From assembly GCA_029265355.1 (NCBI GenBank), contig JAJUJL010000004.1, positions 62,001 through 126,000 of the forward strand: a DNA stretch of 64,000 bases. The letters run 5' to 3'. A program made the translations under genes and the position numbers. Positions 1-64,000 of this stretch are shown piece after piece (the stretch's first letter is position 1; every line of letters starts with the position of its first letter). A model generated the notes under the pieces. It was not told the origin of the DNA and did no database searches. It worked only from the letters and a program-made list of their open reading frames with translations. The DNA is from Chloroflexota bacterium (GTDB lineage Bacteria > Chloroflexota > Anaerolineae > Anaerolineales > UBA4823).

Positions 1-1100
1 ACGCGCGGCAGTTCCGCTTCCAGTTGAGGCGCAGGCTGTTTGGGTTTGCGCCAGGGCAAACCCGGAAGTTTCAACCTGGGCAAGGCAAACTTGCGCCTGG
101 GCCGCGGCAATTTTGCGATCAAACTCTGGGCGAGCTCGCGTCCCCGTTGAAAGGCCTGTGTGGATAACTGACGCATTTGTTCCCGGTTGACGTGTCTTCC
201 CGTCAAGTACCATTGCAGCACAGCATGCCCCACCACATACGTGCCAGAATAGGCCACCGCCGCCTTGGGAACAATCCCCCAGGCGGGCACTAATCCCACC
301 AGCATGCGCGCCAACTGACGCCAGAAGAATCCGCTGCCCAGGACACCGCCAAACTCCGTCACATAATCCTGCCAGCGGGTAGACATACCCAACGCCAGGC
401 CCAGTTTGTATACCAGAAAAGCCTGTGACTTGGTCAAGACCACCATGTCCGCCACATTCAAGGGGATGTCTAAAACCGGCACAACCTCTGCCAACCCGGT
501 GCTGATCGCATAAGCGGCGTTCGAGAAACAGGTATCCTGCACCAACTCACGCGCAACCGCCGAGCGAAAGAGCGGGTATTTGCGTGCCAGGGCCAACAGG
601 TTACCTGGCAGCAGGCTCATCACGGCTGGCACGAAGGTGGCGCGCAGGAATTCGGCTGCTTGAGGAGAACCATGCACCACCCGCCGATGACGCCAGCTCT
701 GCCAGCCAGGGGTAATAGGCAGCCCTGCTTCTCCAATGCTTTCTGAAGGCGGCGAGGGTTGCACCACCACCAGCAGGTTGCGATCCTGGTCGGTCCACAG
801 GCGCGCCAACTCCCGCTCCGCTGCCAGGTTTTCTGATGTCGGCGTAGTCAGCAAGATAATCAAATCCACCGCGCCCAGTTCACGGGCTTGCTCCAGGTTA
901 AGCAGCATCAGCGGCGATTCGACCCGCACCTGGGGTCGCTCAGGATCCACGCGCATCGCCTCTGCCAGGGTGAGTAAGCCAGAGCGATCATTGCTCACCA
1001 GGCTGATGTGCAATGGTTGCAACGCCTCTTCCTGCAGCGGGCGCAGATCAAACTCTTTGACGTTCGTCCAAATGGTGCCGAGGTCTTTCAAACCTGCCAT
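1..1100 (-). CDS. DUF697-like membrane-associated protein (partial, runs off left edge)
   Basis: Open minus-strand frame from ATG at 1100 (MAGLKDLGTIWTNVKEFDLRPLQEE...) to window edge; C-terminal part (VVPVLDIPLNVADMVVLTKSQAFLVYKLGLALG...GVLGSGFFWRQLARMLVGLVPAWGIVPKAAVA) looks like DUF697. Confidence 0.6.
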   Translation of the reverse strand, partial: MAGLKDLGTIWTNVKEFDLRPLQEEALQPLHISLVSNDRSGLLTLAEAMRVDPERPQVRVESPLMLLNLEQARELGAVDLIILLTTPTSENLAAERELARLWTDQDRNLLVVVQPSPPSESIGEAGLPITPGWQSWRHRRVVHGSPQAAEFLRATFVPAVMSLLPGNLLALARKYPLFRSAVARELVQDTCFSNAAYAISTGLAEVVPVLDIPLNVADMVVLTKSQAFLVYKLGLALGMSTRWQDYVTEFGGVLGSGFFWRQLARMLVGLVPAWGIVPKAAVAYSGTYVVGHAVLQWYLTGRHVNREQMRQLSTQAFQRGRELAQSLIAKLPRPRRKFALPRLKLPGLPWRKPKQPAPQLEAELPR

Positions 1101-1119
1101 ACTGACTTATTGTACCGCG

Positions 1120-2199
1120 TCAGCCCTTTGCCATGTGATAGGATCGCTTGCTGCGGAACAAGGCCTGGTCTGCCGCGGTGATCAGCCCGCTGGCGGAGAT
1201 TGCCTGCTCAGGGTAGGTTGCCATGCCAAAACTGATGGAGGCTGCACCCTCCGGCAGGTCCATGATCTCTTGTGAACAAGCATCAGCCGCCTCGCGCAGG
1301 CGCTGGGCAATCCGCTGCGCTTCATCGGGTGTAGTTTCCGGGAGAATGACAACGAATTCATCACCACCGTAACGAGCGACGAAATCGGTGTCGCGTAGCA
1401 TGCGGCGAAAGCAATTGGCTATGCCTTGCAGCGCCTGGTCGCCAACCGGGTGCCCCAACTGATCATTGATGCTCTTGAAATCGTTCAAGTCGATCATAAT
1501 CACGGTGAAGATGTGCTGATAGCGGCTGGAGCGACGCAACTCTTCTTCGAGGCGCTGATCCAGGGCGCGGCGATTGGGCAGTCCGGTCAGTGAGTCGATA
1601 TAGGCCTGGGAGGCCAATGCTTGAAATTGGCGAGCGGTATCCAGTGCGCGCCCTGCCTGGTGCGCCAGGATGTGCATTGATTCAAGCGTTTCCACGGGCG
1701 TGGCTTCGATCGAGGACAGGTTGACAAGCAGCGCCCCCGCCGTCTGCCCAGGCATGCGGCAAGGGAAACCGAGCACACCGCTGGCATGCCCGTTCAGCGA
1801 GCGGTCTTTGCGCTTAAGCAGCGTCTGTTGCTTAGCGACCTGGTAGGCAAACACATCTGGAGGAGAGTCGGCGCCCGGAACAGGGCGGCTGGCATCTGCC
1901 CATCGTGCAGCCTTCAATACCAGGCGCTCCCCTTCCCAGAAAAACAGGCGTGCATACTGCGCAGTTGGGACAAGCTCGAATACGCTATTCAGCACAATCT
2001 CGAAAATCTGCTGCTCAGGTTGAATTTCCGATAAGCTCAGCAAGGCGCGATTCAAGATTTTCAGATTTTCAAGGCAAACGCCCTGGGTATCTGAATATTC
2101 CTGCAGAACTGAATGCGCAGCATTTTTGCTCATGAGATGTGCATCGCTGAACAACTTGGAAAGTTGCGGGAGTTGATTGCGGGTTGCGCCCACAGTCAA
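1120..2199 (-). CDS. GAF-like/GGDEF diguanylate cyclase
   Basis: RYGGDEFVVILPET signature, DSLTGLPNRRALDQRL GGDEF-domain start; N-terminal GAF-like region. Confidence 0.9.
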   Translation of the reverse strand: MTVGATRNQLPQLSKLFSDAHLMSKNAAHSVLQEYSDTQGVCLENLKILNRALLSLSEIQPEQQIFEIVLNSVFELVPTAQYARLFFWEGERLVLKAARWADASRPVPGADSPPDVFAYQVAKQQTLLKRKDRSLNGHASGVLGFPCRMPGQTAGALLVNLSSIEATPVETLESMHILAHQAGRALDTARQFQALASQAYIDSLTGLPNRRALDQRLEEELRRSSRYQHIFTVIMIDLNDFKSINDQLGHPVGDQALQGIANCFRRMLRDTDFVARYGGDEFVVILPETTPDEAQRIAQRLREAADACSQEIMDLPEGAASISFGMATYPEQAISASGLITAADQALFRSKRSYHMAKG

Positions 2200-2289
2200 C
2201 TCCCCTGTATTTTTCGGATCAAATTATAACCATTAATATCCGAATTACACCGATGAATTGCAACAACTTTCCAAAATGATAGCTGCCTG

Positions 2290-5200
2290 TTATGGGCGGA
2301 TGCTAAACACCGTGCCTGCACTGCTGCCCTGCACTTCTGGGGAGTAATACAGCGAGGCGCGCGCTGGCAGCACGCGATAATCGCCAGCTTGTAGCAGCAA
2401 GAGCTTATAGGTCAGCACATACGTGCCCGCTGGCAAATACTTGGCGCCCCAGGTCACATGATCATCATAGATGCGCGCCGGGCTGAACAGCCACCATTCC
2501 CAACCTTGTTGGAGGGGATGACCGGGGTCAAAAAGCAGTTCTTGCTCCAGCGCATTGGGATCCAGCGAGGGGTCTCCCAACTGGCTGGTCTTCAAGTGAA
2601 TGTCCACCGCTTCGCTGCCGGCTGGCAGGTAATCTTCCACCACCAGGTAGTACACGTCATTCGGCAGCGTCAGCGTCACCCGCACCAGGAGCTTATCGCC
2701 AACCTGGGCTTCCGAGAGCGCCGGACAATCAGTGACCAGGCAGCTCGCCGAAGCAGAGTAATAACTGCGAGTCACTTCAATCCCCTGGTTCAAGGCAAGA
2801 GCGCTCTCCACCGGGCGAGTGGTGGTCAGCGATGCGCTGTAATACAGGCGTCCTGGCCCAGGTTGGCGCAGGATACGCAGCCCATTGGGTGTGTCAGCAT
2901 TCAGCCGCTCGATTCCCGCCTGGACGACCACCGGCGCGCTGGCGCCATCCGATTGTCCGGCTGCCAGCAGGTTCCCATTCAACTGCGCTTCGTAAGAAAA
3001 GCTGGCGTCCAGCTCTCCCGTGCCGCGCAGCACCTGCATCAGCGATAACAACACCCAGGCTGTAGCATGGGTAGAGCCCCAGCCGCCATCGCTGCGCCGC
3101 AAAGACACCAGGTAGCGGGTGGCATCTGCCACCAACGGTGCATTGGGATCCTGGCGCGCCAGGATGTAAAGCACCACCGCGCTGGTGGCGATCGGTGAGC
3201 TGAATTGGTGCCACGCTTCATAGCTCAGCTCCCAGTGCGCTCCGGTCGCCGAACGCACTGCCGAGGCCTGCAGGTTGGTGAGCAGCAAGCGCGCCGATTC
3301 GCTGCCCGGGGAGGCGTCCTCCAGGGATTGGGCCAACATCGCCTGCGCCCAGGGACTCAGCCGCTCGTGGACTGCAAACAGTTCGTTTAAGCCGGGCAGA
3401 TCAGCATTGCCGGATTCAGCTAACGCAAAGTGCACCATTGCCATTTGGTCTAGTTGTTTACCGTCCTGCAGCATACTGGCAGGCGCCAGCGTGGTTTGCA
3501 GGTAACTGGTTGCTTTTTGCAACACTTGCGGTTCGATCTGCACACCTGCCAGGGAGGCGCGACTCAAACCAAAAAGAATGTAAGCGCTCAAAAACACATC
3601 GCTGTCCTGGCGATACCACCATCCCCACCCGCCATCTTCGTTCTGCACAAGCTGCAGGCGTTTCAAACCCAGGGAGATATTCGTTTCCAGATTGGCGCGC
3701 AGATCAGGCTGTTCCAGGCTGAAGCGGTTGAGCGTATCCAGCATCTCCAGATTCGCCAGGAAGCGAGAGATGGTTTGTTCGGTCGTCTCATAGCGCGAGT
3801 GCTGCAGCGATTCCAGGGCGCTCAGGGTGACCCCTGCCAGCGAGCTGCTCAGCTCGACCTTGAGCGAGGCGTCATTCGCTGTGAAGGAGCGCGGCAAGCT
3901 GACCAGCTCCAGCGCCTCCTCACCATCAGACAGCACGCCTGCGGTGCGGAAAGTTTGGGGAACCTCATAGCGCAACACCGGTAAGCGGCCGCTGGATGGG
4001 CGCACCGCGTCCTGCAGATCGCCGGCGGTCGCCTGGAAGAGCAGGTCGGCGGAGGCGACATCTTGCACAGTCGCCCACCACTCCACCCGCTGCCGCCCGG
4101 CTGCCGGCAAACTGATTTGATAGACTGCCGCCACACCGTCATCCAGCACAATGCCGCTACCCTGCAAGGAAGCCTGCACTTCCAGATCTGTGGTCGTGTT
4201 GTTCTGCACTACGGCCGCCAGCAAGACATGATCGCCCGCAACCAGGAAGCGCGGGATAACCGGACGCACCAGCAGCTCTTTGCTGGTGGTCAGGTCGATT
4301 TCAGCTTCACCCACACGCGTATCCGCATCCAGGCCGCGCACCAACACCTGCCAGGTGGTCAGGCTGTCTGGCAGGTTGAGATTGACCTGCGCCTGTCCCT
4401 GGGCGTCGGTGCGGATCTCGGCGCTCCAGAAAGCAGTATCCGGGAAATTCTCACGCGTTACCGTTTGTATTTCCAGGCCGCCGCCGCCCCCCCCGCCGCC
4501 AGGATTAAAATCGTTCACCCGCCCTGCATAGGCGCTCAGCGACAGGCCCGTGCGCACCCCCAACGGCTGGTTGCCATAAAAAGCGGACACGATATCGGGC
4601 GCATTGGGATCTGCCAGGGCCAGCACAGCCCGGTCCACCACTGACAGCGAGAACTCTCCTTGCACTGGCGCGCCGTTAGCATCCGTTACCCGAACATCGA
4701 AACTGACCGCTTCGCCTGGGCCCGCCCGCTGCGGCTGGCTGGTCAACTCCACCTGCAAGACATTGGCGCGCGGGTTCACCTTGAGGTTGATATAGCCCTG
4801 GCGGTAATCCGGCAGCCCGTCGGCAGCTCTTCCCAGCAGGGTAATCGATAGGTAAACGTTGGGCGCTTCTTCGTCTCCCAACGGTACAGAGATGCTGCCG
4901 CCGCTGGCGGGCAAGGAGAAGATCTGGTGCTCCATGACCAGGCCGCGCTCAACGGTCAGCAGGGCGCGAGCTTCTCCTGCCAGCGGGTTAGGAATAAAGA
5001 CCAGGGCGGTATCGCCGGGCTGGTAGCTCTCACGGTCGGAAGTCAACTCCACTTTATGCTCCGGCAGTTGAGGCCACAGCGGGTTTCCTTCCCCGGCCAC
5101 CCAGACGAAGAAGGATGTGCGCGCACCTTCACCCTGAATATCGAGCTGGTAAGTCCCAGGTTGAGAGGGGGTGAAAGCCAGCCTGGCCTTGCCTGTCTGG

Positions 5201-8200
5201 CTGGTGATGAAGTCCGTGCTGCCTTCCAACGTGTAAACTGCCACGGGCGCCTGTGGGAGGCCTCGTATCGTTGTGTCATCGGCGGGACGCCAGGTGACCC
5301 GGTTAAACTCGGCGCGCAGGTTCCGTTCTCCGGCCGGCTGCAAAAGCCAATCCACAACCAGAATATCGAAACCGGTTTCGTTGCCGGCTCTGGCGACATA
5401 ACTATCGGCGCGCGCCGCGATATAGAAGTCAGCCGGGTTGGCAAACCATTCGACCCGGGCGCTCACCGGCAGCCCGGCCTCGTCCGTTGCCGTCGCCTCC
5501 AGGATGTACTGCATGCGCTGAGCGCGCGGTTCAGGGCTGATCTGCAACGTGAGCAATCCGCTGGCGTCCGTCTGCCCCTCGCCCTGATCGATGGGCACGC
5601 CGAGATAAGCTTCTTCCCTGGGGAAATAGAATAATGGGGTGTTAAATGGCTCCTGCACACCTACCTGGTAGTCGGAATATCCAAAGACGGCTGGCTGTTC
5701 GTAGATCACCCACTTGACGTTCACGGCCCCCGCCGGCGCGCCAAAGAAATAGCGCGCCTGCACTTGAGCGGTGACCGGCTCACCCGCCAGCACATCCGGC
5801 GCTACCTGGCTCAGATCCTCCCCGCTTGCCTGCGCCTGAACACCTGGCAACGCCACGCTGAGATTGATTTCCGGCTTGCGGTACTCCGCCACATCGAAAG
5901 TGACGCTGATCTCAAAATCCGATAGCGGGCTGGCGAGACGGTACGATCCCGGGCGCGCTTCCGGCGGCAGGACATAGAAGCCATTGGCCGTGCCAAGATC
6001 TGAAAGCGGAAGATCGAAATTGACCACCGGGTTGCCATAATCCTGGTAGAGGGTCAATGGCAGGCTTCCCAGGTCGGGCAGCGCATAGCGGCCATTGTTG
6101 GCCTGGCGAATCACCGCCCGAAAATTCACCTGGTCTCCGGGGCGATAGATTGGGCGATCGGTGTACAGGTAGCCTTTCAGGCGCGGGCCCAGGAAGTCTG
6201 ATGGCAGCCCGAAATCCCAGGGCGACACGCCCTGACTCCAGTTGGAGAGGGCAATGCCAAAACCGGGTTCGCCAGGCTCACCAGTCACCGCATACACCAC
6301 GCTGTAAGGATCCTGCAGCGTGGCAATGCTCACCTGTCCAACGCCCTGGTCATCGGTCAGCCCTTCGCCAAGCAGCTCGCCTTGAGGGCCGAGAATGCGC
6401 ACCGGCGTTTGAGCCAGCGGCTCTCCCGTATCGATCGTCACCGCCCAGATAAAAGCCTGGTTAGCGCTGAGCTTCATCATCATCTGCACATTGCTGACCG
6501 CCAGCAGGTAAGGTCCAGCGTAGATGCGCTCGTCGCCGGTGTTGAAGCGCATGTAGTACAGGCCAGGGCTGAGCGTCTCTCCGCCAGGGGTTAAGAAAAC
6601 TTTCACATTCTCGCTGCGATCCGGGGCCAGGTTCAAAGCCTGCGTCCAGGAACGCTGGTCTGGCGAGCGATAACTCTGGCGACGGTTGTAGCTATCTGGC
6701 CCGCTGTACAATTGAACAAAATCCTGCAGCGGCACGGAACCCACCTGCAGCGGGAGTTGAGCGAGGTTAGTCGCTTGCACAGCAATGGCGTCATCACCGG
6801 GGGTTAAGAACAACACCTCCGAGTAGAGGTTGATAAACAAGGCCGGGTCCAGCGGCGCGGAGCGGAAGTTGAGCACATACGGTTGGCCCAGGGTACCTCC
6901 CCATGGGTCGGGCAAGTCTGCAGAGACGATCAAGGTGTAATCAGTGCGCGGGGCAAAATCGCCGCTCACGCCCAGCATGCGATCGTATTCACTCCACCAG
7001 GCGGTCAGATTGGGCACTTCTGGCTCCACACGCACATAACGGTTCAAATCGACATCTTGCAACAGCGGTCCGCTCATATACAGCGTCACGCCGGCGTAAT
7101 TCTGTTTGACGCCACCCTGAACTGGTTCACTGCGCTGCACACTTAGCTGGGGGTAGGTCTGTAGAAAGTACTGGTTGAAAGAGGACAGGCTGGCGCCACC
7201 TGCGCTGCGCGCCTCGCCATTCAACTGCAAGGTGTAAGTCGCGCCGCGCTGCAGCAGGCTGGAAGGCTGAAATTCCACTTCCCGATTATCATCTAGCCAT
7301 TGGAAAGAACCTGGCAACGCTGCGCCGCTTCCATCCAGCAATGCAAACTGGCTCTCTAAACTGGCAGGCTCCATAGGCTGGTTGAAATACAGCGTGAACT
7401 TGGCGTCGAGTGGGATTTGACCGGTTTCAGGAGAAGGCTCGATCTTAATCAGGCGCGGCGGCGCAGTGGAAAAAGTCCACTCCAACAGCGGCTCGCTTTC
7501 ATCCAGGGGGCTGCCGTCCAGGCTGCGCAGTTCGGGGTTCAAGCGCGCCGTATAAACAGCGCCTCCGTTCAGCGCGGGTTGCGGGTAGAAAATGTAGGTG
7601 CTGGTATTAATCCATTCGCCTCTGCCTGGCGCGGGAGGCTCGAGGCTAAACGCATCCGGCAAGTTTTCTGTTTCTCCCAGCGGCACCACGGCGCGGTTAA
7701 AGGTGACCACCACAGCCGATTGTGGATCCACTTCGGCAGAGCCGGCTTCTGGCAAAACCTTCTCAGGGCGCAAATAACCAACTGTGCGGTAGCTGAGCTG
7801 CACTGGGCGGGTCAATGCCAGCCCATTCAAGGAGCGGGCTTGCCCTGCCAGGCTCAGAGTAACCTCGCTCTCTGGTGGAAGCAAATCCCGGGGATGCAAG
7901 ATCAGCGTACTGTCGTCCACCCACTCCAGGTCGGTCGGCACCGCAGATTGCACCTGCAGGTCTTGCTGCACCGAAGTGCGCTCCATCGGCTGGTTGAAAT
8001 ACAGAGTGAGCTGGCGGTTGAGCGCAAGCTCAACTCCAGGCGGCGGGTCGATCTCAACCAGCGCCGGAGGCAGCGGTTCAGGAGTGGCAGTGGGCGTCGG
8101 TGGAACCGCCGGTGTCGGGCTGGCGGCAGGCAACAGCGGCGTGGGAGTTGCACCTCGAAAGCCTGGCATCGAACACGCCAGGCTGACAAGAACAATAAAC

Positions 8201-8262
8201 AGCGGCAGCCAAATCCAGCCGCGCCGCGTGCGAGGATTAAATCGTCTATTTTGACTATGCAT
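2290..8262 (-). CDS. Alpha-2-macroglobulin family lipoprotein (Ig-like/MG domains, thioester domain without thioester Cys)
   Basis: ~2000 aa; lipobox (VSLACS) then Pro/Thr linker; MG domains (YLYTDRPIYRPGDQVNFRAVIR), TAFWSAEIRTDAQGQAQVNLNLPDSLTTWQVLVRGL, TED-like helical region. Start trimmed to ATG at 8262 (MHSQNRRFN...) from the track's 8418. Confidence 0.9.
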   Translation of the reverse strand: MHSQNRRFNPRTRRGWIWLPLFIVLVSLACSMPGFRGATPTPLLPAASPTPAVPPTPTATPEPLPPALVEIDPPPGVELALNRQLTLYFNQPMERTSVQQDLQVQSAVPTDLEWVDDSTLILHPRDLLPPESEVTLSLAGQARSLNGLALTRPVQLSYRTVGYLRPEKVLPEAGSAEVDPQSAVVVTFNRAVVPLGETENLPDAFSLEPPAPGRGEWINTSTYIFYPQPALNGGAVYTARLNPELRSLDGSPLDESEPLLEWTFSTAPPRLIKIEPSPETGQIPLDAKFTLYFNQPMEPASLESQFALLDGSGAALPGSFQWLDDNREVEFQPSSLLQRGATYTLQLNGEARSAGGASLSSFNQYFLQTYPQLSVQRSEPVQGGVKQNYAGVTLYMSGPLLQDVDLNRYVRVEPEVPNLTAWWSEYDRMLGVSGDFAPRTDYTLIVSADLPDPWGGTLGQPYVLNFRSAPLDPALFINLYSEVLFLTPGDDAIAVQATNLAQLPLQVGSVPLQDFVQLYSGPDSYNRRQSYRSPDQRSWTQALNLAPDRSENVKVFLTPGGETLSPGLYYMRFNTGDERIYAGPYLLAVSNVQMMMKLSANQAFIWAVTIDTGEPLAQTPVRILGPQGELLGEGLTDDQGVGQVSIATLQDPYSVVYAVTGEPGEPGFGIALSNWSQGVSPWDFGLPSDFLGPRLKGYLYTDRPIYRPGDQVNFRAVIRQANNGRYALPDLGSLPLTLYQDYGNPVVNFDLPLSDLGTANGFYVLPPEARPGSYRLASPLSDFEISVTFDVAEYRKPEINLSVALPGVQAQASGEDLSQVAPDVLAGEPVTAQVQARYFFGAPAGAVNVKWVIYEQPAVFGYSDYQVGVQEPFNTPLFYFPREEAYLGVPIDQGEGQTDASGLLTLQISPEPRAQRMQYILEATATDEAGLPVSARVEWFANPADFYIAARADSYVARAGNETGFDILVVDWLLQPAGERNLRAEFNRVTWRPADDTTIRGLPQAPVAVYTLEGSTDFITSQTGKARLAFTPSQPGTYQLDIQGEGARTSFFVWVAGEGNPLWPQLPEHKVELTSDRESYQPGDTALVFIPNPLAGEARALLTVERGLVMEHQIFSLPASGGSISVPLGDEEAPNVYLSITLLGRAADGLPDYRQGYINLKVNPRANVLQVELTSQPQRAGPGEAVSFDVRVTDANGAPVQGEFSLSVVDRAVLALADPNAPDIVSAFYGNQPLGVRTGLSLSAYAGRVNDFNPGGGGGGGGLEIQTVTRENFPDTAFWSAEIRTDAQGQAQVNLNLPDSLTTWQVLVRGLDADTRVGEAEIDLTTSKELLVRPVIPRFLVAGDHVLLAAVVQNNTTTDLEVQASLQGSGIVLDDGVAAVYQISLPAAGRQRVEWWATVQDVASADLLFQATAGDLQDAVRPSSGRLPVLRYEVPQTFRTAGVLSDGEEALELVSLPRSFTANDASLKVELSSSLAGVTLSALESLQHSRYETTEQTISRFLANLEMLDTLNRFSLEQPDLRANLETNISLGLKRLQLVQNEDGGWGWWYRQDSDVFLSAYILFGLSRASLAGVQIEPQVLQKATSYLQTTLAPASMLQDGKQLDQMAMVHFALAESGNADLPGLNELFAVHERLSPWAQAMLAQSLEDASPGSESARLLLTNLQASAVRSATGAHWELSYEAWHQFSSPIATSAVVLYILARQDPNAPLVADATRYLVSLRRSDGGWGSTHATAWVLLSLMQVLRGTGELDASFSYEAQLNGNLLAAGQSDGASAPVVVQAGIERLNADTPNGLRILRQPGPGRLYYSASLTTTRPVESALALNQGIEVTRSYYSASASCLVTDCPALSEAQVGDKLLVRVTLTLPNDVYYLVVEDYLPAGSEAVDIHLKTSQLGDPSLDPNALEQELLFDPGHPLQQGWEWWLFSPARIYDDHVTWGAKYLPAGTYVLTYKLLLLQAGDYRVLPARASLYYSPEVQGSSAGTVFSIRP

Positions 8263-8562
8263 GGCTTTCTCCTGAACCAGAGACGCTGGAACCTTCCACT
8301 GAGTTCCAACGTCATTATACTCTGTAGGGCGCAAGCAAGCGCTGCGAGCTGCAGACTGCCTGGACAGGCGCAGCGCATCCAAACCGCTCCGTTTGTCTTT
8401 GGTAAAATAAAGGCGCATTTACCGGTACGGAGTGTTTTCGCCAGTAGCGGCTTCAAGAAGGCCGATAAAGACCGGCGATACCCCGAAGTGAATCGCCGTT
8501 GACATCGCTGAGCAATTCTGAACACTTTCGGCGGTTTACTTTTATCGAGGATCAAGATTTTT

Positions 8563-10449
8563 ATGAGCTACACCAGCGCAGTACACCCCCAACCCACCCC
8601 GTTACCCCATGCATGGGCGCTTCTGTTGCGAGCCGCCTTAGCGCTGGCAACCGGCGCAGCTCTTTTTCTGGGCATGCTGGCGGCGCTGATCGTTGGCTAC
8701 GACCTTTATCATGCCGGGCGCATCTACTCGGGCGTTTCGTTAGCCGGCGTCGACCTGTCCGGCTTGACGCCCGAAGAAGCCGCCATCCAAATCAACCGCG
8801 CCATTACCTACCCGGTCACCGGGCGCATTGTCCTGCAAGAAGGTCAGAAAGTGTGGACGGCGACCCCCGCTGAATTGGGCTTATACCTGGATCCCCAAGC
8901 CAGCGCGCTGCTGGCATACCGCCATGGGCGACAGGGCAGCCTTTCCCAGCGGTTGCTCGACCAGTTCCAGGCCTGGTACACAGGCCACGACCTGCCGCCA
9001 TTGATGATCTTCGATGAGCGCGCAGCCTATGCTTACTTGAACCGCATTGCTCTGGAAATCGACCGCCCGACGATCGAGGCTTCGCTGAGCGTACAAGGCA
9101 TTGACGTGATCGTGCTTCCTGGGCAAGTTGGTCGCCGTGTCGATATCCCTGCCACGCTGCAACCGCTGGAGAGCGAGCTGCGCAAACTCACCGACGCCCT
9201 CCTACCGGTGGTCGTGCAGGAAAGCCCGCCCGTCATCCTGGACGCCAGCGCCCAGGCAGAAATCGCCCGCAAGATTCTCAGCCAACCGCTCACCGTGCAG
9301 GTGCCAGACGCACAGCCTGGCGATCCCGGACCATGGCAGTTCGACCAGCAAGCATTAGCCGGAATGCTGGTCATTGAGCGCGTGGAATCCCCCGAGGGGG
9401 CACAGTACCGGGTGGCGCTAAACGCTGCCAATATGCGCAGCTTTCTGGAAAGCATCGCTCCGGGTTTTGAGCGCCAGCCTGCCAACGCCCGCTTTATCTT
9501 CAACGACGATACCCGCCAGTTGGAAGTGATCCAGTCCGCCGTTACCGGTCGCAGCCTGAACATCGAAGCCACCATCCAGGCGATCAACGAAAAAGCCACC
9601 GCGGGGGAACACACCGTTTCCCTGGTGTTCGACTACACCGACCCGCAGATTGGCAATGATGTCACCGCCGCCGAGCTGGGCATCACCGAGCCAGTCAGTG
9701 TGCAAACCACCTACTTCTACGGCTCCAGCGCCTCCCGCATCCAAAACATCCAGATCGCGGCTTCACGCTTTCACGGCATTCTGGTGCCGCCGGGGGCGAC
9801 CTTCTCCATGGCGGAAGTGATGGGCGATGTCAGCCTGGACAACGGCTACGCCGAAGCCTTGATCATCTATGGCAATCGCACGATCAAGGGCGTCGGTGGC
9901 GGAGTGTGCCAGGTGAGCACCACGCTGTTTCGCACGGCATTTTTTGGCAGCTACCCGATCGTGGAGCGCCACTCGCACGCTTACCGGGTGTCTTACTACG
10001 AGCTGACGCGCAGCGGCAACGTGAATCCCGAACTGGCAGGCCTGGACGCCACCGTGTTCGTGCCGGTGGTGGATTTCAAGTTCACCAACGACACCCCCAA
10101 CTGGTTGTTGATGGAAACCTACGTCAATGTCCAGGCGCGCAGCCTGACCTGGAAATTCTACTCCACCTCGGACGGAAGAACGATGGAATGGGATACGACC
10201 GGGTTGCGCAATATCGTAGAGGCGCCCGAGCCGCTTTACCAGGAAAATCCTGACCTGGCAGAGGGCGAAATCCGCCAGGTGGACTGGGCCGCAGACGGCG
10301 CCGATGTCACCGTCTACCGCACCGTCTATCGCAACGGACAGATCTACCTGCAAGACCAGTTCAGCACTCACTACCAACCCTGGCAAGCAATCTACGAGTA
10401 CGGACCGGGTACCAGGATTCCCAAGGACAGGGGAGACAACAGCGATTGA
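8563..10449 (+). CDS. VanW family protein with peptidoglycan-binding-like domain
   Basis: N-terminal TM, GVSLAGVDLSGLTPEEAAIQI repeat region, VanW core (ASRFHGILVPPGATFSMAEVMGDVS...GVGGGVCQVSTTLFRTAFFGSYPIVERHSHAYRVSYYE). Confidence 0.9.
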   Translation: MSYTSAVHPQPTPLPHAWALLLRAALALATGAALFLGMLAALIVGYDLYHAGRIYSGVSLAGVDLSGLTPEEAAIQINRAITYPVTGRIVLQEGQKVWTATPAELGLYLDPQASALLAYRHGRQGSLSQRLLDQFQAWYTGHDLPPLMIFDERAAYAYLNRIALEIDRPTIEASLSVQGIDVIVLPGQVGRRVDIPATLQPLESELRKLTDALLPVVVQESPPVILDASAQAEIARKILSQPLTVQVPDAQPGDPGPWQFDQQALAGMLVIERVESPEGAQYRVALNAANMRSFLESIAPGFERQPANARFIFNDDTRQLEVIQSAVTGRSLNIEATIQAINEKATAGEHTVSLVFDYTDPQIGNDVTAAELGITEPVSVQTTYFYGSSASRIQNIQIAASRFHGILVPPGATFSMAEVMGDVSLDNGYAEALIIYGNRTIKGVGGGVCQVSTTLFRTAFFGSYPIVERHSHAYRVSYYELTRSGNVNPELAGLDATVFVPVVDFKFTNDTPNWLLMETYVNVQARSLTWKFYSTSDGRTMEWDTTGLRNIVEAPEPLYQENPDLAEGEIRQVDWAADGADVTVYRTVYRNGQIYLQDQFSTHYQPWQAIYEYGPGTRIPKDRGDNSD

Positions 10450-10547
10450 GTCGCCGTCATACCACAAACGGGTTCGCTTTGGTGTAGAATAGACCTCGGA
10501 TGCGCAGCAGTGGTACTGCCGCCGACACCTTTGCTCAGGAGTGAACC

Positions 10548-10766
10548 ATGCTCAGTCAAGATTTCCTGGATATTCTGCGCTGCCCGGCGTGTGTGCGAGA
10601 GAAAGAGGGCCTGCTCGAATATTATCGCGAAGCCTGGTTGATCTGCCAGGATTGTGGACGCAAATATCCGGTAAAGGATGATATCCCGGTCATGCTGATC
10701 GACGTCGGCGATAAATGGGCTAAAACCGCCAAAGCCGATCTACCCGTCCCAGCGCCTGCCGAATAG
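10548..10766 (+). CDS. Trm112 family protein
   Basis: FLDILRCPACVREKEGLLEY...CQDCGRKYPVKDDIPVMLID; CxxC zinc-ribbon pattern. Confidence 0.9.
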   Translation: MLSQDFLDILRCPACVREKEGLLEYYREAWLICQDCGRKYPVKDDIPVMLIDVGDKWAKTAKADLPVPAPAE

Positions 10767-10791
10767 CCCCCATCCCGGATCGCTCAACCCC

Positions 10792-11370
10792 ATGGACGCT
10801 CTGGATCAATTGATCGCGGAGTTGACCAGCGGCGATGACCGCCGTGCAGAAGCGGCTGCGCAGAAGCTGGCAGCCGCCGGCGAAAACGCCGCCAGCGCGC
10901 TGCAGGCGCTGCTTGCTTCTCCCGACAGCGATACCCGTTGGTGGGCGGCGCGCGCCCTGGCAGAAATTCCCAGCGAGCAAGCAGTCAATGGCTTGCTGCA
11001 GGCGCTTGCCGATCCAGACCCGGCTGTGCGCCAGTGCGCCGCCCTGGGCTGCGGCAAACAGCGGGCGCGCTCTGCCGTGCCGGCTCTGCTACGCGCCATG
11101 CATGACAGCGACTCATTGACGGCGCGCCTGGCAGCCAACGCTCTGGTGATCATTGGCTCCCTGGCGGTTGAGCCATTGGTAGAAGTGCTGAAAGGCGCAA
11201 CTCAGAGCGTCAAGCTGGAAGCGGCCCGCGCTCTGGCGTTGATCAGCGACCCGCGCGCAATTCCGGCTTTATTCGACGCTTTGGACAACGACTCGCTGCT
11301 GCTTGAATACTGGGCGAATGAGGGCCTGGAACGCATGGGAGTGGGCATGACGTTCTTCAAACCTGTGTAG
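10792..11370 (+). CDS. HEAT-repeat protein
   Basis: Repeated HEAT-like units (DTRWWAARALAEIPSEQAVNGLLQALADPDPAVRQCAALGCGKQRARSAVPALL). Confidence 0.85.
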   Translation: MDALDQLIAELTSGDDRRAEAAAQKLAAAGENAASALQALLASPDSDTRWWAARALAEIPSEQAVNGLLQALADPDPAVRQCAALGCGKQRARSAVPALLRAMHDSDSLTARLAANALVIIGSLAVEPLVEVLKGATQSVKLEAARALALISDPRAIPALFDALDNDSLLLEYWANEGLERMGVGMTFFKPV

Positions 11371-11410
11371 AACGAGCTGTTTGCTCGCTCATTCCAGCGC
11401 CTCCAGGCGC

Positions 11411-11908
11411 TCATCCCTTCCAAACCCACAACCACCACAGCGCCATCATCACCAGGCCAATCAGGAAACGCACCACAAAGGACAACCCCCAACCGGTGAG
11501 CAACCCCATCAACGCCTGGCGGGCTTTTTCCCAATCCCCCAGGCGACGGTATTCTAATCCCAAGACCACCAGCGGCGCGGCGATCAGCCCACCCACTGGC
11601 GGCACCGCGAATGTGCCCACCACTCCAGCAATCGCCGCCAGGATGATCGTGTTCCAGGAGGCGCCGCCCTTGCGCGCCCCAGCGCCCATAAAGATATTGT
11701 CGATCACCGTGCCAACTGCGAACAGAATAGTGATGACAACGAATAAAGCCAGCCCCAGGCGTCCGAAACCGGCAGCGATGCCGTAACCCAGCGCCGACAG
11801 CCAGATGATGGTGACACCGGGAAAGATGGGAATCAAAAGCCCCAACAAGCCCACCGCCATAAACACCTGCACGACCACCACAATCGTAACGTTCAACCAA
11901 TCCGGCAT
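11411..11908 (-). CDS. DUF456 family membrane protein
   Basis: Gly-rich TM protein (VGLLGLLIPIFPGVTIIWLSALGYGI...GGASWNTIILAAIAGVVGTFAVPPVGGLIAAPLVV). Confidence 0.75.
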   Translation of the reverse strand: MPDWLNVTIVVVVQVFMAVGLLGLLIPIFPGVTIIWLSALGYGIAAGFGRLGLALFVVITILFAVGTVIDNIFMGAGARKGGASWNTIILAAIAGVVGTFAVPPVGGLIAAPLVVLGLEYRRLGDWEKARQALMGLLTGWGLSFVVRFLIGLVMMALWWLWVWKG

Positions 11909-12035
11909 AGATCAAGTCCCTCCAGAGTAACCAGGTGGAGGCATGGCTATCCCATGCCTCCACCTGAAAAACACGGCACGGCTGTCTTTTCACAGAGCCG
12001 GCTGCCATCGTCACGCCGCCGGGCTTTCAAGGCTT

Positions 12036-13310
12036 TTATGAGGCCTTGATCACCTCAATACCGCCCATCCACGGGCGCAGCACCTCTGGCACCACCACGC
12101 TGCCATCGGCCTGTTGATAGTTTTCCAGCACAGCGATCAACGTGCGCGGCATGCCCAATCCTGATCCATTGAGCGTGTGAACGAAGCGAGCGCGCCCGCC
12201 ATCCGCCGGGCGATACTTGATGTTGGCCCGTCGGGCCTGGAAATCGGTCACATTCGAGACCGAGGACACTTCCAGCCACTCACCGCAGCCTGGCGCCCAC
12301 ACCTCGAAATCATAGGTGATCGCCGAGCCAAAGCCGATATCGCTCGTGCAGAGCTGCTTCACCCGGTAGGTCAGCCCCAGCTCGGCGCAGGTGGCTTCAG
12401 CGTCGGCAGCCATCTTCTGGAAAGCCGCTGGCGAGTCTTCCGGGCGGGTGAAGATGTACATCTCCACCTTGTCGAACTGGTGACCACGCTTGATGCCGCG
12501 CACATCCCGCCCGGCGCTCATCTTTTCGCGACGGAAGCAGGGTGTATAAGCCGTGTAATACAGCGGCAATTGCGCCTCGTCCAGGATCTCATCCATGTGC
12601 AGACCAGTCAGCGGCACCTCGGCAGTGGGCACCATCCACAGGTCCTCTTCGTGATCGCGATACAGGTTATCCTGGAACTTGGGAAGCTGCCCGGCGCCGT
12701 ACAATGTCTGTCCTTTCACCATGAAAGGCGGGTACTTTTCGGTGTAACCCTGGCGGATGTGCAGGTCCAGCATCCATGAAATCAACGCGCGCTGCAGACG
12801 CGCTCCGGCGCCGCTCAGTACGTAAAAACGCGAGCCTGTGATTTTTACGCCGCGCTCGAAATCAATGATGCCCAACGCCGGTCCCAGATCCCAATGTGGC
12901 TTGGGCTCAAAATCGAAATGAGGAATCTCGCCGACCGTGCGCAGGACGACGTTCTCATCTTCGCTCCTGCCGAAGGGTGTGCTTGGATCGGGCAAATTGG
13001 GAATGATGGATAACTGATTGTGAAGCCCTTCCTCTACCTGGCGCAGCGTTTCATCCAGAGCAGCGATGCGGTCGCCCACCCCACGCATGGCGTCGATCTT
13101 GGCCTGGCGTTCGGCAGGGTCCTTCATCCGCCCGATCTCCTTAGAGACTGCGTTGCGCTCAGCCTTGAGCGCTTCAACTTCCTGGATAATCGAACGGCGG
13201 CGCTCGTCCAGCGCCAGCACCTGCTCCACTGGCGAGGGGTCCATCTGGCGGGCGAGCATCGCCTGGCGCACCACATCTGGCTTTTCGCGAATTAAGTTGA
13301 TATCGATCAC
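12036..13310 (-). CDS. serS: Serine--tRNA ligase
   Basis: [17 protein letters not shown]... N-terminal coiled-coil and class II core ([48 protein letters not shown]). GTG start at 13310 preceded by AGGAGGT. Confidence 0.97.
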
Positions 13311-13371
13311 AGCAGCACCTCCTGCATAGCGACCTCCCGTGCGGCGTATTCGCCTCACCACCGGAGGCAAG

Positions 13372-13645
13372 AATAGAATGCGCCCCTCCGACCTGCAGGA
13401 CGAGAGGGGCGCTCGTGGTGCCACCTGCGTTCGCCGCCCCATTCGGGGCGACCTCCAACTCGCGCTAACGGGCGAACCCGATCCCCCTTACGAAGCCTGC
13501 CCAGGCTCCCCTGCGGGGGCGACTGGCCCTTGCGGGCCGGCGGAGGGGATTTCGGCGCACTCCCCGGCTGCCTCGCACCTACCGGCAGCTCTCTGGATCG
13601 GTATACGCTTACTGGTCTCCGCGCTGGTCTTGCAATATGGACTGG
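13372..13645 (-). promoter_or_regulatory. T-box riboswitch leader of serS
   Basis: Read on minus strand: stem-I-like GAGAGCTGCCGGTAGGTGCGAGGCAG, T-box sequence AGGTGGCACCACG (13417-13425 core), then competing hairpin GCGCCCCTC...GAGGGGCGC. The T-box UGGC would pair with a G discriminator base, as expected for tRNA-Ser. Confidence 0.88.
13380..13412 (-). terminator. T-box-associated terminator hairpin
   Basis: GCGCCCCTC-cgacctgcaggacga-GAGGGGCGC, 9-bp perfect stem followed on the minus strand by ATTCTATTCTT. Confidence 0.75.
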
Positions 13646-13673
13646 ATTATACCTGAGGCCACAAAGTTGTCAA
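13646..13673 (-). promoter_or_regulatory. Sigma70-type promoter for T-box-serS transcript
   Basis: Minus strand TTGACA (13668-13673), 16-nt spacer, TATAAT (13646-13651), directly upstream of the T-box leader. Confidence 0.85.
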
Positions 13674-13754
13674 GCCGCCGCCCACTAAAATGATGTTAGT
13701 GATCATCTTACCGAACACCCGGTTCCCAAACATCTCGGTGGATTTTCAGCGGGC

Positions 13755-15272
13755 TCACTCTTCTCGCTCGCGCAAGTGTGGAAAAAGGATCACCTCGCGG
13801 ATATTGGCGCTGTCGGTAAATAGCATCACCAGGCGGTCAATGCCCATGCCAAAGCCACCATTGGGCGGCATACCGTAGCGCATGGCGCGCAGGTAATCTT
13901 CATCCATTGGGTGGCGCTCTTCATCGTCAGCAGCATAGGCGCGGCCCATCTCGATGAAGCGCGCTTCTTGATCCAAAGGATCGTTCAACTCGGTGAAAGC
14001 ATTGCACAGCTCGAAGCCCGCCATAAAGGCCTCGAAGCGCTCCACCAGGTGCGGGCTGCCAGGGATGCTCTTCGCCAGCGGGGTGATATCGCGCGGATAC
14101 TCGTAGATAAAAGTGGGCTGCAGAAGCGTCGGCTCCAGGAAATCGCCGACCAACGAATCGATCAGTTTGCCGCGCGGCGCCTTGGGATCCACCTGCAGGT
14201 TTAGCTGGCGCATCGCCTGCGCCAGGCTTTCTGCCGTCGGGTGGGCATCGATGTCAATGCCGGTTTTTTCCAACAAACCATCGCGCATGCGGAGGCGCCG
14301 CCAGGGCGGGTTGAGGTCAATCTCCTGCCCCTGGTAAGTCAGTATACGGCGTCCCAGCACCCGGTCAGCAACATACACCACCATTTCTTCGGTCAACGCC
14401 ATCACCTGTTCGTAATCAGCATAAGCCCAGTAAAACTCCAGCATGGTGAATTCCGGGTTGTGAGTGCGGTCCACACCCTCGTTGCGGAAGTCGCGTCCGA
14501 TCTCATACACCCGCTCGAGGTTGCCCACCAGCAAGCGCTTGAGGTACAGCTCGAAAGAGATGCGCAAGTACAGATCCTGCTTGAGCTGGTTGTGATGGGT
14601 GATGAAGGGACGCGCTGCCGCGCCGCCGTACAGGGGCTGCAATATCGGCGTCTCCACTTCCAGGAAACCGCGGCTGTCCAGGAAATCGCGCAGGGCGCGA
14701 GTGACCGCCGCGCGCGTCTGGAAGATCTGGCGCACTTCCGGGTTGACCGCCAGGTCGGCGTAACGCTGGCGATAGCGTGACTCAGGGTCGGTGAGCACCG
14801 CGTGACGCACCACCTGACCGTCCACCAACTCATCCTTGGCCGCTGGCAAGGGCGTGATCGCTTTCGAAAGCAAGCGGAACGACTCGACGCGCAGGGTGAC
14901 CTCACCGGTGCGCGTGCGAAACATCTCACCGGAGGCCTGCACGAAGTCACCCAGGTCATAATCGCGGGTGAAATGCGCCAACTGATCCTCTCCCAAATCG
15001 TTCTGGCGCAAGAAAAGCTGCACGCGGCCGTAGCCGTCTTCAATATGCGCGAAGGTGATCTTACCCATCGGGCGCATCGAGCGCAGCCGTCCCACCAGGG
15101 TTGCCCTGACCGGGTCGGCGCCGCCGGCAGCTTCGCTGCGCTCAAACGTCTGTATGGCTTCCAGGCTGGTGTGGGTGCGCTGGGCGCGGGTGGGGTAGGG
15201 TTCGATTCCCTCCCGACGCAATCGCTGCAGCTTCTCAAGACGAATTTTTTCCAGGTTAGTGTACTCAGTCAT
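13755..15272 (-). CDS. lysS: Lysine--tRNA ligase (class II)
   Basis: RNEGVDRTHNPEFTMLEFYWAYADYEQ, GFGMGIDRLVMLFTDSANIREVILFPHLR signatures. Confidence 0.97.
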   Translation of the reverse strand: MTEYTNLEKIRLEKLQRLRREGIEPYPTRAQRTHTSLEAIQTFERSEAAGGADPVRATLVGRLRSMRPMGKITFAHIEDGYGRVQLFLRQNDLGEDQLAHFTRDYDLGDFVQASGEMFRTRTGEVTLRVESFRLLSKAITPLPAAKDELVDGQVVRHAVLTDPESRYRQRYADLAVNPEVRQIFQTRAAVTRALRDFLDSRGFLEVETPILQPLYGGAAARPFITHHNQLKQDLYLRISFELYLKRLLVGNLERVYEIGRDFRNEGVDRTHNPEFTMLEFYWAYADYEQVMALTEEMVVYVADRVLGRRILTYQGQEIDLNPPWRRLRMRDGLLEKTGIDIDAHPTAESLAQAMRQLNLQVDPKAPRGKLIDSLVGDFLEPTLLQPTFIYEYPRDITPLAKSIPGSPHLVERFEAFMAGFELCNAFTELNDPLDQEARFIEMGRAYAADDEERHPMDEDYLRAMRYGMPPNGGFGMGIDRLVMLFTDSANIREVILFPHLREREE

Positions 15273-15307
15273 ATTGCCATTCCTTCGCCATTGTCCGATT
15301 AAGAAAA

Positions 15308-15340
15308 AGCCCCGCGCAGGGCGTGCTTGCGCGGGGCCCG
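15308..15340 (-). terminator. Rho-independent terminator after greA
   Basis: Minus strand GCCCCGCGCA...TGCGCGGGGC followed by TTTTTCTT. Confidence 0.75.
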
Positions 15341-15355
15341 GTGAGCAGCCCCAAT

Positions 15356-15817
15356 TTATTCGACCTTGATCACTTTGACGTGGAAAGAGCCGCCCGGAGC
15401 ATCTACTTTTACCGTATCTCCAGCGCGGTGATCCAGCAACGCGCGCCCCAAGGGCGATTCATTCGAAATACGACCATGGCGTGGGCTGGCTTCCGCCGGG
15501 CCAACGATCGTGTACACTTCCGGCTCGTTGTCGCCTTCCTGGATGGTCACCGTCGCGCCGACCTGGATGACATCCATATTGCCTGTTTCTACGATCACGC
15601 GAGCATTGGCAAGCAGAATCTCCAGCTCCTGGATGCGTCCTTCCACAAAAGCCTGTTCGTTCTTGGCGGCTTCATATTCTGCGTCTTCGATCAGCTCGCC
15701 GCCCTCCATCGCCTCGTGCAAGCGCGCAGCCACTTCCTGGCGCTTCACCGTGCGCAGGTATTCGAGCTCTTCTAGCAGCTTTTGATAGCCCTGTTGGGTC
15801 AAAAATGAAGGAGGCAT
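15356..15817 (-). CDS. greA: Transcription elongation factor GreA
   Basis: FLTQQGYQKLLEELEYLRTVKRQEVAARLHEAMEGGELIEDAEYEAAKNEQAFVEGRIQELE. Confidence 0.96.
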   Translation of the reverse strand: MPPSFLTQQGYQKLLEELEYLRTVKRQEVAARLHEAMEGGELIEDAEYEAAKNEQAFVEGRIQELEILLANARVIVETGNMDVIQVGATVTIQEGDNEPEVYTIVGPAEASPRHGRISNESPLGRALLDHRAGDTVKVDAPGGSFHVKVIKVE

Positions 15818-16009
15818 GCTATACTTCCTATCCAGGTATCAGAAACAATTACCCCGTCCAGTGATTGTCAAGAGGTCGGCATCTCCTGATGCCGGCCTCG
15901 CTGAAAACATTGCGCGGCGTTTTAGGAAAGCTGTTGCTTTCGGTTGCGCCGCGCTGAAATTTTAGCACAAATCAATTAAGCGCGCAAGATTAGAACACAT
16001 ATTCCAAAC

Positions 16010-16741
16010 TCAGGTTCTGACCCACAAGCGCACCCCTCGTATTTCCCCCCAATATTCCTTTATCGCTGCCCGCATTGCCTCCGCGTCTATCCAAAAGGTG
16101 CTGATCTGAGAAGCATGCGCCGCCACCGCCTCTCCCCAGGCATCCAGTCCCGGTTGGCTGACCGGAAACACCCGCGCCTGCCACATTTCACGTTCCCAGG
16201 CAGGTATCGGCTCTGCCTGGCGCAGCACGTATGGGTAATCCGGGTAGTACCACAGGGGACGCCCCAGCATTTCGGCTGCCTGACGCGTCAGTTTGTGATC
16301 GACGTGCCCGCCCAACGCCAACGGACAAACCAGTACGGCATCCAGAGGCGCTGCTACCAGCTCGCGATGCACCGCTTGAATAGTCGGCAGGTCGGCAGGG
16401 TGCAGTTCGCCGAAAATGGCTTGCTCAGAGGCATACAGGTGCTCTCCACCCGGCGCCTGGCGATAGATACAGTCCAGCAGGTTGAAATGCCGCCAGCTCG
16501 CGCCCATCCTCAGGCAGGAGGCGATATCTTCTGCGCGGCGGCTCTCCACGGCCTCCGCCCCGGTTCCCCAGCGCCGGTGCAATGCCTGGGCAAACTCGGA
16601 AAGGTCGCCGCCCTCCGCCGGCGCGCCTCCGCAAACCGTCCACACTTGAACCGCGTGGCCAGAGCGAGCCTGCTCCCACAGCAAGCCTCCACATGACAGG
16701 GCAACATCATCGAAGTGAGGAGAAAGATAGATCCACTGCAT
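16010..16741 (-). CDS. PIG-L/LmbE family deacetylase
   Basis: YLSPHFDDVALSCGGLL (PHxDD motif) and CPLALGGHVDHKLTRQAA. Confidence 0.9.
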   Translation of the reverse strand: MQWIYLSPHFDDVALSCGGLLWEQARSGHAVQVWTVCGGAPAEGGDLSEFAQALHRRWGTGAEAVESRRAEDIASCLRMGASWRHFNLLDCIYRQAPGGEHLYASEQAIFGELHPADLPTIQAVHRELVAAPLDAVLVCPLALGGHVDHKLTRQAAEMLGRPLWYYPDYPYVLRQAEPIPAWEREMWQARVFPVSQPGLDAWGEAVAAHASQISTFWIDAEAMRAAIKEYWGEIRGVRLWVRT

Positions 16742-16884
16742 GCTCCAGTTTTATCATATTGCTCTGCGCGCCGAAAGGGAATTTGGCGCACCTGTGAGCG
16801 GCAGCGCCATGTTCAGATCAACTGCCTTGTTCCTTGCCACGATTGCAGGCTGATGATATCATCAAGAGCGTCGAGGTCTTGTGA

Positions 16885-17322
16885 ATGTCTTATAATCCTG
16901 ATGCGCGCCGGCGCATCCGCCTGGCGCTGTTCTTCACCATATTAGCCACTATTCCCTGCTACTGCATTGGGCTGTTTGCAGTCAGCTTTGCGCCCGATAA
17001 TGGTCCAGCGCCCACCGCCACCATCCAACCAACTCGCACGCTGACGCCCAGCATCACGCCCACGCTAACCTTTACCGCCTCCATCACCCCCACTTCTTCT
17101 GGCACGCCGCAACCCAGCGCCACTTTCACGATTACACCCACACCCACGCAAACGGCGACCTTGACGCCCTTCATGACGCCCACTCGCACACCTACGCCAA
17201 CGCTGATAGATTCCCCCACGCCGACGGTCACCGCCACCCTGGCGCCGCCATCTCCCACACCGACTACCCCGCCAGCCAATTCAGGTACGCCGACGCCAAC
17301 CCTTCCACCGGACGAAAACTAA
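16885..17322 (+). CDS. Membrane-anchored Thr/Pro-rich low-complexity protein
   Basis: One N-terminal TM followed by ~100 aa of TPTPT-type sequence; unidentified function. Confidence 0.6.
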
Positions 17323-17344
17323 AACCCTGCCTGCTCACCCCATC

Positions 17345-18400
17345 ATGGATGACAAAATACACTCCCTGCTAAAATCGCTGATCTCACTGCCGGGTCTATC
17401 GGGACACGAAAAACCCGTGCGGACAATTCTGGAAGAAGCCTGGCAACCGCTCGTGGACGAGCTCAGCACCAGCCGCCTGGGAAGCCTGCACGGTCTGAAG
17501 CGTGGTCGGGCTGGCGAGCACAGCTTGCTGCTGGCAGCCCACATGGACGCGATTGGCCTGATGGTCACAGCCGTTCACGGTGAATTCCTGCGCCTGGCTG
17601 AAATTGGCGGCGTGGATGCCCGTGTACTGCCCGGACAGCTCGTCACGGTGCATGGTCGCGAAGATTTACCTGGAGTGATTGTTCAGCCTCCCGCCTACTT
17701 GCTGCCCGACGAAGCTCACAACAATGCACCCGAGCTGCGCTATCTGCTGGTTGACACGGGGCATACCGCCCGCGAACTGAAGCGCCTGGTGCGTCCCGGC
17801 GACCTGGTCTCTTTTGCGCAGACCCCCATTGAACTGAGCAATGACCTGCTGGTCGGGCATACCCTGGATAACCGCGCCTCGCTGGCTGCCGTGACCCACG
17901 GCCTGCAACTCCTCCAGGGGCGCCTGCACGATTGGAACGTGTGGGCGGTGGCGACCGTGCAAGAAGAGGAAACGCTGGGTGGCGCGGCTACCTCGGCCTT
18001 CCAGATCAACCCTACGCTGGCGGTGGCTATCGATGTTACCTTTGGCAGCAGCCCTGGCAGCCCGGGACACAAGACGTTCCCGCTGGGCAAAGGTCCCACG
18101 CTGGGCTGGGGTCCAAACATTCACCCAGCTATCTTCGAGGCTTTTCGCGACCTGGCAGAGCGCCTGGAAATCCCCTTTGCGGTGGAGGTCTTACCTCGCC
18201 ATTCCGGCACCGATGCCATGGCGATGCAGGTTGCTGCGCAAGGCATCCCCAACATGGTACTGAGCATACCCTTGCGCTACATGCACACCCCTGTGGAAAT
18301 GGTCTCGATGAAAGACATCTTGCGCGCTGGGCGGCTGCTGGCAGAATTTGCCGCCAGCCTGGACGCCGCCTTCCTCGAAAAAATCACCTGGAAAGACTGA
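17345..18400 (+). CDS. M42 family metallopeptidase (copy 1)
   Basis: LPGLSGHEKPVRTIL, AAHMDAIGLMV, VGHTLDNRASLAAV, TVQEEETLGGA, PRHSGTDAMAMQ. Confidence 0.9.
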   Translation: MDDKIHSLLKSLISLPGLSGHEKPVRTILEEAWQPLVDELSTSRLGSLHGLKRGRAGEHSLLLAAHMDAIGLMVTAVHGEFLRLAEIGGVDARVLPGQLVTVHGREDLPGVIVQPPAYLLPDEAHNNAPELRYLLVDTGHTARELKRLVRPGDLVSFAQTPIELSNDLLVGHTLDNRASLAAVTHGLQLLQGRLHDWNVWAVATVQEEETLGGAATSAFQINPTLAVAIDVTFGSSPGSPGHKTFPLGKGPTLGWGPNIHPAIFEAFRDLAERLEIPFAVEVLPRHSGTDAMAMQVAAQGIPNMVLSIPLRYMHTPVEMVSMKDILRAGRLLAEFAASLDAAFLEKITWKD

Positions 18401-18414
18401 CCTGGAGAATATTC

Positions 18415-19512
18415 ATGGCGAGTCCATCCACCCACGCCAATTACAAGCCGCCCCAGATCGGCGCCCGCCAGCTCAAACTGCTCGAAACCCTGACCCTTGC
18501 CTGCGCGGTCAGCGGTGATGAGGGTGAAGTGCGCAAGATCGTGCTGGAACAGGTCAAAGGGCTGGCAAACGAGGTCACCGTAGATCACCTGGGCAATGTG
18601 CTGGCGGTGCGCCGCGGCCAGGCAAGCAGCCGATTGAGGGTGATGCTGGCCGCCCACATGGATGAAATCGGCTTCATGATCACTCATAACGAAGACCGCG
18701 AAGAGGGCGCCTTCCGCTTCGAGGCAGTAGGCGGCATTGACCCTAACATCCTGCTGGGAAAAGCAGTGTGGATCGGGCGCGAGCATGTGCCCGGCGTGAT
18801 CGGTGCAAAGCCCATCCACCTGACCAGCGCCGATGAGCGTAAACGCCCTGTTTCGATCGATTCGATGCGCATCGATGTCGGCCCAGGCAACAGCGGCAAG
18901 GTCAAGGTGGGCGATCGGGCAGTGTTTGCCACGCCCTTTACACGCCTCGGAGGTAGTCTGCGCGCCAAGGCGCTGGATGATCGCCTGGGAGTTGCCACGC
19001 TAATCGAGCTGTTGCGCAACAGCCCAGATCAGATTGACTTACTGGCAGCTTTTACTGTCCAGGAAGAAATCGGGCTGCGCGGCGCTCAGGTGGCGGCCTA
19101 CGCATTCGATCCCGACCTGGCCATCGTATTGGACTGCACCCCAGCGCGCGATCTGCCGAGCTGGCACGGCGAAGAAAACGAACAGTACAACACCCGATTG
19201 GGGCAGGGGCCTGCCATTTACGTGGCAGACGGCGCGACGATCTCTGATCCACGCCTGGTGCGCCACCTGGTGCAAACCGCAGAAACGCTGAACATCCCGT
19301 ACCAGCTTCGCCAGCCAGGCGCCGGCGGCACGGATGCTGGCGCCATTCATAAGCAGCGTCGCGGCATACCCAGTGTCTCGGTCTCCGTACCCGGACGCTA
19401 CCTGCACACACCTGCCGGGCTGGTTCGGCTGGCAGACTGGAAGAACAGCCTGGCGCTGGTGCACGCCGCCCTGAGCCGGCTGGATGCGCAAATCCTGGCG
19501 ACCGAGCGCTGA
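18415..19512 (+). CDS. M42 family metallopeptidase (copy 2)
   Basis: LAAHMDEIGFMI, KALDDRLGVATLIE, TVQEEIGLRGAQ, GAGGTDAGAIH. Start trimmed from the track's 17932, which overlaps copy 1. Confidence 0.92.
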   Translation: MASPSTHANYKPPQIGARQLKLLETLTLACAVSGDEGEVRKIVLEQVKGLANEVTVDHLGNVLAVRRGQASSRLRVMLAAHMDEIGFMITHNEDREEGAFRFEAVGGIDPNILLGKAVWIGREHVPGVIGAKPIHLTSADERKRPVSIDSMRIDVGPGNSGKVKVGDRAVFATPFTRLGGSLRAKALDDRLGVATLIELLRNSPDQIDLLAAFTVQEEIGLRGAQVAAYAFDPDLAIVLDCTPARDLPSWHGEENEQYNTRLGQGPAIYVADGATISDPRLVRHLVQTAETLNIPYQLRQPGAGGTDAGAIHKQRRGIPSVSVSVPGRYLHTPAGLVRLADWKNSLALVHAALSRLDAQILATER

Positions 19513-19545
19513 TCGTCTCAATCTCGCCCATCTGAGGAACTGAAC

Positions 19546-20544
19546 ATGAAAGCTTTGATCCAAAAACTCGTCGAAGTCCCTTCGCCATCTGGTTTTGAGG
19601 CGCCTGTGCGGGAGCTGATTCGCAGCCAGGTCGAGCCCCACGCGGATGAAGTGCAGGTGGATGCCCTGGGCAACTTAATCGCTCGCAAGGGTGTGCAATC
19701 GAATGAAGGCGTGCGCATCATGCTGGCCGCCCACATGGACGAAATCGGCGTGATGATCACCCATGTTGACGAAAACGGCTTTGCCCGATTCACCACCATT
19801 GGCGGGGTGCGCGCCTACAACTTGCCCGGCAGCCGGGTGCGCTTCTTAAACGGCGCCTCCGGGGTGATCGGCGTTGAAAAACTGGAAGACGCCAATAAAG
19901 TGCCTTCGTTCCAACAAATGTTCATCGATCTGGGTGCTTCCAGCCGCGCCGCCTGCCCGGTAAAAGTCGGCGACGTGGCAGCCTTCGAGCGCCCCTTTCA
20001 AGTATTGGGAGACCGCTTGGTGGCCAAAGCCATGGACGACCGCATCGGTGTGGCAGTACTGGTGGAAACGTTGCGCCTGCTAAAGACCACGCCCCACGCG
20101 CTGTATTTCGTGTTCAGCGTGCAAGAGGAGGTTGGGCTGCGCGGCGCGACCACGGCTGCCTTTGGCATCGAGCCCCATATCGGGCTCGCCGTGGATGTGA
20201 CCGGCGTCGGTGATACGCCCAAAGGCCTCAAAATGGAGGTCTCATTGGGCAAAGGCCCTGCCATCAAAGTGCGCGATGGGGGCATGCTCTCAGATCCGCG
20301 CCTCGTGCGCTGGATGGCAAACACCGCCGAGAGGGCCGGTATCCCCTACCAGATGGAAGTGTTAGAAAGCGGCACAACCGATGCGCGCGCCATACAGCTC
20401 AGCCGCGCGGGTGTGCCTTCGGGTTGTGTATCCATCCCCACTCGTTACATACACTCGCCCTCCGAAATGGTGGATTACAATGACGTGCTGAACAGTACTC
20501 GCCTGCTCGCCGCGCTGCTAAGCTCCCCTGTACACCTGGACTGA
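19546..20544 (+). CDS. M42 family metallopeptidase (copy 3)
   Basis: LAAHMDEIGVMI, KAMDDRIGVAVLVE, SVQEEVGLRGATT, ESGTTDARAIQL. Confidence 0.92.
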   Translation: MKALIQKLVEVPSPSGFEAPVRELIRSQVEPHADEVQVDALGNLIARKGVQSNEGVRIMLAAHMDEIGVMITHVDENGFARFTTIGGVRAYNLPGSRVRFLNGASGVIGVEKLEDANKVPSFQQMFIDLGASSRAACPVKVGDVAAFERPFQVLGDRLVAKAMDDRIGVAVLVETLRLLKTTPHALYFVFSVQEEVGLRGATTAAFGIEPHIGLAVDVTGVGDTPKGLKMEVSLGKGPAIKVRDGGMLSDPRLVRWMANTAERAGIPYQMEVLESGTTDARAIQLSRAGVPSGCVSIPTRYIHSPSEMVDYNDVLNSTRLLAALLSSPVHLD

Positions 20545-20579
20545 TTGCTCTTCACCATGCCCTGGCCAGAGATTTCACA

Positions 20580-21860
20580 ATGAACCGCCTCGTCTTGTAT
20601 GGGCTGCTGGCGTTGCTGCTGGTAGCTTCAGCCTGCAGCCCAAACAGCCCACAGCCCACAGCCTACCCCCAGCCGACACAGACTGAGCCGGCTACCCCCA
20701 CCACAGCTCCTGTCCAGGCCACGCCGACTCGGGAAGGGCCGGTGACATTGCGCATCTGGCTCCCACCTGAATTTGATCCCGAGTCGGGCTCAGAAGCTGG
20801 CGAACTGCTGGCAAACCGGTTAGCGGCGTTCAGCGCCCGCCGCCCGGATGTGCGCCTGGAAGTGCGCATCAAAGCGCCCGATGGACCCGGCGGCATGCTG
20901 GACTCACTGACTGCAGCCAGCGCAGCCGCTCCCCTGGCGCTCCCCGATCTGGTCGCGCTGCCTCGCAACATTCTGGAGGCAGCCACCTTGAAAGGGCTGC
21001 TGCACACATACGATAGCTTGAATTACATATTCGATGATGCGGATTGGTTTAGCTATGCGCAGCAAATGGCGCGCGTGCAAAACAGCGTCTACGGCATCCC
21101 CTTTGCCGGCGACGCACTGATCCTGGTTTATCGCACCACAACCATACCAGCGCCCCCTCGCAATCTAACCGACACGCTGTCTCTGAAGAGCACCCTGGCT
21201 TTTCCAGCAGCCGATCCTCAGGCGCTGTTCATACTGGCGCAGTACCGCCACCTGGGCGGCGCATTATTGGATGAGCATGACAGGCCTTTCTTAGATGTTG
21301 CTCTGCTGGGAGAACTGCTGGGGTATTATCACGAATACGCCTCCGCCGAGGTGACTCCTTTCTGGTTGACTCAGTACCAAACCGACGCCCAGGCCTGGCA
21401 AGCTTACACCGATTCCCAGGTCGACCTGGTGGTTACTTGGGCCTCCCGTTTTCTCAAAGACCAACCCCCCAACAGCCTGATCGCCCCTTTGCCCATGCCG
21501 GACGGTCAAACCAGCACACTGGCGCGAGGTTGGGCGTGGGGCCTGGTCAGCGAAAATTCAGAAACCCAACGCCTGAGCGTCGAGTTGGTTGAATTTCTCA
21601 CAGAGAGCGATTTCATGGCAACCTGGAATCAAGCCGCCGGCTACCTGCCTCCGCGAGCCAGCGCCATGCCCGGTTGGCAAACCAATATTCCGACAGAGAT
21701 GGCGGTTGAAATCCTGACCTCTGCAGAGCTGATTCCTCCTTCAGATGTGCTCAACATCCTCGGTCCCCCCCTGCAAATCGCTACCGCTGAAATACTTAAG
21801 CAGACCACCGACCCGCTGGTCGCTGCCCAAAACGCCGCCTCGCAATTAGAAAAGCCTTAG
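20580..21860 (+). CDS. Extracellular solute-binding lipoprotein (family 1-like)
   Basis: Lipobox LVASACS, Pro/Thr linker, SBP-like fold (LRIWLPPEFDPESGSEAGELLANRLAAFSARRPDVRLEVRIK...YGIPFAGDALILVYRT). Confidence 0.75.
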   Translation: MNRLVLYGLLALLLVASACSPNSPQPTAYPQPTQTEPATPTTAPVQATPTREGPVTLRIWLPPEFDPESGSEAGELLANRLAAFSARRPDVRLEVRIKAPDGPGGMLDSLTAASAAAPLALPDLVALPRNILEAATLKGLLHTYDSLNYIFDDADWFSYAQQMARVQNSVYGIPFAGDALILVYRTTTIPAPPRNLTDTLSLKSTLAFPAADPQALFILAQYRHLGGALLDEHDRPFLDVALLGELLGYYHEYASAEVTPFWLTQYQTDAQAWQAYTDSQVDLVVTWASRFLKDQPPNSLIAPLPMPDGQTSTLARGWAWGLVSENSETQRLSVELVEFLTESDFMATWNQAAGYLPPRASAMPGWQTNIPTEMAVEILTSAELIPPSDVLNILGPPLQIATAEILKQTTDPLVAAQNAASQLEKP

Positions 21861-21897
21861 CCTCAGGGCTCGACGCCTTTGACGATTTGCCGCCCGA

Positions 21898-23133
21898 GTG
21901 TTATCATCGACACAAGCAATGAATAACAGGCATGATCCCGAAGGGCCTGCGCAGCAGCCTCCTGCTCCTGGCAAGCCCGGTGAATTCGACAATGCACCCG
22001 ATACTGGCAGCCGCCTGATCACGCTGTGGAACAACCTCTCACAGGCGGGCCTGGCTGAGTTGACAATTCGGCTGGGCACCAATGCGTTGTTGATATCGCT
22101 CATTCTACTGGTAGCCTGGCTGTTGCGCGCCCTGTACAGTTCCGCACAGACGGGTTCTGCAGAGCAATCCGCCGCCCTGGCGGCGCCCTTGCCAACCACC
22201 CGACCAGCGGAGATCGCCATCCAATTACCCGATTGGCAGCCCGAAACCGCTCAAATGGCAGGCATCACCCGCGCCGCAGCCCCTCACACCACATTACCGA
22301 CCCGGCCGCGGTACGAAGTCAGCAAATACATTGTCCAGCAAGGCGATACACTCTTCGGGATTGCAGACCGGTTCAATCTCAAGCCAGAGACGCTTTTGTG
22401 GAGCAACCAACTCGTGCTGGGAGATAACCCGCACAATTTGCGCCCGGGACAGGAACTGAACATCTTGCCAGTGGACGGCGCATACTACCGCTGGCAGGCC
22501 GGCGATGGCTTGAACGGCGTCTCCAGATTCTTTGGGGTAAAGCCAGAAGATATCATCAACTTCCCCGGCAACAACCTGAACGCCGATACCATCGGCGACT
22601 ATGCCAACCCCAATATCGCAGCGGGTACCTGGCTGGTGGTGCCGAATGGCAGGCGCGAATTCGTCACCTGGAGCGCGCCGGAAATTCCGCGCACCAACCC
22701 TGCCGTGGCGCGCGTGCTGGGGCCTGGCGCATGCAGCTCTGTGGTCGACGGCCCGATCGGCAGCGGAACGTTCATCTGGCCAACCAACAATCATTTCCTC
22801 TCGGGCTTTGATTACTCGCCATCCACCAATCACCCTGGCATTGATATCGATGGTGAAACGGGCGACCCGATCTACGCTGGCGACAATGGCGTTGTGGTTT
22901 ATGCCGGCTGGAATGATTGGGGCTACGGCAACGTGGTGGTCATCAACCACGGCAATGGTTGGCAGACGTTATACGCGCACATGAATACCTACAACGTCGG
23001 CTGCGGGCAGCATGTCTTTCAAGGCAGCCCGATTGGCACAATTGGCAGCACCGGCAACTCGACGGGTTCACACCTGCACTTCGAAATGCTCTACAATGGC
23101 GCCAAGGTCAACCCCTGGGATTACCTGCCATAG
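21898..23133 (+). CDS. LysM and M23 peptidase domain protein
   Basis: LysM (KYIVQQGDTLFGIADRFNLKPETLLWSN); M23 core (HPGIDIDGETGDPIYAGDNGVVVYAG...HGNGWQTLYAHM...GSHLHFEM). Confidence 0.92.
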   Translation: MLSSTQAMNNRHDPEGPAQQPPAPGKPGEFDNAPDTGSRLITLWNNLSQAGLAELTIRLGTNALLISLILLVAWLLRALYSSAQTGSAEQSAALAAPLPTTRPAEIAIQLPDWQPETAQMAGITRAAAPHTTLPTRPRYEVSKYIVQQGDTLFGIADRFNLKPETLLWSNQLVLGDNPHNLRPGQELNILPVDGAYYRWQAGDGLNGVSRFFGVKPEDIINFPGNNLNADTIGDYANPNIAAGTWLVVPNGRREFVTWSAPEIPRTNPAVARVLGPGACSSVVDGPIGSGTFIWPTNNHFLSGFDYSPSTNHPGIDIDGETGDPIYAGDNGVVVYAGWNDWGYGNVVVINHGNGWQTLYAHMNTYNVGCGQHVFQGSPIGTIGSTGNSTGSHLHFEMLYNGAKVNPWDYLP

Positions 23134-23169
23134 AGCAATGCAATGGACGGGAAATGCCCACCACGGCGA

Positions 23170-24060
23170 TTATTTCTTGCGTATCCCGCGCTGAGCGATG
23201 ATCAATTGATCTAAAATGTGAACCGGGAATAACCACGCCATGAGGGCGCCAATGCGTGCATCCCGCCCGACCAGGTAACGCCGTTTGGGTTTCGCCGCGC
23301 CCAAAGCGTGCGCCACCACTCGCGATACTTCTTCAACCGGCGTCCCCCCTGTTTTTGAGGCAGTGCGCTTCGCCAGCTTGTCCATGATCACACCATAATA
23401 CTGCTCCGCCGCTTGCGGTAATCGGCTGCGCAGTTCCTGCGCCGAGCGAATGGATTTGTCCCAAATCGGCGTGGCAATCCTGCCTGGCTCCACCACCGCC
23501 ACATGAATTCCCCAGGGCATCAATTCACGGTGCAAAGCATCGGCCATGGCATTCACGGCAAACTTGGAAGCCGAATACGGCCCCAGCATAGGCGTCGTCA
23601 CCCGACCGCTGATCGACCCGACGAACACCAGCCTGCCCCTGCCTTTGCGCAGCAACGGTAGGAAAGCCTGGGTGACTTGAAGCTGCCCGATCACGTTGAT
23701 TTCTATCTGGCGGCGGAATTCCGCCAGGGGGATGAATTCCAGCGGCGAAGCCACCGCGACGCCGGCATTGTTGACCAGACCCGCCAGTCCTGGCACGCCA
23801 GCTTGAGATTCGATTGACTTTTGCGCCTGGCGGACGCTCTCCTCATCGGTAACATCCAAAAACAACCATTGAAGCGCGCCCGAGGCGTCGCGTTGCAGCG
23901 CCTCGCCATCCTCCAACTTGCGAACCCCAGCAAACACCTGGTAGCCGAGCTCGCTCAGGTGCAAGGCGCAGGCGCGGCCAATTCCCGTCGAGGCGCCGGT
24001 GACCAGCACTGCGCCCGGTTTGCCATCCATAGATCGCTGCATCGCTCTTCCTATAGACAC
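23170..24060 (-). CDS. Short-chain dehydrogenase/reductase
   Basis: VLVTGASTGIGRACALHL, NNAGVAV, YSASKFAVNAM. Confidence 0.92.
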   Translation of the reverse strand: MSIGRAMQRSMDGKPGAVLVTGASTGIGRACALHLSELGYQVFAGVRKLEDGEALQRDASGALQWLFLDVTDEESVRQAQKSIESQAGVPGLAGLVNNAGVAVASPLEFIPLAEFRRQIEINVIGQLQVTQAFLPLLRKGRGRLVFVGSISGRVTTPMLGPYSASKFAVNAMADALHRELMPWGIHVAVVEPGRIATPIWDKSIRSAQELRSRLPQAAEQYYGVIMDKLAKRTASKTGGTPVEEVSRVVAHALGAAKPKRRYLVGRDARIGALMAWLFPVHILDQLIIAQRGIRKK

Positions 24061-25337
24061 ACAGCTAAAAACGGCACCAGCATCTCATCCGAATGCAAGC
24101 CGCCGTGGCGACCGATCAAGGGATTGTCTTTGTCCGCCCACCATAAGTAGGCGCCGCCGCGCCCCACCAGCACCACGTCTCCCAGGCGATCGTACAAGTT
24201 GGGATGCAGCGCGCCGGGTCCAAACAAGCCTGTTTGGACAGCATGCACCGGATCTAACCAGGCAAACTGCCCTGGCCAGGTGCGATCCAGGTATTCGCGC
24301 GCCGCTTCGATTTGGCCAGGTTTGATGAACAAATACGCCAGGCGATTTTCGCCGCTGGGCTGGATGTGCAACCGGCGCGCCAGGCTGGGATGGCGACGCA
24401 GCTCATAATGCGCATCGAGCTGCGTGGTGAGATGGCCATGGTCGGCTGCCAGCAGCAAAAGCGTATCCTGGCGCGCCCTGGCAGGCAACTTGTCCAGGAA
24501 ATACTGCTGCATGGCGGCGCTGAAGGCGTCGAACTCCGCCTGGGTGCGCTCATCATCTGGGCCGTAGACGTGGGAAAAATGATCGACTTCGCTCCAATAG
24601 ACCCAGGTATAAAAACGCTCGGGCTCAGGCGATTCGACCAAACGGCGAAGATTGACCCACAATTCGGCCGCCGTGCCAAAAGCGCGCACCCGAGCGCCAT
24701 TCAACAGCATCTCTGATAACCCCGAGTAGGCGATGCTGTGGTGCTGCATGGCGTAGGTGGGAATGTCAAAGCCTGCCAGGTGCGACGCCAGCGTGCGCAG
24801 CGGCATGAATTTCTGCGGCTCGAAGCCTGCCAGTGAGAGGCTGCCTGCGCTGCCGCGGGCAAAACTCATCGGTGCATGCAGGATCATATTCGCCACCACG
24901 CCGTATTCTTTCAACCACATCTCATAGCCCAGGATGCCATGCTCGGCGGCGCTGCGCCCGGTCCACAGGCTGGTGAGCGCCGAGGCGGTGGTGCTGGGAG
25001 TAATCGATGTGAGCGGGCTGAAAACCCCACGCGCCAGAAGATCCCCCCATACCTGGGCGTTGCCCTGCCTCATCCAACGTTTGAAACGGTGCAGGGATAG
25101 GCCATCCATCAGCACCAGGATCACCCGGTGAACGGGTTCTCCCAGTTGATTTAAGATCTCGGTGTGCAACGCTCCAGCGCCCAGCGGCGGCGCGCCGAGC
25201 ATTCTACAAATAGTGGAAGGCAAATTCAGAATCGAATAACCGTGGTAATTGGGATAAAGCATACCAGCGCCCAGGTCGAGCTCCGGCAGGCGGTGCTGCT
25301 GCAGGCGCGGCAAGATACTTTGAGTCAGGTCAGGCAT
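24051..25337 (-). CDS. Alkaline phosphatase superfamily (nucleotide pyrophosphatase/phosphodiesterase-like) protein
   Basis: VILVLMDGLSLHRF, SITPSTTASALTSLWTGRSAAEHGILGYEMW, LLLAADHGHLTTQ. Confidence 0.85.
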   Translation of the reverse strand: MPDLTQSILPRLQQHRLPELDLGAGMLYPNYHGYSILNLPSTICRMLGAPPLGAGALHTEILNQLGEPVHRVILVLMDGLSLHRFKRWMRQGNAQVWGDLLARGVFSPLTSITPSTTASALTSLWTGRSAAEHGILGYEMWLKEYGVVANMILHAPMSFARGSAGSLSLAGFEPQKFMPLRTLASHLAGFDIPTYAMQHHSIAYSGLSEMLLNGARVRAFGTAAELWVNLRRLVESPEPERFYTWVYWSEVDHFSHVYGPDDERTQAEFDAFSAAMQQYFLDKLPARARQDTLLLLAADHGHLTTQLDAHYELRRHPSLARRLHIQPSGENRLAYLFIKPGQIEAAREYLDRTWPGQFAWLDPVHAVQTGLFGPGALHPNLYDRLGDVVLVGRGGAYLWWADKDNPLIGRHGGLHSDEMLVPFLAVCL

Positions 25338-25355
25338 TCCCTCACCGCCCTCAGC

Positions 25356-27200
25356 CTAGACGTAGCGTTCTCGCAGTGTCGAGCTGATGTAATCCATAGT
25401 AGCGACCACGATCGCAATGGCCAGCATCTGGGCGCTGGCGGCGCGGTAGTTGAGCAGGTTGATATTCTGCTGGAGCAGGAAACCGATGCCGCCGCCGCCC
25501 ACAAATCCAATGATGGTGGACATGCGCACATTGATATCCCAACGATACATGGTGTAGGAGATATAGGGAGGTATGATTTGCGGGATGACAGCGTAAACGA
25601 TGGTTTGCAGGCGATTGGCGCCGGTCGCCTCGATTGCCTCCAGCGGTCCAGGCAAGATACTTTCCACCTGTTCAGAATATAATTTGGCTAAACTGACGAT
25701 AGTGTGCAAGCCCAAGGCCATCACCCCTGCGAAAGGACCAATGCCAACCGCAATCACAAAAACGATCGCCATCACCAGCGCCTCAATCGAGCGCAGCGTG
25801 TTCAGGATCGTACGCGTAACCGTATAAACCGCTAATCCAATGGGCAGGGAAGTCTTGGCCTCGGTGAATAGAGCCAGCAGCGCCCCAGCAGCAGCCCCAA
25901 CTAAAGACATCCCCCATCGAGTGATATCAGGCCTGTTAAGCTCGTACAACCATTCAATCGCCTGTCCAAGCAAAGCCAATACTACCGCGCCCGCAGTGGT
26001 GGCAAGCACCAGGTTCATCAATTTGACCTGTGATTTGGTAAGCTTTTCAGTGCCCCGCTGTCCCAAGCGGCTAAAAAAGCTGCTCACCGCGCCGCCAACC
26101 GCCAGCGAGCCGACGACAGGCGTAATCGTACGAATGATATCGCCCGACTGTACCATGAAGTTGCCCAGGAATTCGAAAGATCCGAGCCTGTCTCCGATCA
26201 GCGCTCCGAGGTTTACCATCAAGCTTGCCACCTGGTAAAGGCCAAAGAAACCGACAAGCGCGGCCAGAAATAAACTTGCCAATCGAGCAATCCGTAATGG
26301 GACGCCCGGCGTTTGCGTTTCCATTTCGGGCAGCGCCCAACGCGCAGCCAGCATGGCTGCAACCGGCGCTAACGCCCCACCCAGCAGATTCAGATAAATA
26401 TTTTCCGCCAACGGGGCGCTGAAAGCGCTAACCTGGTCCACCACGAAATAGCCTCCCACAATACCAACCGGCCATCCCAGGATAGATAAAGAAATGCTCC
26501 CCAATGGAGATTTAACCGACTTCATTAAGTTGCGGGCTGCGATGAAGCTGAGGGGAATTGCCAGTATGGTTCCCAGCGTGGTCGCCAGCAAAGCCAGGAA
26601 CACGGTTTCGACGATCTTCTCCCAGGTATCGCGAGCGGTATCGGTAAGCTGCGGCAGTCCCGTGTTGCGGCGCAGTGTGGCGCGCACGTACTGGGCTTGC
26701 GGACTCTGCCGGTCGGGGATCTTCAGCGTGGCGACAAAATGCCCCTCAGCATCCGTGGCAACGGTATCACTGCCCAAGGCAAGTTTGGTGGTTGGATCAT
26801 TACCGGGGATAAAACGCAGCGCGCCCTCTGCGTTGGGGTAGAAATTAAAACCTTCGACCTGAATTGTGTCGCCGGGATTGGCGCAGCCTGGAGAAAAAAC
26901 CAGGTAAGGAGCAGAGCGATCCTCAGGTGTGGGGGCTGGCACACTGCCGCCTTCCGGGCAGGGGACGTAAATGGGGGTATTGACAACCGATTCATCCTGT
27001 TTGTAGGTGAACAGGTCGGGTTGGAACAGAGCGCGAGTGACACGCACCAGGCTTTCCTGGCGTTGGGGGCTGCGCAGCTCATCCAGATTGACTTGGGTGA
27101 TCTCAAAACCGTACGCGTACACCACGAAAACCAGCAGGATGGTTGCACCAAGCCGTACAGATTTCCAGAGAGAGGTGTTTTTAGTCGTTGTTGATTTCAT
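25356..27200 (-). CDS. phnE: Phosphonate-type ABC transporter permease (PhnE-like) with Ig-like insertion and extra membrane segments
   Basis: PhnE-like halves (DTWEKIVETVFLALLATTLGTILAIPLSFIAARNL ... TRTILNTLRSIEALVMAIVFVIAVGIGPFAGVMALGLHTIVSLAKLYSEQVE...INVRMSTIIGFVGGGGIGFLL) separated by ~220 aa. Confidence 0.85.
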   Translation of the reverse strand: MKSTTTKNTSLWKSVRLGATILLVFVVYAYGFEITQVNLDELRSPQRQESLVRVTRALFQPDLFTYKQDESVVNTPIYVPCPEGGSVPAPTPEDRSAPYLVFSPGCANPGDTIQVEGFNFYPNAEGALRFIPGNDPTTKLALGSDTVATDAEGHFVATLKIPDRQSPQAQYVRATLRRNTGLPQLTDTARDTWEKIVETVFLALLATTLGTILAIPLSFIAARNLMKSVKSPLGSISLSILGWPVGIVGGYFVVDQVSAFSAPLAENIYLNLLGGALAPVAAMLAARWALPEMETQTPGVPLRIARLASLFLAALVGFFGLYQVASLMVNLGALIGDRLGSFEFLGNFMVQSGDIIRTITPVVGSLAVGGAVSSFFSRLGQRGTEKLTKSQVKLMNLVLATTAGAVVLALLGQAIEWLYELNRPDITRWGMSLVGAAAGALLALFTEAKTSLPIGLAVYTVTRTILNTLRSIEALVMAIVFVIAVGIGPFAGVMALGLHTIVSLAKLYSEQVESILPGPLEAIEATGANRLQTIVYAVIPQIIPPYISYTMYRWDINVRMSTIIGFVGGGGIGFLLQQNINLLNYRAASAQMLAIAIVVATMDYISSTLRERYV

Positions 27201-27949
27201 CCCACACGCTCAGCTTCTCGTCCATAAATATCTTTGAACTTCTCATCATCGATCTCGCTTGGCAGCCCCTCAAAAACCAGCCGGCCCTCGTTGAGCGCAA
27301 TCACCCGGTCAGCGTAGCGGTGCACCAGATCCAGGAAATGCAGGCTGCATAAGACAGTGACGCCGTCTTTCTTATTGATCTCCTCCAGGTGTTTCATGAT
27401 GCTGTGCGCCAACACTGGATCCAGGCTGGCGACCGGCTCATCCGCCAGGATCATCTCGGGATCCTGCATTAACGCCCGAGCGATGCCCACACGCTGCTGC
27501 TGTCCGCCGCTCAGCTCATCAGCGCGCATGTTCGCCTTATCAGCAATCCCCACCCGCGCCAGTTGGCGCATGGCATTCTTCACGTCCTGGTCGGGAAAAC
27601 GGTTCAGCAGGCTCCAGGCCGGGTTGATATACCCCAGGCGGCCAGCCAGCACATTGGTAATCACCTTCGAGCGGTGCACCAGGTTGAAGTGCTGGAAAAC
27701 CATACCGATCCTACGCCGGATGCGGCGCATTTCATCTGGAGAAGCAGCCGTGATATCTACACCATTCCAGATGATCTGCCCGGCAGTGGGCTCGATCAAC
27801 CGGTTGATACAGCGCAACAAGGTAGACTTGCCGGAACCGCTCAGCCCAATTACCGCGAGAAATTGCCCGCTGGGTACCGTAAAGCTGATGTCGGTCAGCG
27901 CTTGCACACCGCCATCATAGACCTTGGTCAGATTCTTTACCTCTAGCAT
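27197..27949 (-). CDS. phnC: Phosphonate ABC transporter ATP-binding protein
   Basis: Walker A GLSGSGKSTLLRCI, signature LSGGQQQRVGIARAL, Walker B MILADEP; adjacent to phnE-like gene. Confidence 0.9.
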   Translation of the reverse strand: MLEVKNLTKVYDGGVQALTDISFTVPSGQFLAVIGLSGSGKSTLLRCINRLIEPTAGQIIWNGVDITAASPDEMRRIRRRIGMVFQHFNLVHRSKVITNVLAGRLGYINPAWSLLNRFPDQDVKNAMRQLARVGIADKANMRADELSGGQQQRVGIARALMQDPEMILADEPVASLDPVLAHSIMKHLEEINKKDGVTVLCSLHFLDLVHRYADRVIALNEGRLVFEGLPSEIDDEKFKDIYGREAERVG

Positions 27950-28015
27950 AGCTCACCCGCATCCTGCCACGTGGGATAGACAGACTGCCACAATTTTACC
28001 AGAATGACAAAAAAC

Positions 28016-28044
28016 ATTCGGGCAGGGGTAATCCCTGCCCGAAT
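28016..28044 (-). terminator. Rho-independent terminator after fused substrate-binding protein gene
   Basis: ATTCGGGCAGGG...CCTGCCCGAAT hairpin followed on minus strand by GTTTTTTGTC. Confidence 0.8.
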
Positions 28045-28065
28045 GGTGTCTCAAACGCAGAACGC

Positions 28066-30474
28066 CTACTTCAAAGTCTCGAGGGTGATGCCGGACTCGG
28101 CAACCATCAAGCGAATGAAATCGTATTCGGCGTCGGTGGCTGGCACCAGGCCAGACCAGCCGTAGAAGTCCTCGCTGCCCAAGGATTGAGCCCAGCCTTC
28201 GGACTCAGCAAACGCTGCCAGTGCATCCGAGATCTGCGCTCGCACTTCAGCGGGGAACTCAGGGCTGAAGGACAGCGTGTCATTGGGGATATCCGGGGAC
28301 AGGGTCAGGATGCGCACTTTCGCAACCACATCCGGGAACTCTTCGCGGATGTTGGCGCGTGCATCCAGGATCCGGTAACCTTCGCACAGGAGCTGCGATT
28401 TATCTTCGTTCAGCGCGCAGCTATTGACGTCCACAGGAACTTCGGGATCCATGCCCGGCTGCCAGGGCTCAGCGCCCTCGGGCGCGGCCCACGGGCTGTA
28501 GAAAGCGGTGGCAAAGTCGGCTTCACCGGTGTACACCGCGCGCACAGCCTGCGGGTGACCGCCAGCTTCGAGCGTCTCACCGGGCGTTACCCCAGCTTCC
28601 TTCAGCATCACGGTCGGGACCAGGTATCCGGAGGTAGAGCCAGCATCTGGGTAAGCCCACTTTTTGCCTTCGAGATCCTCGATGCTCTGGATGTCGCTGT
28701 CACGGGCCACCACGATCATGGTCCAGTACACACCCCAGCCGCGGCGTTCCGCCTTGAAGGCCACGTCCACGCCGCATAACTGGTTGGCGAGCACATACCC
28801 AAAGGCCGGAATGAAAGCCATGGTGTTCGTTGGCGATGCACACATCTCTTCAATGGTGGCGGCGTAAGAAGTCGGTACGGAGACTTCGAACTCCAGACCA
28901 GTGGCTTCTTTCAATGCAGCAGCCATCACCTCGCCACCAGTCACGATCACATTTGCGTCCACCGATGGGACGAACAACACCTTGATCGGGTTGTCCACCG
29001 TGCCAATCGGCACAGGGGTAGCAGTCGGTTCAGGTGTGGGGGTGGGCGGCAGCGGCGTCGGCAGTGGGGAAGTCAGTGATTCTGCCAGAATGGCGTTGGC
29101 CTCTTCATCCAGAGCGCCCAAGGTGGAAGCAACATCAGCGCCATCGGCAATCGCAGCCATGGCTTCGCCAACCTTGACGCGCACTGGGTCGTAGTTGGGC
29201 ACGGGCGGCTCGAAACGACCGTATTTCAACAGATCGAAGGCGGTCTTATACGCCGGGTTCGCCGCGAAGTATTCGGTGAGACCCTCGGCAACGCTGGCGC
29301 GCACCGGGAAATACTGGCTGGCCTGAGCCCACTTGGCCTGTACTTCAGAGCTGGTATAGTATTTGACAAACAACCAGGAAGCCAGCTCATTTTCCGGAGT
29401 GGTCTTGGGCAGGCTAACGCTGGCGCCGTAGATGTTCATCACCGGGTCAGGCGTTGTGTGTGGGATGGCTGCCACGCTCCAGGCATGCTTGGAGCCGGCG
29501 TCCACTGCCTGCTGGTAGAAAGGCAAGCCCGAGCTGGATCCGACCGTGAACAACGTTGTGCCTGCGCCAAAGTTGGTCTGATCGCCGAAGTTCTCGGTCA
29601 CCACGCGAGCGCAACCGCTGTTGAACAGGTCCTGGAGGAATTCCATGGCTGCGACTGCAGCGTCGCTGGTATAGGTGTACTTGCTGTTGTTGTAGTCAAA
29701 GATATCGCCGCCAAAAGCGAACGTCCAGGAAGCAAAGCGAGAGGCGTCGACGCTGAGCTCATAGCCCATGCTGCCTTCGCCGGTTGCTTTAGAGAAAGGC
29801 TGCTCGACGGCTTTGCAGGCCATTTCCTTGAACTGCTCGGGGGTCTCAGGCGGACCGTCGTAGCCCAATTCCTTGAGCCAGTCGATATTGTAGTACAGCA
29901 CTTCCATCGAACGGTTGGGAGCGATACCCAGGCGAGCGCCATCGTAGATGGAGAAAACATCCTGGGCCAGGAAGCTCTGGAAGAAGTCAGCCTTGTCTGC
30001 CTCGCTGAGGCCCCACTTCGGGCTGTCAAACAGGGTATTGAGATCCACCAGACCCTCACCTAGCTGGTAAGTGGCCATCTGGTTCTGGTAGGCAACCACA
30101 ACACCCGGGGCGTCCGGGGTGTTGAGCACGCCCAGCATTTTATTGAAGATATCGGCATAGCTGCCCTGATATTCAGCCACAACCGTGATTCCCCATTCGT
30201 TGGTGGCGTTGAACTCGTCCACGATCTCCTGAAGCGCGGCTTCGCGAGAGCGAGTGTGCTGATGCCAAAAAACAACTGTCTGGCCGCTGGGATCAACATC
30301 TGCCCAAATATCTTCGGGCTCGGCCGGCGCTGGCGGCTCAGTGGCCTGCGCGGCTGGCGGCTCAGTGGCTTCTGCCGTCGGCGCCGGGGTGGGCGCTGGT
30401 TGGCAGGCTGCCAGTACAAAACTGGCAACCATCAAGACGGCCAACAGCTTGAAGAACATATTATTCTTTTTCAT
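28066..30474 (-). CDS. Fused ABC substrate-binding lipoprotein: UgpB-like (family 1) domain + PhnD-like domain
   Basis: Start trimmed to MKKNNMFFKLLAVLMVASFVLAACQ (lipobox). N-domain: VVFWHQHTRSREAALQEIVDEFNATNEWGITV...; Pro/Thr linker LPTPLPPTPTPEPTATPVP; C-domain: PIKVLFVPSVDANVIVTGGEVMAAALKEATGLEFEVSVPTSYAATIEEMCASPTNTMAFIPAFGYVLA. Confidence 0.9.
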   Translation of the reverse strand: MKKNNMFFKLLAVLMVASFVLAACQPAPTPAPTAEATEPPAAQATEPPAPAEPEDIWADVDPSGQTVVFWHQHTRSREAALQEIVDEFNATNEWGITVVAEYQGSYADIFNKMLGVLNTPDAPGVVVAYQNQMATYQLGEGLVDLNTLFDSPKWGLSEADKADFFQSFLAQDVFSIYDGARLGIAPNRSMEVLYYNIDWLKELGYDGPPETPEQFKEMACKAVEQPFSKATGEGSMGYELSVDASRFASWTFAFGGDIFDYNNSKYTYTSDAAVAAMEFLQDLFNSGCARVVTENFGDQTNFGAGTTLFTVGSSSGLPFYQQAVDAGSKHAWSVAAIPHTTPDPVMNIYGASVSLPKTTPENELASWLFVKYYTSSEVQAKWAQASQYFPVRASVAEGLTEYFAANPAYKTAFDLLKYGRFEPPVPNYDPVRVKVGEAMAAIADGADVASTLGALDEEANAILAESLTSPLPTPLPPTPTPEPTATPVPIGTVDNPIKVLFVPSVDANVIVTGGEVMAAALKEATGLEFEVSVPTSYAATIEEMCASPTNTMAFIPAFGYVLANQLCGVDVAFKAERRGWGVYWTMIVVARDSDIQSIEDLEGKKWAYPDAGSTSGYLVPTVMLKEAGVTPGETLEAGGHPQAVRAVYTGEADFATAFYSPWAAPEGAEPWQPGMDPEVPVDVNSCALNEDKSQLLCEGYRILDARANIREEFPDVVAKVRILTLSPDIPNDTLSFSPEFPAEVRAQISDALAAFAESEGWAQSLGSEDFYGWSGLVPATDAEYDFIRLMVAESGITLETLK

Positions 30475-30596
30475 AGTTCTTTCTTCTCCTCTACAGATTT
30501 TCTCGATCGGAAATGGAATGGACAGATAAGACAACAATTCTTTGCCAGAATCACCTCCTCGATGTTGGCGGGCGCAACCCGCGCACTTGATATATT

Positions 30597-31487
30597 CTAG
30601 CCTTTCAATCCCGTAGTGGCAATACCCTCGGTGAATTGTTTCTGGGTGAGAAAATATAGCACCAGCACCGGAATTAAAGTTATCACCGCCCCAGCCATCA
30701 GAAGGTGCGTCTCGGGGCCTGCTTCGGAAACAAAAGTCCATAATCCAACCATCAGCGGGCGCCAGGTCTCTTTGGTGGTCACCAAGAGCGGCCAAAGAAA
30801 AGCATTCCAGGAACCGATAAATGCAAACAAGGTCACCGTAGCAATTGGCGCCCTGCTGATCGGCAATACGATCGTCCACAGAAAACGCAGGTGACCTGCG
30901 CCATCAATGCGCGCTGCATCCCACAGCTCATCGGGAATTTTGGCAAAGAACTGGCGCAACAAGAATATGCTGAAAGCATTCGCCATAAAGGGTACCGTCA
31001 ACGCTTGCAGCGAGTTGAGCCACGAGCCCCCCGGCAAGGGCAGGATACTGCCGCGAATCATCAGGAAATTGGGTATCATGGTCACCGATTCGGGGATCAT
31101 CATCGTGCTGAGCAAGATACCGAAAATGAAATCCCGGCCGAAGAACCTGATGCGAGCAAAAGCATAGCCCGCCAACACCGAGGTTGTCACCAGGCCAATA
31201 ATGGTCGTCACGGTGACAATCACGCTGTTGAAAAAGTAGCGCGAAAAACGCGCCTCGCTCCACGCGACCTGGTAGTTGACGAATTGGGGTATTTCGGGCA
31301 ACCAGCGGCGCTGGATTGTCTCACCCAGGGTCATCAATGAAGTGGAAACCATCCAATAAAAAGGCAAAATTGCCAACACCGCGCCCAGGATCAAGACCAG
31401 GTACATCACCAATCGTTCTGGTCGCAAGCGCACCCTGGAGGCGGAAGCTGGGATCACAGATTGGTCTGCCTTCATCGCATCAGCCAT
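30597..31487 (-). CDS. Carbohydrate-type ABC transporter permease (MalG/UgpE-like)
   Basis: PFYWMVSTSLMTLGE; IDGAGHLRFLWTIVLPISRAPIATVTLFAFIGSWNAFLWPL (EAA-like loop). Confidence 0.9.
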   Translation of the reverse strand: MADAMKADQSVIPASASRVRLRPERLVMYLVLILGAVLAILPFYWMVSTSLMTLGETIQRRWLPEIPQFVNYQVAWSEARFSRYFFNSVIVTVTTIIGLVTTSVLAGYAFARIRFFGRDFIFGILLSTMMIPESVTMIPNFLMIRGSILPLPGGSWLNSLQALTVPFMANAFSIFLLRQFFAKIPDELWDAARIDGAGHLRFLWTIVLPISRAPIATVTLFAFIGSWNAFLWPLLVTTKETWRPLMVGLWTFVSEAGPETHLLMAGAVITLIPVLVLYFLTQKQFTEGIATTGLKG

Positions 31488-32691
31488 AAAACACCTTCTC
31501 TCCAAAGACCTTGTTCTGTACGATGGTCAAGATGAGAATGATGACAAACAAAATGATCGCTTGAGCCGTTGCATAACCAAACTGGTTGTAGCGGTAGAAA
31601 GTATCGAAGATAAACACGCTGGCGACATCTACCGTTCCTTGAGCCGAAGGCACACGCATGACATAGATATGATTAAAGGCTTTGAACGTACCGATGAACG
31701 CCACCAGCGCCAGGTAGAAAGTGACCGGCGAGAGCAGCGGCAGGGTAATGTACCGGAAGAGGTGCCAGGTGCTGGCGCCATCGATTTGCGCAGCTTCATA
31801 TAACTCATGCGGGATTGAACCGAGGCCGGCCAGGAAAATGACGGTGTTATAACCAACATAGGTCCAGATGCCAAATAGCACGATCGTCGCCAGCGCCATG
31901 CTTGGTCCAGCCCAGAAACCTTCCAGCCAATCCAGGCCAAACATCACCTGGTTGAACGGTTTCGACTCGAATAACCATTTTTGCGGCTCCTGCCCCAGCG
32001 CGGTCAGAAATTGATTTGCCAGGGAAGTTTCACGCGGGCTGAAGATCGTGCGAAAAACCACTGCCGTAGCCACCACGGGCGTGATGTAAGGCAGGAAGTA
32101 CAGCATACGGAAGAATTCTTGCCCCTTGATCTTTTGGAAGAGGATATACGCCAGCACCAAAGCCAGTCCCAACTCGGCTGGGACAGTGCCCAGCGCATAG
32201 TATAGGGTCAGAGGCAGCGAGACCAAAAAATCCACATCGCCAGTCTCCAGCATCTGCTGCCAGCCCACTGGCGCGACAAAGAATGCTCCGATCAGCAGCA
32301 TGGCGGCGCCAATCTTGAGCGCCAGCCCAAGATTGCTATGAGAGCGCAGCGCGCTATCCCATAGCAAATAAGCCAGGAAAAGCATGGCAATGCCGAGGAC
32401 AAAGATGATAACACCCGACCAGTCCCCCAGCGCTTTATGGTAATTTTCCACCCCAACGAAAGGTCCCTGGCGCACGCGCCAGTTGTAAAGGCTCATGTAG
32501 AAAGCATAACCAATTGGGAATATGCCAAATATTGATATGATGAATACAGCAGGGAAGATAAATGCGTAACCGGTAAGCTGCTCTTTCACATCCAGCCAGC
32601 GTATGCGCTTTCGCGGGGTTGCAACTTGAGAGATCGTCGTTGAAGCCAAGTTGTGCTCCTTTTTTGACATCATTCTGAGGGAGCGCAGCAA
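31480..32691 (-). CDS. Carbohydrate-type ABC transporter permease (MalF/UgpA-like)
   Basis: YEAAQIDGASTWHLFRYITLPLLSPVTFYLALVAFIGTFKAF; GYAFIFPAVFIISIFGIFPIGYAFYMSLYNW. Confidence 0.9.
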   Translation of the reverse strand: MLRSLRMMSKKEHNLASTTISQVATPRKRIRWLDVKEQLTGYAFIFPAVFIISIFGIFPIGYAFYMSLYNWRVRQGPFVGVENYHKALGDWSGVIIFVLGIAMLFLAYLLWDSALRSHSNLGLALKIGAAMLLIGAFFVAPVGWQQMLETGDVDFLVSLPLTLYYALGTVPAELGLALVLAYILFQKIKGQEFFRMLYFLPYITPVVATAVVFRTIFSPRETSLANQFLTALGQEPQKWLFESKPFNQVMFGLDWLEGFWAGPSMALATIVLFGIWTYVGYNTVIFLAGLGSIPHELYEAAQIDGASTWHLFRYITLPLLSPVTFYLALVAFIGTFKAFNHIYVMRVPSAQGTVDVASVFIFDTFYRYNQFGYATAQAIILFVIILILTIVQNKVFGEKVFYG

Positions 32692-32725
32692 TCAAACCAG
32701 GTCCTTCGCTCCGCTTAGGATGAAA
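32669..32725. repeat. Imperfect inverted repeat, REP-like dispersed palindrome candidate
   Basis: CATTCTGAGGGAGCG ... CGCTCCGCTTAGGATG in the 5' region of the permease gene. Confidence 0.5.
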
Positions 32726-33051
32726 TCCTTTTACGTGGCCTACGAAGTACGACCCGCTTATCCTATCAAATTCACCCATTCATCGAATTACCGGTATCGT
32801 ATGGTTATTCCGATTTATGAATTACTGCGCTAATCATTATATACCAGATTAATGACGAACAAATAAATTTCTTCGAACTTTCCTGATGCTATTAATCTAG
32901 CCCAGGCGCCTCACAGGATAACACGCCCGCTAAGGTGTTTTGTAAAATTGCGGTTATTAACTGGTTAATACTCGCCAATGAGCAGGCGTTTACCAGCGTT
33001 GATTAGCTCCTTGCCCACCGAATGCCTGGTAAAGGATGATAAACTATAAAG

Positions 33052-34542
33052 GTGTTCAGCTTTCGCCCGCTAAATTTACTCTACCGAAGGCTGCTGCGCA
33101 TGCTTGTGTGGCTGGCAGGTGTTTCACTGCTGTTGGCTGCCTGCCAACCCAATCCTTCACCGGAATATCCCTCGGCAGAGCAGACCTCCACCCCTGCTGC
33201 GGCGTTTGCCAACACCCCCACCATCCGTCCACCAGCGCCGCGCCTCACGCATACGCCTCCCCCTGTCCGCCTTATCACCGTGGAGCCCGAAGAATTGCAG
33301 GCGCTCCGCCTGTCATTGTGGCATCCGTGGTCCGCGGCTGCAGCCGCTGAGCTGGAGACATTGGTGAGCGACTTCAATCGCACCAATACCTGGGGAATCC
33401 GGGTAGAGACGCATCCAATCGAGGATTTTGATGAGCTCTCCAATCGGCTACAAACCACTGGCGGAGGAGATGAGCGACCAGATATCTTGATTGCGCCGCT
33501 GTATCAACTGCTTTACCTGGACCAGGATCGATCCCGGCTGGCTGATCTGGATGGTTATATTCAGGATTCCACCTGGGGATTAACCGCAACAGAGCAGGAT
33601 GATTTCTTTCCGGTGTTCTGGCAAAGCGGCTTTCAAGGAGCAGCGCGCCTGGCCGTTCCTGCTTTCAGCAGCGGTAGTGTGCTTTACTATAACAAAACCT
33701 GGGCTAACGAATTAGGGTTTGCTGACCCGCCAGGCAGCGCGGCTCAATTTGTGGAGCAGGCATGCGCCGCTGCTCGCGCCAACCAGTCGGATGAGGATGG
33801 CGAGAATGACGGCACCGGCGGCTGGATCATCAATACCTCTTACCCAGCAGCGATCTCGTGGCTGTACGCCTATAGCGCCAACATTCAGGATGGCGAGGTC
33901 GGCTACCGCTTCAACACCACACCTGTTCGGCAGTCGCTGGCCTTCCTGCGTAGCCTCTATGAGCAGGGGTGTGCCTGGCTTCCGGAAGATGAATATGTGG
34001 AGGATGAATTTGCCTCCCGGCGCGGCCTGTTTGCTTCTGGAACTGTGCTCGGCATCCCCTTTCAAGAAGACGCTTTTGCCGATGCTCGCAGCCAGGACGA
34101 GTGGATGGTGCTGCCTTACCCTGGGCCGTCTGGCCCGGGCGCTGTCACGGTGTACGGTGAATCATTCGCCATCATCGCCGCTACACCACCGCGCCAACTG
34201 GCAAGCTGGCTGTTCATTCGCTGGATGCTTCAGCCCGAAAATCAGGCGCGATTGATCCTCAAAACCGGAGCTTTACCGTTGGGCGGCGCAGCGCTGGAAG
34301 AAATACAGCTCCACAAGCCACTCAAGCAATGGCAGCAAGCTGTGGATTTGCTTGATCTCGCCTATGCCGAGCCGGCGCTGGCTTCCTGGCGCACCGTCCG
34401 CTGGGCGGTCAGTGACATCACCACCCAATTGTTCCGCTGGTATTTCACGCTGGACCAGCTTCCCGCCTCGATACACCTGCTGGACCAGACCGCGGCCGAA
34501 CTGCACCAGCGCTTTGGCGAAAAACCGCAAATGAACCCATGA
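33052..34542 (+). CDS. Extracellular solute-binding lipoprotein, paralogous to the UgpB-like domain at 29.1-30.4 kb
   Basis: Lipobox [44 protein letters not shown] aligns by eye with the fused SBP N-domain. GTG start. Confidence 0.8.
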
Positions 34543-34979
34543 AGAAAGTTACCATCTATACCGATGGCGCCTGCCAGGGCAACCCCGGACCCGGCGGATG
34601 GGCAGCCCTGCTGCGTTACGGTCAGCATGAAAGAGTGCTGACTGGCTCCGCCGCTGAAACCACTAATAATCGCATGGAGCTCACCGCGGCAGTCGAGGCT
34701 TTGCAAGCGCTGAAAGAACCCTGCCAGGTAGAACTGCACACCGATTCGGAATATTTGAGAAATGGCATCACCAAATGGCTGCCAGCCTGGAAACGGCGCG
34801 GCTGGAAGCGTAAGGATGGAGAGCTCAAAAATGTCGACCTGTGGCAGGCGCTGGATGTTGCAGCCAGCCGACACCAGATCGATTGGCTCTGGGTGCGTGG
34901 CCATGCTGGCAATCAGGAAAATGAGCGGGTAGATTTGCTGGCTCGGCAGGCTATTCCTCAACATCGTCCTGGCGTATAA
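34539..34979 (+). CDS. rnhA: Ribonuclease HI
   Basis: [68 protein letters not shown]. Confidence 0.96.
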
Positions 34980-35019
34980 TCAAAATACCTTCGCCTAACC
35001 CTTCAAACCGGAGGTTCTC

Positions 35020-35796
35020 ATGACCGTATTTCAATTCATCCAAACCGAGGTGCACGACCGGGTTGGTTTGGTGCGCCTGAACCGCCCAGAAGCGTTGAAT
35101 GCCCTAAACCATACACTGGTTTCCGAATTGATGAGCGCGCTGGAAAACTTTGATCAGGACGCACAAATTGGCGCCATGGTGGTGTGTGGAAATGAGCGCG
35201 CCTTTGCTGCTGGGGCAGATATCAAGGAAATGGCTGAAGCCTCCGCGGTGGAGATGCTCAAGCGAGACAATATCTCCCAATTTGACCGCATCATTAATAT
35301 CAAGAAACCGGTCATCGCCGCGGTATCGGGTTGGTGCCTGGGAGGCGGGAACGAACTGGCGATGTCGTGCGACATGATCATCGCCTCTGAGACAGCCCGC
35401 TTTGGACAGCCAGAGATTAACCTGGGCGTGATCCCCGGTGCAGGCGGCACGCAGCGACTGGCGCGCGCCGTGGGCAAAGCCATTGCCATGGAGATGGTGC
35501 TCAATAACCGCACACTGACGGCCCAGGAAGCCTTGCAGTTCGGCCTGGTTAATCGGGTGGTGCCGGTAGAGCGTTATCTCGATGAAGCCTTGAGCCTTGC
35601 CGGTGAGATCGCCGGGCGCGCTCCCCTGGCAGTGCGTCTGGGCAAAGCCGCAATCAACCATGCTTACGAATCTTTCCTTTCGGATGGTTTGGCGGATGAA
35701 CGGCGCGCTTTTTATCTTTTGTTTGCCAGTCGGGATCAAAAAGAGGGCATGGCTGCTTTTGTGGAGAAAAGAAAGCCGAATTGGAAAGGGGTTTGA
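35020..35796 (+). CDS. Enoyl-CoA hydratase/isomerase family protein
   Basis: LNRPEALNALNHTLVSEL, AFAAGADIKEMAE, GGGNELAMSCDMIIASETARFGQPEINLGVIPGAGGTQRL. Confidence 0.95.
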   Translation: MTVFQFIQTEVHDRVGLVRLNRPEALNALNHTLVSELMSALENFDQDAQIGAMVVCGNERAFAAGADIKEMAEASAVEMLKRDNISQFDRIINIKKPVIAAVSGWCLGGGNELAMSCDMIIASETARFGQPEINLGVIPGAGGTQRLARAVGKAIAMEMVLNNRTLTAQEALQFGLVNRVVPVERYLDEALSLAGEIAGRAPLAVRLGKAAINHAYESFLSDGLADERRAFYLLFASRDQKEGMAAFVEKRKPNWKGV

Positions 35797-35913
35797 TATT
35801 CCGAAATCGATACTGTTGACTTTTACAATTTCGCCAGTACAATGAATAAGCAGATGCGAAGCACAGATTTTTCGCAATTCCGGGGAGCCACAGGAACGGA
35901 AAGGAGAATTGCC

Positions 35914-36411
35914 ATGTTTTCTCGCACAGGTCGTCGCATTTTATTTACGGTTTTCAGCCTGATCCTGGCAATGTCAGTCGTCGCCGCCAGCAGCGATATC
36001 AAGCTGCGCCGGGTCAAATTCGGCCAGGATGTCGATTACGCCATGGGAAAAGCCGGCATCCGCTTCAGCAGCAGCCAGTACACGGGTACAGTGCAACTCA
36101 AGCGCGTGAACGTGACCAATTCTCTGGCCGAAGAAACGCCCTCTTTCATCACCAAGTGGCTCGACTTGAGACTGACGAAGGACAACGATGAACGTGTGAC
36201 ACAGGTGGTGGGAGCGGTGTATGTCTACTTCAAAGTCCGCCGCTCCGAAGCCCGCCAATTCGAAAACGGCGAACTGACGATTTATCTGTTCGATACCTGG
36301 AAGCAAACCTGGGAAAAATGCCCAACCTTCGCCGTTCGCGATAAAAACCAGATCACCCGCCTGGCATGCCGTATGCGCGTCTTTGGCCTGTATGGCCTGG
36401 GGTACAAGTAA
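35914..36411 (+). CDS. Exported protein of unknown function
   Basis: Signal-peptide-like N-terminus (MFSRTGRRILFTVFSLILAMSVVAAS) with AAGGAG RBS; no family recognised. Confidence 0.6.
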   Translation: MFSRTGRRILFTVFSLILAMSVVAASSDIKLRRVKFGQDVDYAMGKAGIRFSSSQYTGTVQLKRVNVTNSLAEETPSFITKWLDLRLTKDNDERVTQVVGAVYVYFKVRRSEARQFENGELTIYLFDTWKQTWEKCPTFAVRDKNQITRLACRMRVFGLYGLGYK

Positions 36412-36497
36412 TTCGATTATTGCCCAATTCAGCAGCTCATGATTTGCCTGGCAGCCCGTAGATAAGTCGGGCTGTCAGGCCTATTGATTTCGCTTGT

Positions 36498-37943
36498 TCA
36501 TCTCAAAGGCAGCTCTACCCAGAAAGTGCTGCCTTTTCCCAACTGGCTGGTAACGCCAATCTTCCCTCCATGAGTTTCAACGATTGAGCGGGCGATAGCC
36601 AGGCCCAACCCACTGCCCTGCGGGGGACCATAACGGGGGCGTGTTGCCTCCACGCGGTAAAAGCGCTCGAAGATGTGCGGCAGGTGCTCTCGCGAGATGC
36701 CGAATCCATTGTCGCGCACCACCAGCCGCACCGCGCCATTGGCAGGGGCTTTGTGCAAAAGCAAATTTACATTGCCTCCCTGGCGCGTATATTTAATGGC
36801 ATTATCAACAAGGTTTGAAATCATGCGCCTCAACTGGTCTTCTGAGCCAAGCACAACCGCAGGCGAAGGATCTACCTCACAGCTTAGCTGGATACCCGCT
36901 CGCTGAGCCCGGGCGCTGAAGGCCTCATAGACTTCTTGCAGAACAGTGGCCAAGTTTACAGGCTGCCTTTGGTTCTTCTCAAGCCCGGCTTCGATGCGCG
37001 AGATATCCAATAAATCATTCACCATATTGCTCAGGCGATCCACTTCACTCTCGATCTCAGCCAAAAACTGCCCAGCGATCAGTTTATCCTCCAGGGCGCC
37101 GCTGCGCAGCGCCTCCACCCGCAGCTTGATCGAAGTGAGCGGTGTGCGCAATTCATGGCTGGCATTGGCAACGAAGACTCGCAGCTCGGTAACGTGCGCC
37201 TGTAATCGTCCAGCCATTTCATTGAAAGCCTGAGCCAGGCGGTGCAATTCCTGCGGCGCAGCCGGCGCTGCAGCACGCGCATCCAGGTTACCCATCGTCA
37301 GGCTTTCAGCGGTATTGGTCAGCATGCGAATTGGACCAGCCAGGCTGCGCGCCAACCAGACCCCCCCGACGCTGACCAGCAGCGCGATCAGCAAAGCAAA
37401 GCCAATCAGCAGTCCCAACGAGCCTCGGGTTGCACCGATCGTTTCCTGAAGAGGAATATGCATTCGCAGAACACCCTGCACCAGATCGCCATCTTTGATA
37501 CAAACGGAAAGAGCCAGCATTTCGCTCCCATCGGCGCCCCAGTGCGAGAATTCCGCTTCCCCGGCTGTCATCGCCTCCCACACATCGGGTGCATTCTCTG
37601 GCGTTGCCGCTACCGGCAAGCTGCCTGAACGATCAGCGATGGGCTGTCCATCCGGGAGGTAAACTGTATATCCAATCTCGGGCACACCAATAAAAATAGA
37701 GGAGAGTTCGCTTTCCAGTTGTTCTCGATCGATATCACCTAGCAAATAGTCCGACAAAGGCTTTTCCAGCTGGTTTGTTGCGGCGTATGCCAGGTCTTCA
37801 TAGCGATGCTCGACTTCACGACGCACTGCCTTGAACAGCACCTGGCCCGCATAGAAAGATATCAAGCTGACGCTGATCAGGGAAACCAACAGGTGCGATA
37901 GCACCAGGCGCGACTGCAAGCCGCGTGGGATCAGGTAACGCAT
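36498..37943 (-). CDS. HAMP-domain sensor histidine kinase
   Basis: FVANASHELRTPLTSIKLRVEAL (H-box), RMISNLVDNAIKYTRQGG (N-box), RLVVRDNGFGISREHLPHIFERFYRV, GSGLGLAIARSIVETHGG. Confidence 0.95.
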   Translation of the reverse strand: MRYLIPRGLQSRLVLSHLLVSLISVSLISFYAGQVLFKAVRREVEHRYEDLAYAATNQLEKPLSDYLLGDIDREQLESELSSIFIGVPEIGYTVYLPDGQPIADRSGSLPVAATPENAPDVWEAMTAGEAEFSHWGADGSEMLALSVCIKDGDLVQGVLRMHIPLQETIGATRGSLGLLIGFALLIALLVSVGGVWLARSLAGPIRMLTNTAESLTMGNLDARAAAPAAPQELHRLAQAFNEMAGRLQAHVTELRVFVANASHELRTPLTSIKLRVEALRSGALEDKLIAGQFLAEIESEVDRLSNMVNDLLDISRIEAGLEKNQRQPVNLATVLQEVYEAFSARAQRAGIQLSCEVDPSPAVVLGSEDQLRRMISNLVDNAIKYTRQGGNVNLLLHKAPANGAVRLVVRDNGFGISREHLPHIFERFYRVEATRPRYGPPQGSGLGLAIARSIVETHGGKIGVTSQLGKGSTFWVELPLR

Positions 37944-37988
37944 ACCCTAGACTCCTGGATAGGCTTCTTAGGAAAATGAACTGGCAGC

Positions 37989-38687
37989 CTATCCAATTTC
38001 TTCTGGTCCTGCAAAGCGGTATCCGTGGCCGCGAATCGTCTGGATCAACTGGGGCGAGGCAGGATCGTCTTCCACCTTCAATCGGAGCCAACGCACATGG
38101 ACATCCAGCGTACGCGGATCACCAATCCATTCGCTGCCCCAAACCTGCGCCAGCAGCTCCTCCCGGCTCAGAGCGCGCCCGGCGTTTTTCATCAAGATTG
38201 CCAACAGCTCGTATTCGCGCGAAGAAAGCTGCAGTTCTTTATCGTTCCGGAAGGCGCGACGAGAAACAGGGTCGAGCGACATATAACCCAACGTAATCGG
38301 CTGCATTTGCACCTTTTGGCGATCCATTTCCACCCTTCGCAAAGTTGAGCGGATGCGCGCCAACAGTTCGCGAAAGGAGAATGGTTTTGCCAGGTAATCA
38401 TCCGCGCCCACCTCCAGCCCCATCACTCGATCGATCTCCTCCCCTCTGGCAGTCAGCATAATCACTGGGATAGTGCTGCGCTCTCGCAACTTACGGCACA
38501 CCTCCAGGCCGCTCATCCCCGGCAGCATGACATCCAAAACAATCAAGTCGGGCTGGAATGAATCGACCACCTCCAAGGCCTGGTCTCCATCCGCGACCGA
38601 CATCACATCGAATCCCTCGCGCTTCAGGCTGTATGTCAATGAGTCCGTAATCAAGACTTCATCATCTACGAGCAGTATTCGCGCCAT
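37989..38687 (-). CDS. OmpR/PhoB-type response regulator
   Basis: ARILLVDDEVLITDSL, DLIVLDVMLPGMSGLEVC, winged-helix C-terminus RTLDVHVRWLRLKVEDDPASPQLIQTIRGHGYRF. Confidence 0.95.
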   Translation of the reverse strand: MARILLVDDEVLITDSLTYSLKREGFDVMSVADGDQALEVVDSFQPDLIVLDVMLPGMSGLEVCRKLRERSTIPVIMLTARGEEIDRVMGLEVGADDYLAKPFSFRELLARIRSTLRRVEMDRQKVQMQPITLGYMSLDPVSRRAFRNDKELQLSSREYELLAILMKNAGRALSREELLAQVWGSEWIGDPRTLDVHVRWLRLKVEDDPASPQLIQTIRGHGYRFAGPEEIG

Positions 38688-39003
38688 TGCGACTCTCCAC
38701 TCTAAGGGCCTCCGGTAGGCTCACCAATCAGGCACGATCACGTCACAGGATACGCAACCAATGCGTAATTATTTTATCTGAAATCACCATTTTTTTATAG
38801 GCTATCTCAGCGCCCAGTCTGCTGCCTGCTGATTGCAACCAATGGGCCAGACAGGTAAGTCATTCTTTGCCCCGCCTCAATTTCCGGAAAACAGATAACA
38901 GCAGTTTCCACAGCCTGAGCTTTATGCCCGAATTATTAAGAATTGGTTATGATTTGCAGCTTTGTGCACAACTTTTCAAGTTGAATCCTTACATGAACTC
39001 AAG

Positions 39004-40581
39004 ATGAGAAGAATTAACCCTGTTCAATCGTTGCCTGGCTTGATTGCCACCTTCTTATTACTAACCGGACTGGGCATGATGCTCTGGTTGCGCGGAGGCG
39101 AGGCGTTCAGCCCCGGTTCCTTGACTGCTATTAGCCATTCCGGTTTGCAAGCTGGTGGATTCCGCTCGCACGCCGAATTCGAGCCGGAATGCAGCAAATG
39201 CCACCAACCTCTGAAAACCACCCAAGTTGAGTTGTGCCTGGACTGCCATGTGGAAGTCGCCGCTCAATTGGATAAACAAAATGGAACCCATGCACACATC
39301 CAGGATGCAAACCGTTGTGCAACGTGTCACTCCGATCACCAAGGGCGCGATTTCGACCCCACACGCCAGGCCTTTAATCATTTCGATCACACACTCACCC
39401 ATTTCAGCCTGCTGTGGCACCAGGTGAATTACGACGCCAGCCCGATGGATTGCACTGCCTGTCACACCATGGAACCGGTCTTTGCCGTATCGATTGCAGA
39501 GTGTTTGGATTGTCACTCTGCCAGGGATGAAGCATTTGTTCAACAACACATCCAGGATTTCGGAGATGATTGCCTGCAATGCCATGATGGCAAAGATCAA
39601 ATGATTAACTTCGACCATCAAGCAACCGACTTCAAGCTCGAGGGACAACACGCTGCTGCACGGTGTGGATCGTGCCACTCCAATGAAGCGCGCGCCAGGC
39701 AGCAAGCCCGCCAGCCAGGCCGGGCCGGGTTCGCTTTATTAACTCGTGAAGAGAGAGATGAGCCCACCACATTACTGGCACAGTTCTGGGATACACCAAT
39801 AGCTTGCGGAAGCTGCCACACCGAGCCTGAGATGCACCTGGGCATGTTCTCTGAGGATTGCGCCACCTGCCACAACGCGCAAAGCTGGTCCCCTGCCATA
39901 CTCGACGGGAAGCAATTCGAGCATGCGAAACACACCGGCTTCAGCCTGCAGCAACACCTGTTCGATGCAAACGAGCAACCGATCCGCTGTAACGATTGTC
40001 ACCAGAGTGATCTAAAGGCGTTTGATGTTCAAACCTGCATCACCTGCCATTCGCTCGATGACGCCAGCGCCAGCTTCATGCAACAGCACACCGCTGAAGT
40101 GGGCTTATCCTGTAAGCAATGCCATGACGGCGTAGATCGCATGGAATACTTTGACCATAATAGCGTGTTCCCATTGCAAGGCCGCCATGCGGGTGTTGCT
40201 TGCCTGGCTTGTCACACAGATTACAACTTTATCGAAACAACCGCCGCCTGTGTTCAATGCCATGCGGAACCCGCCATTCATGCTGGCTCGTTTGGGCTGC
40301 AGTGCCAGTACTGCCACACCGATCAAGCCTGGCAGCCAGCTCAACTGCGCCAGCACCGTTTTCCATTGGATCACGGCGGGCAAGGTGAGATAAAGTGCCA
40401 GACCTGCCACACGCAGCGCTACGATGAAATCACCTGTTATGGGTGCCATGAACACCAGCCTGAGCCAATTCAGGCCAGCCACCTGGCCGCGGGTGTGTCT
40501 TTGGAAGACTTGCCCCGCTGTGCAGCGTGTCACCCGGACGGTTTGCAAGGAGAGCAAACCAAAATCGGTGCAGGAGAATAA
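39004..40581 (+). CDS. Multiheme c-type cytochrome, 18 CXXCH motifs
   Basis: Counted 18 CXXCH by eye (CSKCH ... CAACH); N-terminal hydrophobic anchor. Confidence 0.9.
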   Translation: MRRINPVQSLPGLIATFLLLTGLGMMLWLRGGEAFSPGSLTAISHSGLQAGGFRSHAEFEPECSKCHQPLKTTQVELCLDCHVEVAAQLDKQNGTHAHIQDANRCATCHSDHQGRDFDPTRQAFNHFDHTLTHFSLLWHQVNYDASPMDCTACHTMEPVFAVSIAECLDCHSARDEAFVQQHIQDFGDDCLQCHDGKDQMINFDHQATDFKLEGQHAAARCGSCHSNEARARQQARQPGRAGFALLTREERDEPTTLLAQFWDTPIACGSCHTEPEMHLGMFSEDCATCHNAQSWSPAILDGKQFEHAKHTGFSLQQHLFDANEQPIRCNDCHQSDLKAFDVQTCITCHSLDDASASFMQQHTAEVGLSCKQCHDGVDRMEYFDHNSVFPLQGRHAGVACLACHTDYNFIETTAACVQCHAEPAIHAGSFGLQCQYCHTDQAWQPAQLRQHRFPLDHGGQGEIKCQTCHTQRYDEITCYGCHEHQPEPIQASHLAAGVSLEDLPRCAACHPDGLQGEQTKIGAGE

Positions 40582-40583
40582 CC

Positions 40584-43034
40584 ATGAAACGCTTCTTTCC
40601 GTTTGCTGGACTGATTGTGTTCTTGTTTACCGTGATGGGTATCTGTTTGGGGCTGTTCCTGGCCGTTTCCGCCCCATTTCGACCTGGCAACCCCCTCTTT
40701 GCCGCGCAACATTTCGCCGAAGAGCAGCGGGCGCGCCTCAACTTCAGTGAGAGCGGCAAAGCCTCGTACTATCTGACGCTGGCAGAACGGCGCTCGGTGG
40801 ACCTGGTCATGTTGAGCAACACCAACCAGGAGCCAGCAGCCTTGCAGGCGCTCGCCGATGCCATCCAGCATGCCGAACAGGCCATAGCGCAGGCGCCCGA
40901 AAGTGACCGTAGCGCATTGTTTGAGCAAATGGCAGTCGTGGCTCGAGAAGGCAGCGTCGCCCTCGCTAGCGCCCACCTGAGCCAGGCCGAGATACCGGAC
41001 GCCTATCTGGCGTTGGAAGCGCGACTGGCGACCCTGCAACAGTTATTTGCCGAAGATAAAATCACCGCGCGGGATGTCTTCAAAGCGCGCATCCGCATCC
41101 TGCTGCCGTACGTTCCCGCAGAAACCAATCGCGGGGTTGTGGCATCCAACCCAGCAGACAGCATCGACCCACACCTGGTAAGCTTTCTGGAGGGAAGCGC
41201 TGGCGCTGAGCACGCCTTCTTTCCACTGGTTGGTGAACACGAAGCTTTGAGCTGCGAGAGCTGTCACACCAATGGCACCTTCTCAGGAACACCCAACCAG
41301 TGCATCGCCTGCCATAGCCAGGCTGCGCCAGCCAACCATTTCCCCGGCGACTGCGCAAACTGCCATAACAGCTTCTCCTGGTTGGATGTGCGCTTCGAGC
41401 ACCGCTTTGCGAGCGGCAGGAGCTGCGCCTCCTGCCACTTGAAAGACAAACCTGCCAAGCATTTCAATGGACAGTGCTCTAGCTGCCACGACACAAGCGC
41501 CTGGAAACCCGCCAGGTTCAACCACCAGGCAGCAGGCGCGACCGATTGTATCTCCTGCCACACCAAAAACAAGCCTGCCAACCATTTCGCCGGGCAGTGT
41601 TCGACCTGCCACACCACCAACGCCTGGAGGCCCGCCTTATTCGATCACACGGGGCTGACTGACTGCATTTCCTGCCATACCAAGAATAAGCCAGCTAACC
41701 ATTTCAGTGGGCAGTGTTCTGCCTGCCATAACACCAGCGCCTGGAAACCAGCAACCTTCAATCACGAAACTGCCGGCGCGGTTGACTGTCTTGCCTGTCA
41801 CAGCAAGGTCAGACCCCCAAACCACTACACCGGGCAGTGCTCGACCTGTCATACCACCAACGCCTGGAAACCTGCCACTTTTAACCACCAAGCTGCCGGC
41901 GCGACCGATTGTATTTCCTGCCACACCAAGAACAAGCCTGCCAACCATTTCGCCGGGCAATGTTCTACCTGCCACAGCACCAACGCCTGGAAACCCGCTT
42001 CCAACTTCAACCACACCGGGCAAACCGACTGCATCTCCTGCCACACCAAGAATAATCCTGCCAACCACTTCACCGGGCAATGCTCGCAGTGCCACACCAC
42101 CAACGCCTGGAAACCCGCCACTTTTAACCACCAGGCTGCCGGCGCGACCGATTGCATTTCCTGCCACACCAAGAACAAGCCTGCCAACCATTTCGCCGGG
42201 CAGTGTTCCGCCTGCCACAGCACCAGCGCCTGGAAACCCGCTTCCAACTTCAACCACACCGGGCAAACCGACTGCATCTCCTGCCACACTCAGAACAAAC
42301 CCGCCAACCACTTCAGCGGGCAGTGCTCGCAGTGCCACACCACCAACGCCTGGAAACCCGCCACTTTTAACCACCAGGCTGCCGGCGCGACCGATTGCAT
42401 TTCCTGCCACACCAAGAACAAGCCTGCCAACCACTACAGCGGGCAATGTTCGCAGTGCCACACCACTAGCGCCTGGAAACCCGCCAACTTCAACCACGCT
42501 GGGCTCACGGATTGCATTTCGTGCCACACTCAGAACAAACCCGCCAACCACTACAGCGGGCAGTGCTCGCAGTGCCACACCACCAGCAGTTGGGGCGGGG
42601 CTACCTTCAACCACACCGGACAGACCGACTGCCTGGCCTGCCACACCAGCGACCGACCTGCTAACCATTACAGCGGGCAGTGCTCGCAGTGCCACACCAC
42701 CAGCAGTTGGGGCGGAGCAACCTTCAACCACACCGGGCAGACCGATTGTGCATCCTGCCACACCAAAGATCGCCCCTCCAATCACTGGTCTGGCCAGTGC
42801 TCCCAATGCCATAACACCAGCAGTTGGTCAGGTGTGCAGGTCAAGAATCACACCTTCCCGGTAAATCACAAAAATGCAGAAGGAGTCTGCGCTCGCTGTC
42901 ACCCAAGCAAAACGGCTGATTGGACCTGTTACCAATGCCATGACAGGGCTAAGACAGAGCAGAAACACAGCGAGAAGAACATCTTTGACATCGCCACGCG
43001 CTGCATCGCCTGCCACCCAACCGGCAAAAATTAG
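40584..43034 (+). CDS. Multiheme c-type cytochrome with tandem modules, 30 CXXCH motifs
   Basis: Counted 30 CXXCH by eye; N-terminal TM (MKRFFPFAGLIVFLFTVMGICLGLFLAV); repeated DCISCHTKNKPANHFAGQCSTCHTTNAWKPATFNH units. Confidence 0.92.
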   Translation: MKRFFPFAGLIVFLFTVMGICLGLFLAVSAPFRPGNPLFAAQHFAEEQRARLNFSESGKASYYLTLAERRSVDLVMLSNTNQEPAALQALADAIQHAEQAIAQAPESDRSALFEQMAVVAREGSVALASAHLSQAEIPDAYLALEARLATLQQLFAEDKITARDVFKARIRILLPYVPAETNRGVVASNPADSIDPHLVSFLEGSAGAEHAFFPLVGEHEALSCESCHTNGTFSGTPNQCIACHSQAAPANHFPGDCANCHNSFSWLDVRFEHRFASGRSCASCHLKDKPAKHFNGQCSSCHDTSAWKPARFNHQAAGATDCISCHTKNKPANHFAGQCSTCHTTNAWRPALFDHTGLTDCISCHTKNKPANHFSGQCSACHNTSAWKPATFNHETAGAVDCLACHSKVRPPNHYTGQCSTCHTTNAWKPATFNHQAAGATDCISCHTKNKPANHFAGQCSTCHSTNAWKPASNFNHTGQTDCISCHTKNNPANHFTGQCSQCHTTNAWKPATFNHQAAGATDCISCHTKNKPANHFAGQCSACHSTSAWKPASNFNHTGQTDCISCHTQNKPANHFSGQCSQCHTTNAWKPATFNHQAAGATDCISCHTKNKPANHYSGQCSQCHTTSAWKPANFNHAGLTDCISCHTQNKPANHYSGQCSQCHTTSSWGGATFNHTGQTDCLACHTSDRPANHYSGQCSQCHTTSSWGGATFNHTGQTDCASCHTKDRPSNHWSGQCSQCHNTSSWSGVQVKNHTFPVNHKNAEGVCARCHPSKTADWTCYQCHDRAKTEQKHSEKNIFDIATRCIACHPTGKN
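41490..42840 (+). repeat. Intragenic tandem repeats encoding heme modules
   Basis: Near-identical DNA units of roughly 110-130 bp (e.g. tgccacaccaagaacaagcctgccaaccatttcgccgggca...gcctggaaacccgcc) recurring through the cytochrome gene. Confidence 0.85.
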
Positions 43035-43197
43035 CCCCCACCTCCCCTGAGGTTGATCGTCTTCCATCTTGCGGGCGGAGCTTACAGCATGTAATCTCCG
43101 CCCGCAAAAAAATGATCTACACCACACAAAATCATGACCATTGGTAACTTGTGAATTACGGGATGTTACACTAAAATTGGACCATAGAGGTGAGTCA

Positions 43198-43461
43198 ATG
43201 AACATACGGGGTTTATTCCGCGCAGAGCAAACCCGCCGCAAAGCGTTGGTGCAGGGTTATGTTGTTCCGGATACCAGTCGCTGTGTGCAGTGCGGCATCT
43301 GCTCGTATAACTGCCCGATCAACATCGATGTCCGGCGGCATGCCTGGCTCGGAGAGCCGGTGCGAGACAGCCACTGCCTGACCTGCGGGGAATGTGTGGC
43401 GCGCTGTCCGCGTGGCGTATTGCGCTTCGAGAGCACCAACTTGTTTCAGACCCAAAACTGA
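43198..43461 (+). CDS. 4Fe-4S dicluster ferredoxin-like protein
   Basis: CVQCGICSYNCPINIDVRRH...CLTCGECVARCPRGVL; ATG at 43198. Confidence 0.88.
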   Translation: MNIRGLFRAEQTRRKALVQGYVVPDTSRCVQCGICSYNCPINIDVRRHAWLGEPVRDSHCLTCGECVARCPRGVLRFESTNLFQTQN

Positions 43462-43473
43462 GGTTCATTCATC

Positions 43474-44778
43474 ATGCGACGCTACGTAATCATCGGAAGC
43501 GGCGCAGCAGGGATTGCCGCCAGCGAAGCTATTCGCAACCACGATGCCAGCGGAGAAATTCTGCTGATCACCGACGACCCACACGGATACTACTCTCGCC
43601 CAGGATTAGCCTATTACCTGACGGGTGAGATCGATGAGAGAATGCTATTTCCATTCTCGGAGCAAGATTTCCGTCGCCTTAACCTGCGGCGTATCACTGC
43701 ACAGGTGGCGCGCATCCATCCAGAAGCCCATCGCATCGAAATGCACACCGGCGCTCAATTACCCTATGACCGATTATTGATCGCTACGGGGGCAGCCGCG
43801 GTTCGCGCCGATGTGCCCGGCAGTGATTTGGCTGGCGTTGTCAAGCTGGACAGCCTGGAGGATACCCGGCATATCCTGAATTTAATCCGCCGAGCGCGCT
43901 CGGCGGTTGTGGTGGGCGGCGGAATCACTGCTCTGGAACTCGTTGAAGGCATGCGAGCGCGCAATCTGCGCACCCATTATTTCTTACGGGGCGACCGCTA
44001 TTGGAGCAACGTGCTCGATGCTGCTGAATCAAAGATCGTTGAACACCGCCTTCAAGAAGAGGGTGTGCAAATTCACTACAACACAGAGCTGGCAGAAATA
44101 TTGGGAAAGAACGGGCGCGTCGCTGGCGTGCGCACCAAAGATGGACGCCTGATTGAGTGCCAGATTGTCGCCATTGCCATCGGCGTCCAGCCGCGCAAGC
44201 AACTGGCGCAAACCTCGGATTTGAAGGTAGATAAAGGCATTCTGGTTGACCAGTATATGCGCACCAGTCATGAGGATATTTTTGCTGCTGGCGATGTGGC
44301 TCAGGTTTATGACCCCCTCTCGGGGAAGTCCGTTGTGGACAGCCTGTGGGGACCAGCGCGCGATCAGGGCTCAGCCGCCGGGCTGAACATGGCCGGCATC
44401 ACCACCCCCTACTCGAGACTGGCGCCTTTCAATGTTACCCGCCTGGCGCACCTGACCACCACCATTATCGGCACAGTCAATAAAGGCAGGGACGATGACT
44501 TGCTTGGCATCGCCCGGGGCGACAGCGAGACCTGGCGTAATCTACCCGATGCCATCGCCGCCCAGGCAAATTTCGATGTCAATTCCCTGCGCTTGCTGCT
44601 GGGTAAACAGCATCTGCTTGGCGCCGTGGTCATGGGAGACCAGACTCTTTCCCGGCCCCTGACCCGCATCGTCATCGAACGTGTGGATATCACCCCCATC
44701 CGCGAGCAAATCTTGCAGCCTGGTGCCCCTCTGGGGGACCTGGTGGCAGACTTCTGGAGCCAGTTGCACAAATCATGA
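43474..44778 (+). CDS. FAD-dependent pyridine nucleotide-disulfide oxidoreductase-like protein
   Basis: YVIIGSGAAGIAASEAIR, SAVVVGGGITALELVEGM, THEDIFAAGDVAQVYD-type GD motif (TSHEDIFAAGDVAQ). Confidence 0.9.
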   Translation: MRRYVIIGSGAAGIAASEAIRNHDASGEILLITDDPHGYYSRPGLAYYLTGEIDERMLFPFSEQDFRRLNLRRITAQVARIHPEAHRIEMHTGAQLPYDRLLIATGAAAVRADVPGSDLAGVVKLDSLEDTRHILNLIRRARSAVVVGGGITALELVEGMRARNLRTHYFLRGDRYWSNVLDAAESKIVEHRLQEEGVQIHYNTELAEILGKNGRVAGVRTKDGRLIECQIVAIAIGVQPRKQLAQTSDLKVDKGILVDQYMRTSHEDIFAAGDVAQVYDPLSGKSVVDSLWGPARDQGSAAGLNMAGITTPYSRLAPFNVTRLAHLTTTIIGTVNKGRDDDLLGIARGDSETWRNLPDAIAAQANFDVNSLRLLLGKQHLLGAVVMGDQTLSRPLTRIVIERVDITPIREQILQPGAPLGDLVADFWSQLHKS

Positions 44779-45599
44779 TCCAACGGAGCAGCAACCGCGA
44801 GCTTTGGTATTCCCTCTTCGCCGTCCTGATGCTCACCATGGCCTATGTTTTCATGGTGAGCATGTTGAACGGCATCCCAGCCGCCAGTGATTTCTTCGGT
44901 CACATGATCGGCATCGTGGGCTTCGTGCTCATGTTGATGACCGAGACGTTGTATTCGCTGCGCAAGCGCAGTCGCAGCGCTCGCTGGGGGCGGATGGCAG
45001 ACTGGCTGGACTTTCACATTTTTACTGGACTGGTTGGCCCCTACCTGGTATTGCTGCACTCTTCCTGGAAGTTCAACGGCCTGGCGGGTGTCGTCATGCT
45101 GTTGACTGTGATCATTGTAGTCAGTGGGTTCGTTGGGCGTTACATTTATACCGCAGTGCCGCGCACCGCCGATGGCGTCGAGGTCGAAGCCAGCCAGGTC
45201 GAAGCATTCATTCGACAGGCTGACCAGGAGCTGCAGCGTTGGCTGGAAACCCGCCCGCCAGAAATCCGGCAACAGGTTCAGATGCTGGCTCAGCCAGGGC
45301 AATCTTCTGGCAACGCTTTATGGGATTTGCTTTTGCGCCCGCTGGATGAGCTCAACGAACGCATCCGCTGGTGGAGTATACGTTCGCAATTGGATGCGCA
45401 GACACGCCAGCAGATTTCTCAGCTCGAGAAGCTACTGCGCCAGCGCCAAAACCTTAATCGCCAGATCCGCACCCTGGCAGTTGCCCGCCGATTGATGTCT
45501 TTATGGCACACCGTGCACATCCCGATCGGTATGGCGCTGTTCACCGCCGCTTTTATCCATATTATCGCTGCTATTTATTACGCCACCTTACTGCGCTAA
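44775..45599 (+). CDS. Membrane protein resembling a b-type cytochrome/ferric-reductase-like TM domain, with coiled-coil insertion
   Basis: Multiple TM segments with His residues (FFGHMIG, DFHIFTG, VLLHSSW, LWHTVHIPIGM, FIHIIAA); start overlaps the FAD oxidoreductase stop by 4 bp. Confidence 0.65.
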   Translation: MIQRSSNRELWYSLFAVLMLTMAYVFMVSMLNGIPAASDFFGHMIGIVGFVLMLMTETLYSLRKRSRSARWGRMADWLDFHIFTGLVGPYLVLLHSSWKFNGLAGVVMLLTVIIVVSGFVGRYIYTAVPRTADGVEVEASQVEAFIRQADQELQRWLETRPPEIRQQVQMLAQPGQSSGNALWDLLLRPLDELNERIRWWSIRSQLDAQTRQQISQLEKLLRQRQNLNRQIRTLAVARRLMSLWHTVHIPIGMALFTAAFIHIIAAIYYATLLR

Positions 45600-45655
45600 T
45601 GTAGCTTTGCTGTGGGGCAACTTCGAGATCACAGGATGTAGTCGCCGAGGTCAGT

Positions 45656-47293
45656 ATGAAATCTTCGCGGTTTGGCTGTCTCTCTGCCACAGGTCTCATC
45701 ACAGCATTGCTGACCCTGTTTGTGATCGGTGGATTCAGCATTGCTCGCGGTGGGGTTCTGTTTAATCCCGGAGAACTGAACGACCAAAAAGGGAGTGAAC
45801 CGCTGCAAGGGGTCTACTCGCACGCTGAGATCGCCGGGAACTGCGGCGCCTGCCACACTGCGTTTTGGACCGGCGAGCACATGGCCGAACGTTGCCTGGC
45901 TTGCCACGACACGCTGAAAACCAACCCGCAAGACTTCCACAAGATCATGCTGGCGCAGAGCGGCGCGATTAACTGCACCCGTTGCCACACCGATCACCGA
46001 GGGGCTGAGGCCGCCCTCACAATTCTCGATATGAAAGAATTCCCCCACCTGGAAGCTGGTCAATTTGCGCTCAGTTCACACCAAAGGCATTCAGACGGGG
46101 CGACATTCTTATGCGAAGACTGTCACGGCGCTGACCTGCAGATATTCCAGCCCATCACCTGTGTGGAATGCCACATGGAGCTGGACCCGGCATACCTGCA
46201 AGCCCACCAGGCAGATTTTGGGGAAGATTGCCTGGCTTGCCATGATGGTGTTGAAACCTATGGCGCTGCTTTCGATCACAATCGGCTGGAATTTAGCTTG
46301 CTACAAGGCCACTCAGAGGCTGGCTGCCAGGACTGCCACGCTGGCGCGCTCAGCCTGGCTGACCTGCAAGCTACACCCCAGACCTGCGCAGCATGCCACC
46401 TTGAGGATGACGCCCATGCTGGTCAGCTCGGACAAGACTGCGCCCAATGCCATGCCCCCACCACCTGGGAAGAAGCCTCTTTCGACCACTCCCTGGCGGC
46501 TTTCCCGCTCAGCGGCAGGCATAGCGAGGTTGCCTGCGAGGACTGTCACAAGGACAAGGTTTTCAAGGGCGCTCCGCAAGATTGCTTCTCCTGCCATGCC
46601 GAGCAAGATAAACACAGTGGGCAGTTTGGCCAGGATTGCGCTGCCTGCCATACCACCGAGGGATGGGAAGGCGCCGCTTTTGATCATTCTCTGTCAGCCT
46701 TCCCGCTCACGGGCGCTCATCTCAACGTGGGCTGTGAAGATTGCCACCGAGAGGGGATCTACAAGGGCACGGCACAGGAGTGTGTCGCCTGCCACATCGA
46801 GGATGACGAACACGATGGGCAGTTTGGCAATGACTGCGCCCAATGTCACACCCCCGACACCTGGAAAGACGCGCAATTCGACCATTCCCTGGCGGCTTTT
46901 AAGCTCACCGGCGCTCATGTGAATTTGGCCTGCAAGCAATGTCATGTGAACGAAGTCTTCAAAGGCACGCCCCAGGCCTGCGCCTCCTGCCATTCGGAGC
47001 CCGCTTATCACCTGGGATTGTTCACCTCCGACTGCAGCGCTTGCCACAATACCAATGCCTGGCTGCCAGCCGCTTATGACGCCAGGCACCGCTTCCCCCT
47101 CAACCACGGCGACGGGGGTAATACCTGCCAGACCTGCCACCCGAGCAGCTTACGCAGCTACACCTGCTACGGCTGTCACGAACACAACCCGGCCAAGATC
47201 GAAAGCGAACACCGCGAAGAGGGCATTGATAACTTCAAAGACTGTGTGCGCTGCCATCCCACTGGTCGCGAAGAAGAGGGAGGCGACGATTAG
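45656..47293 (+). CDS. Multiheme c-type cytochrome, 21 CXXCH motifs
   Basis: Counted 21 CXXCH by eye; repeated GQFGQDCAACHTTEGWEGAAFDHSLSAFPLTGAH modules; N-terminal TM. Confidence 0.92.
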   Translation: MKSSRFGCLSATGLITALLTLFVIGGFSIARGGVLFNPGELNDQKGSEPLQGVYSHAEIAGNCGACHTAFWTGEHMAERCLACHDTLKTNPQDFHKIMLAQSGAINCTRCHTDHRGAEAALTILDMKEFPHLEAGQFALSSHQRHSDGATFLCEDCHGADLQIFQPITCVECHMELDPAYLQAHQADFGEDCLACHDGVETYGAAFDHNRLEFSLLQGHSEAGCQDCHAGALSLADLQATPQTCAACHLEDDAHAGQLGQDCAQCHAPTTWEEASFDHSLAAFPLSGRHSEVACEDCHKDKVFKGAPQDCFSCHAEQDKHSGQFGQDCAACHTTEGWEGAAFDHSLSAFPLTGAHLNVGCEDCHREGIYKGTAQECVACHIEDDEHDGQFGNDCAQCHTPDTWKDAQFDHSLAAFKLTGAHVNLACKQCHVNEVFKGTPQACASCHSEPAYHLGLFTSDCSACHNTNAWLPAAYDARHRFPLNHGDGGNTCQTCHPSSLRSYTCYGCHEHNPAKIESEHREEGIDNFKDCVRCHPTGREEEGGDD

Positions 47294-47437
47294 CCATCCC
47301 ACAAATCAGACAAACCTGGTATTATATTGGAGTTACGATTTTTAACCAAATCTTCATATTTGGGCGTAACTTTTTGAGGTGCTTTACGACTTAAGTACTA
47401 GAAGCAACAATCCACCTTTAGTCAGGTAAAGCCACCT

Positions 47438-48835
47438 GTGAACGATCAGCTATCGGAAGCATTTGAAATTTGTTTGTCAGCCATGCAGGGCGGAGCCAGC
47501 CGGGAGGAGTGCCTGGAGATGTTTCCGCACCTCTCATCAGAGCTCGAGCCATTATTGACAACCGCTGCGCTGGCAGGGCAAATGCGCCCCGCTCGCGTAC
47601 CAGCGCGTGCCGCGCACCGAAGCCGGGCTCTCTTCCTGAAGAAAGCGCGCGATTTAGAACAGCGCCCGATCTTTCCTTTCGCCAGTTGGGGTTTACCTCG
47701 CCTGGCGATGGCTGCATTTAGCCTGCTGCTGGTGATCTTTCTGAGCCTGAACGGGTTGGTCGTCGCTTCCGCCAAAACGCTGCCCGGCGACGCGCTTTAT
47801 GCCGTGAAGCGGGCAGCCGAAACAGTGCGCTTGCAGCTCGTCTCGAATACTGAGATCAAGCACCGCATGGAGAATGACTACAATTTGCGCCGCGCTACAG
47901 AAGTGAAACAGCTTCTGGTGCTGCAACGCATCGAGCACGTCTCCTTTGAAGGTAGGGTAGATCAAATCCAGGATCATCGCTGGATCGTCGAAGGCATCTT
48001 GATCAAAACTAATGAGAAGACTCACCAAATCGGCCATATCCAGCCAGGCGATTTTATCGAGGTGGAAGGACTCACCAACCCCTCCGGCTGGATCGATGCT
48101 GATGAGTTGCACCAGCGCTACTTTAACCTGGTGGGCGTGATCCAGTCCATGAACCGCACCACCTGGGTGGTAGGTGATGTAAACCTGGTGATCCAGAAAG
48201 ACACCCAGCTCGATCCCGGATTGCAAATCGGCGACCAGGCGCTGGTACTGGTCTATTCCAGCGATGATGGAAAATTCTACGCACGCGCCATCCTCAGCCA
48301 CAAGCCCGTTCCAATCCAACCATTCCAGATACAATTCACCGGCCTCATCGAAGGCATTGATGGGCAGGCCATTATCATCAATGGAAAACGGGTTGAAATT
48401 GATGGACGGACTGTGTTGGAAGGCGCGCTGATGCCAGGCGCACAAGCTGAAGTGGTTTTGCTTGTGGCGCAAGATGGCACACTTACAGCTCTGTCTGTTC
48501 GTGCTCTGGACCAGCCCCTCGAGCCTGCGCCGGTCACAAATCCTGACCCAAGCGGCAAACCGAACGAGATCGGCGATGACGGCCAAGCCGAAAAAGAGAC
48601 CGGAGAAGTTCTGGATGATGACCAGGATAACCGCCAGGACGATGGCGGCTCCGGCGACGATATTGACGATGACGATAAGGATGACAGTGGCGAAGACGAA
48701 AACGATGGTGATGAGGATGACGACGATCACGAAGACGATGATGACGAAGACGATGATCACGATGATGATGATCACGACGATGATGATCACGACGACGATA
48801 AAAAGGACGAAGACGACGAGGAAAAAGACGATTAG
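47438..48835 (+). CDS. DUF5666/DUF5667-like membrane protein with Asp/His-rich acidic tail
   Basis: DUF5667-like N-part (PGDALYAVKRAAETVRLQLVSNTEIKHRMENDYNLRRATEVKQLL) and DUF5666-like OB repeats (GRVDQIQDHRWIVEGILIKTN...); C-terminal ~75 aa dominated by D/E/H. Confidence 0.75.
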   Translation: MNDQLSEAFEICLSAMQGGASREECLEMFPHLSSELEPLLTTAALAGQMRPARVPARAAHRSRALFLKKARDLEQRPIFPFASWGLPRLAMAAFSLLLVIFLSLNGLVVASAKTLPGDALYAVKRAAETVRLQLVSNTEIKHRMENDYNLRRATEVKQLLVLQRIEHVSFEGRVDQIQDHRWIVEGILIKTNEKTHQIGHIQPGDFIEVEGLTNPSGWIDADELHQRYFNLVGVIQSMNRTTWVVGDVNLVIQKDTQLDPGLQIGDQALVLVYSSDDGKFYARAILSHKPVPIQPFQIQFTGLIEGIDGQAIIINGKRVEIDGRTVLEGALMPGAQAEVVLLVAQDGTLTALSVRALDQPLEPAPVTNPDPSGKPNEIGDDGQAEKETGEVLDDDQDNRQDDGGSGDDIDDDDKDDSGEDENDGDEDDDDHEDDDDEDDDHDDDDHDDDDHDDDKKDEDDEEKDD

Positions 48836-48864
48836 CGTTCTCTAACTCTCGCCTCGCGAATAAA

Positions 48865-48905
48865 AAGGGCGAGAAAAGGCTGCCGGGTGGCCTTTTCTCG
48901 CCCTT
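48865..48905 (+). terminator. Strong stem-loop after the acidic-tail gene (possible terminator)
   Basis: AAGGGCGAGAAAAGG CTGCCGGGTGG CCTTTTCTCGCCCTT, 15-bp perfect stem; only a weak downstream U tract. Confidence 0.6.
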
Positions 48906-49031
48906 AATCGTTCTGCCGGATATTTTTGACACTTGTCGATTATCAACTTTTCCTGTATGCTCAGGGGCAATGCATGCAAATTGTTGCCATACGATTAGAA
49001 AAAGATCACAACTTCAGAACAAGGAGCGCAC

Positions 49032-50153
49032 ATGAAGCAAGCAAATTTCAAGATCGCCGGAAGCCTGTTGATTGCCCTGCTGGTGATCGTTGGAGTGATC
49101 ATACTCGCCGCAGCCGGCAGCCGTTTCGTTTACCTGTTTGCCAAAGTGGATCAGAATGAGGTCGGTGTACAGTTTCGCAGCGGCAAGATCTATGAAATCG
49201 TTGGGCCTGGCGTGTACAGCGATTTCGGTTTGTTCGTTGAGCTGAAGCGCGTCTCCAGCCAGGCAGTTCCCTTCAGCGTGCGCGATGAAGAAATCATCAC
49301 GTCTGATAAACAGCGTATCGGCCTGGTGGTGAGTGGAGATATCTTCCGGCCAAATCTGGCGCAAAAGGATATTATCCTCACTAACTGGGCGCAGTACAGC
49401 GGAATCTACTTGAGCGACGACCTGGTGCGAAATCGAGTCAGCGACCTGACCCGCCAGGCGATGAAAGTGTGCGTTGGCGAGCGCCCCTTTGACGATTCGA
49501 TCATCGGCACCGCGCGGGACGACCTGCGCACTTGCGTGGACGAAGAGCTCAGCCGCCTGGCCTCCAATTTTGGCCTGCAGATCGAAAACGTCGTCGTACC
49601 TGAAGTGGTTTTGTCTGCCGAAGTACAGGCTGCTCTGGACTCCATTGTAGCAAGCCGTCTGGCGACCGAAAAAGCCGCACAAGACAAGCTGAAAGCCGAA
49701 GCTGAGGCGCGCGCTGAGCAGGCCCGCCAGGAAGGCGACATCCGCGTTGCGCAGAGTCGCTTCCAGGAGGAAGCCCGCCAGCAAACTACCCTGGCGCAAT
49801 TGCAGCAAGCCAAGTTGGTCGCCCAAAAAGCGGTTATCGAGGCTGAGAAGGCCAATGAATTATTGGCAGCCGAGCAGGACCTGGCGATCAACCGCGCCCT
49901 GGCCCTGGCTGCCGCCGAGAGGGCCAAGGTGGACCTGGCGCAGCAAATCGCCCTGGCTGAGCTGTATGCCAGCAACCCGGAATATCTGCAACTTCAAATC
50001 GTACTGGCGAACGCCAGCGCGCTCTCAGCGACAGATAAGATTATCTTTACATTGGAAGGGATGACGCCCACGTTGGTACTGCCAGGCCCCGGCATCGTCC
50101 CCACGGTTGAGACCGGAGCGAACACGGTGCCAGCTACTCCCAACCCCGAATAA
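49032..50153 (+). CDS. SPFH/band-7 (prohibitin-like) domain protein
   Basis: N-terminal TM, VDQNEVGVQFRSGKIYEIVGPGVYSDFG, coiled-coil KAAQDKLKAEAEARAEQARQEGDIRVAQSR. Confidence 0.88.
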   Translation: MKQANFKIAGSLLIALLVIVGVIILAAAGSRFVYLFAKVDQNEVGVQFRSGKIYEIVGPGVYSDFGLFVELKRVSSQAVPFSVRDEEIITSDKQRIGLVVSGDIFRPNLAQKDIILTNWAQYSGIYLSDDLVRNRVSDLTRQAMKVCVGERPFDDSIIGTARDDLRTCVDEELSRLASNFGLQIENVVVPEVVLSAEVQAALDSIVASRLATEKAAQDKLKAEAEARAEQARQEGDIRVAQSRFQEEARQQTTLAQLQQAKLVAQKAVIEAEKANELLAAEQDLAINRALALAAAERAKVDLAQQIALAELYASNPEYLQLQIVLANASALSATDKIIFTLEGMTPTLVLPGPGIVPTVETGANTVPATPNPE

Positions 50154-50208
50154 ATGAGGGGCGGCGTGCTCAGGCTGCGGGTGAACCCGCAGCCTGAGCA
50201 CGATCAGG

Positions 50209-50652
50209 TCATTCGCTCTCGTCTGCTTCTTCTGATGCGGGCACCGTCGCAGGGGGAATGGACAGTCCAAGATCGATTTGTTCTTCCATGCGAATCTGGC
50301 CGCGCAGGAATGCGCCTTCTTCCGTCGCAAAGGCTGCCGTTACCACATCGCCCCACACCCTGCCGGTGGCGCGGATCTCCACTTTCTCGGCGGTGATATT
50401 GCCGCGCACTGCGCCAGCGACGATGACGACATTGGCTTTCAATTGCTCGCAGGTGACCCGACCCGTCTCCCCCACCACCAGCAAGCCACGCAAAGCAATC
50501 TCACCCTCGAAAGCGCCTTCGATGCGCACACCTCCGCTGCCCGTCAGGCTGCCTTTCCAGGAAATGCCCGCGCCCAGCACCGAAGTCACCCGCTCGAGCG
50601 GAGCGGGTTGCTGGAATGAGGGCGTCAAACTGTCTGCTCTCCTGCGAAACAT
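50209..50652 (-). CDS. Bactofilin-like polymer-forming protein
   Basis: TSVLGAGISWKGSLTGSGGVRIEGAFEGEIALRGLLVVGETGRVTCEQLKANVVIVAGAVRGNITAEKVEIRATGRVWGDV. Confidence 0.93.
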   Translation of the reverse strand: MFRRRADSLTPSFQQPAPLERVTSVLGAGISWKGSLTGSGGVRIEGAFEGEIALRGLLVVGETGRVTCEQLKANVVIVAGAVRGNITAEKVEIRATGRVWGDVVTAAFATEEGAFLRGQIRMEEQIDLGLSIPPATVPASEEADESE

Positions 50653-50705
50653 CTTTCACTCCTCGCCAGGGTCAAGCCGGCAAGATTTTCGACCGCAACG
50701 GCATG

Positions 50706-51488
50706 CTATTCTACCGGCTCTGGGATCCCCATAATGTTATAACCAGAGTCGACAAAAAGCACCTCTCCAGTCGTCCTGGAGGCCAGGTCCGAACACAAGA
50801 ACAGCGCAGCGTTGCCGACATCTTCGATGGTGACATTCTCATGCAGCGGCGCCAGCTCAGCAAACCTGCGGTACATGGTCTTGAAACTGGAAACCCCAGC
50901 AGCCGCCAGAGTGCGAATGGGTCCTGCAGAAATGGCGTTGACACGCACCCCTTGTTTACCGAAATCATTCGCCAGGTAGCGCACCGAAGCTTCCAGGGCG
51001 GCCTTTGCCACACCCATCACATTGTAATTGGGGGCTACTTTCTCAGAACCATAATAAGTCAGGGTCAACATCGCCCCACCAGGGCGGATGAGCGGCTGGA
51101 AAGCGCGCGCCAGGGCCGTAAATGAATAAACGCTGATATCCATCGCCAGGTGAAAGCCGGCCCGGCTGGTATTGTAATACGGCCCGCTCAATTCGTCGCG
51201 ATTGGCAAAAGCGATTGCATGTACCAGGATATCAATACTGCCAAAGGCTGCTGCAGCCTTCTCAGCCACCTGCTGAATTTGCTCATCACTGGCAACATCG
51301 CAGGGCTCAACGAAGTTACAGTTGATTTTCTCAGCCAGCGTGCGCGCTCGGCGTTCCAGGGCTTCACCGGCATAACTGATGCCGATGCGCGCGCCGTGCT
51401 GGTGGAATGCCTGGATGATTCCCCATGCAATGGAGCGATCATTCGCCAGCCCAAATACCAAAGCTGTCTTCCCTTCCAGAATGCCCAT
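50706..51488 (-). CDS. fabI: Enoyl-[acyl-carrier-protein] reductase
   Basis: [68 protein letters not shown]. Confidence 0.95.
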
Positions 51489-51565
51489 CGTTTCCTCCAG
51501 TTCCATACGGTGTGCTGCTGCCAACTCCCTCGTTCAAGCCTCGCTTAGCCTGTGCAGGCAGCAGT

Positions 51566-52153
51566 TTACTGTTCTAGCGCCACGAATCGCCACGGGATGC
51601 TCTTCCAGGGTTCTGGCACATTATTTAAACCCACACGCGGGCCTATCGTCACGCGCCCATCTGGAATTGGTTTACCCCACTCGAGAAACAACTCAGCCTG
51701 CGGCAGGCATAAATCCAAGCCGTTGCAACTGCCGTCAATCGCCAATGCTTGGCAGACTTTGGCAGGCCCATTGGTCCAAAGGCGCTCCGGTTTCCCCTTG
51801 CGCCTGGCGGCGATGGTCTCTATGCCTTCCAGAGGCATAATAGCCCGCAGCAGCACCGCAGCCGGGAAGCCATCTTCCTCGGTCACAAAATTGAGCATCC
51901 AATGCATTCCATACGTAAAATAAACATACGCATGCCCGGGTTGGCCATACATGACACGGGTGCGCGCAGTCAACCCTGCGCGCGCGTGACAACCCAGATC
52001 CTCTTCGCCGCGGTAAGCCTCGGTTTCGACGATGACGCCCGATAAGCGTTGCCCATGCCAAATGCGCACCAGGCGCATGCCCAGCAACTGGCGCGCTACT
52101 TCCACGGTATGGCGGGCAAAAAACCAGCGCGGCAAGCGTTGTTCGTCTGGCAT
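51566..52153 (-). CDS. DNA-3-methyladenine glycosylase (AAG/MPG family)
   Basis: VARQLLGMRLVR...GVIVETEAYRGEEDLGCHARAGLTARTRVMYGQPGHAYVYFTYGMHWMLNFVTE. Confidence 0.95.
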   Translation of the reverse strand: MPDEQRLPRWFFARHTVEVARQLLGMRLVRIWHGQRLSGVIVETEAYRGEEDLGCHARAGLTARTRVMYGQPGHAYVYFTYGMHWMLNFVTEEDGFPAAVLLRAIMPLEGIETIAARRKGKPERLWTNGPAKVCQALAIDGSCNGLDLCLPQAELFLEWGKPIPDGRVTIGPRVGLNNVPEPWKSIPWRFVALEQ

Positions 52154-52168
52154 TTCCTGGGGGTTGGA

Positions 52169-53125
52169 TCAAGGACTTTTCAAGGGTCGGGTGGGCACTT
52201 CTCGCCGGAAGCGGGCATCCCTCTCCAACGTCAGGCGCAAGCCTTCTGCCAGTGAATAGCGCGGCTGGTAGCCCAGCTTTTCACGCGCCAGGGACAAATC
52301 GGCGCACATGCGCGAGACACCCGGATCGGTGCGCGGGTTGTAGATCACCTCAGCCTTGCTGTTGGCCACTTCGAGCACCAACCGCACCAGCTCGCGCACG
52401 TTGGTTTCGACTCCGCTGCCCACATTGATCACCGCATGGTTGATTCCAGGGGCCGTGGCAGCCGCCAGCATGGCACGCACCACATCATCGACGAACACGT
52501 AATCCCGGGTCTGATTCCCCTCGCCATGCACCACCAGGGTGCCGCCGCGCACCGCCTGGCGCAGAAAATTGGCTATCACCGGCGGGTGCGAAGCTGGCAG
52601 GTGCTGACCGGGTCCATACGCATTGAACACGCGCAAACTGAGGGTTTCGATTCCCCAGAGGTCGCCGATGGTGCGCACATAATATTCCGCCGCCAGCTTG
52701 GACACAGCATAGGGTGAGCGAGGGTTCGGAGAGGCAGTTTCTTTGAGCGGCTGCGCGCCCTGGTCGCCATACACCGCCCCAGACGAGATGAATACCACGC
52801 GCCGCACCCCCACATCCCGCATGGCTTCCATCAGGCTGACCGTTCCGCCCACGTTCACCGCGTTGTACTCGCGCGGATACAAGATCGACTCGGGCACCGA
52901 GACGCGCGCAGCCAGGTGGTAAACGCAATCCACATCCTGGAGCAGCGTCCACAGCTTGGGACGGTCGTTGACATCGCCGCGGGTGAAGAGCACATCTGGC
53001 GAAAGCGCCTGTGGGTCGCCGGTGGATAGATCATCCAGCCCACGCACCTGGTGACCCTCGCGCGCCAGGCGGTTCGCCAGCGCCGCTCCCAGAAATCCCG
53101 CTGCTCCAGTAATCAGAAAATTCAT
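52169..53125 (-). CDS. NAD-dependent epimerase/dehydratase (extended SDR)
   Basis: MNFLITGAAGFLGAALANRLAREGHQVRGLDDLSTG; SPYAVSKLAAEYY. Confidence 0.94.
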   Translation of the reverse strand: MNFLITGAAGFLGAALANRLAREGHQVRGLDDLSTGDPQALSPDVLFTRGDVNDRPKLWTLLQDVDCVYHLAARVSVPESILYPREYNAVNVGGTVSLMEAMRDVGVRRVVFISSGAVYGDQGAQPLKETASPNPRSPYAVSKLAAEYYVRTIGDLWGIETLSLRVFNAYGPGQHLPASHPPVIANFLRQAVRGGTLVVHGEGNQTRDYVFVDDVVRAMLAAATAPGINHAVINVGSGVETNVRELVRLVLEVANSKAEVIYNPRTDPGVSRMCADLSLAREKLGYQPRYSLAEGLRLTLERDARFRREVPTRPLKSP

Positions 53126-53214
53126 CGTGGCAGGGATTATAGCATGACAGCCTGGATTAGAACTCCCTAATAGCAGAATTGACACACCCCTGGGCTGCGA
53201 GTATCATCACTGCC

Positions 53215-54528
53215 ATGCAAGCCATAAGACGTTTTATGGAACGGGCGCTGGTGCTGTTGCTGGGCGCGGCCATCCTCAGCAGCAGCGCGCTGCCCGCCGA
53301 TGAGCAGACCGCCCGCGTGCGCGCCTACACCCGCCAGATCGAGTTCGATTTTGTTGGCTGGACTCTGAATGCCCTGGAAATCAAGCTCGAGCAAGCCAGC
53401 CTACGCACACACCTTTACCTCTCGCCAGAGCAGTCCAGCCAGAAAGTGCTGGATTACCTGGATCTGGTGGGCCGCATTCAAGATGCTGAAAACCGGCTTA
53501 CGATCATTTACAGCGATCCGGCAATCACCGATCCAGACACCCTCTCTTTAAGCCTGCGTGCTGAGCTACAGGAGATGTACGCACGGCGGGATTCGCTTGG
53601 CCCACTTGCCGAGACGATCCTGCAGATGCAGCTCGGGCAAACCTTAGCCTCTTTGGGCCTGACCCTGGGCGGGCAACCTGTGCCTCCCATTTTGTATCAC
53701 AGCACCCCGTTGCCTATGGCATTGATCGTCTCGCCACGTGATATCATCCGGCAGGAGGAAAATATCTCACTGCTACCCGAATTGTCCATTGATCAGCAAT
53801 TCGAGCTGGAGGCCCAGGTTGATCGAGCGCTAAATGTATCTTCATTGGTAGTGGGCATTGGCGGCGTGGGCACCTACCCCACCATGGTGATGCAAACTAA
53901 CGATATCAACTGGCTGGCAGAGGTGGTTGCCCACGAGTGGATCCACAACTACCTGACCCTGCGCCCGCTGGGCATCAACTACATGAGCAGCCCCGAATTG
54001 CGCACCATGAACGAGACCACGGCCGCGATTGCCGGCAAGGAAATTGGCCGCGCTCTGGTGGCAGCATTTTACCCGGAACTGCTCCCTCCGCCGCCTGCCG
54101 AGCCCCAACCCGAGGCTTCGCCAAACGGTCAACCGCCGGTGTTCGACTTTCGCGCCGAGATGCGCATCACCCGCCTGGAGGTCGACCGCCTGCTGGCGGA
54201 AGGAAAAATCGAGGAGGCCGAGCGCTATATGGAAACACGGCGCGAGTTTTTCTGGGAAAACGGCTACCGCATTCGCAAGCTCAACCAGGCCTACTTTGCC
54301 TTCCATGGCGCTTATGCCGACCAGCCCGGGGGCGCAGCGGGCGAGGACCCGGTGGGTGCGGCGGTGCGCGCTCTGCGCACAAATGCGCCTTCCCTGGCTG
54401 CCTTTGTCAACCAGATCTCCTGGATGTTCTCCTACTCACAGCTACAAAAAGCCCTTGCCAGGCAGGCTCTTGGGACGATCACTGGTAAAATGGAGCCCAC
54501 ACCCTGCAGTATGGAGAGAGTATGTTGA
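53215..54528 (+). CDS. Exported protein with putative zinc metallopeptidase motif (HEWIH)
   Basis: Signal-like N-terminus; LAEVVAHEWIHNYLTLRPLG...MNETTAAIAGKEIG (HEXXH plus downstream Glu). Confidence 0.7.
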   Translation: MQAIRRFMERALVLLLGAAILSSSALPADEQTARVRAYTRQIEFDFVGWTLNALEIKLEQASLRTHLYLSPEQSSQKVLDYLDLVGRIQDAENRLTIIYSDPAITDPDTLSLSLRAELQEMYARRDSLGPLAETILQMQLGQTLASLGLTLGGQPVPPILYHSTPLPMALIVSPRDIIRQEENISLLPELSIDQQFELEAQVDRALNVSSLVVGIGGVGTYPTMVMQTNDINWLAEVVAHEWIHNYLTLRPLGINYMSSPELRTMNETTAAIAGKEIGRALVAAFYPELLPPPPAEPQPEASPNGQPPVFDFRAEMRITRLEVDRLLAEGKIEEAERYMETRREFFWENGYRIRKLNQAYFAFHGAYADQPGGAAGEDPVGAAVRALRTNAPSLAAFVNQISWMFSYSQLQKALARQALGTITGKMEPTPCSMERVC

Positions 54529-55775
54529 AACGCCTTTTGCTATTCATACCCTGGCTGGCGCTGGCCGCCTGCAGCAGCTCGCCAACACAGCTACCCCTCG
54601 CGCAGCCCACCACGCCCGCCCCGGCTGCAACCGAGACCAGCGCACCAGTAGCCAGTGCAGGGCGGACGGTTGGGTGTACTGTGGAAAGCCCTCGCCCCAC
54701 TCCCGGCCCCACCGAGCAGTCTGTGTTTCCCTTCCCAGGCGCCTCCGATTGGGTGAAAGGGCCAGAGACTGCAGCCATCACGATTTTAGAATACAGCGAC
54801 TTCCAGTGACCGGGCTGTGGCGCACTTGCTCCCGTGATGGCGCAAATCCTGAAACAGTATCCTGAAGATGTCCGCCTGGTCTACCGTCACTTCCCCCTGG
54901 CCAGCATCCACGATAAGGCGCTGTTAGCCACGCAGGCCTCCGAGGCCGCCGGCAAGCAGGGCAAATTCTGGGAACTGCACGACCTGCTCTTCGAACGCCA
55001 GGCTGAATGGAAAGACGATGCCCTCGAAGACTTTGAAAGCTGGCTGGTCGCGCGCGCTGAAGAGCTGGGGTTGGACACCAACCGTTTCCAGAGCGACATG
55101 AACAGCGAAGCGCTGGTCGCCCTGGCGCAGCAATCCTGGGAACGCGGGCAGGAGATCGGCATGCCGGGCACACCCTTCCTGCTGATCGACTACCAGATCT
55201 GGCCCAACAACCTGCCCATGACCGTCGGCAACATCGCTGCAGTGATCGAGCTCAAGCTGCTGGAGCGGCGCCAGTTCACCGCCTGCCCGCCGATGACCAT
55301 CGACGCATCCAAAGAGTATATCGCCACGCTCAAAACCGAAAAAGGCGATATTCGCATCGCGTTGTTCCCTGATAAAGCCCCCATCACCGTCAACAGCTTC
55401 GTTTTCCTGGCTCGCAACGGCTGGTATGATCACATCACTTTCCACCGGGTGTTGCCCGGGATCGTGGCGCAAACCGGCGACCCCAGCGGAACCGGCTTCG
55501 GCGGGCCCGGATATGCCTTCATCAATGAAAATGCCGAGATGAAATTCGATCGAGAGGGATTGGTCGCCATGGCAAATTCCGGTCCAGATACCAACGGCAG
55601 CCAGTTCTTCTTCACTTATGGAGCTGCACCTCAGTGGGATGGCGGTTATACCATCTTTGGCGAAGTCATTTCCGGTATGGAGGTGATCCGTAAATTAGCG
55701 GCGCGCGATCCCTCCCGCACCCTGGACTTGCCGCCCGGAGACAAGATCCTGAGCGTCTCCATCGAGGAACGGTAG
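54522..55775 (+). CDS. Candidate selenoprotein: lipoprotein DsbA/thioredoxin-like (UxxC) domain fused to cyclophilin-type PPIase; in-frame TGA at 54807-54809
   Basis: Track ORFs 54522-54809 and 54834-55775 are in the same frame, separated by a single TGA. Joined product: MLKRLLLFIPWLALAACSS...AITILEYSDFQ-U-PGCGALAPVMAQILKQYPEDVRLVYRHFPLASIHDKALLA...MPGTPFLLIDYQ...YIATLKTEKGDIRIALFPDKAPITVNSFVFLARNGWYDHITFHRVLPG... Confidence 0.8.
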
Positions 55776-55780
55776 AAGCG

Positions 55781-57007
55781 GTGAAACCCTTCCATTGGTA
55801 CAGCGCCGTGCAGTTTGGGCTTTCCGCTCTGGCAGTCATCATCATCGAAGGACTGGCGCTCTTGTTGGTGTTGGCCGGCTTGGGTAACATCTTGCGCGGC
55901 GCTGAAGCCCGCGCAGCCATTCCATTGTTCATGCTGGCGGCCAGCCTGGGAGTGGCGGGCTTGCTGGCGCTGCCTTCCGCCGGTTACGCCCTGGCGCGCC
56001 TGCTGGGATATCCAGCCTGGCGCTGGTCAGCAATTTTGACCCGCCCTCGTTGGGCGCTGGTGATCCTGGCTCTGCCGTTGATCATTTTGGGTGGCTATTG
56101 GATCTCTCGGCAGGAGGCACCGCTGCTGCTGGTGCTGCCTTTGCTGCAGCCTCTCGCAGTCAGTATACCGCTGGTGTGGATCTGCGCGGTCAGCCTGCGC
56201 GGCCTGCCCTTGGGGTCGCCACAGCGCGCCTGGGGCGTGATTGCCAGCGGCGCGGTGTTGGGACCTCTATTGATCTTTTTTTTGGAGGTTATCGCTTTTA
56301 TCCTCGCAGTGGGGATCTGGTCGTTCGCTGCTGCTTCCCAGCCGCAAATGACCCAGGATATCCTCTCCCTGAGCCAGCGCCTGAACGCCGCACCGCTGGA
56401 CGCACAAGCCATGCAGGAGATTTTGCTACCTTACCTCAGCCAGCCGACAGTGATTTTTTCGATCACGGTATTTGTCGCTGTGGTGATCCCCCTGCTCGAG
56501 GAGCTGGTCAAGCCCATCGGCCTGTGGCTGTTAGCTGGGCGCTCCATGAGCCCTGCCCTGGGGTTTACTGCCGGTGCGCTCAGCGGCGCCGGCTTCGCTC
56601 TGGTGGAGAGCCTGGGATTTACCAGCTCAGCAGAAGACTGGGCTGTTCTGGTATTTCTGCGCATCGGCACCGGTTTTGTGCACATTGCCGCCTCGGCCCT
56701 CGTGGGATGGGGGTTGGGAGCGGCCTGGAGCGAGGGGCGATACCTGCACCTGGGCCTGGCTTATCTGAGTGCAGTGGCTTTGCACGGACTGTGGAATGGC
56801 CTCAGCATACTCTCTGCAGTGGGATCATTCTTAAGTCACTCATCATCCCTGATACCCGGCATCCCGTGGCTGGAGGCGAACCACCTGGCTTTTGCCGGCA
56901 TGGCGCTGCTCTCAAGCGTCGGTTTTGGCGTGCTGCTGTGGGGTAATCACCGGCTACGCAACGCTGCGCCTGACAGAGCCGTAATCACTCAGCCCGAAAC
57001 GCTGTAG
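55781..57007 (+). CDS. PrsW family intramembrane metalloprotease-like protein
   Basis: PLLEELVKPIGLWLL...ALSGAGFALVESLGF...GTGFVHIAASALVGWGLG pattern. Confidence 0.85.
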   Translation: MKPFHWYSAVQFGLSALAVIIIEGLALLLVLAGLGNILRGAEARAAIPLFMLAASLGVAGLLALPSAGYALARLLGYPAWRWSAILTRPRWALVILALPLIILGGYWISRQEAPLLLVLPLLQPLAVSIPLVWICAVSLRGLPLGSPQRAWGVIASGAVLGPLLIFFLEVIAFILAVGIWSFAAASQPQMTQDILSLSQRLNAAPLDAQAMQEILLPYLSQPTVIFSITVFVAVVIPLLEELVKPIGLWLLAGRSMSPALGFTAGALSGAGFALVESLGFTSSAEDWAVLVFLRIGTGFVHIAASALVGWGLGAAWSEGRYLHLGLAYLSAVALHGLWNGLSILSAVGSFLSHSSSLIPGIPWLEANHLAFAGMALLSSVGFGVLLWGNHRLRNAAPDRAVITQPETL

Positions 57008-57126
57008 TATAATGCCGCAATGCCTGCAGGCCTGCACTTCCTGCCAGCAGGTAAATTCAGGAGGCTGCACGCACAAGCCACAGCGCCTTTCCGCTACCGG
57101 TGCAAGCCTCGAAGAGGAATGTCTGC

Positions 57127-57783
57127 ATGCTTGATTTGGTTGGCAACTTCATAGACCTGTTTCTACACCTGGATGAGCATTTAAACACCGTCATCCAAAC
57201 CTATGGCACTTGGACCTATCTGCTGTTGTTCGTGATCATTTTCATGGAGACCGGCTTGGTGGTCACGCCCTTCCTGCCCGGCGATTCGCTCCTGTTTGCC
57301 GCTGGCACCTTCGCCGGGTTGGGTTCATTGAATCCGGCGCTACTTTTTGTGCTGCTCAGCGCAGCAGCCATCATCGGCGACACAGTCAATTACTGGATCG
57401 GGCATTACATCGGGCCGCGCGCCTTCAGCGGCGAGGTGCGTTTCCTAAAAAAGGAGTATCTGGATCGCACCCATGAATTCTACGAGCGCCACGGCGGTAA
57501 GACGATCATCCTGGCGCGTTTCGTGCCGATCGTGCGCACCTTTGCCCCCTTCGTCGCTGGCATCGGCGCCATGTCTTACGGCCGCTTTATCGCCTATAAC
57601 TTTTTTGGCGGCGTCCTGTGGGTGGCGCTGTTCACCTTTGGCGGCTATTTCTTCGGCAATCTGAAATTCGTACAGGATAATTTCAGCCTGGTAGTGCTGG
57701 CAATCATCTTCATCTCTGTGCTGCCCGCAGTGTATGAATTCCTGCGCGAACGCGCTCGCCTGTCACGGCAGGCTGAAGCTTAA
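57127..57783 (+). CDS. DedA family membrane protein
   Basis: [59 protein letters not shown]. Confidence 0.95.
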
Positions 57784-57797
57784 TACCGAGACGCTCT

Positions 57798-57834
57798 CGA
57801 AAGCTCGGGGTTTCAGCCCCGAGCTTTTATTTTT
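57798..57834 (+). terminator. Rho-independent terminator after dedA-family gene
   Basis: AAGCTCGGGGTTTCAGCCCCGAGCTTTTATTTTT. Confidence 0.85.
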
Positions 57835-57950
57835 AGCGACAAATGTAACCCATTTCAGTCACAATCATCACTTGCCCAATGGCGTTGATTCTTGTAAGGT
57901 ATAGGGAAATACAAGCTCTTATTTTCTTAGATCCCAAGAAAGGTGCGCGG

Positions 57951-58928
57951 ATGGCAGAGCACAAGTCCCCGCTCGATTGGTTGGTGAAGCCTTCCACTCG
58001 CAAATTCCGGGCAGAAGGCAAACGCACTGACGGTTACTCTTTTTTCGACTGGCTGCACGGCTACGTGTATGGGCGCTGGCCTTACCTGTACATTGCGATT
58101 GGCGTCGGTGAGCACCCGCTGGCGAAGCTCATTGCCAGGCTGTACAGCTTCTACCGCAAGCTGCACCCATCCTCATCTGACCCAAGCCCCAAACGCCGCC
58201 CACCTTACCAGCTTGATCCTGCCGTGCCCACCCAGACGACCGCCGACGGCTACCACGGCAAGGTGGTTACGCTGGAAGCCGCCACCCAACTGGTGACGAT
58301 CAATGAGCCCATCCGCCTGCCCGACCTGGAACAGGTCATCCCCTACGTGCGCGCCCGCGATATCGTGCTGCAAAACCCAGACCACATTGTTGCCCTGGAA
58401 TGCCCGTGTCGCTCGGCGCGCCAGAATCCCTGCCTGCCGATGGATGTGTGCCTGGTGGTCGGCGAGCCCTTCGCCAGCTTCGTCGCCGAGCACCACCCCG
58501 AGAAAATTCGCTGGATCAGTTCCGCAGAAGCGGTGGACATCCTCAAAGCTGAGGAAGAGCGCGGCCATGTGCACCACGCTTTCTTCAAAGATGCCATGTT
58601 GGGGCGTTTCTATGCCATCTGCAACTGTTGTTCCTGCTGCTGCGGCGCGATGCACGCCCACCAGACCGGTACGCCCATGCTGGCCTCTTCGGGCTATGTC
58701 TCCCAGGTAGATGAGAGCCTGTGCATCGGCTGCGAAACTTGCGCCAGTGTCTGCCAGTTTGGCGCCATCCGCGTGGCGAATTACATTTCACAGGTCGATG
58801 AGCAATTGTGCATGGGCTGCGGGGCATGCGTTTCGCACTGCGAGCAAGAGGCCCTCAGCCTGCGGCGCGCCCCTGAGAAGGGCGAGCCGCTGGAGATCAT
58901 CCGCCTGCTGGAGCAAGCCGCGCGGTAG
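57951..58928 (+). CDS. 4Fe-4S ferredoxin-domain protein with Cys-dense N-terminal region
   Basis: CPCRSARQNPCLPMDVC, CNCCSCCCG, then two ferredoxin motifs CIGCETCASVCQFGA and CMGCGACVSHCEQEA. Confidence 0.85.
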   Translation: MAEHKSPLDWLVKPSTRKFRAEGKRTDGYSFFDWLHGYVYGRWPYLYIAIGVGEHPLAKLIARLYSFYRKLHPSSSDPSPKRRPPYQLDPAVPTQTTADGYHGKVVTLEAATQLVTINEPIRLPDLEQVIPYVRARDIVLQNPDHIVALECPCRSARQNPCLPMDVCLVVGEPFASFVAEHHPEKIRWISSAEAVDILKAEEERGHVHHAFFKDAMLGRFYAICNCCSCCCGAMHAHQTGTPMLASSGYVSQVDESLCIGCETCASVCQFGAIRVANYISQVDEQLCMGCGACVSHCEQEALSLRRAPEKGEPLEIIRLLEQAAR

Positions 58929-59068
58929 GCTCCGGTCAGGGACAGTTCACACCTTGCCCACCGGAGACGATTGATCGAATCGCCAGCTTTTTTCTGGAAC
59001 GACCACTTTGGGTATGCCACTTTGTGATAATATTTTGCAAACCTCAACTTAATTCTCTTGCGAGAAAG

Positions 59069-59101
59069 ATGACGATGATCCACTATTACCGCCACACCTG
59101 A
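59069..59101 (+). other. Possible leader peptide MTMIHYYRHT
   Basis: 11-codon ORF including stop (atgacgatgatccactattaccgccacacctga) upstream of hairpins and a terminator in the yedF-ECF leader. Confidence 0.3.
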
Positions 59102-59202
59102 ATGCAGCGCTCGAGCGCAGTGTTGCGCTCGATGGGGTTGCTGTGCGCATCCTGGCGTGGCAGAGTTCGGATCGCGTCCTGAGCGTTCGACCAGCCTTCT
59201 GA

Positions 59203-59236
59203 ACCGCCGTTGGTATGCGCCAACGGCGGTCTTTTT
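59203..59236 (+). terminator. Strong Rho-independent terminator upstream of yedF-like gene (possible attenuator)
   Basis: ACCGCCGTTGG tatgcg CCAACGGCGGT CTTTTT, 11-bp perfect stem, located 55 bp before the next start codon. Confidence 0.85.
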
Positions 59237-59290
59237 AATTTGGCAATTGCGCCTGCACCAGGCGTATAAACCATCTTACAGGAGGCTGAT

Positions 59291-59641
59291 ATGCTCGTAC
59301 CCGATTCCGAAACCGTTCTTCTCATTACCCGCAATGGCATGGGGGATGCCGAGCCAGACCTGCAGCAAAAGCTGATCACAACTTATTTGAGACTGCTGGA
59401 TGAAAACAACATCCTTCCAGCGGTGATCTGCTTTTATGCCAATGGCGTGCGCCTGGTGGTCGAAGGCTCGCCAGTAATCGACACGCTGAAGTCGTTGGAG
59501 GCCAAGGGTGTGCGCCTGGTGCTATGCAGCACCTGCTTGGGCTACTATCATCTGACCGACCAGGTGCAGGTGGGCATTGTGGGCGGCATGACCGATATTC
59601 TCGAAGCCCAGCGCCGCGCCGGCAAAGTGATCTCGCTCTAG
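59291..59641 (+). CDS. DsrE-like protein resembling the C-terminal domain of selenium-metabolism protein YedF
   Basis: VLLITRNGMGDAEPDLQQKLITTYLRLLDENNILPAVICFYANGVRLVVEGSPVIDTLKSLEAKGVRLVLCSTCLGYYHLTDQVQVGIVGGMTDILEAQRRAGKVISL; RBS AGGAGG. Confidence 0.8.
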   Translation: MLVPDSETVLLITRNGMGDAEPDLQQKLITTYLRLLDENNILPAVICFYANGVRLVVEGSPVIDTLKSLEAKGVRLVLCSTCLGYYHLTDQVQVGIVGGMTDILEAQRRAGKVISL

Positions 59642-59650
59642 AAGCCGCCT

Positions 59651-60049
59651 ATGAAAACCTATGCCCTGCGCCTGCGGCCTGGAGAAGACCCCAAAGCCGC
59701 CCTGGATAACTTTGCCCAGGCACTGCAACTTTCAGCGGCCTGCGTGCTGACCTGTGTGGGCAGCCTGCGCAAGGCTGTGCTGCGCTTTGCCAACCAGGAA
59801 CAGGCTGTCATATTGGCAGGACACTTCGAGATCGTCTCGCTGACCGGTGTGTTTTCGATCCACGGCGGCCATTACCATATTGCCATTTCGGATGGCGAAG
59901 GCCGCACCTATGGCGCTCACCTGATGAATGGCAGCGAAGTGTACACCACGGCCGAGATCGTCCTGGCCAGCCTGGAAGGCTATCAATTCTTACGTTCTTT
60001 CGATCCTCAGACCGGGTACCCGGAGTTGGACATCCAAACCAATCCATAG
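59651..60049 (+). CDS. PPC/DUF296 domain protein
   Basis: YALRLRPGEDPKAALDNFAQALQLSAACVLTCVGSLRKAVLRFA...LTGVFSIHGGHYHIAISDGEGRTYGAHLMNGSEVYTTAEIVLASL. Confidence 0.9.
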   Translation: MKTYALRLRPGEDPKAALDNFAQALQLSAACVLTCVGSLRKAVLRFANQEQAVILAGHFEIVSLTGVFSIHGGHYHIAISDGEGRTYGAHLMNGSEVYTTAEIVLASLEGYQFLRSFDPQTGYPELDIQTNP

Positions 60050-60068
60050 ACTAGAAAGGAATACTCGC

Positions 60069-60665
60069 ATGTCGCTCAATGAACAACTCAAGAAAGATTT
60101 TTCTACCCTCACCCTGGCCTTGATGGCCGTTGCCATCGTGCTCAATATCGTTCTGGGCCAGCTCGTTTCCCTGCTCAAGCTGCCAATCTTCCTGGATTCA
60201 ATCGGCACCGTGCTGGTGGCTTTGCTGGCCGGCCCCTGGGCTGGCGGGCTGACTGGCTTGCTGACCAACCTGATCTGGGGCCTGATCAGCGATCCGGTGG
60301 CCGTCGCCTTTGCCCCAGTGGCGATGATCATCGGTATCGTAGCCGGATTATGCGCCAAATATGGCCTGTTCAAGAAGTGGTGGCAGGCTATCCTCAGCGG
60401 CGCCATCATCACCGTAGCGCTTTCATTTGTCGCTATCCCGATTCGCGTCTATATGTTCGGCGGCGTGACCGGCAGCGGCGCAGATTTTGTGGTCGCTTAC
60501 CTGCTGGCCACTGGCAAAGACCTGTTCAGCGCCGTGCTGATCACCGTGATCTCCAACAACCTGATCGACAAAGTGGTCACTGCTTTGCTGGCCTGGGGCA
60601 TCGTCAAGGGTCTGCATCAGCGCTTCACTGCGCGTTTCCCACGCGCCAGCGCTGTGACGGAGTAA
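60069..60665 (+). CDS. ECF transporter S component, unknown substrate
   Basis: Hydrophobic; LPIFLDSIGTVLVALLAGPWAGGLTGLLTNLIWGLISDPVAVAFAPVAMIIGIVAG; followed by ecfT-ecfA-ecfA. Confidence 0.85.
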   Translation: MSLNEQLKKDFSTLTLALMAVAIVLNIVLGQLVSLLKLPIFLDSIGTVLVALLAGPWAGGLTGLLTNLIWGLISDPVAVAFAPVAMIIGIVAGLCAKYGLFKKWWQAILSGAIITVALSFVAIPIRVYMFGGVTGSGADFVVAYLLATGKDLFSAVLITVISNNLIDKVVTALLAWGIVKGLHQRFTARFPRASAVTE

Positions 60666-60679
60666 AGCACCCCTTGTTC

Positions 60680-61468
60680 ATGCCATATAGCCTTTACCTG
60701 CCCGGCAATAGCTGGCTGCATCGCCTGCACCCACTGACCAAACTTGCCTTCAGCCTGGCGGCAGCGGTGATCATTTTTGCGGGGCCGGGCGAGTGGCTGT
60801 CTGCTGCCCTTCCAGGTCTGCTTGCCATGCTGCTATTGTGGCGGGCAGGCCTGGCCTGGCATGTAGCGAGCGTCTCTTTCCGCCTGTTGGCGCTGCTGTC
60901 TTGCGTGCTTTTCCTGGTTCACGGCTTTTTCAATCCCCATAACCAGACCATCTTGCTGGCGCTTGGCCCATTTGCCATCGGGGTAGAAGGGCTGGCGTTT
61001 GCCGCTTTGGTCGTGTTGCGCCTGGCAGCTACCCTGTTCGCCAGCCTGTTGCTGGTAGTCGCTACTCACCCCGCTCACCTGGTGCAGGCGCTGGCCGAGG
61101 CCAGACTGCCTTATGGGCTGGCCTACCTGCTGGGAAGCCCGCTCTTGCTGCTGCCGCAAATCGCCAGGCGCGTGCAAGCGATCCGAGATGCACAGCAAGC
61201 GCGAGGCCTGGAAACCCAGGGCAGCCTGCTGCAGCGGGCGCGGGCGCTCTTCCCTCTGGCAGCGCCGTTGATTTTCAGCGCTCTGGTGGATGTAGAAGAA
61301 CGTTCCCTGGCGTTAGAAGTGCGCGGCTTCAGCGCCCACCACCCCAAGACCAGCCTAAAAGAGCTGGCAGACACTCCCCCTCAGCGCCTGGCGCGGTGGG
61401 TTATGCTCCTGCTGGCGGGCCTGCTGTTCATCGCCGGCGTGTGGTCGAGGACTTATGGCGGTCGTTGA
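60680..61468 (+). CDS. ecfT: ECF transporter T component
   Basis: MPYSLYLPGNSWLHRLHPLTKLAFSLAAAV...RRVQAIRDAQQARGLETQG...ALEVRGFSAHHPKT. Confidence 0.88.
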   Translation: MPYSLYLPGNSWLHRLHPLTKLAFSLAAAVIIFAGPGEWLSAALPGLLAMLLLWRAGLAWHVASVSFRLLALLSCVLFLVHGFFNPHNQTILLALGPFAIGVEGLAFAALVVLRLAATLFASLLLVVATHPAHLVQALAEARLPYGLAYLLGSPLLLLPQIARRVQAIRDAQQARGLETQGSLLQRARALFPLAAPLIFSALVDVEERSLALEVRGFSAHHPKTSLKELADTPPQRLARWVMLLLAGLLFIAGVWSRTYGGR

Positions 61469-62345
61469 AGTCCAAGGGTTGAGCTACACCTATCCTGGCG
61501 CGGATTCACCTGCTCTGAAGGATATCTCTTTCCAGGTTGAAGCAGGGCAGTTGCTCGCTGTGATTGGTGCCAATGGCGCGGGAAAATCCAGCCTTTGCCT
61601 GGCATTAGCTGGCCTGATCCCAACGCTTTTCCATGGGCAGATGCAAGGCGCAGTCACTGTCTGCGGCCTGGATACCCGCCAGCACCACCCAGGCCAGTTT
61701 GCCGGGCGGGTAGGGCTAGTGCTGCAAAACCCGGCCAACCAGCTTTCTGGCATGCGCTACACCGTATACGAAGAAGTGGCGTTTGGCCTGGAAAATCTGG
61801 GAACGCCGCGCCAGGAGATGCCCGCTCGCATCGAGAACGCCTTGCAGCAGGTGGGCCTGGCAGGCCTGGGCGAGCGCTCTCCGTACACGCTCTCCGGGGG
61901 GCAACAGCAGCGCCTGGCGCTGGCTTCCATCCTGGCGATGCAGCCAAACGTGCTGGTGCTGGATGAACCAACTGCCATGCTCGATCCGCAAGGCAGCCAG
62001 GCCCTCTTTACAATTATCTACAAATTAGCCCGCGCTGGAACAACCGTGATCATCGCCGAACATCACCTGGAATGGATTGCCAGTTTCGCAGACCGGGTGA
62101 TCGCTCTGGCGGAGGGCAGCCTGTTCCTGGATGGCGCGCCGGGAGAAGTGCTTTCTTCTCCCAGGCTGCTACAAGCCGGGATTGGCTGGCTGCGCTATAC
62201 CAGAGCCGCCCATCTGGGTCAAGACCGAGGCGTGTGGCCAGTCAACCGGGCTTTGCCAGTGACTTTGAACCAGGCAGTGAAGGGCTTTCAGACTGCGCAA
62301 CTATACCTGCCGGGCCAGGAACAGGATCATGCTGATCCAGATTGA
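61455..62345 (+). CDS. ecfA: ECF transporter ATPase
   Basis: GANGAGKSSLCLAL (Walker A), LSGGQQQRLALASILAM, LVLDEPTAMLDP. Confidence 0.92.
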   Translation: MAVVEVQGLSYTYPGADSPALKDISFQVEAGQLLAVIGANGAGKSSLCLALAGLIPTLFHGQMQGAVTVCGLDTRQHHPGQFAGRVGLVLQNPANQLSGMRYTVYEEVAFGLENLGTPRQEMPARIENALQQVGLAGLGERSPYTLSGGQQQRLALASILAMQPNVLVLDEPTAMLDPQGSQALFTIIYKLARAGTTVIIAEHHLEWIASFADRVIALAEGSLFLDGAPGEVLSSPRLLQAGIGWLRYTRAAHLGQDRGVWPVNRALPVTLNQAVKGFQTAQLYLPGQEQDHADPD

Positions 62346-63123
62346 CCATATCCACTTTACCTACCCGGCTGGGGTAAAAGCTCTGGATGATGTCTCGCTG
62401 CTGATCCAGCCTGGCGAAAAAGTGGCGCTGGTTGGTGAGAATGGGTCGGGCAAGAGCACGTTAGCGCGCCATCTCAATGGTTTGCTGCGTCCTCAATCTG
62501 GCAGCGTTTGGATTGGAGGCTGGCAGACCACGCGACACAGCCCTGCAAAGCTGGCGCGGCGGGTGGCCTACGTCTTCCAAAACCCGGATGAGCAGCTATT
62601 CCAACAGCGGGTGTGGGACGAGGTTGCTTTTGGCCCACAAAACCTCGGCTTCTCACCCGAGCAGGTGCGAAAGATGGTTGAACAGGCTCTTGAGCTGATG
62701 GGACTGAGCGCAAGTTCTCAGCTCAACCCGCGCGACCTGGGATATTCAGGGCGCAAGCGCGTGGCGTTGGCCTCTGCGATCGCCATGCAAACCCCGACGC
62801 TGATCTTTGACGAACCGACAGCGGGCCTGGATGCGAGTGAGCAAGAACAGCTTGGCAAGGTGATTGCTTCTCTACACCAACAAGGAAAAACCATCCTGAT
62901 AATTTCACACGATATGGATTTCCTTGCCGAGAACCTGGATCGTTTTGTGCTTTTACAGCGTGGGCGGATCGTTCTGGACGCGCCTGCGCAGGATTTCTTT
63001 TCACAGAAAAGGGTGCTGGAGGCCTGTGGGGTGATCAGCCCACAAATCACGCGGTTGAGCCAGGCTCTCAAACAACCCAGCCTGGCTCTGTCTGTTGAGC
63101 AATTCTTAGATGGTTGGGAATAA
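62329..63123 (+). CDS. ecfA: ECF transporter ATPase
   Basis: GENGSGKSTLARHL, YVFQNPDEQLFQQRVWDEVAFGPQNLG, LIFDEPTAGLDASE. Confidence 0.92.
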   Translation: MLIQIDHIHFTYPAGVKALDDVSLLIQPGEKVALVGENGSGKSTLARHLNGLLRPQSGSVWIGGWQTTRHSPAKLARRVAYVFQNPDEQLFQQRVWDEVAFGPQNLGFSPEQVRKMVEQALELMGLSASSQLNPRDLGYSGRKRVALASAIAMQTPTLIFDEPTAGLDASEQEQLGKVIASLHQQGKTILIISHDMDFLAENLDRFVLLQRGRIVLDAPAQDFFSQKRVLEACGVISPQITRLSQALKQPSLALSVEQFLDGWE

Positions 63124-63168
63124 GGCGCAATCGATTTTTCACCCCATTACTCGCCGGCGGCGCGGCTG

Positions 63169-64000
63169 CTACAGGCCTGCTTTCGCCAGCTTCCAAAGCG
63201 CCTCTTTCAATTGCCAGATCTCTTCCAGTGTGTTGTAGTGCACTGCCCCCACCCGTACCATGCCGCCGGATTCTTCCAGGCCCAGCCGTTCGGTCACGTT
63301 GATGGCGTAGTAATTGCCATCCCATACATAGATGTTTTGCCGGGCCAACTCTTCGGCTACCCGGCGAGGATGCCAGCCTTTGAGCGTAAAGACAAAAGTG
63401 GGCACGCGCTCTTCTAGCCGGCGCGCGTCATACAGGCCGTAGGGGTGCAGGCCAGGGATTTCTGCCAAAGCGCCCAAAACCGCTCGGCTGATCTCGAACT
63501 CATAGGCGCGGATGGCCGACATCGCCTGCTTCAGGTGCAGCCTCGGCCCGCTGAAATGATCGCCGTACTTTTCGAGATAATCCTGCCCAAAGGTCCGTCC
63601 GACCCACGCCAGGTATTCAATGGCGCCTAACACGCCGGCGATGCCTTCGTGATTCTGAGTGCCGGTTTCGAAGCGGTCAGGCAGATCGTTGCTTGCCGGG
63701 CGCACTTTGTACGCATACAGTTCCTCTAAAACATCATAGCGACCGTAGAGAATGCCGGCATGGGTGCCGAAAAACTTGTAAGCAGATGAAACCAGGAAGT
63801 CGCAGCCCAAATCCTGCACATCTATCGGACCATGCGCCGCATATTGCACCGCATCGATATACACTTGCGCGCCGGCGGCGTGCGCCATCTGCACCAACTT
63901 CTTCACCGGGTTGATCGTGCCCAGGGCATTGGAAGCATAGCCCACCGCCACCAGGCGGGGGCGTGTTTCCAGGGCAGCCGCGAAATTATCCAGGTTCAAG
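63169..64000 (-). CDS. Class V aminotransferase / cysteine desulfurase-like protein (partial, runs off right edge)
   Basis: VAVGYASNALGTINPVKKLVQMAHAAGAQVYIDAVQYAAHGPIDVQDLGCDFLVSSAYKFFGTHAGILYGR (PLP-Lys region SAYKFFG). Confidence 0.9.
   Translation of the reverse strand, partial: LNLDNFAAALETRPRLVAVGYASNALGTINPVKKLVQMAHAAGAQVYIDAVQYAAHGPIDVQDLGCDFLVSSAYKFFGTHAGILYGRYDVLEELYAYKVRPASNDLPDRFETGTQNHEGIAGVLGAIEYLAWVGRTFGQDYLEKYGDHFSGPRLHLKQAMSAIRAYEFEISRAVLGALAEIPGLHPYGLYDARRLEERVPTFVFTLKGWHPRRVAEELARQNIYVWDGNYYAINVTERLGLEESGGMVRVGAVHYNTLEEIWQLKEALWKLAKAGL

Follow-up and report, generated by a model that had tools for sequence, protein, structure and literature searches.

ABC importers are normally described as working with one receptor, or several, per channel. 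The closest described counterparts of the protein reported here are GlnPQ and OpuA of Gram-positive bacteria, in which tandem or paired substrate-binding domains (SBDs), more than one per polypeptide or complex, are flexibly tethered at the membrane (PMC8025302, PMC11065425). Two families of free-standing receptors are also relevant. In UgpB, a Tyr/Ser/Ser/Tyr set coordinates the phosphate of the ligand (PMC12718374), and in the PhnT family, which includes PhnD, PtxB and HtxB, the phosphite binders carry a tyrosine cap over the ligand (PMC5700983). In picocyanobacteria, PhnDCE systems occur without known phosphonate catabolism, and phosphate uptake or phospholipid recycling has been proposed as their role (PMC10284923).

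Like GlnPQ and OpuA, the receptor described here holds more than one substrate-binding domain in a single polypeptide. Unlike them, where the SBDs are tied to a transmembrane domain and supply a single channel, it joins two receptor families, is free of any permease domain (Pfam and AlphaFold2 model), and lies beside the genes of two importers. Tandem SBDs tied to one transporter are already known, and what is apparently new is the fusion of receptors belonging to two importer families; no account of such a protein was found in a literature search that lay mostly outside the subscription journals.

The window, a stretch of 64,000 nucleotides from a Chloroflexota bacterium, contains a frame of 802 codons open on the minus strand (30474..28066), the plus strand being interrupted by stops, and its ATG is preceded by a good Shine-Dalgarno sequence, GAGGAG. 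A preliminary description of this DNA had placed two substrate-binding proteins of different families in one polypeptide at 28066-30474, giving no strand, and the open frame, Pfam, NCBIfam and AlphaFold2 all agree with it. The product, P0001 (802 aa), begins with a signal peptide read from the translation (residues 1-24, 30403..30474, minus strand) whose lipobox LAAC ends in the lipidated Cys24. It is followed by a UgpB/CUT1-type receptor domain (residues 58-471, 29062..30303, minus), a Pro/Thr-rich linker (residues 472-490, 29005..29061, minus) and a PhnD-type receptor domain (residues 491-802, 28069..29004, minus) which, as had been proposed, possesses no signal peptide of its own. Pfam places SBP_bac_8 (E 6e-30) on residues 83-411 and Phosphonate-bd (E 7e-43) on residues 501-784, and NCBIfam assigns UgpB and PhnD/3A0109s03R, the score of the first half against the UgpB equivalog (56 bits) being below the cutoff of 411. 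The nearest PDB entries are the 7c0f series, 4mfi and 6x84 for the first domain, by sequence and by fold, and HtxB and PtxB for the second. Both halves adopt the type-II periplasmic-binding-protein fold, and they have no significant mutual sequence similarity; their assignment to one and the same family is rejected by Pfam, by NCBIfam and by the half-versus-half comparison.

The AlphaFold2 model contains two folded domains, with blocks mostly at 76-98 in the first and 63-94 in the second. The linker, which the preliminary description had put at about 29005-29075, is disordered (pLDDT about 36 for residues 472-487). Beyond the anchor region, the only other long disordered stretch (658-703) is an insertion of ~45 residues in the PhnD half (about 659-703). 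Two flexible linkers, of about 33 and 19 residues, are present in the protein, in which one lipid anchor holds two complete and apparently functional receptors.

The pockets of both halves can be compared with those of characterized receptors. The PhnD half shares with PhnD, PtxB and HtxB the head-group Tyr, Tyr, Ser-Thr-Ser and His, and retains the E. coli PhnD residues Y47, Y93, S127, T128, S129, H157 and D205; an Asp is aligned with E. coli E177 in a column which adjoins the insertion and is therefore less certain. An alignment of 18 Chloroflexota domains, both fused and solo, shows no change at these pocket residues. The cap position is occupied by Asp732, as in E. coli PhnD, and the tyrosine of the phosphite binders (PtxB/PhnD1) is absent. 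This half differs from PhnD, PtxB and HtxB in that absence, in its missing signal peptide, in its insertion and in the failure to find a C-P lyase in the genome. PhnJ was found in none of the 11 genomes with PhnD fusions, the E. coli control being detected; PhnW and PhnX were above their cutoffs in 0/11, which are weaker tests since no control passed the cutoff either. In view of these results, "phosphonate" is not a safe label for the ligand, and with neither a C-P lyase nor a Tyr cap found, phosphonate or phosphite as the ligand is unsupported. The idea that PhnD would be the only phosphate importer is rejected as well, PstC being present in all 11 genomes tested. The situation resembles that of picocyanobacterial PhnD1, where PhnDCE also occurs without known phosphonate catabolism, PhnD1, unlike the present protein, not being joined to a second receptor (PMC10284923).

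The UgpB half resembles the UgpB/CUT1 receptors of E. coli (4aq4/6x84) and M. tuberculosis (4mfi/6r1b) and the 7c0f series in fold, with 20-28% identity, and in the Tyr/Ser/Ser/Tyr phosphate set, which it retains together with an Arg (Y106, S189, S314, Y388, R432). It departs from UgpB by being fused, by the absence of ugpC from its operon and by the loss of the two-Trp clamp found in glycerol-3-phosphate-binding UgpB, Tyr238 and Ser241 standing in place of E. coli W169 and W172. The nearest solved structures are those of a dinucleotide-binding protein (7c0f series), followed by UgpB. The residues mutated in the 7c0f series, as named in the PDB titles (Y56, F79, N81, S127, Y224, T240, Y246, Q274), correspond to Y, Y, N, S, F, S, F and Y, mostly identical or similar, in a mapping read by eye from the alignment. 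With the clamp missing and a dinucleotide bound by the nearest structure, glycerol-3-phosphate is a doubtful ligand. We take both halves to be receptors for phosphorus-containing compounds, and our guess for the UgpB half is a phosphodiester such as a glycerophosphodiester or a short nucleotide.

Genes for both types of permease flank the fusion on the same strand, as the preliminary description had noted and as NCBIfam confirms. Upstream lie those for a UgpA-type permease (31480..32691, minus, start codon uncertain; NF007852, E 6e-22) and a UgpE-type permease (30597..31505, minus; NF008210, E 8e-43). Downstream, the cognate PhnC ATPase (27197..27949, minus; TIGR02315, E 1e-100) and PhnE permease (25356..27200, minus; TIGR01097, 243 bits), both above cutoff, are followed by a type I phosphodiesterase/nucleotide pyrophosphatase family enzyme (PF01663; 24051..25337, minus), in which no signal peptide was seen, and by an SDR oxidoreductase assigned by Pfam (23170..24060, minus), the last gene of the run. 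The PF01663 enzyme has no PDB match at 0.01, and its gene also adjoins loci containing only UgpAEB or only PhnDCE. A UgpC-type ATPase is absent from the operon; several UgpC-like ATPases are encoded in the same genome, the best being 50% identical to E. coli UgpC.

Divergently from this run, a second UgpB-like lipoprotein, SBPup (33052..34542, plus; 28% identical), stands as an orphan and is conserved in the family next to phnD loci, whether these are fused or not. Both tyrosines and one serine of the phosphate set are changed in its pocket (Phe, Ala, Val), so that a different ligand or a role as a sensor is probable. Other particularities of the neighbourhood are a beta-rich, extracytoplasmic insert in PhnE, which follows the first transmembrane helix and measures ~125 residues (about residues 62-186; model confidence low, 60 overall and about 60-85 in the insert) and is also present in unfused relatives, and the length of UgpA, about 100 residues more than in E. 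coli, with extra hydrophobic segments near the N-terminus. Further away, a multihaem cytochrome c (38962-40578, plus; Cytochrome_C7/CIII matches) lies beside a two-component system which received no PhoBR assignment above cutoff.

The model we propose, and which we consider probable, is that of a bispecific lipoprotein receptor in which two independently folding receptors supply two importers for phosphorus-containing nutrients. The UgpB-type domain would bind a phosphate-ester ligand and pass it to UgpA/UgpE, which would probably rely on a MalK/UgpC-type ATPase from another locus of the genome. A small phosphorus oxyanion or an organophosphorus compound would be bound by the PhnD-type domain and passed to PhnE/PhnC, the flexible linkers allowing each domain access to its own permease. 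The outcome would be a fixed 1:1 stoichiometry of the receptors, with both phosphorus-scavenging importers brought together at the membrane. The fusion, the conserved pocket residues in both halves, the presence of both permease sets and the recurrence are observed; the ligands, the pairing of each half with its permease in delivery and a possible benefit of coupling are what we infer. The UgpC-like ATPases of the genome and the PF01663 gene in the operon also favour the model. For the benefit of tethering it is the recurrence, by itself, that speaks: the repeated joining of such modules to other receptors in related bacteria suggests an advantage in connecting two uptake systems. A functional link would show that entire uptake systems are open to coordination through a covalent bond between their receptors.

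This recurrence is extensive. UgpB::PhnD fusions with ugpA-ugpE before and phnC-phnE after were found in three other genomes of the same family (G022, G002, G023), and the linkers of the four genomes start with the common motif (T/D)SPLPTPxPT. By searching the class with the PhnD half, and relatives with the whole protein, we found further architectures, which bring the PhnD-module fusions, the four UgpB::PhnD genomes included, to 20 genomes: BMP::PhnD (G008, G020, G056, G089, G361, G327), BMP::BMP::PhnD (G336, G078), SBP_bac_3::PhnD (G027), MalE-like::PhnD (G045, truncated where its contig starts), PhnD::BMP (G142, G074, G117, G086, G247) and PhnD::PhnD::UgpB (G203). Contig ends truncate some of the frames (L066, L106, L112), and there are ambiguous bases in L100. 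We take the BMP/PnrA partner to be a nucleoside-type receptor and the SBP_bac_3 partner to be an amino-acid receptor. In several BMP fusions, BMP-type permeases and a double ATPase adjoin PhnC-PhnE, and in the case of SBP_bac_3::PhnD a GlnP-type permease lies upstream; as a point against the model, the local stretch holds no BMP permease at two loci (L052, L055), one being encoded elsewhere in the genomes. Together with the two permease sets and the intact pockets in the window, these matching permeases support the earlier suggestion of one receptor serving, or linking, two channels, the coupling itself being our reading of the arrangement. Extended to the class, this reading, in which UgpB, BMP and amino-acid-type lipoprotein receptors were repeatedly fused to PhnD so that two importers would share one tethered receptor and take up their substrates in a physically linked manner, is offered tentatively, at somewhat less than even chances. 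A limited test outside the class, one phylum sample queried with BMP::PhnD, returned no fusion, and no plasmid record covered most of the fusion. At the BMP::BMP::PhnD locus L101, an inosine-uridine nucleoside hydrolase (14770-15756) follows the fusion and the double ATPase, in support of a nucleoside ligand for BMP at this locus.

The main rival explanation, which we hold to be rather unlikely, is that adjacent lipoprotein genes of an operon were joined through their Pro/Thr-rich linkers, the halves working as before and without any gain. The raw material for such an event exists: unfused PhnD lipoproteins of the same clade possess a similar Pro/Thr/Glu-rich stretch behind the lipobox, so that an in-frame fusion of two such genes could arise by one deletion, and unfused neighbours are present (L114, L050). 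The mixing of fused and solo PhnD in the tree also favours it, the UgpB-fused halves being scattered among solo and otherwise fused domains. That the PhnD halves of the fusions do not group together speaks, on the other hand, for the bispecific receptor: a single clade of the PhnD halves of the window, G022 and G002 is rejected (AU p 1.5e-47), as is a PhnD clade uniting every fusion of the set (p 4e-54), whereas the UgpB halves of the four genomes are compatible with one clade (p 0.31). All these p values are indicative, since the tree searches were quick and the groups were chosen with the data in view. A single origin of all the fusions is thus rejected on the PhnD side and not on the UgpB side, which, as far as such trees can tell, points to repeated joining or exchange of the modules: either different PhnD-C-E lineages received a UgpB cassette together with its linker, or the PhnD part was replaced at a later stage. 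PhnD, PhnC and PhnE of the window are 87, 88 and 64% identical to those of an unfused locus (L026), versus about 74, 80 and 53% for the fused G022. The PhnD half itself may be a mosaic: its informative sites, which are few, are mostly of the family type to about 617 and of the L026 type from 663. Against a fusion without gain stand its recurrence with several unrelated receptor families and in both orders, the persistence of fused forms at about 60-75% identity between genomes with pockets intact, and the existence of tandem BMP::BMP and UgpB::UgpB receptors, the latter in G010, G001 and L018. For gauging the effect of tethering on transport, the related fusions offer natural linkers, domain orders and unfused controls.

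The bispecific receptor has a second competitor, which we regard as improbable, in the view that one half is an accessory or a sensor, the PhnD module sensing or concentrating phosphorus compounds on behalf of the transporter of its partner, or the partner doing so for PhnE. The PhnD-first fusions (PhnD::BMP and PhnD::PhnD::UgpB) favour it, as they have no local PhnCE, PhnE being encoded elsewhere in the genomes, and their PhnD domain may serve another purpose. Two frames in relatives, interpreted by eye, also suggest sensor-like use. A 1601-aa frame of G158 (L104:3239-8041) has a PhnD domain at its end, with ATPase, TPR-like, transmembrane and WD40-like parts upstream, and is possibly a sensor of phosphorus compounds; in G009, a UgpB-type domain stands behind a Ser/Thr protein kinase-like part and a transmembrane segment in an 835-aa frame (L063:60-2564), which may be a receptor kinase whose sensor is of the CUT1 type. 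In the window, however, both permease sets flank the gene, with PhnC and PhnE directly after it, and its closest PhnD relatives are plain receptors accompanied by PhnCE. Finally, an assembly artefact or frame error joining two genes, conceivable in a 64-contig assembly, is refuted by three other assemblies with the same fusion, the same gene order and an intact linker in each.

Tandem UgpB::UgpB receptors were also encountered at L048, L018 and L049, and the copy at L048 ends in a Pro/Thr tail resembling the linker of the PhnD fusions.
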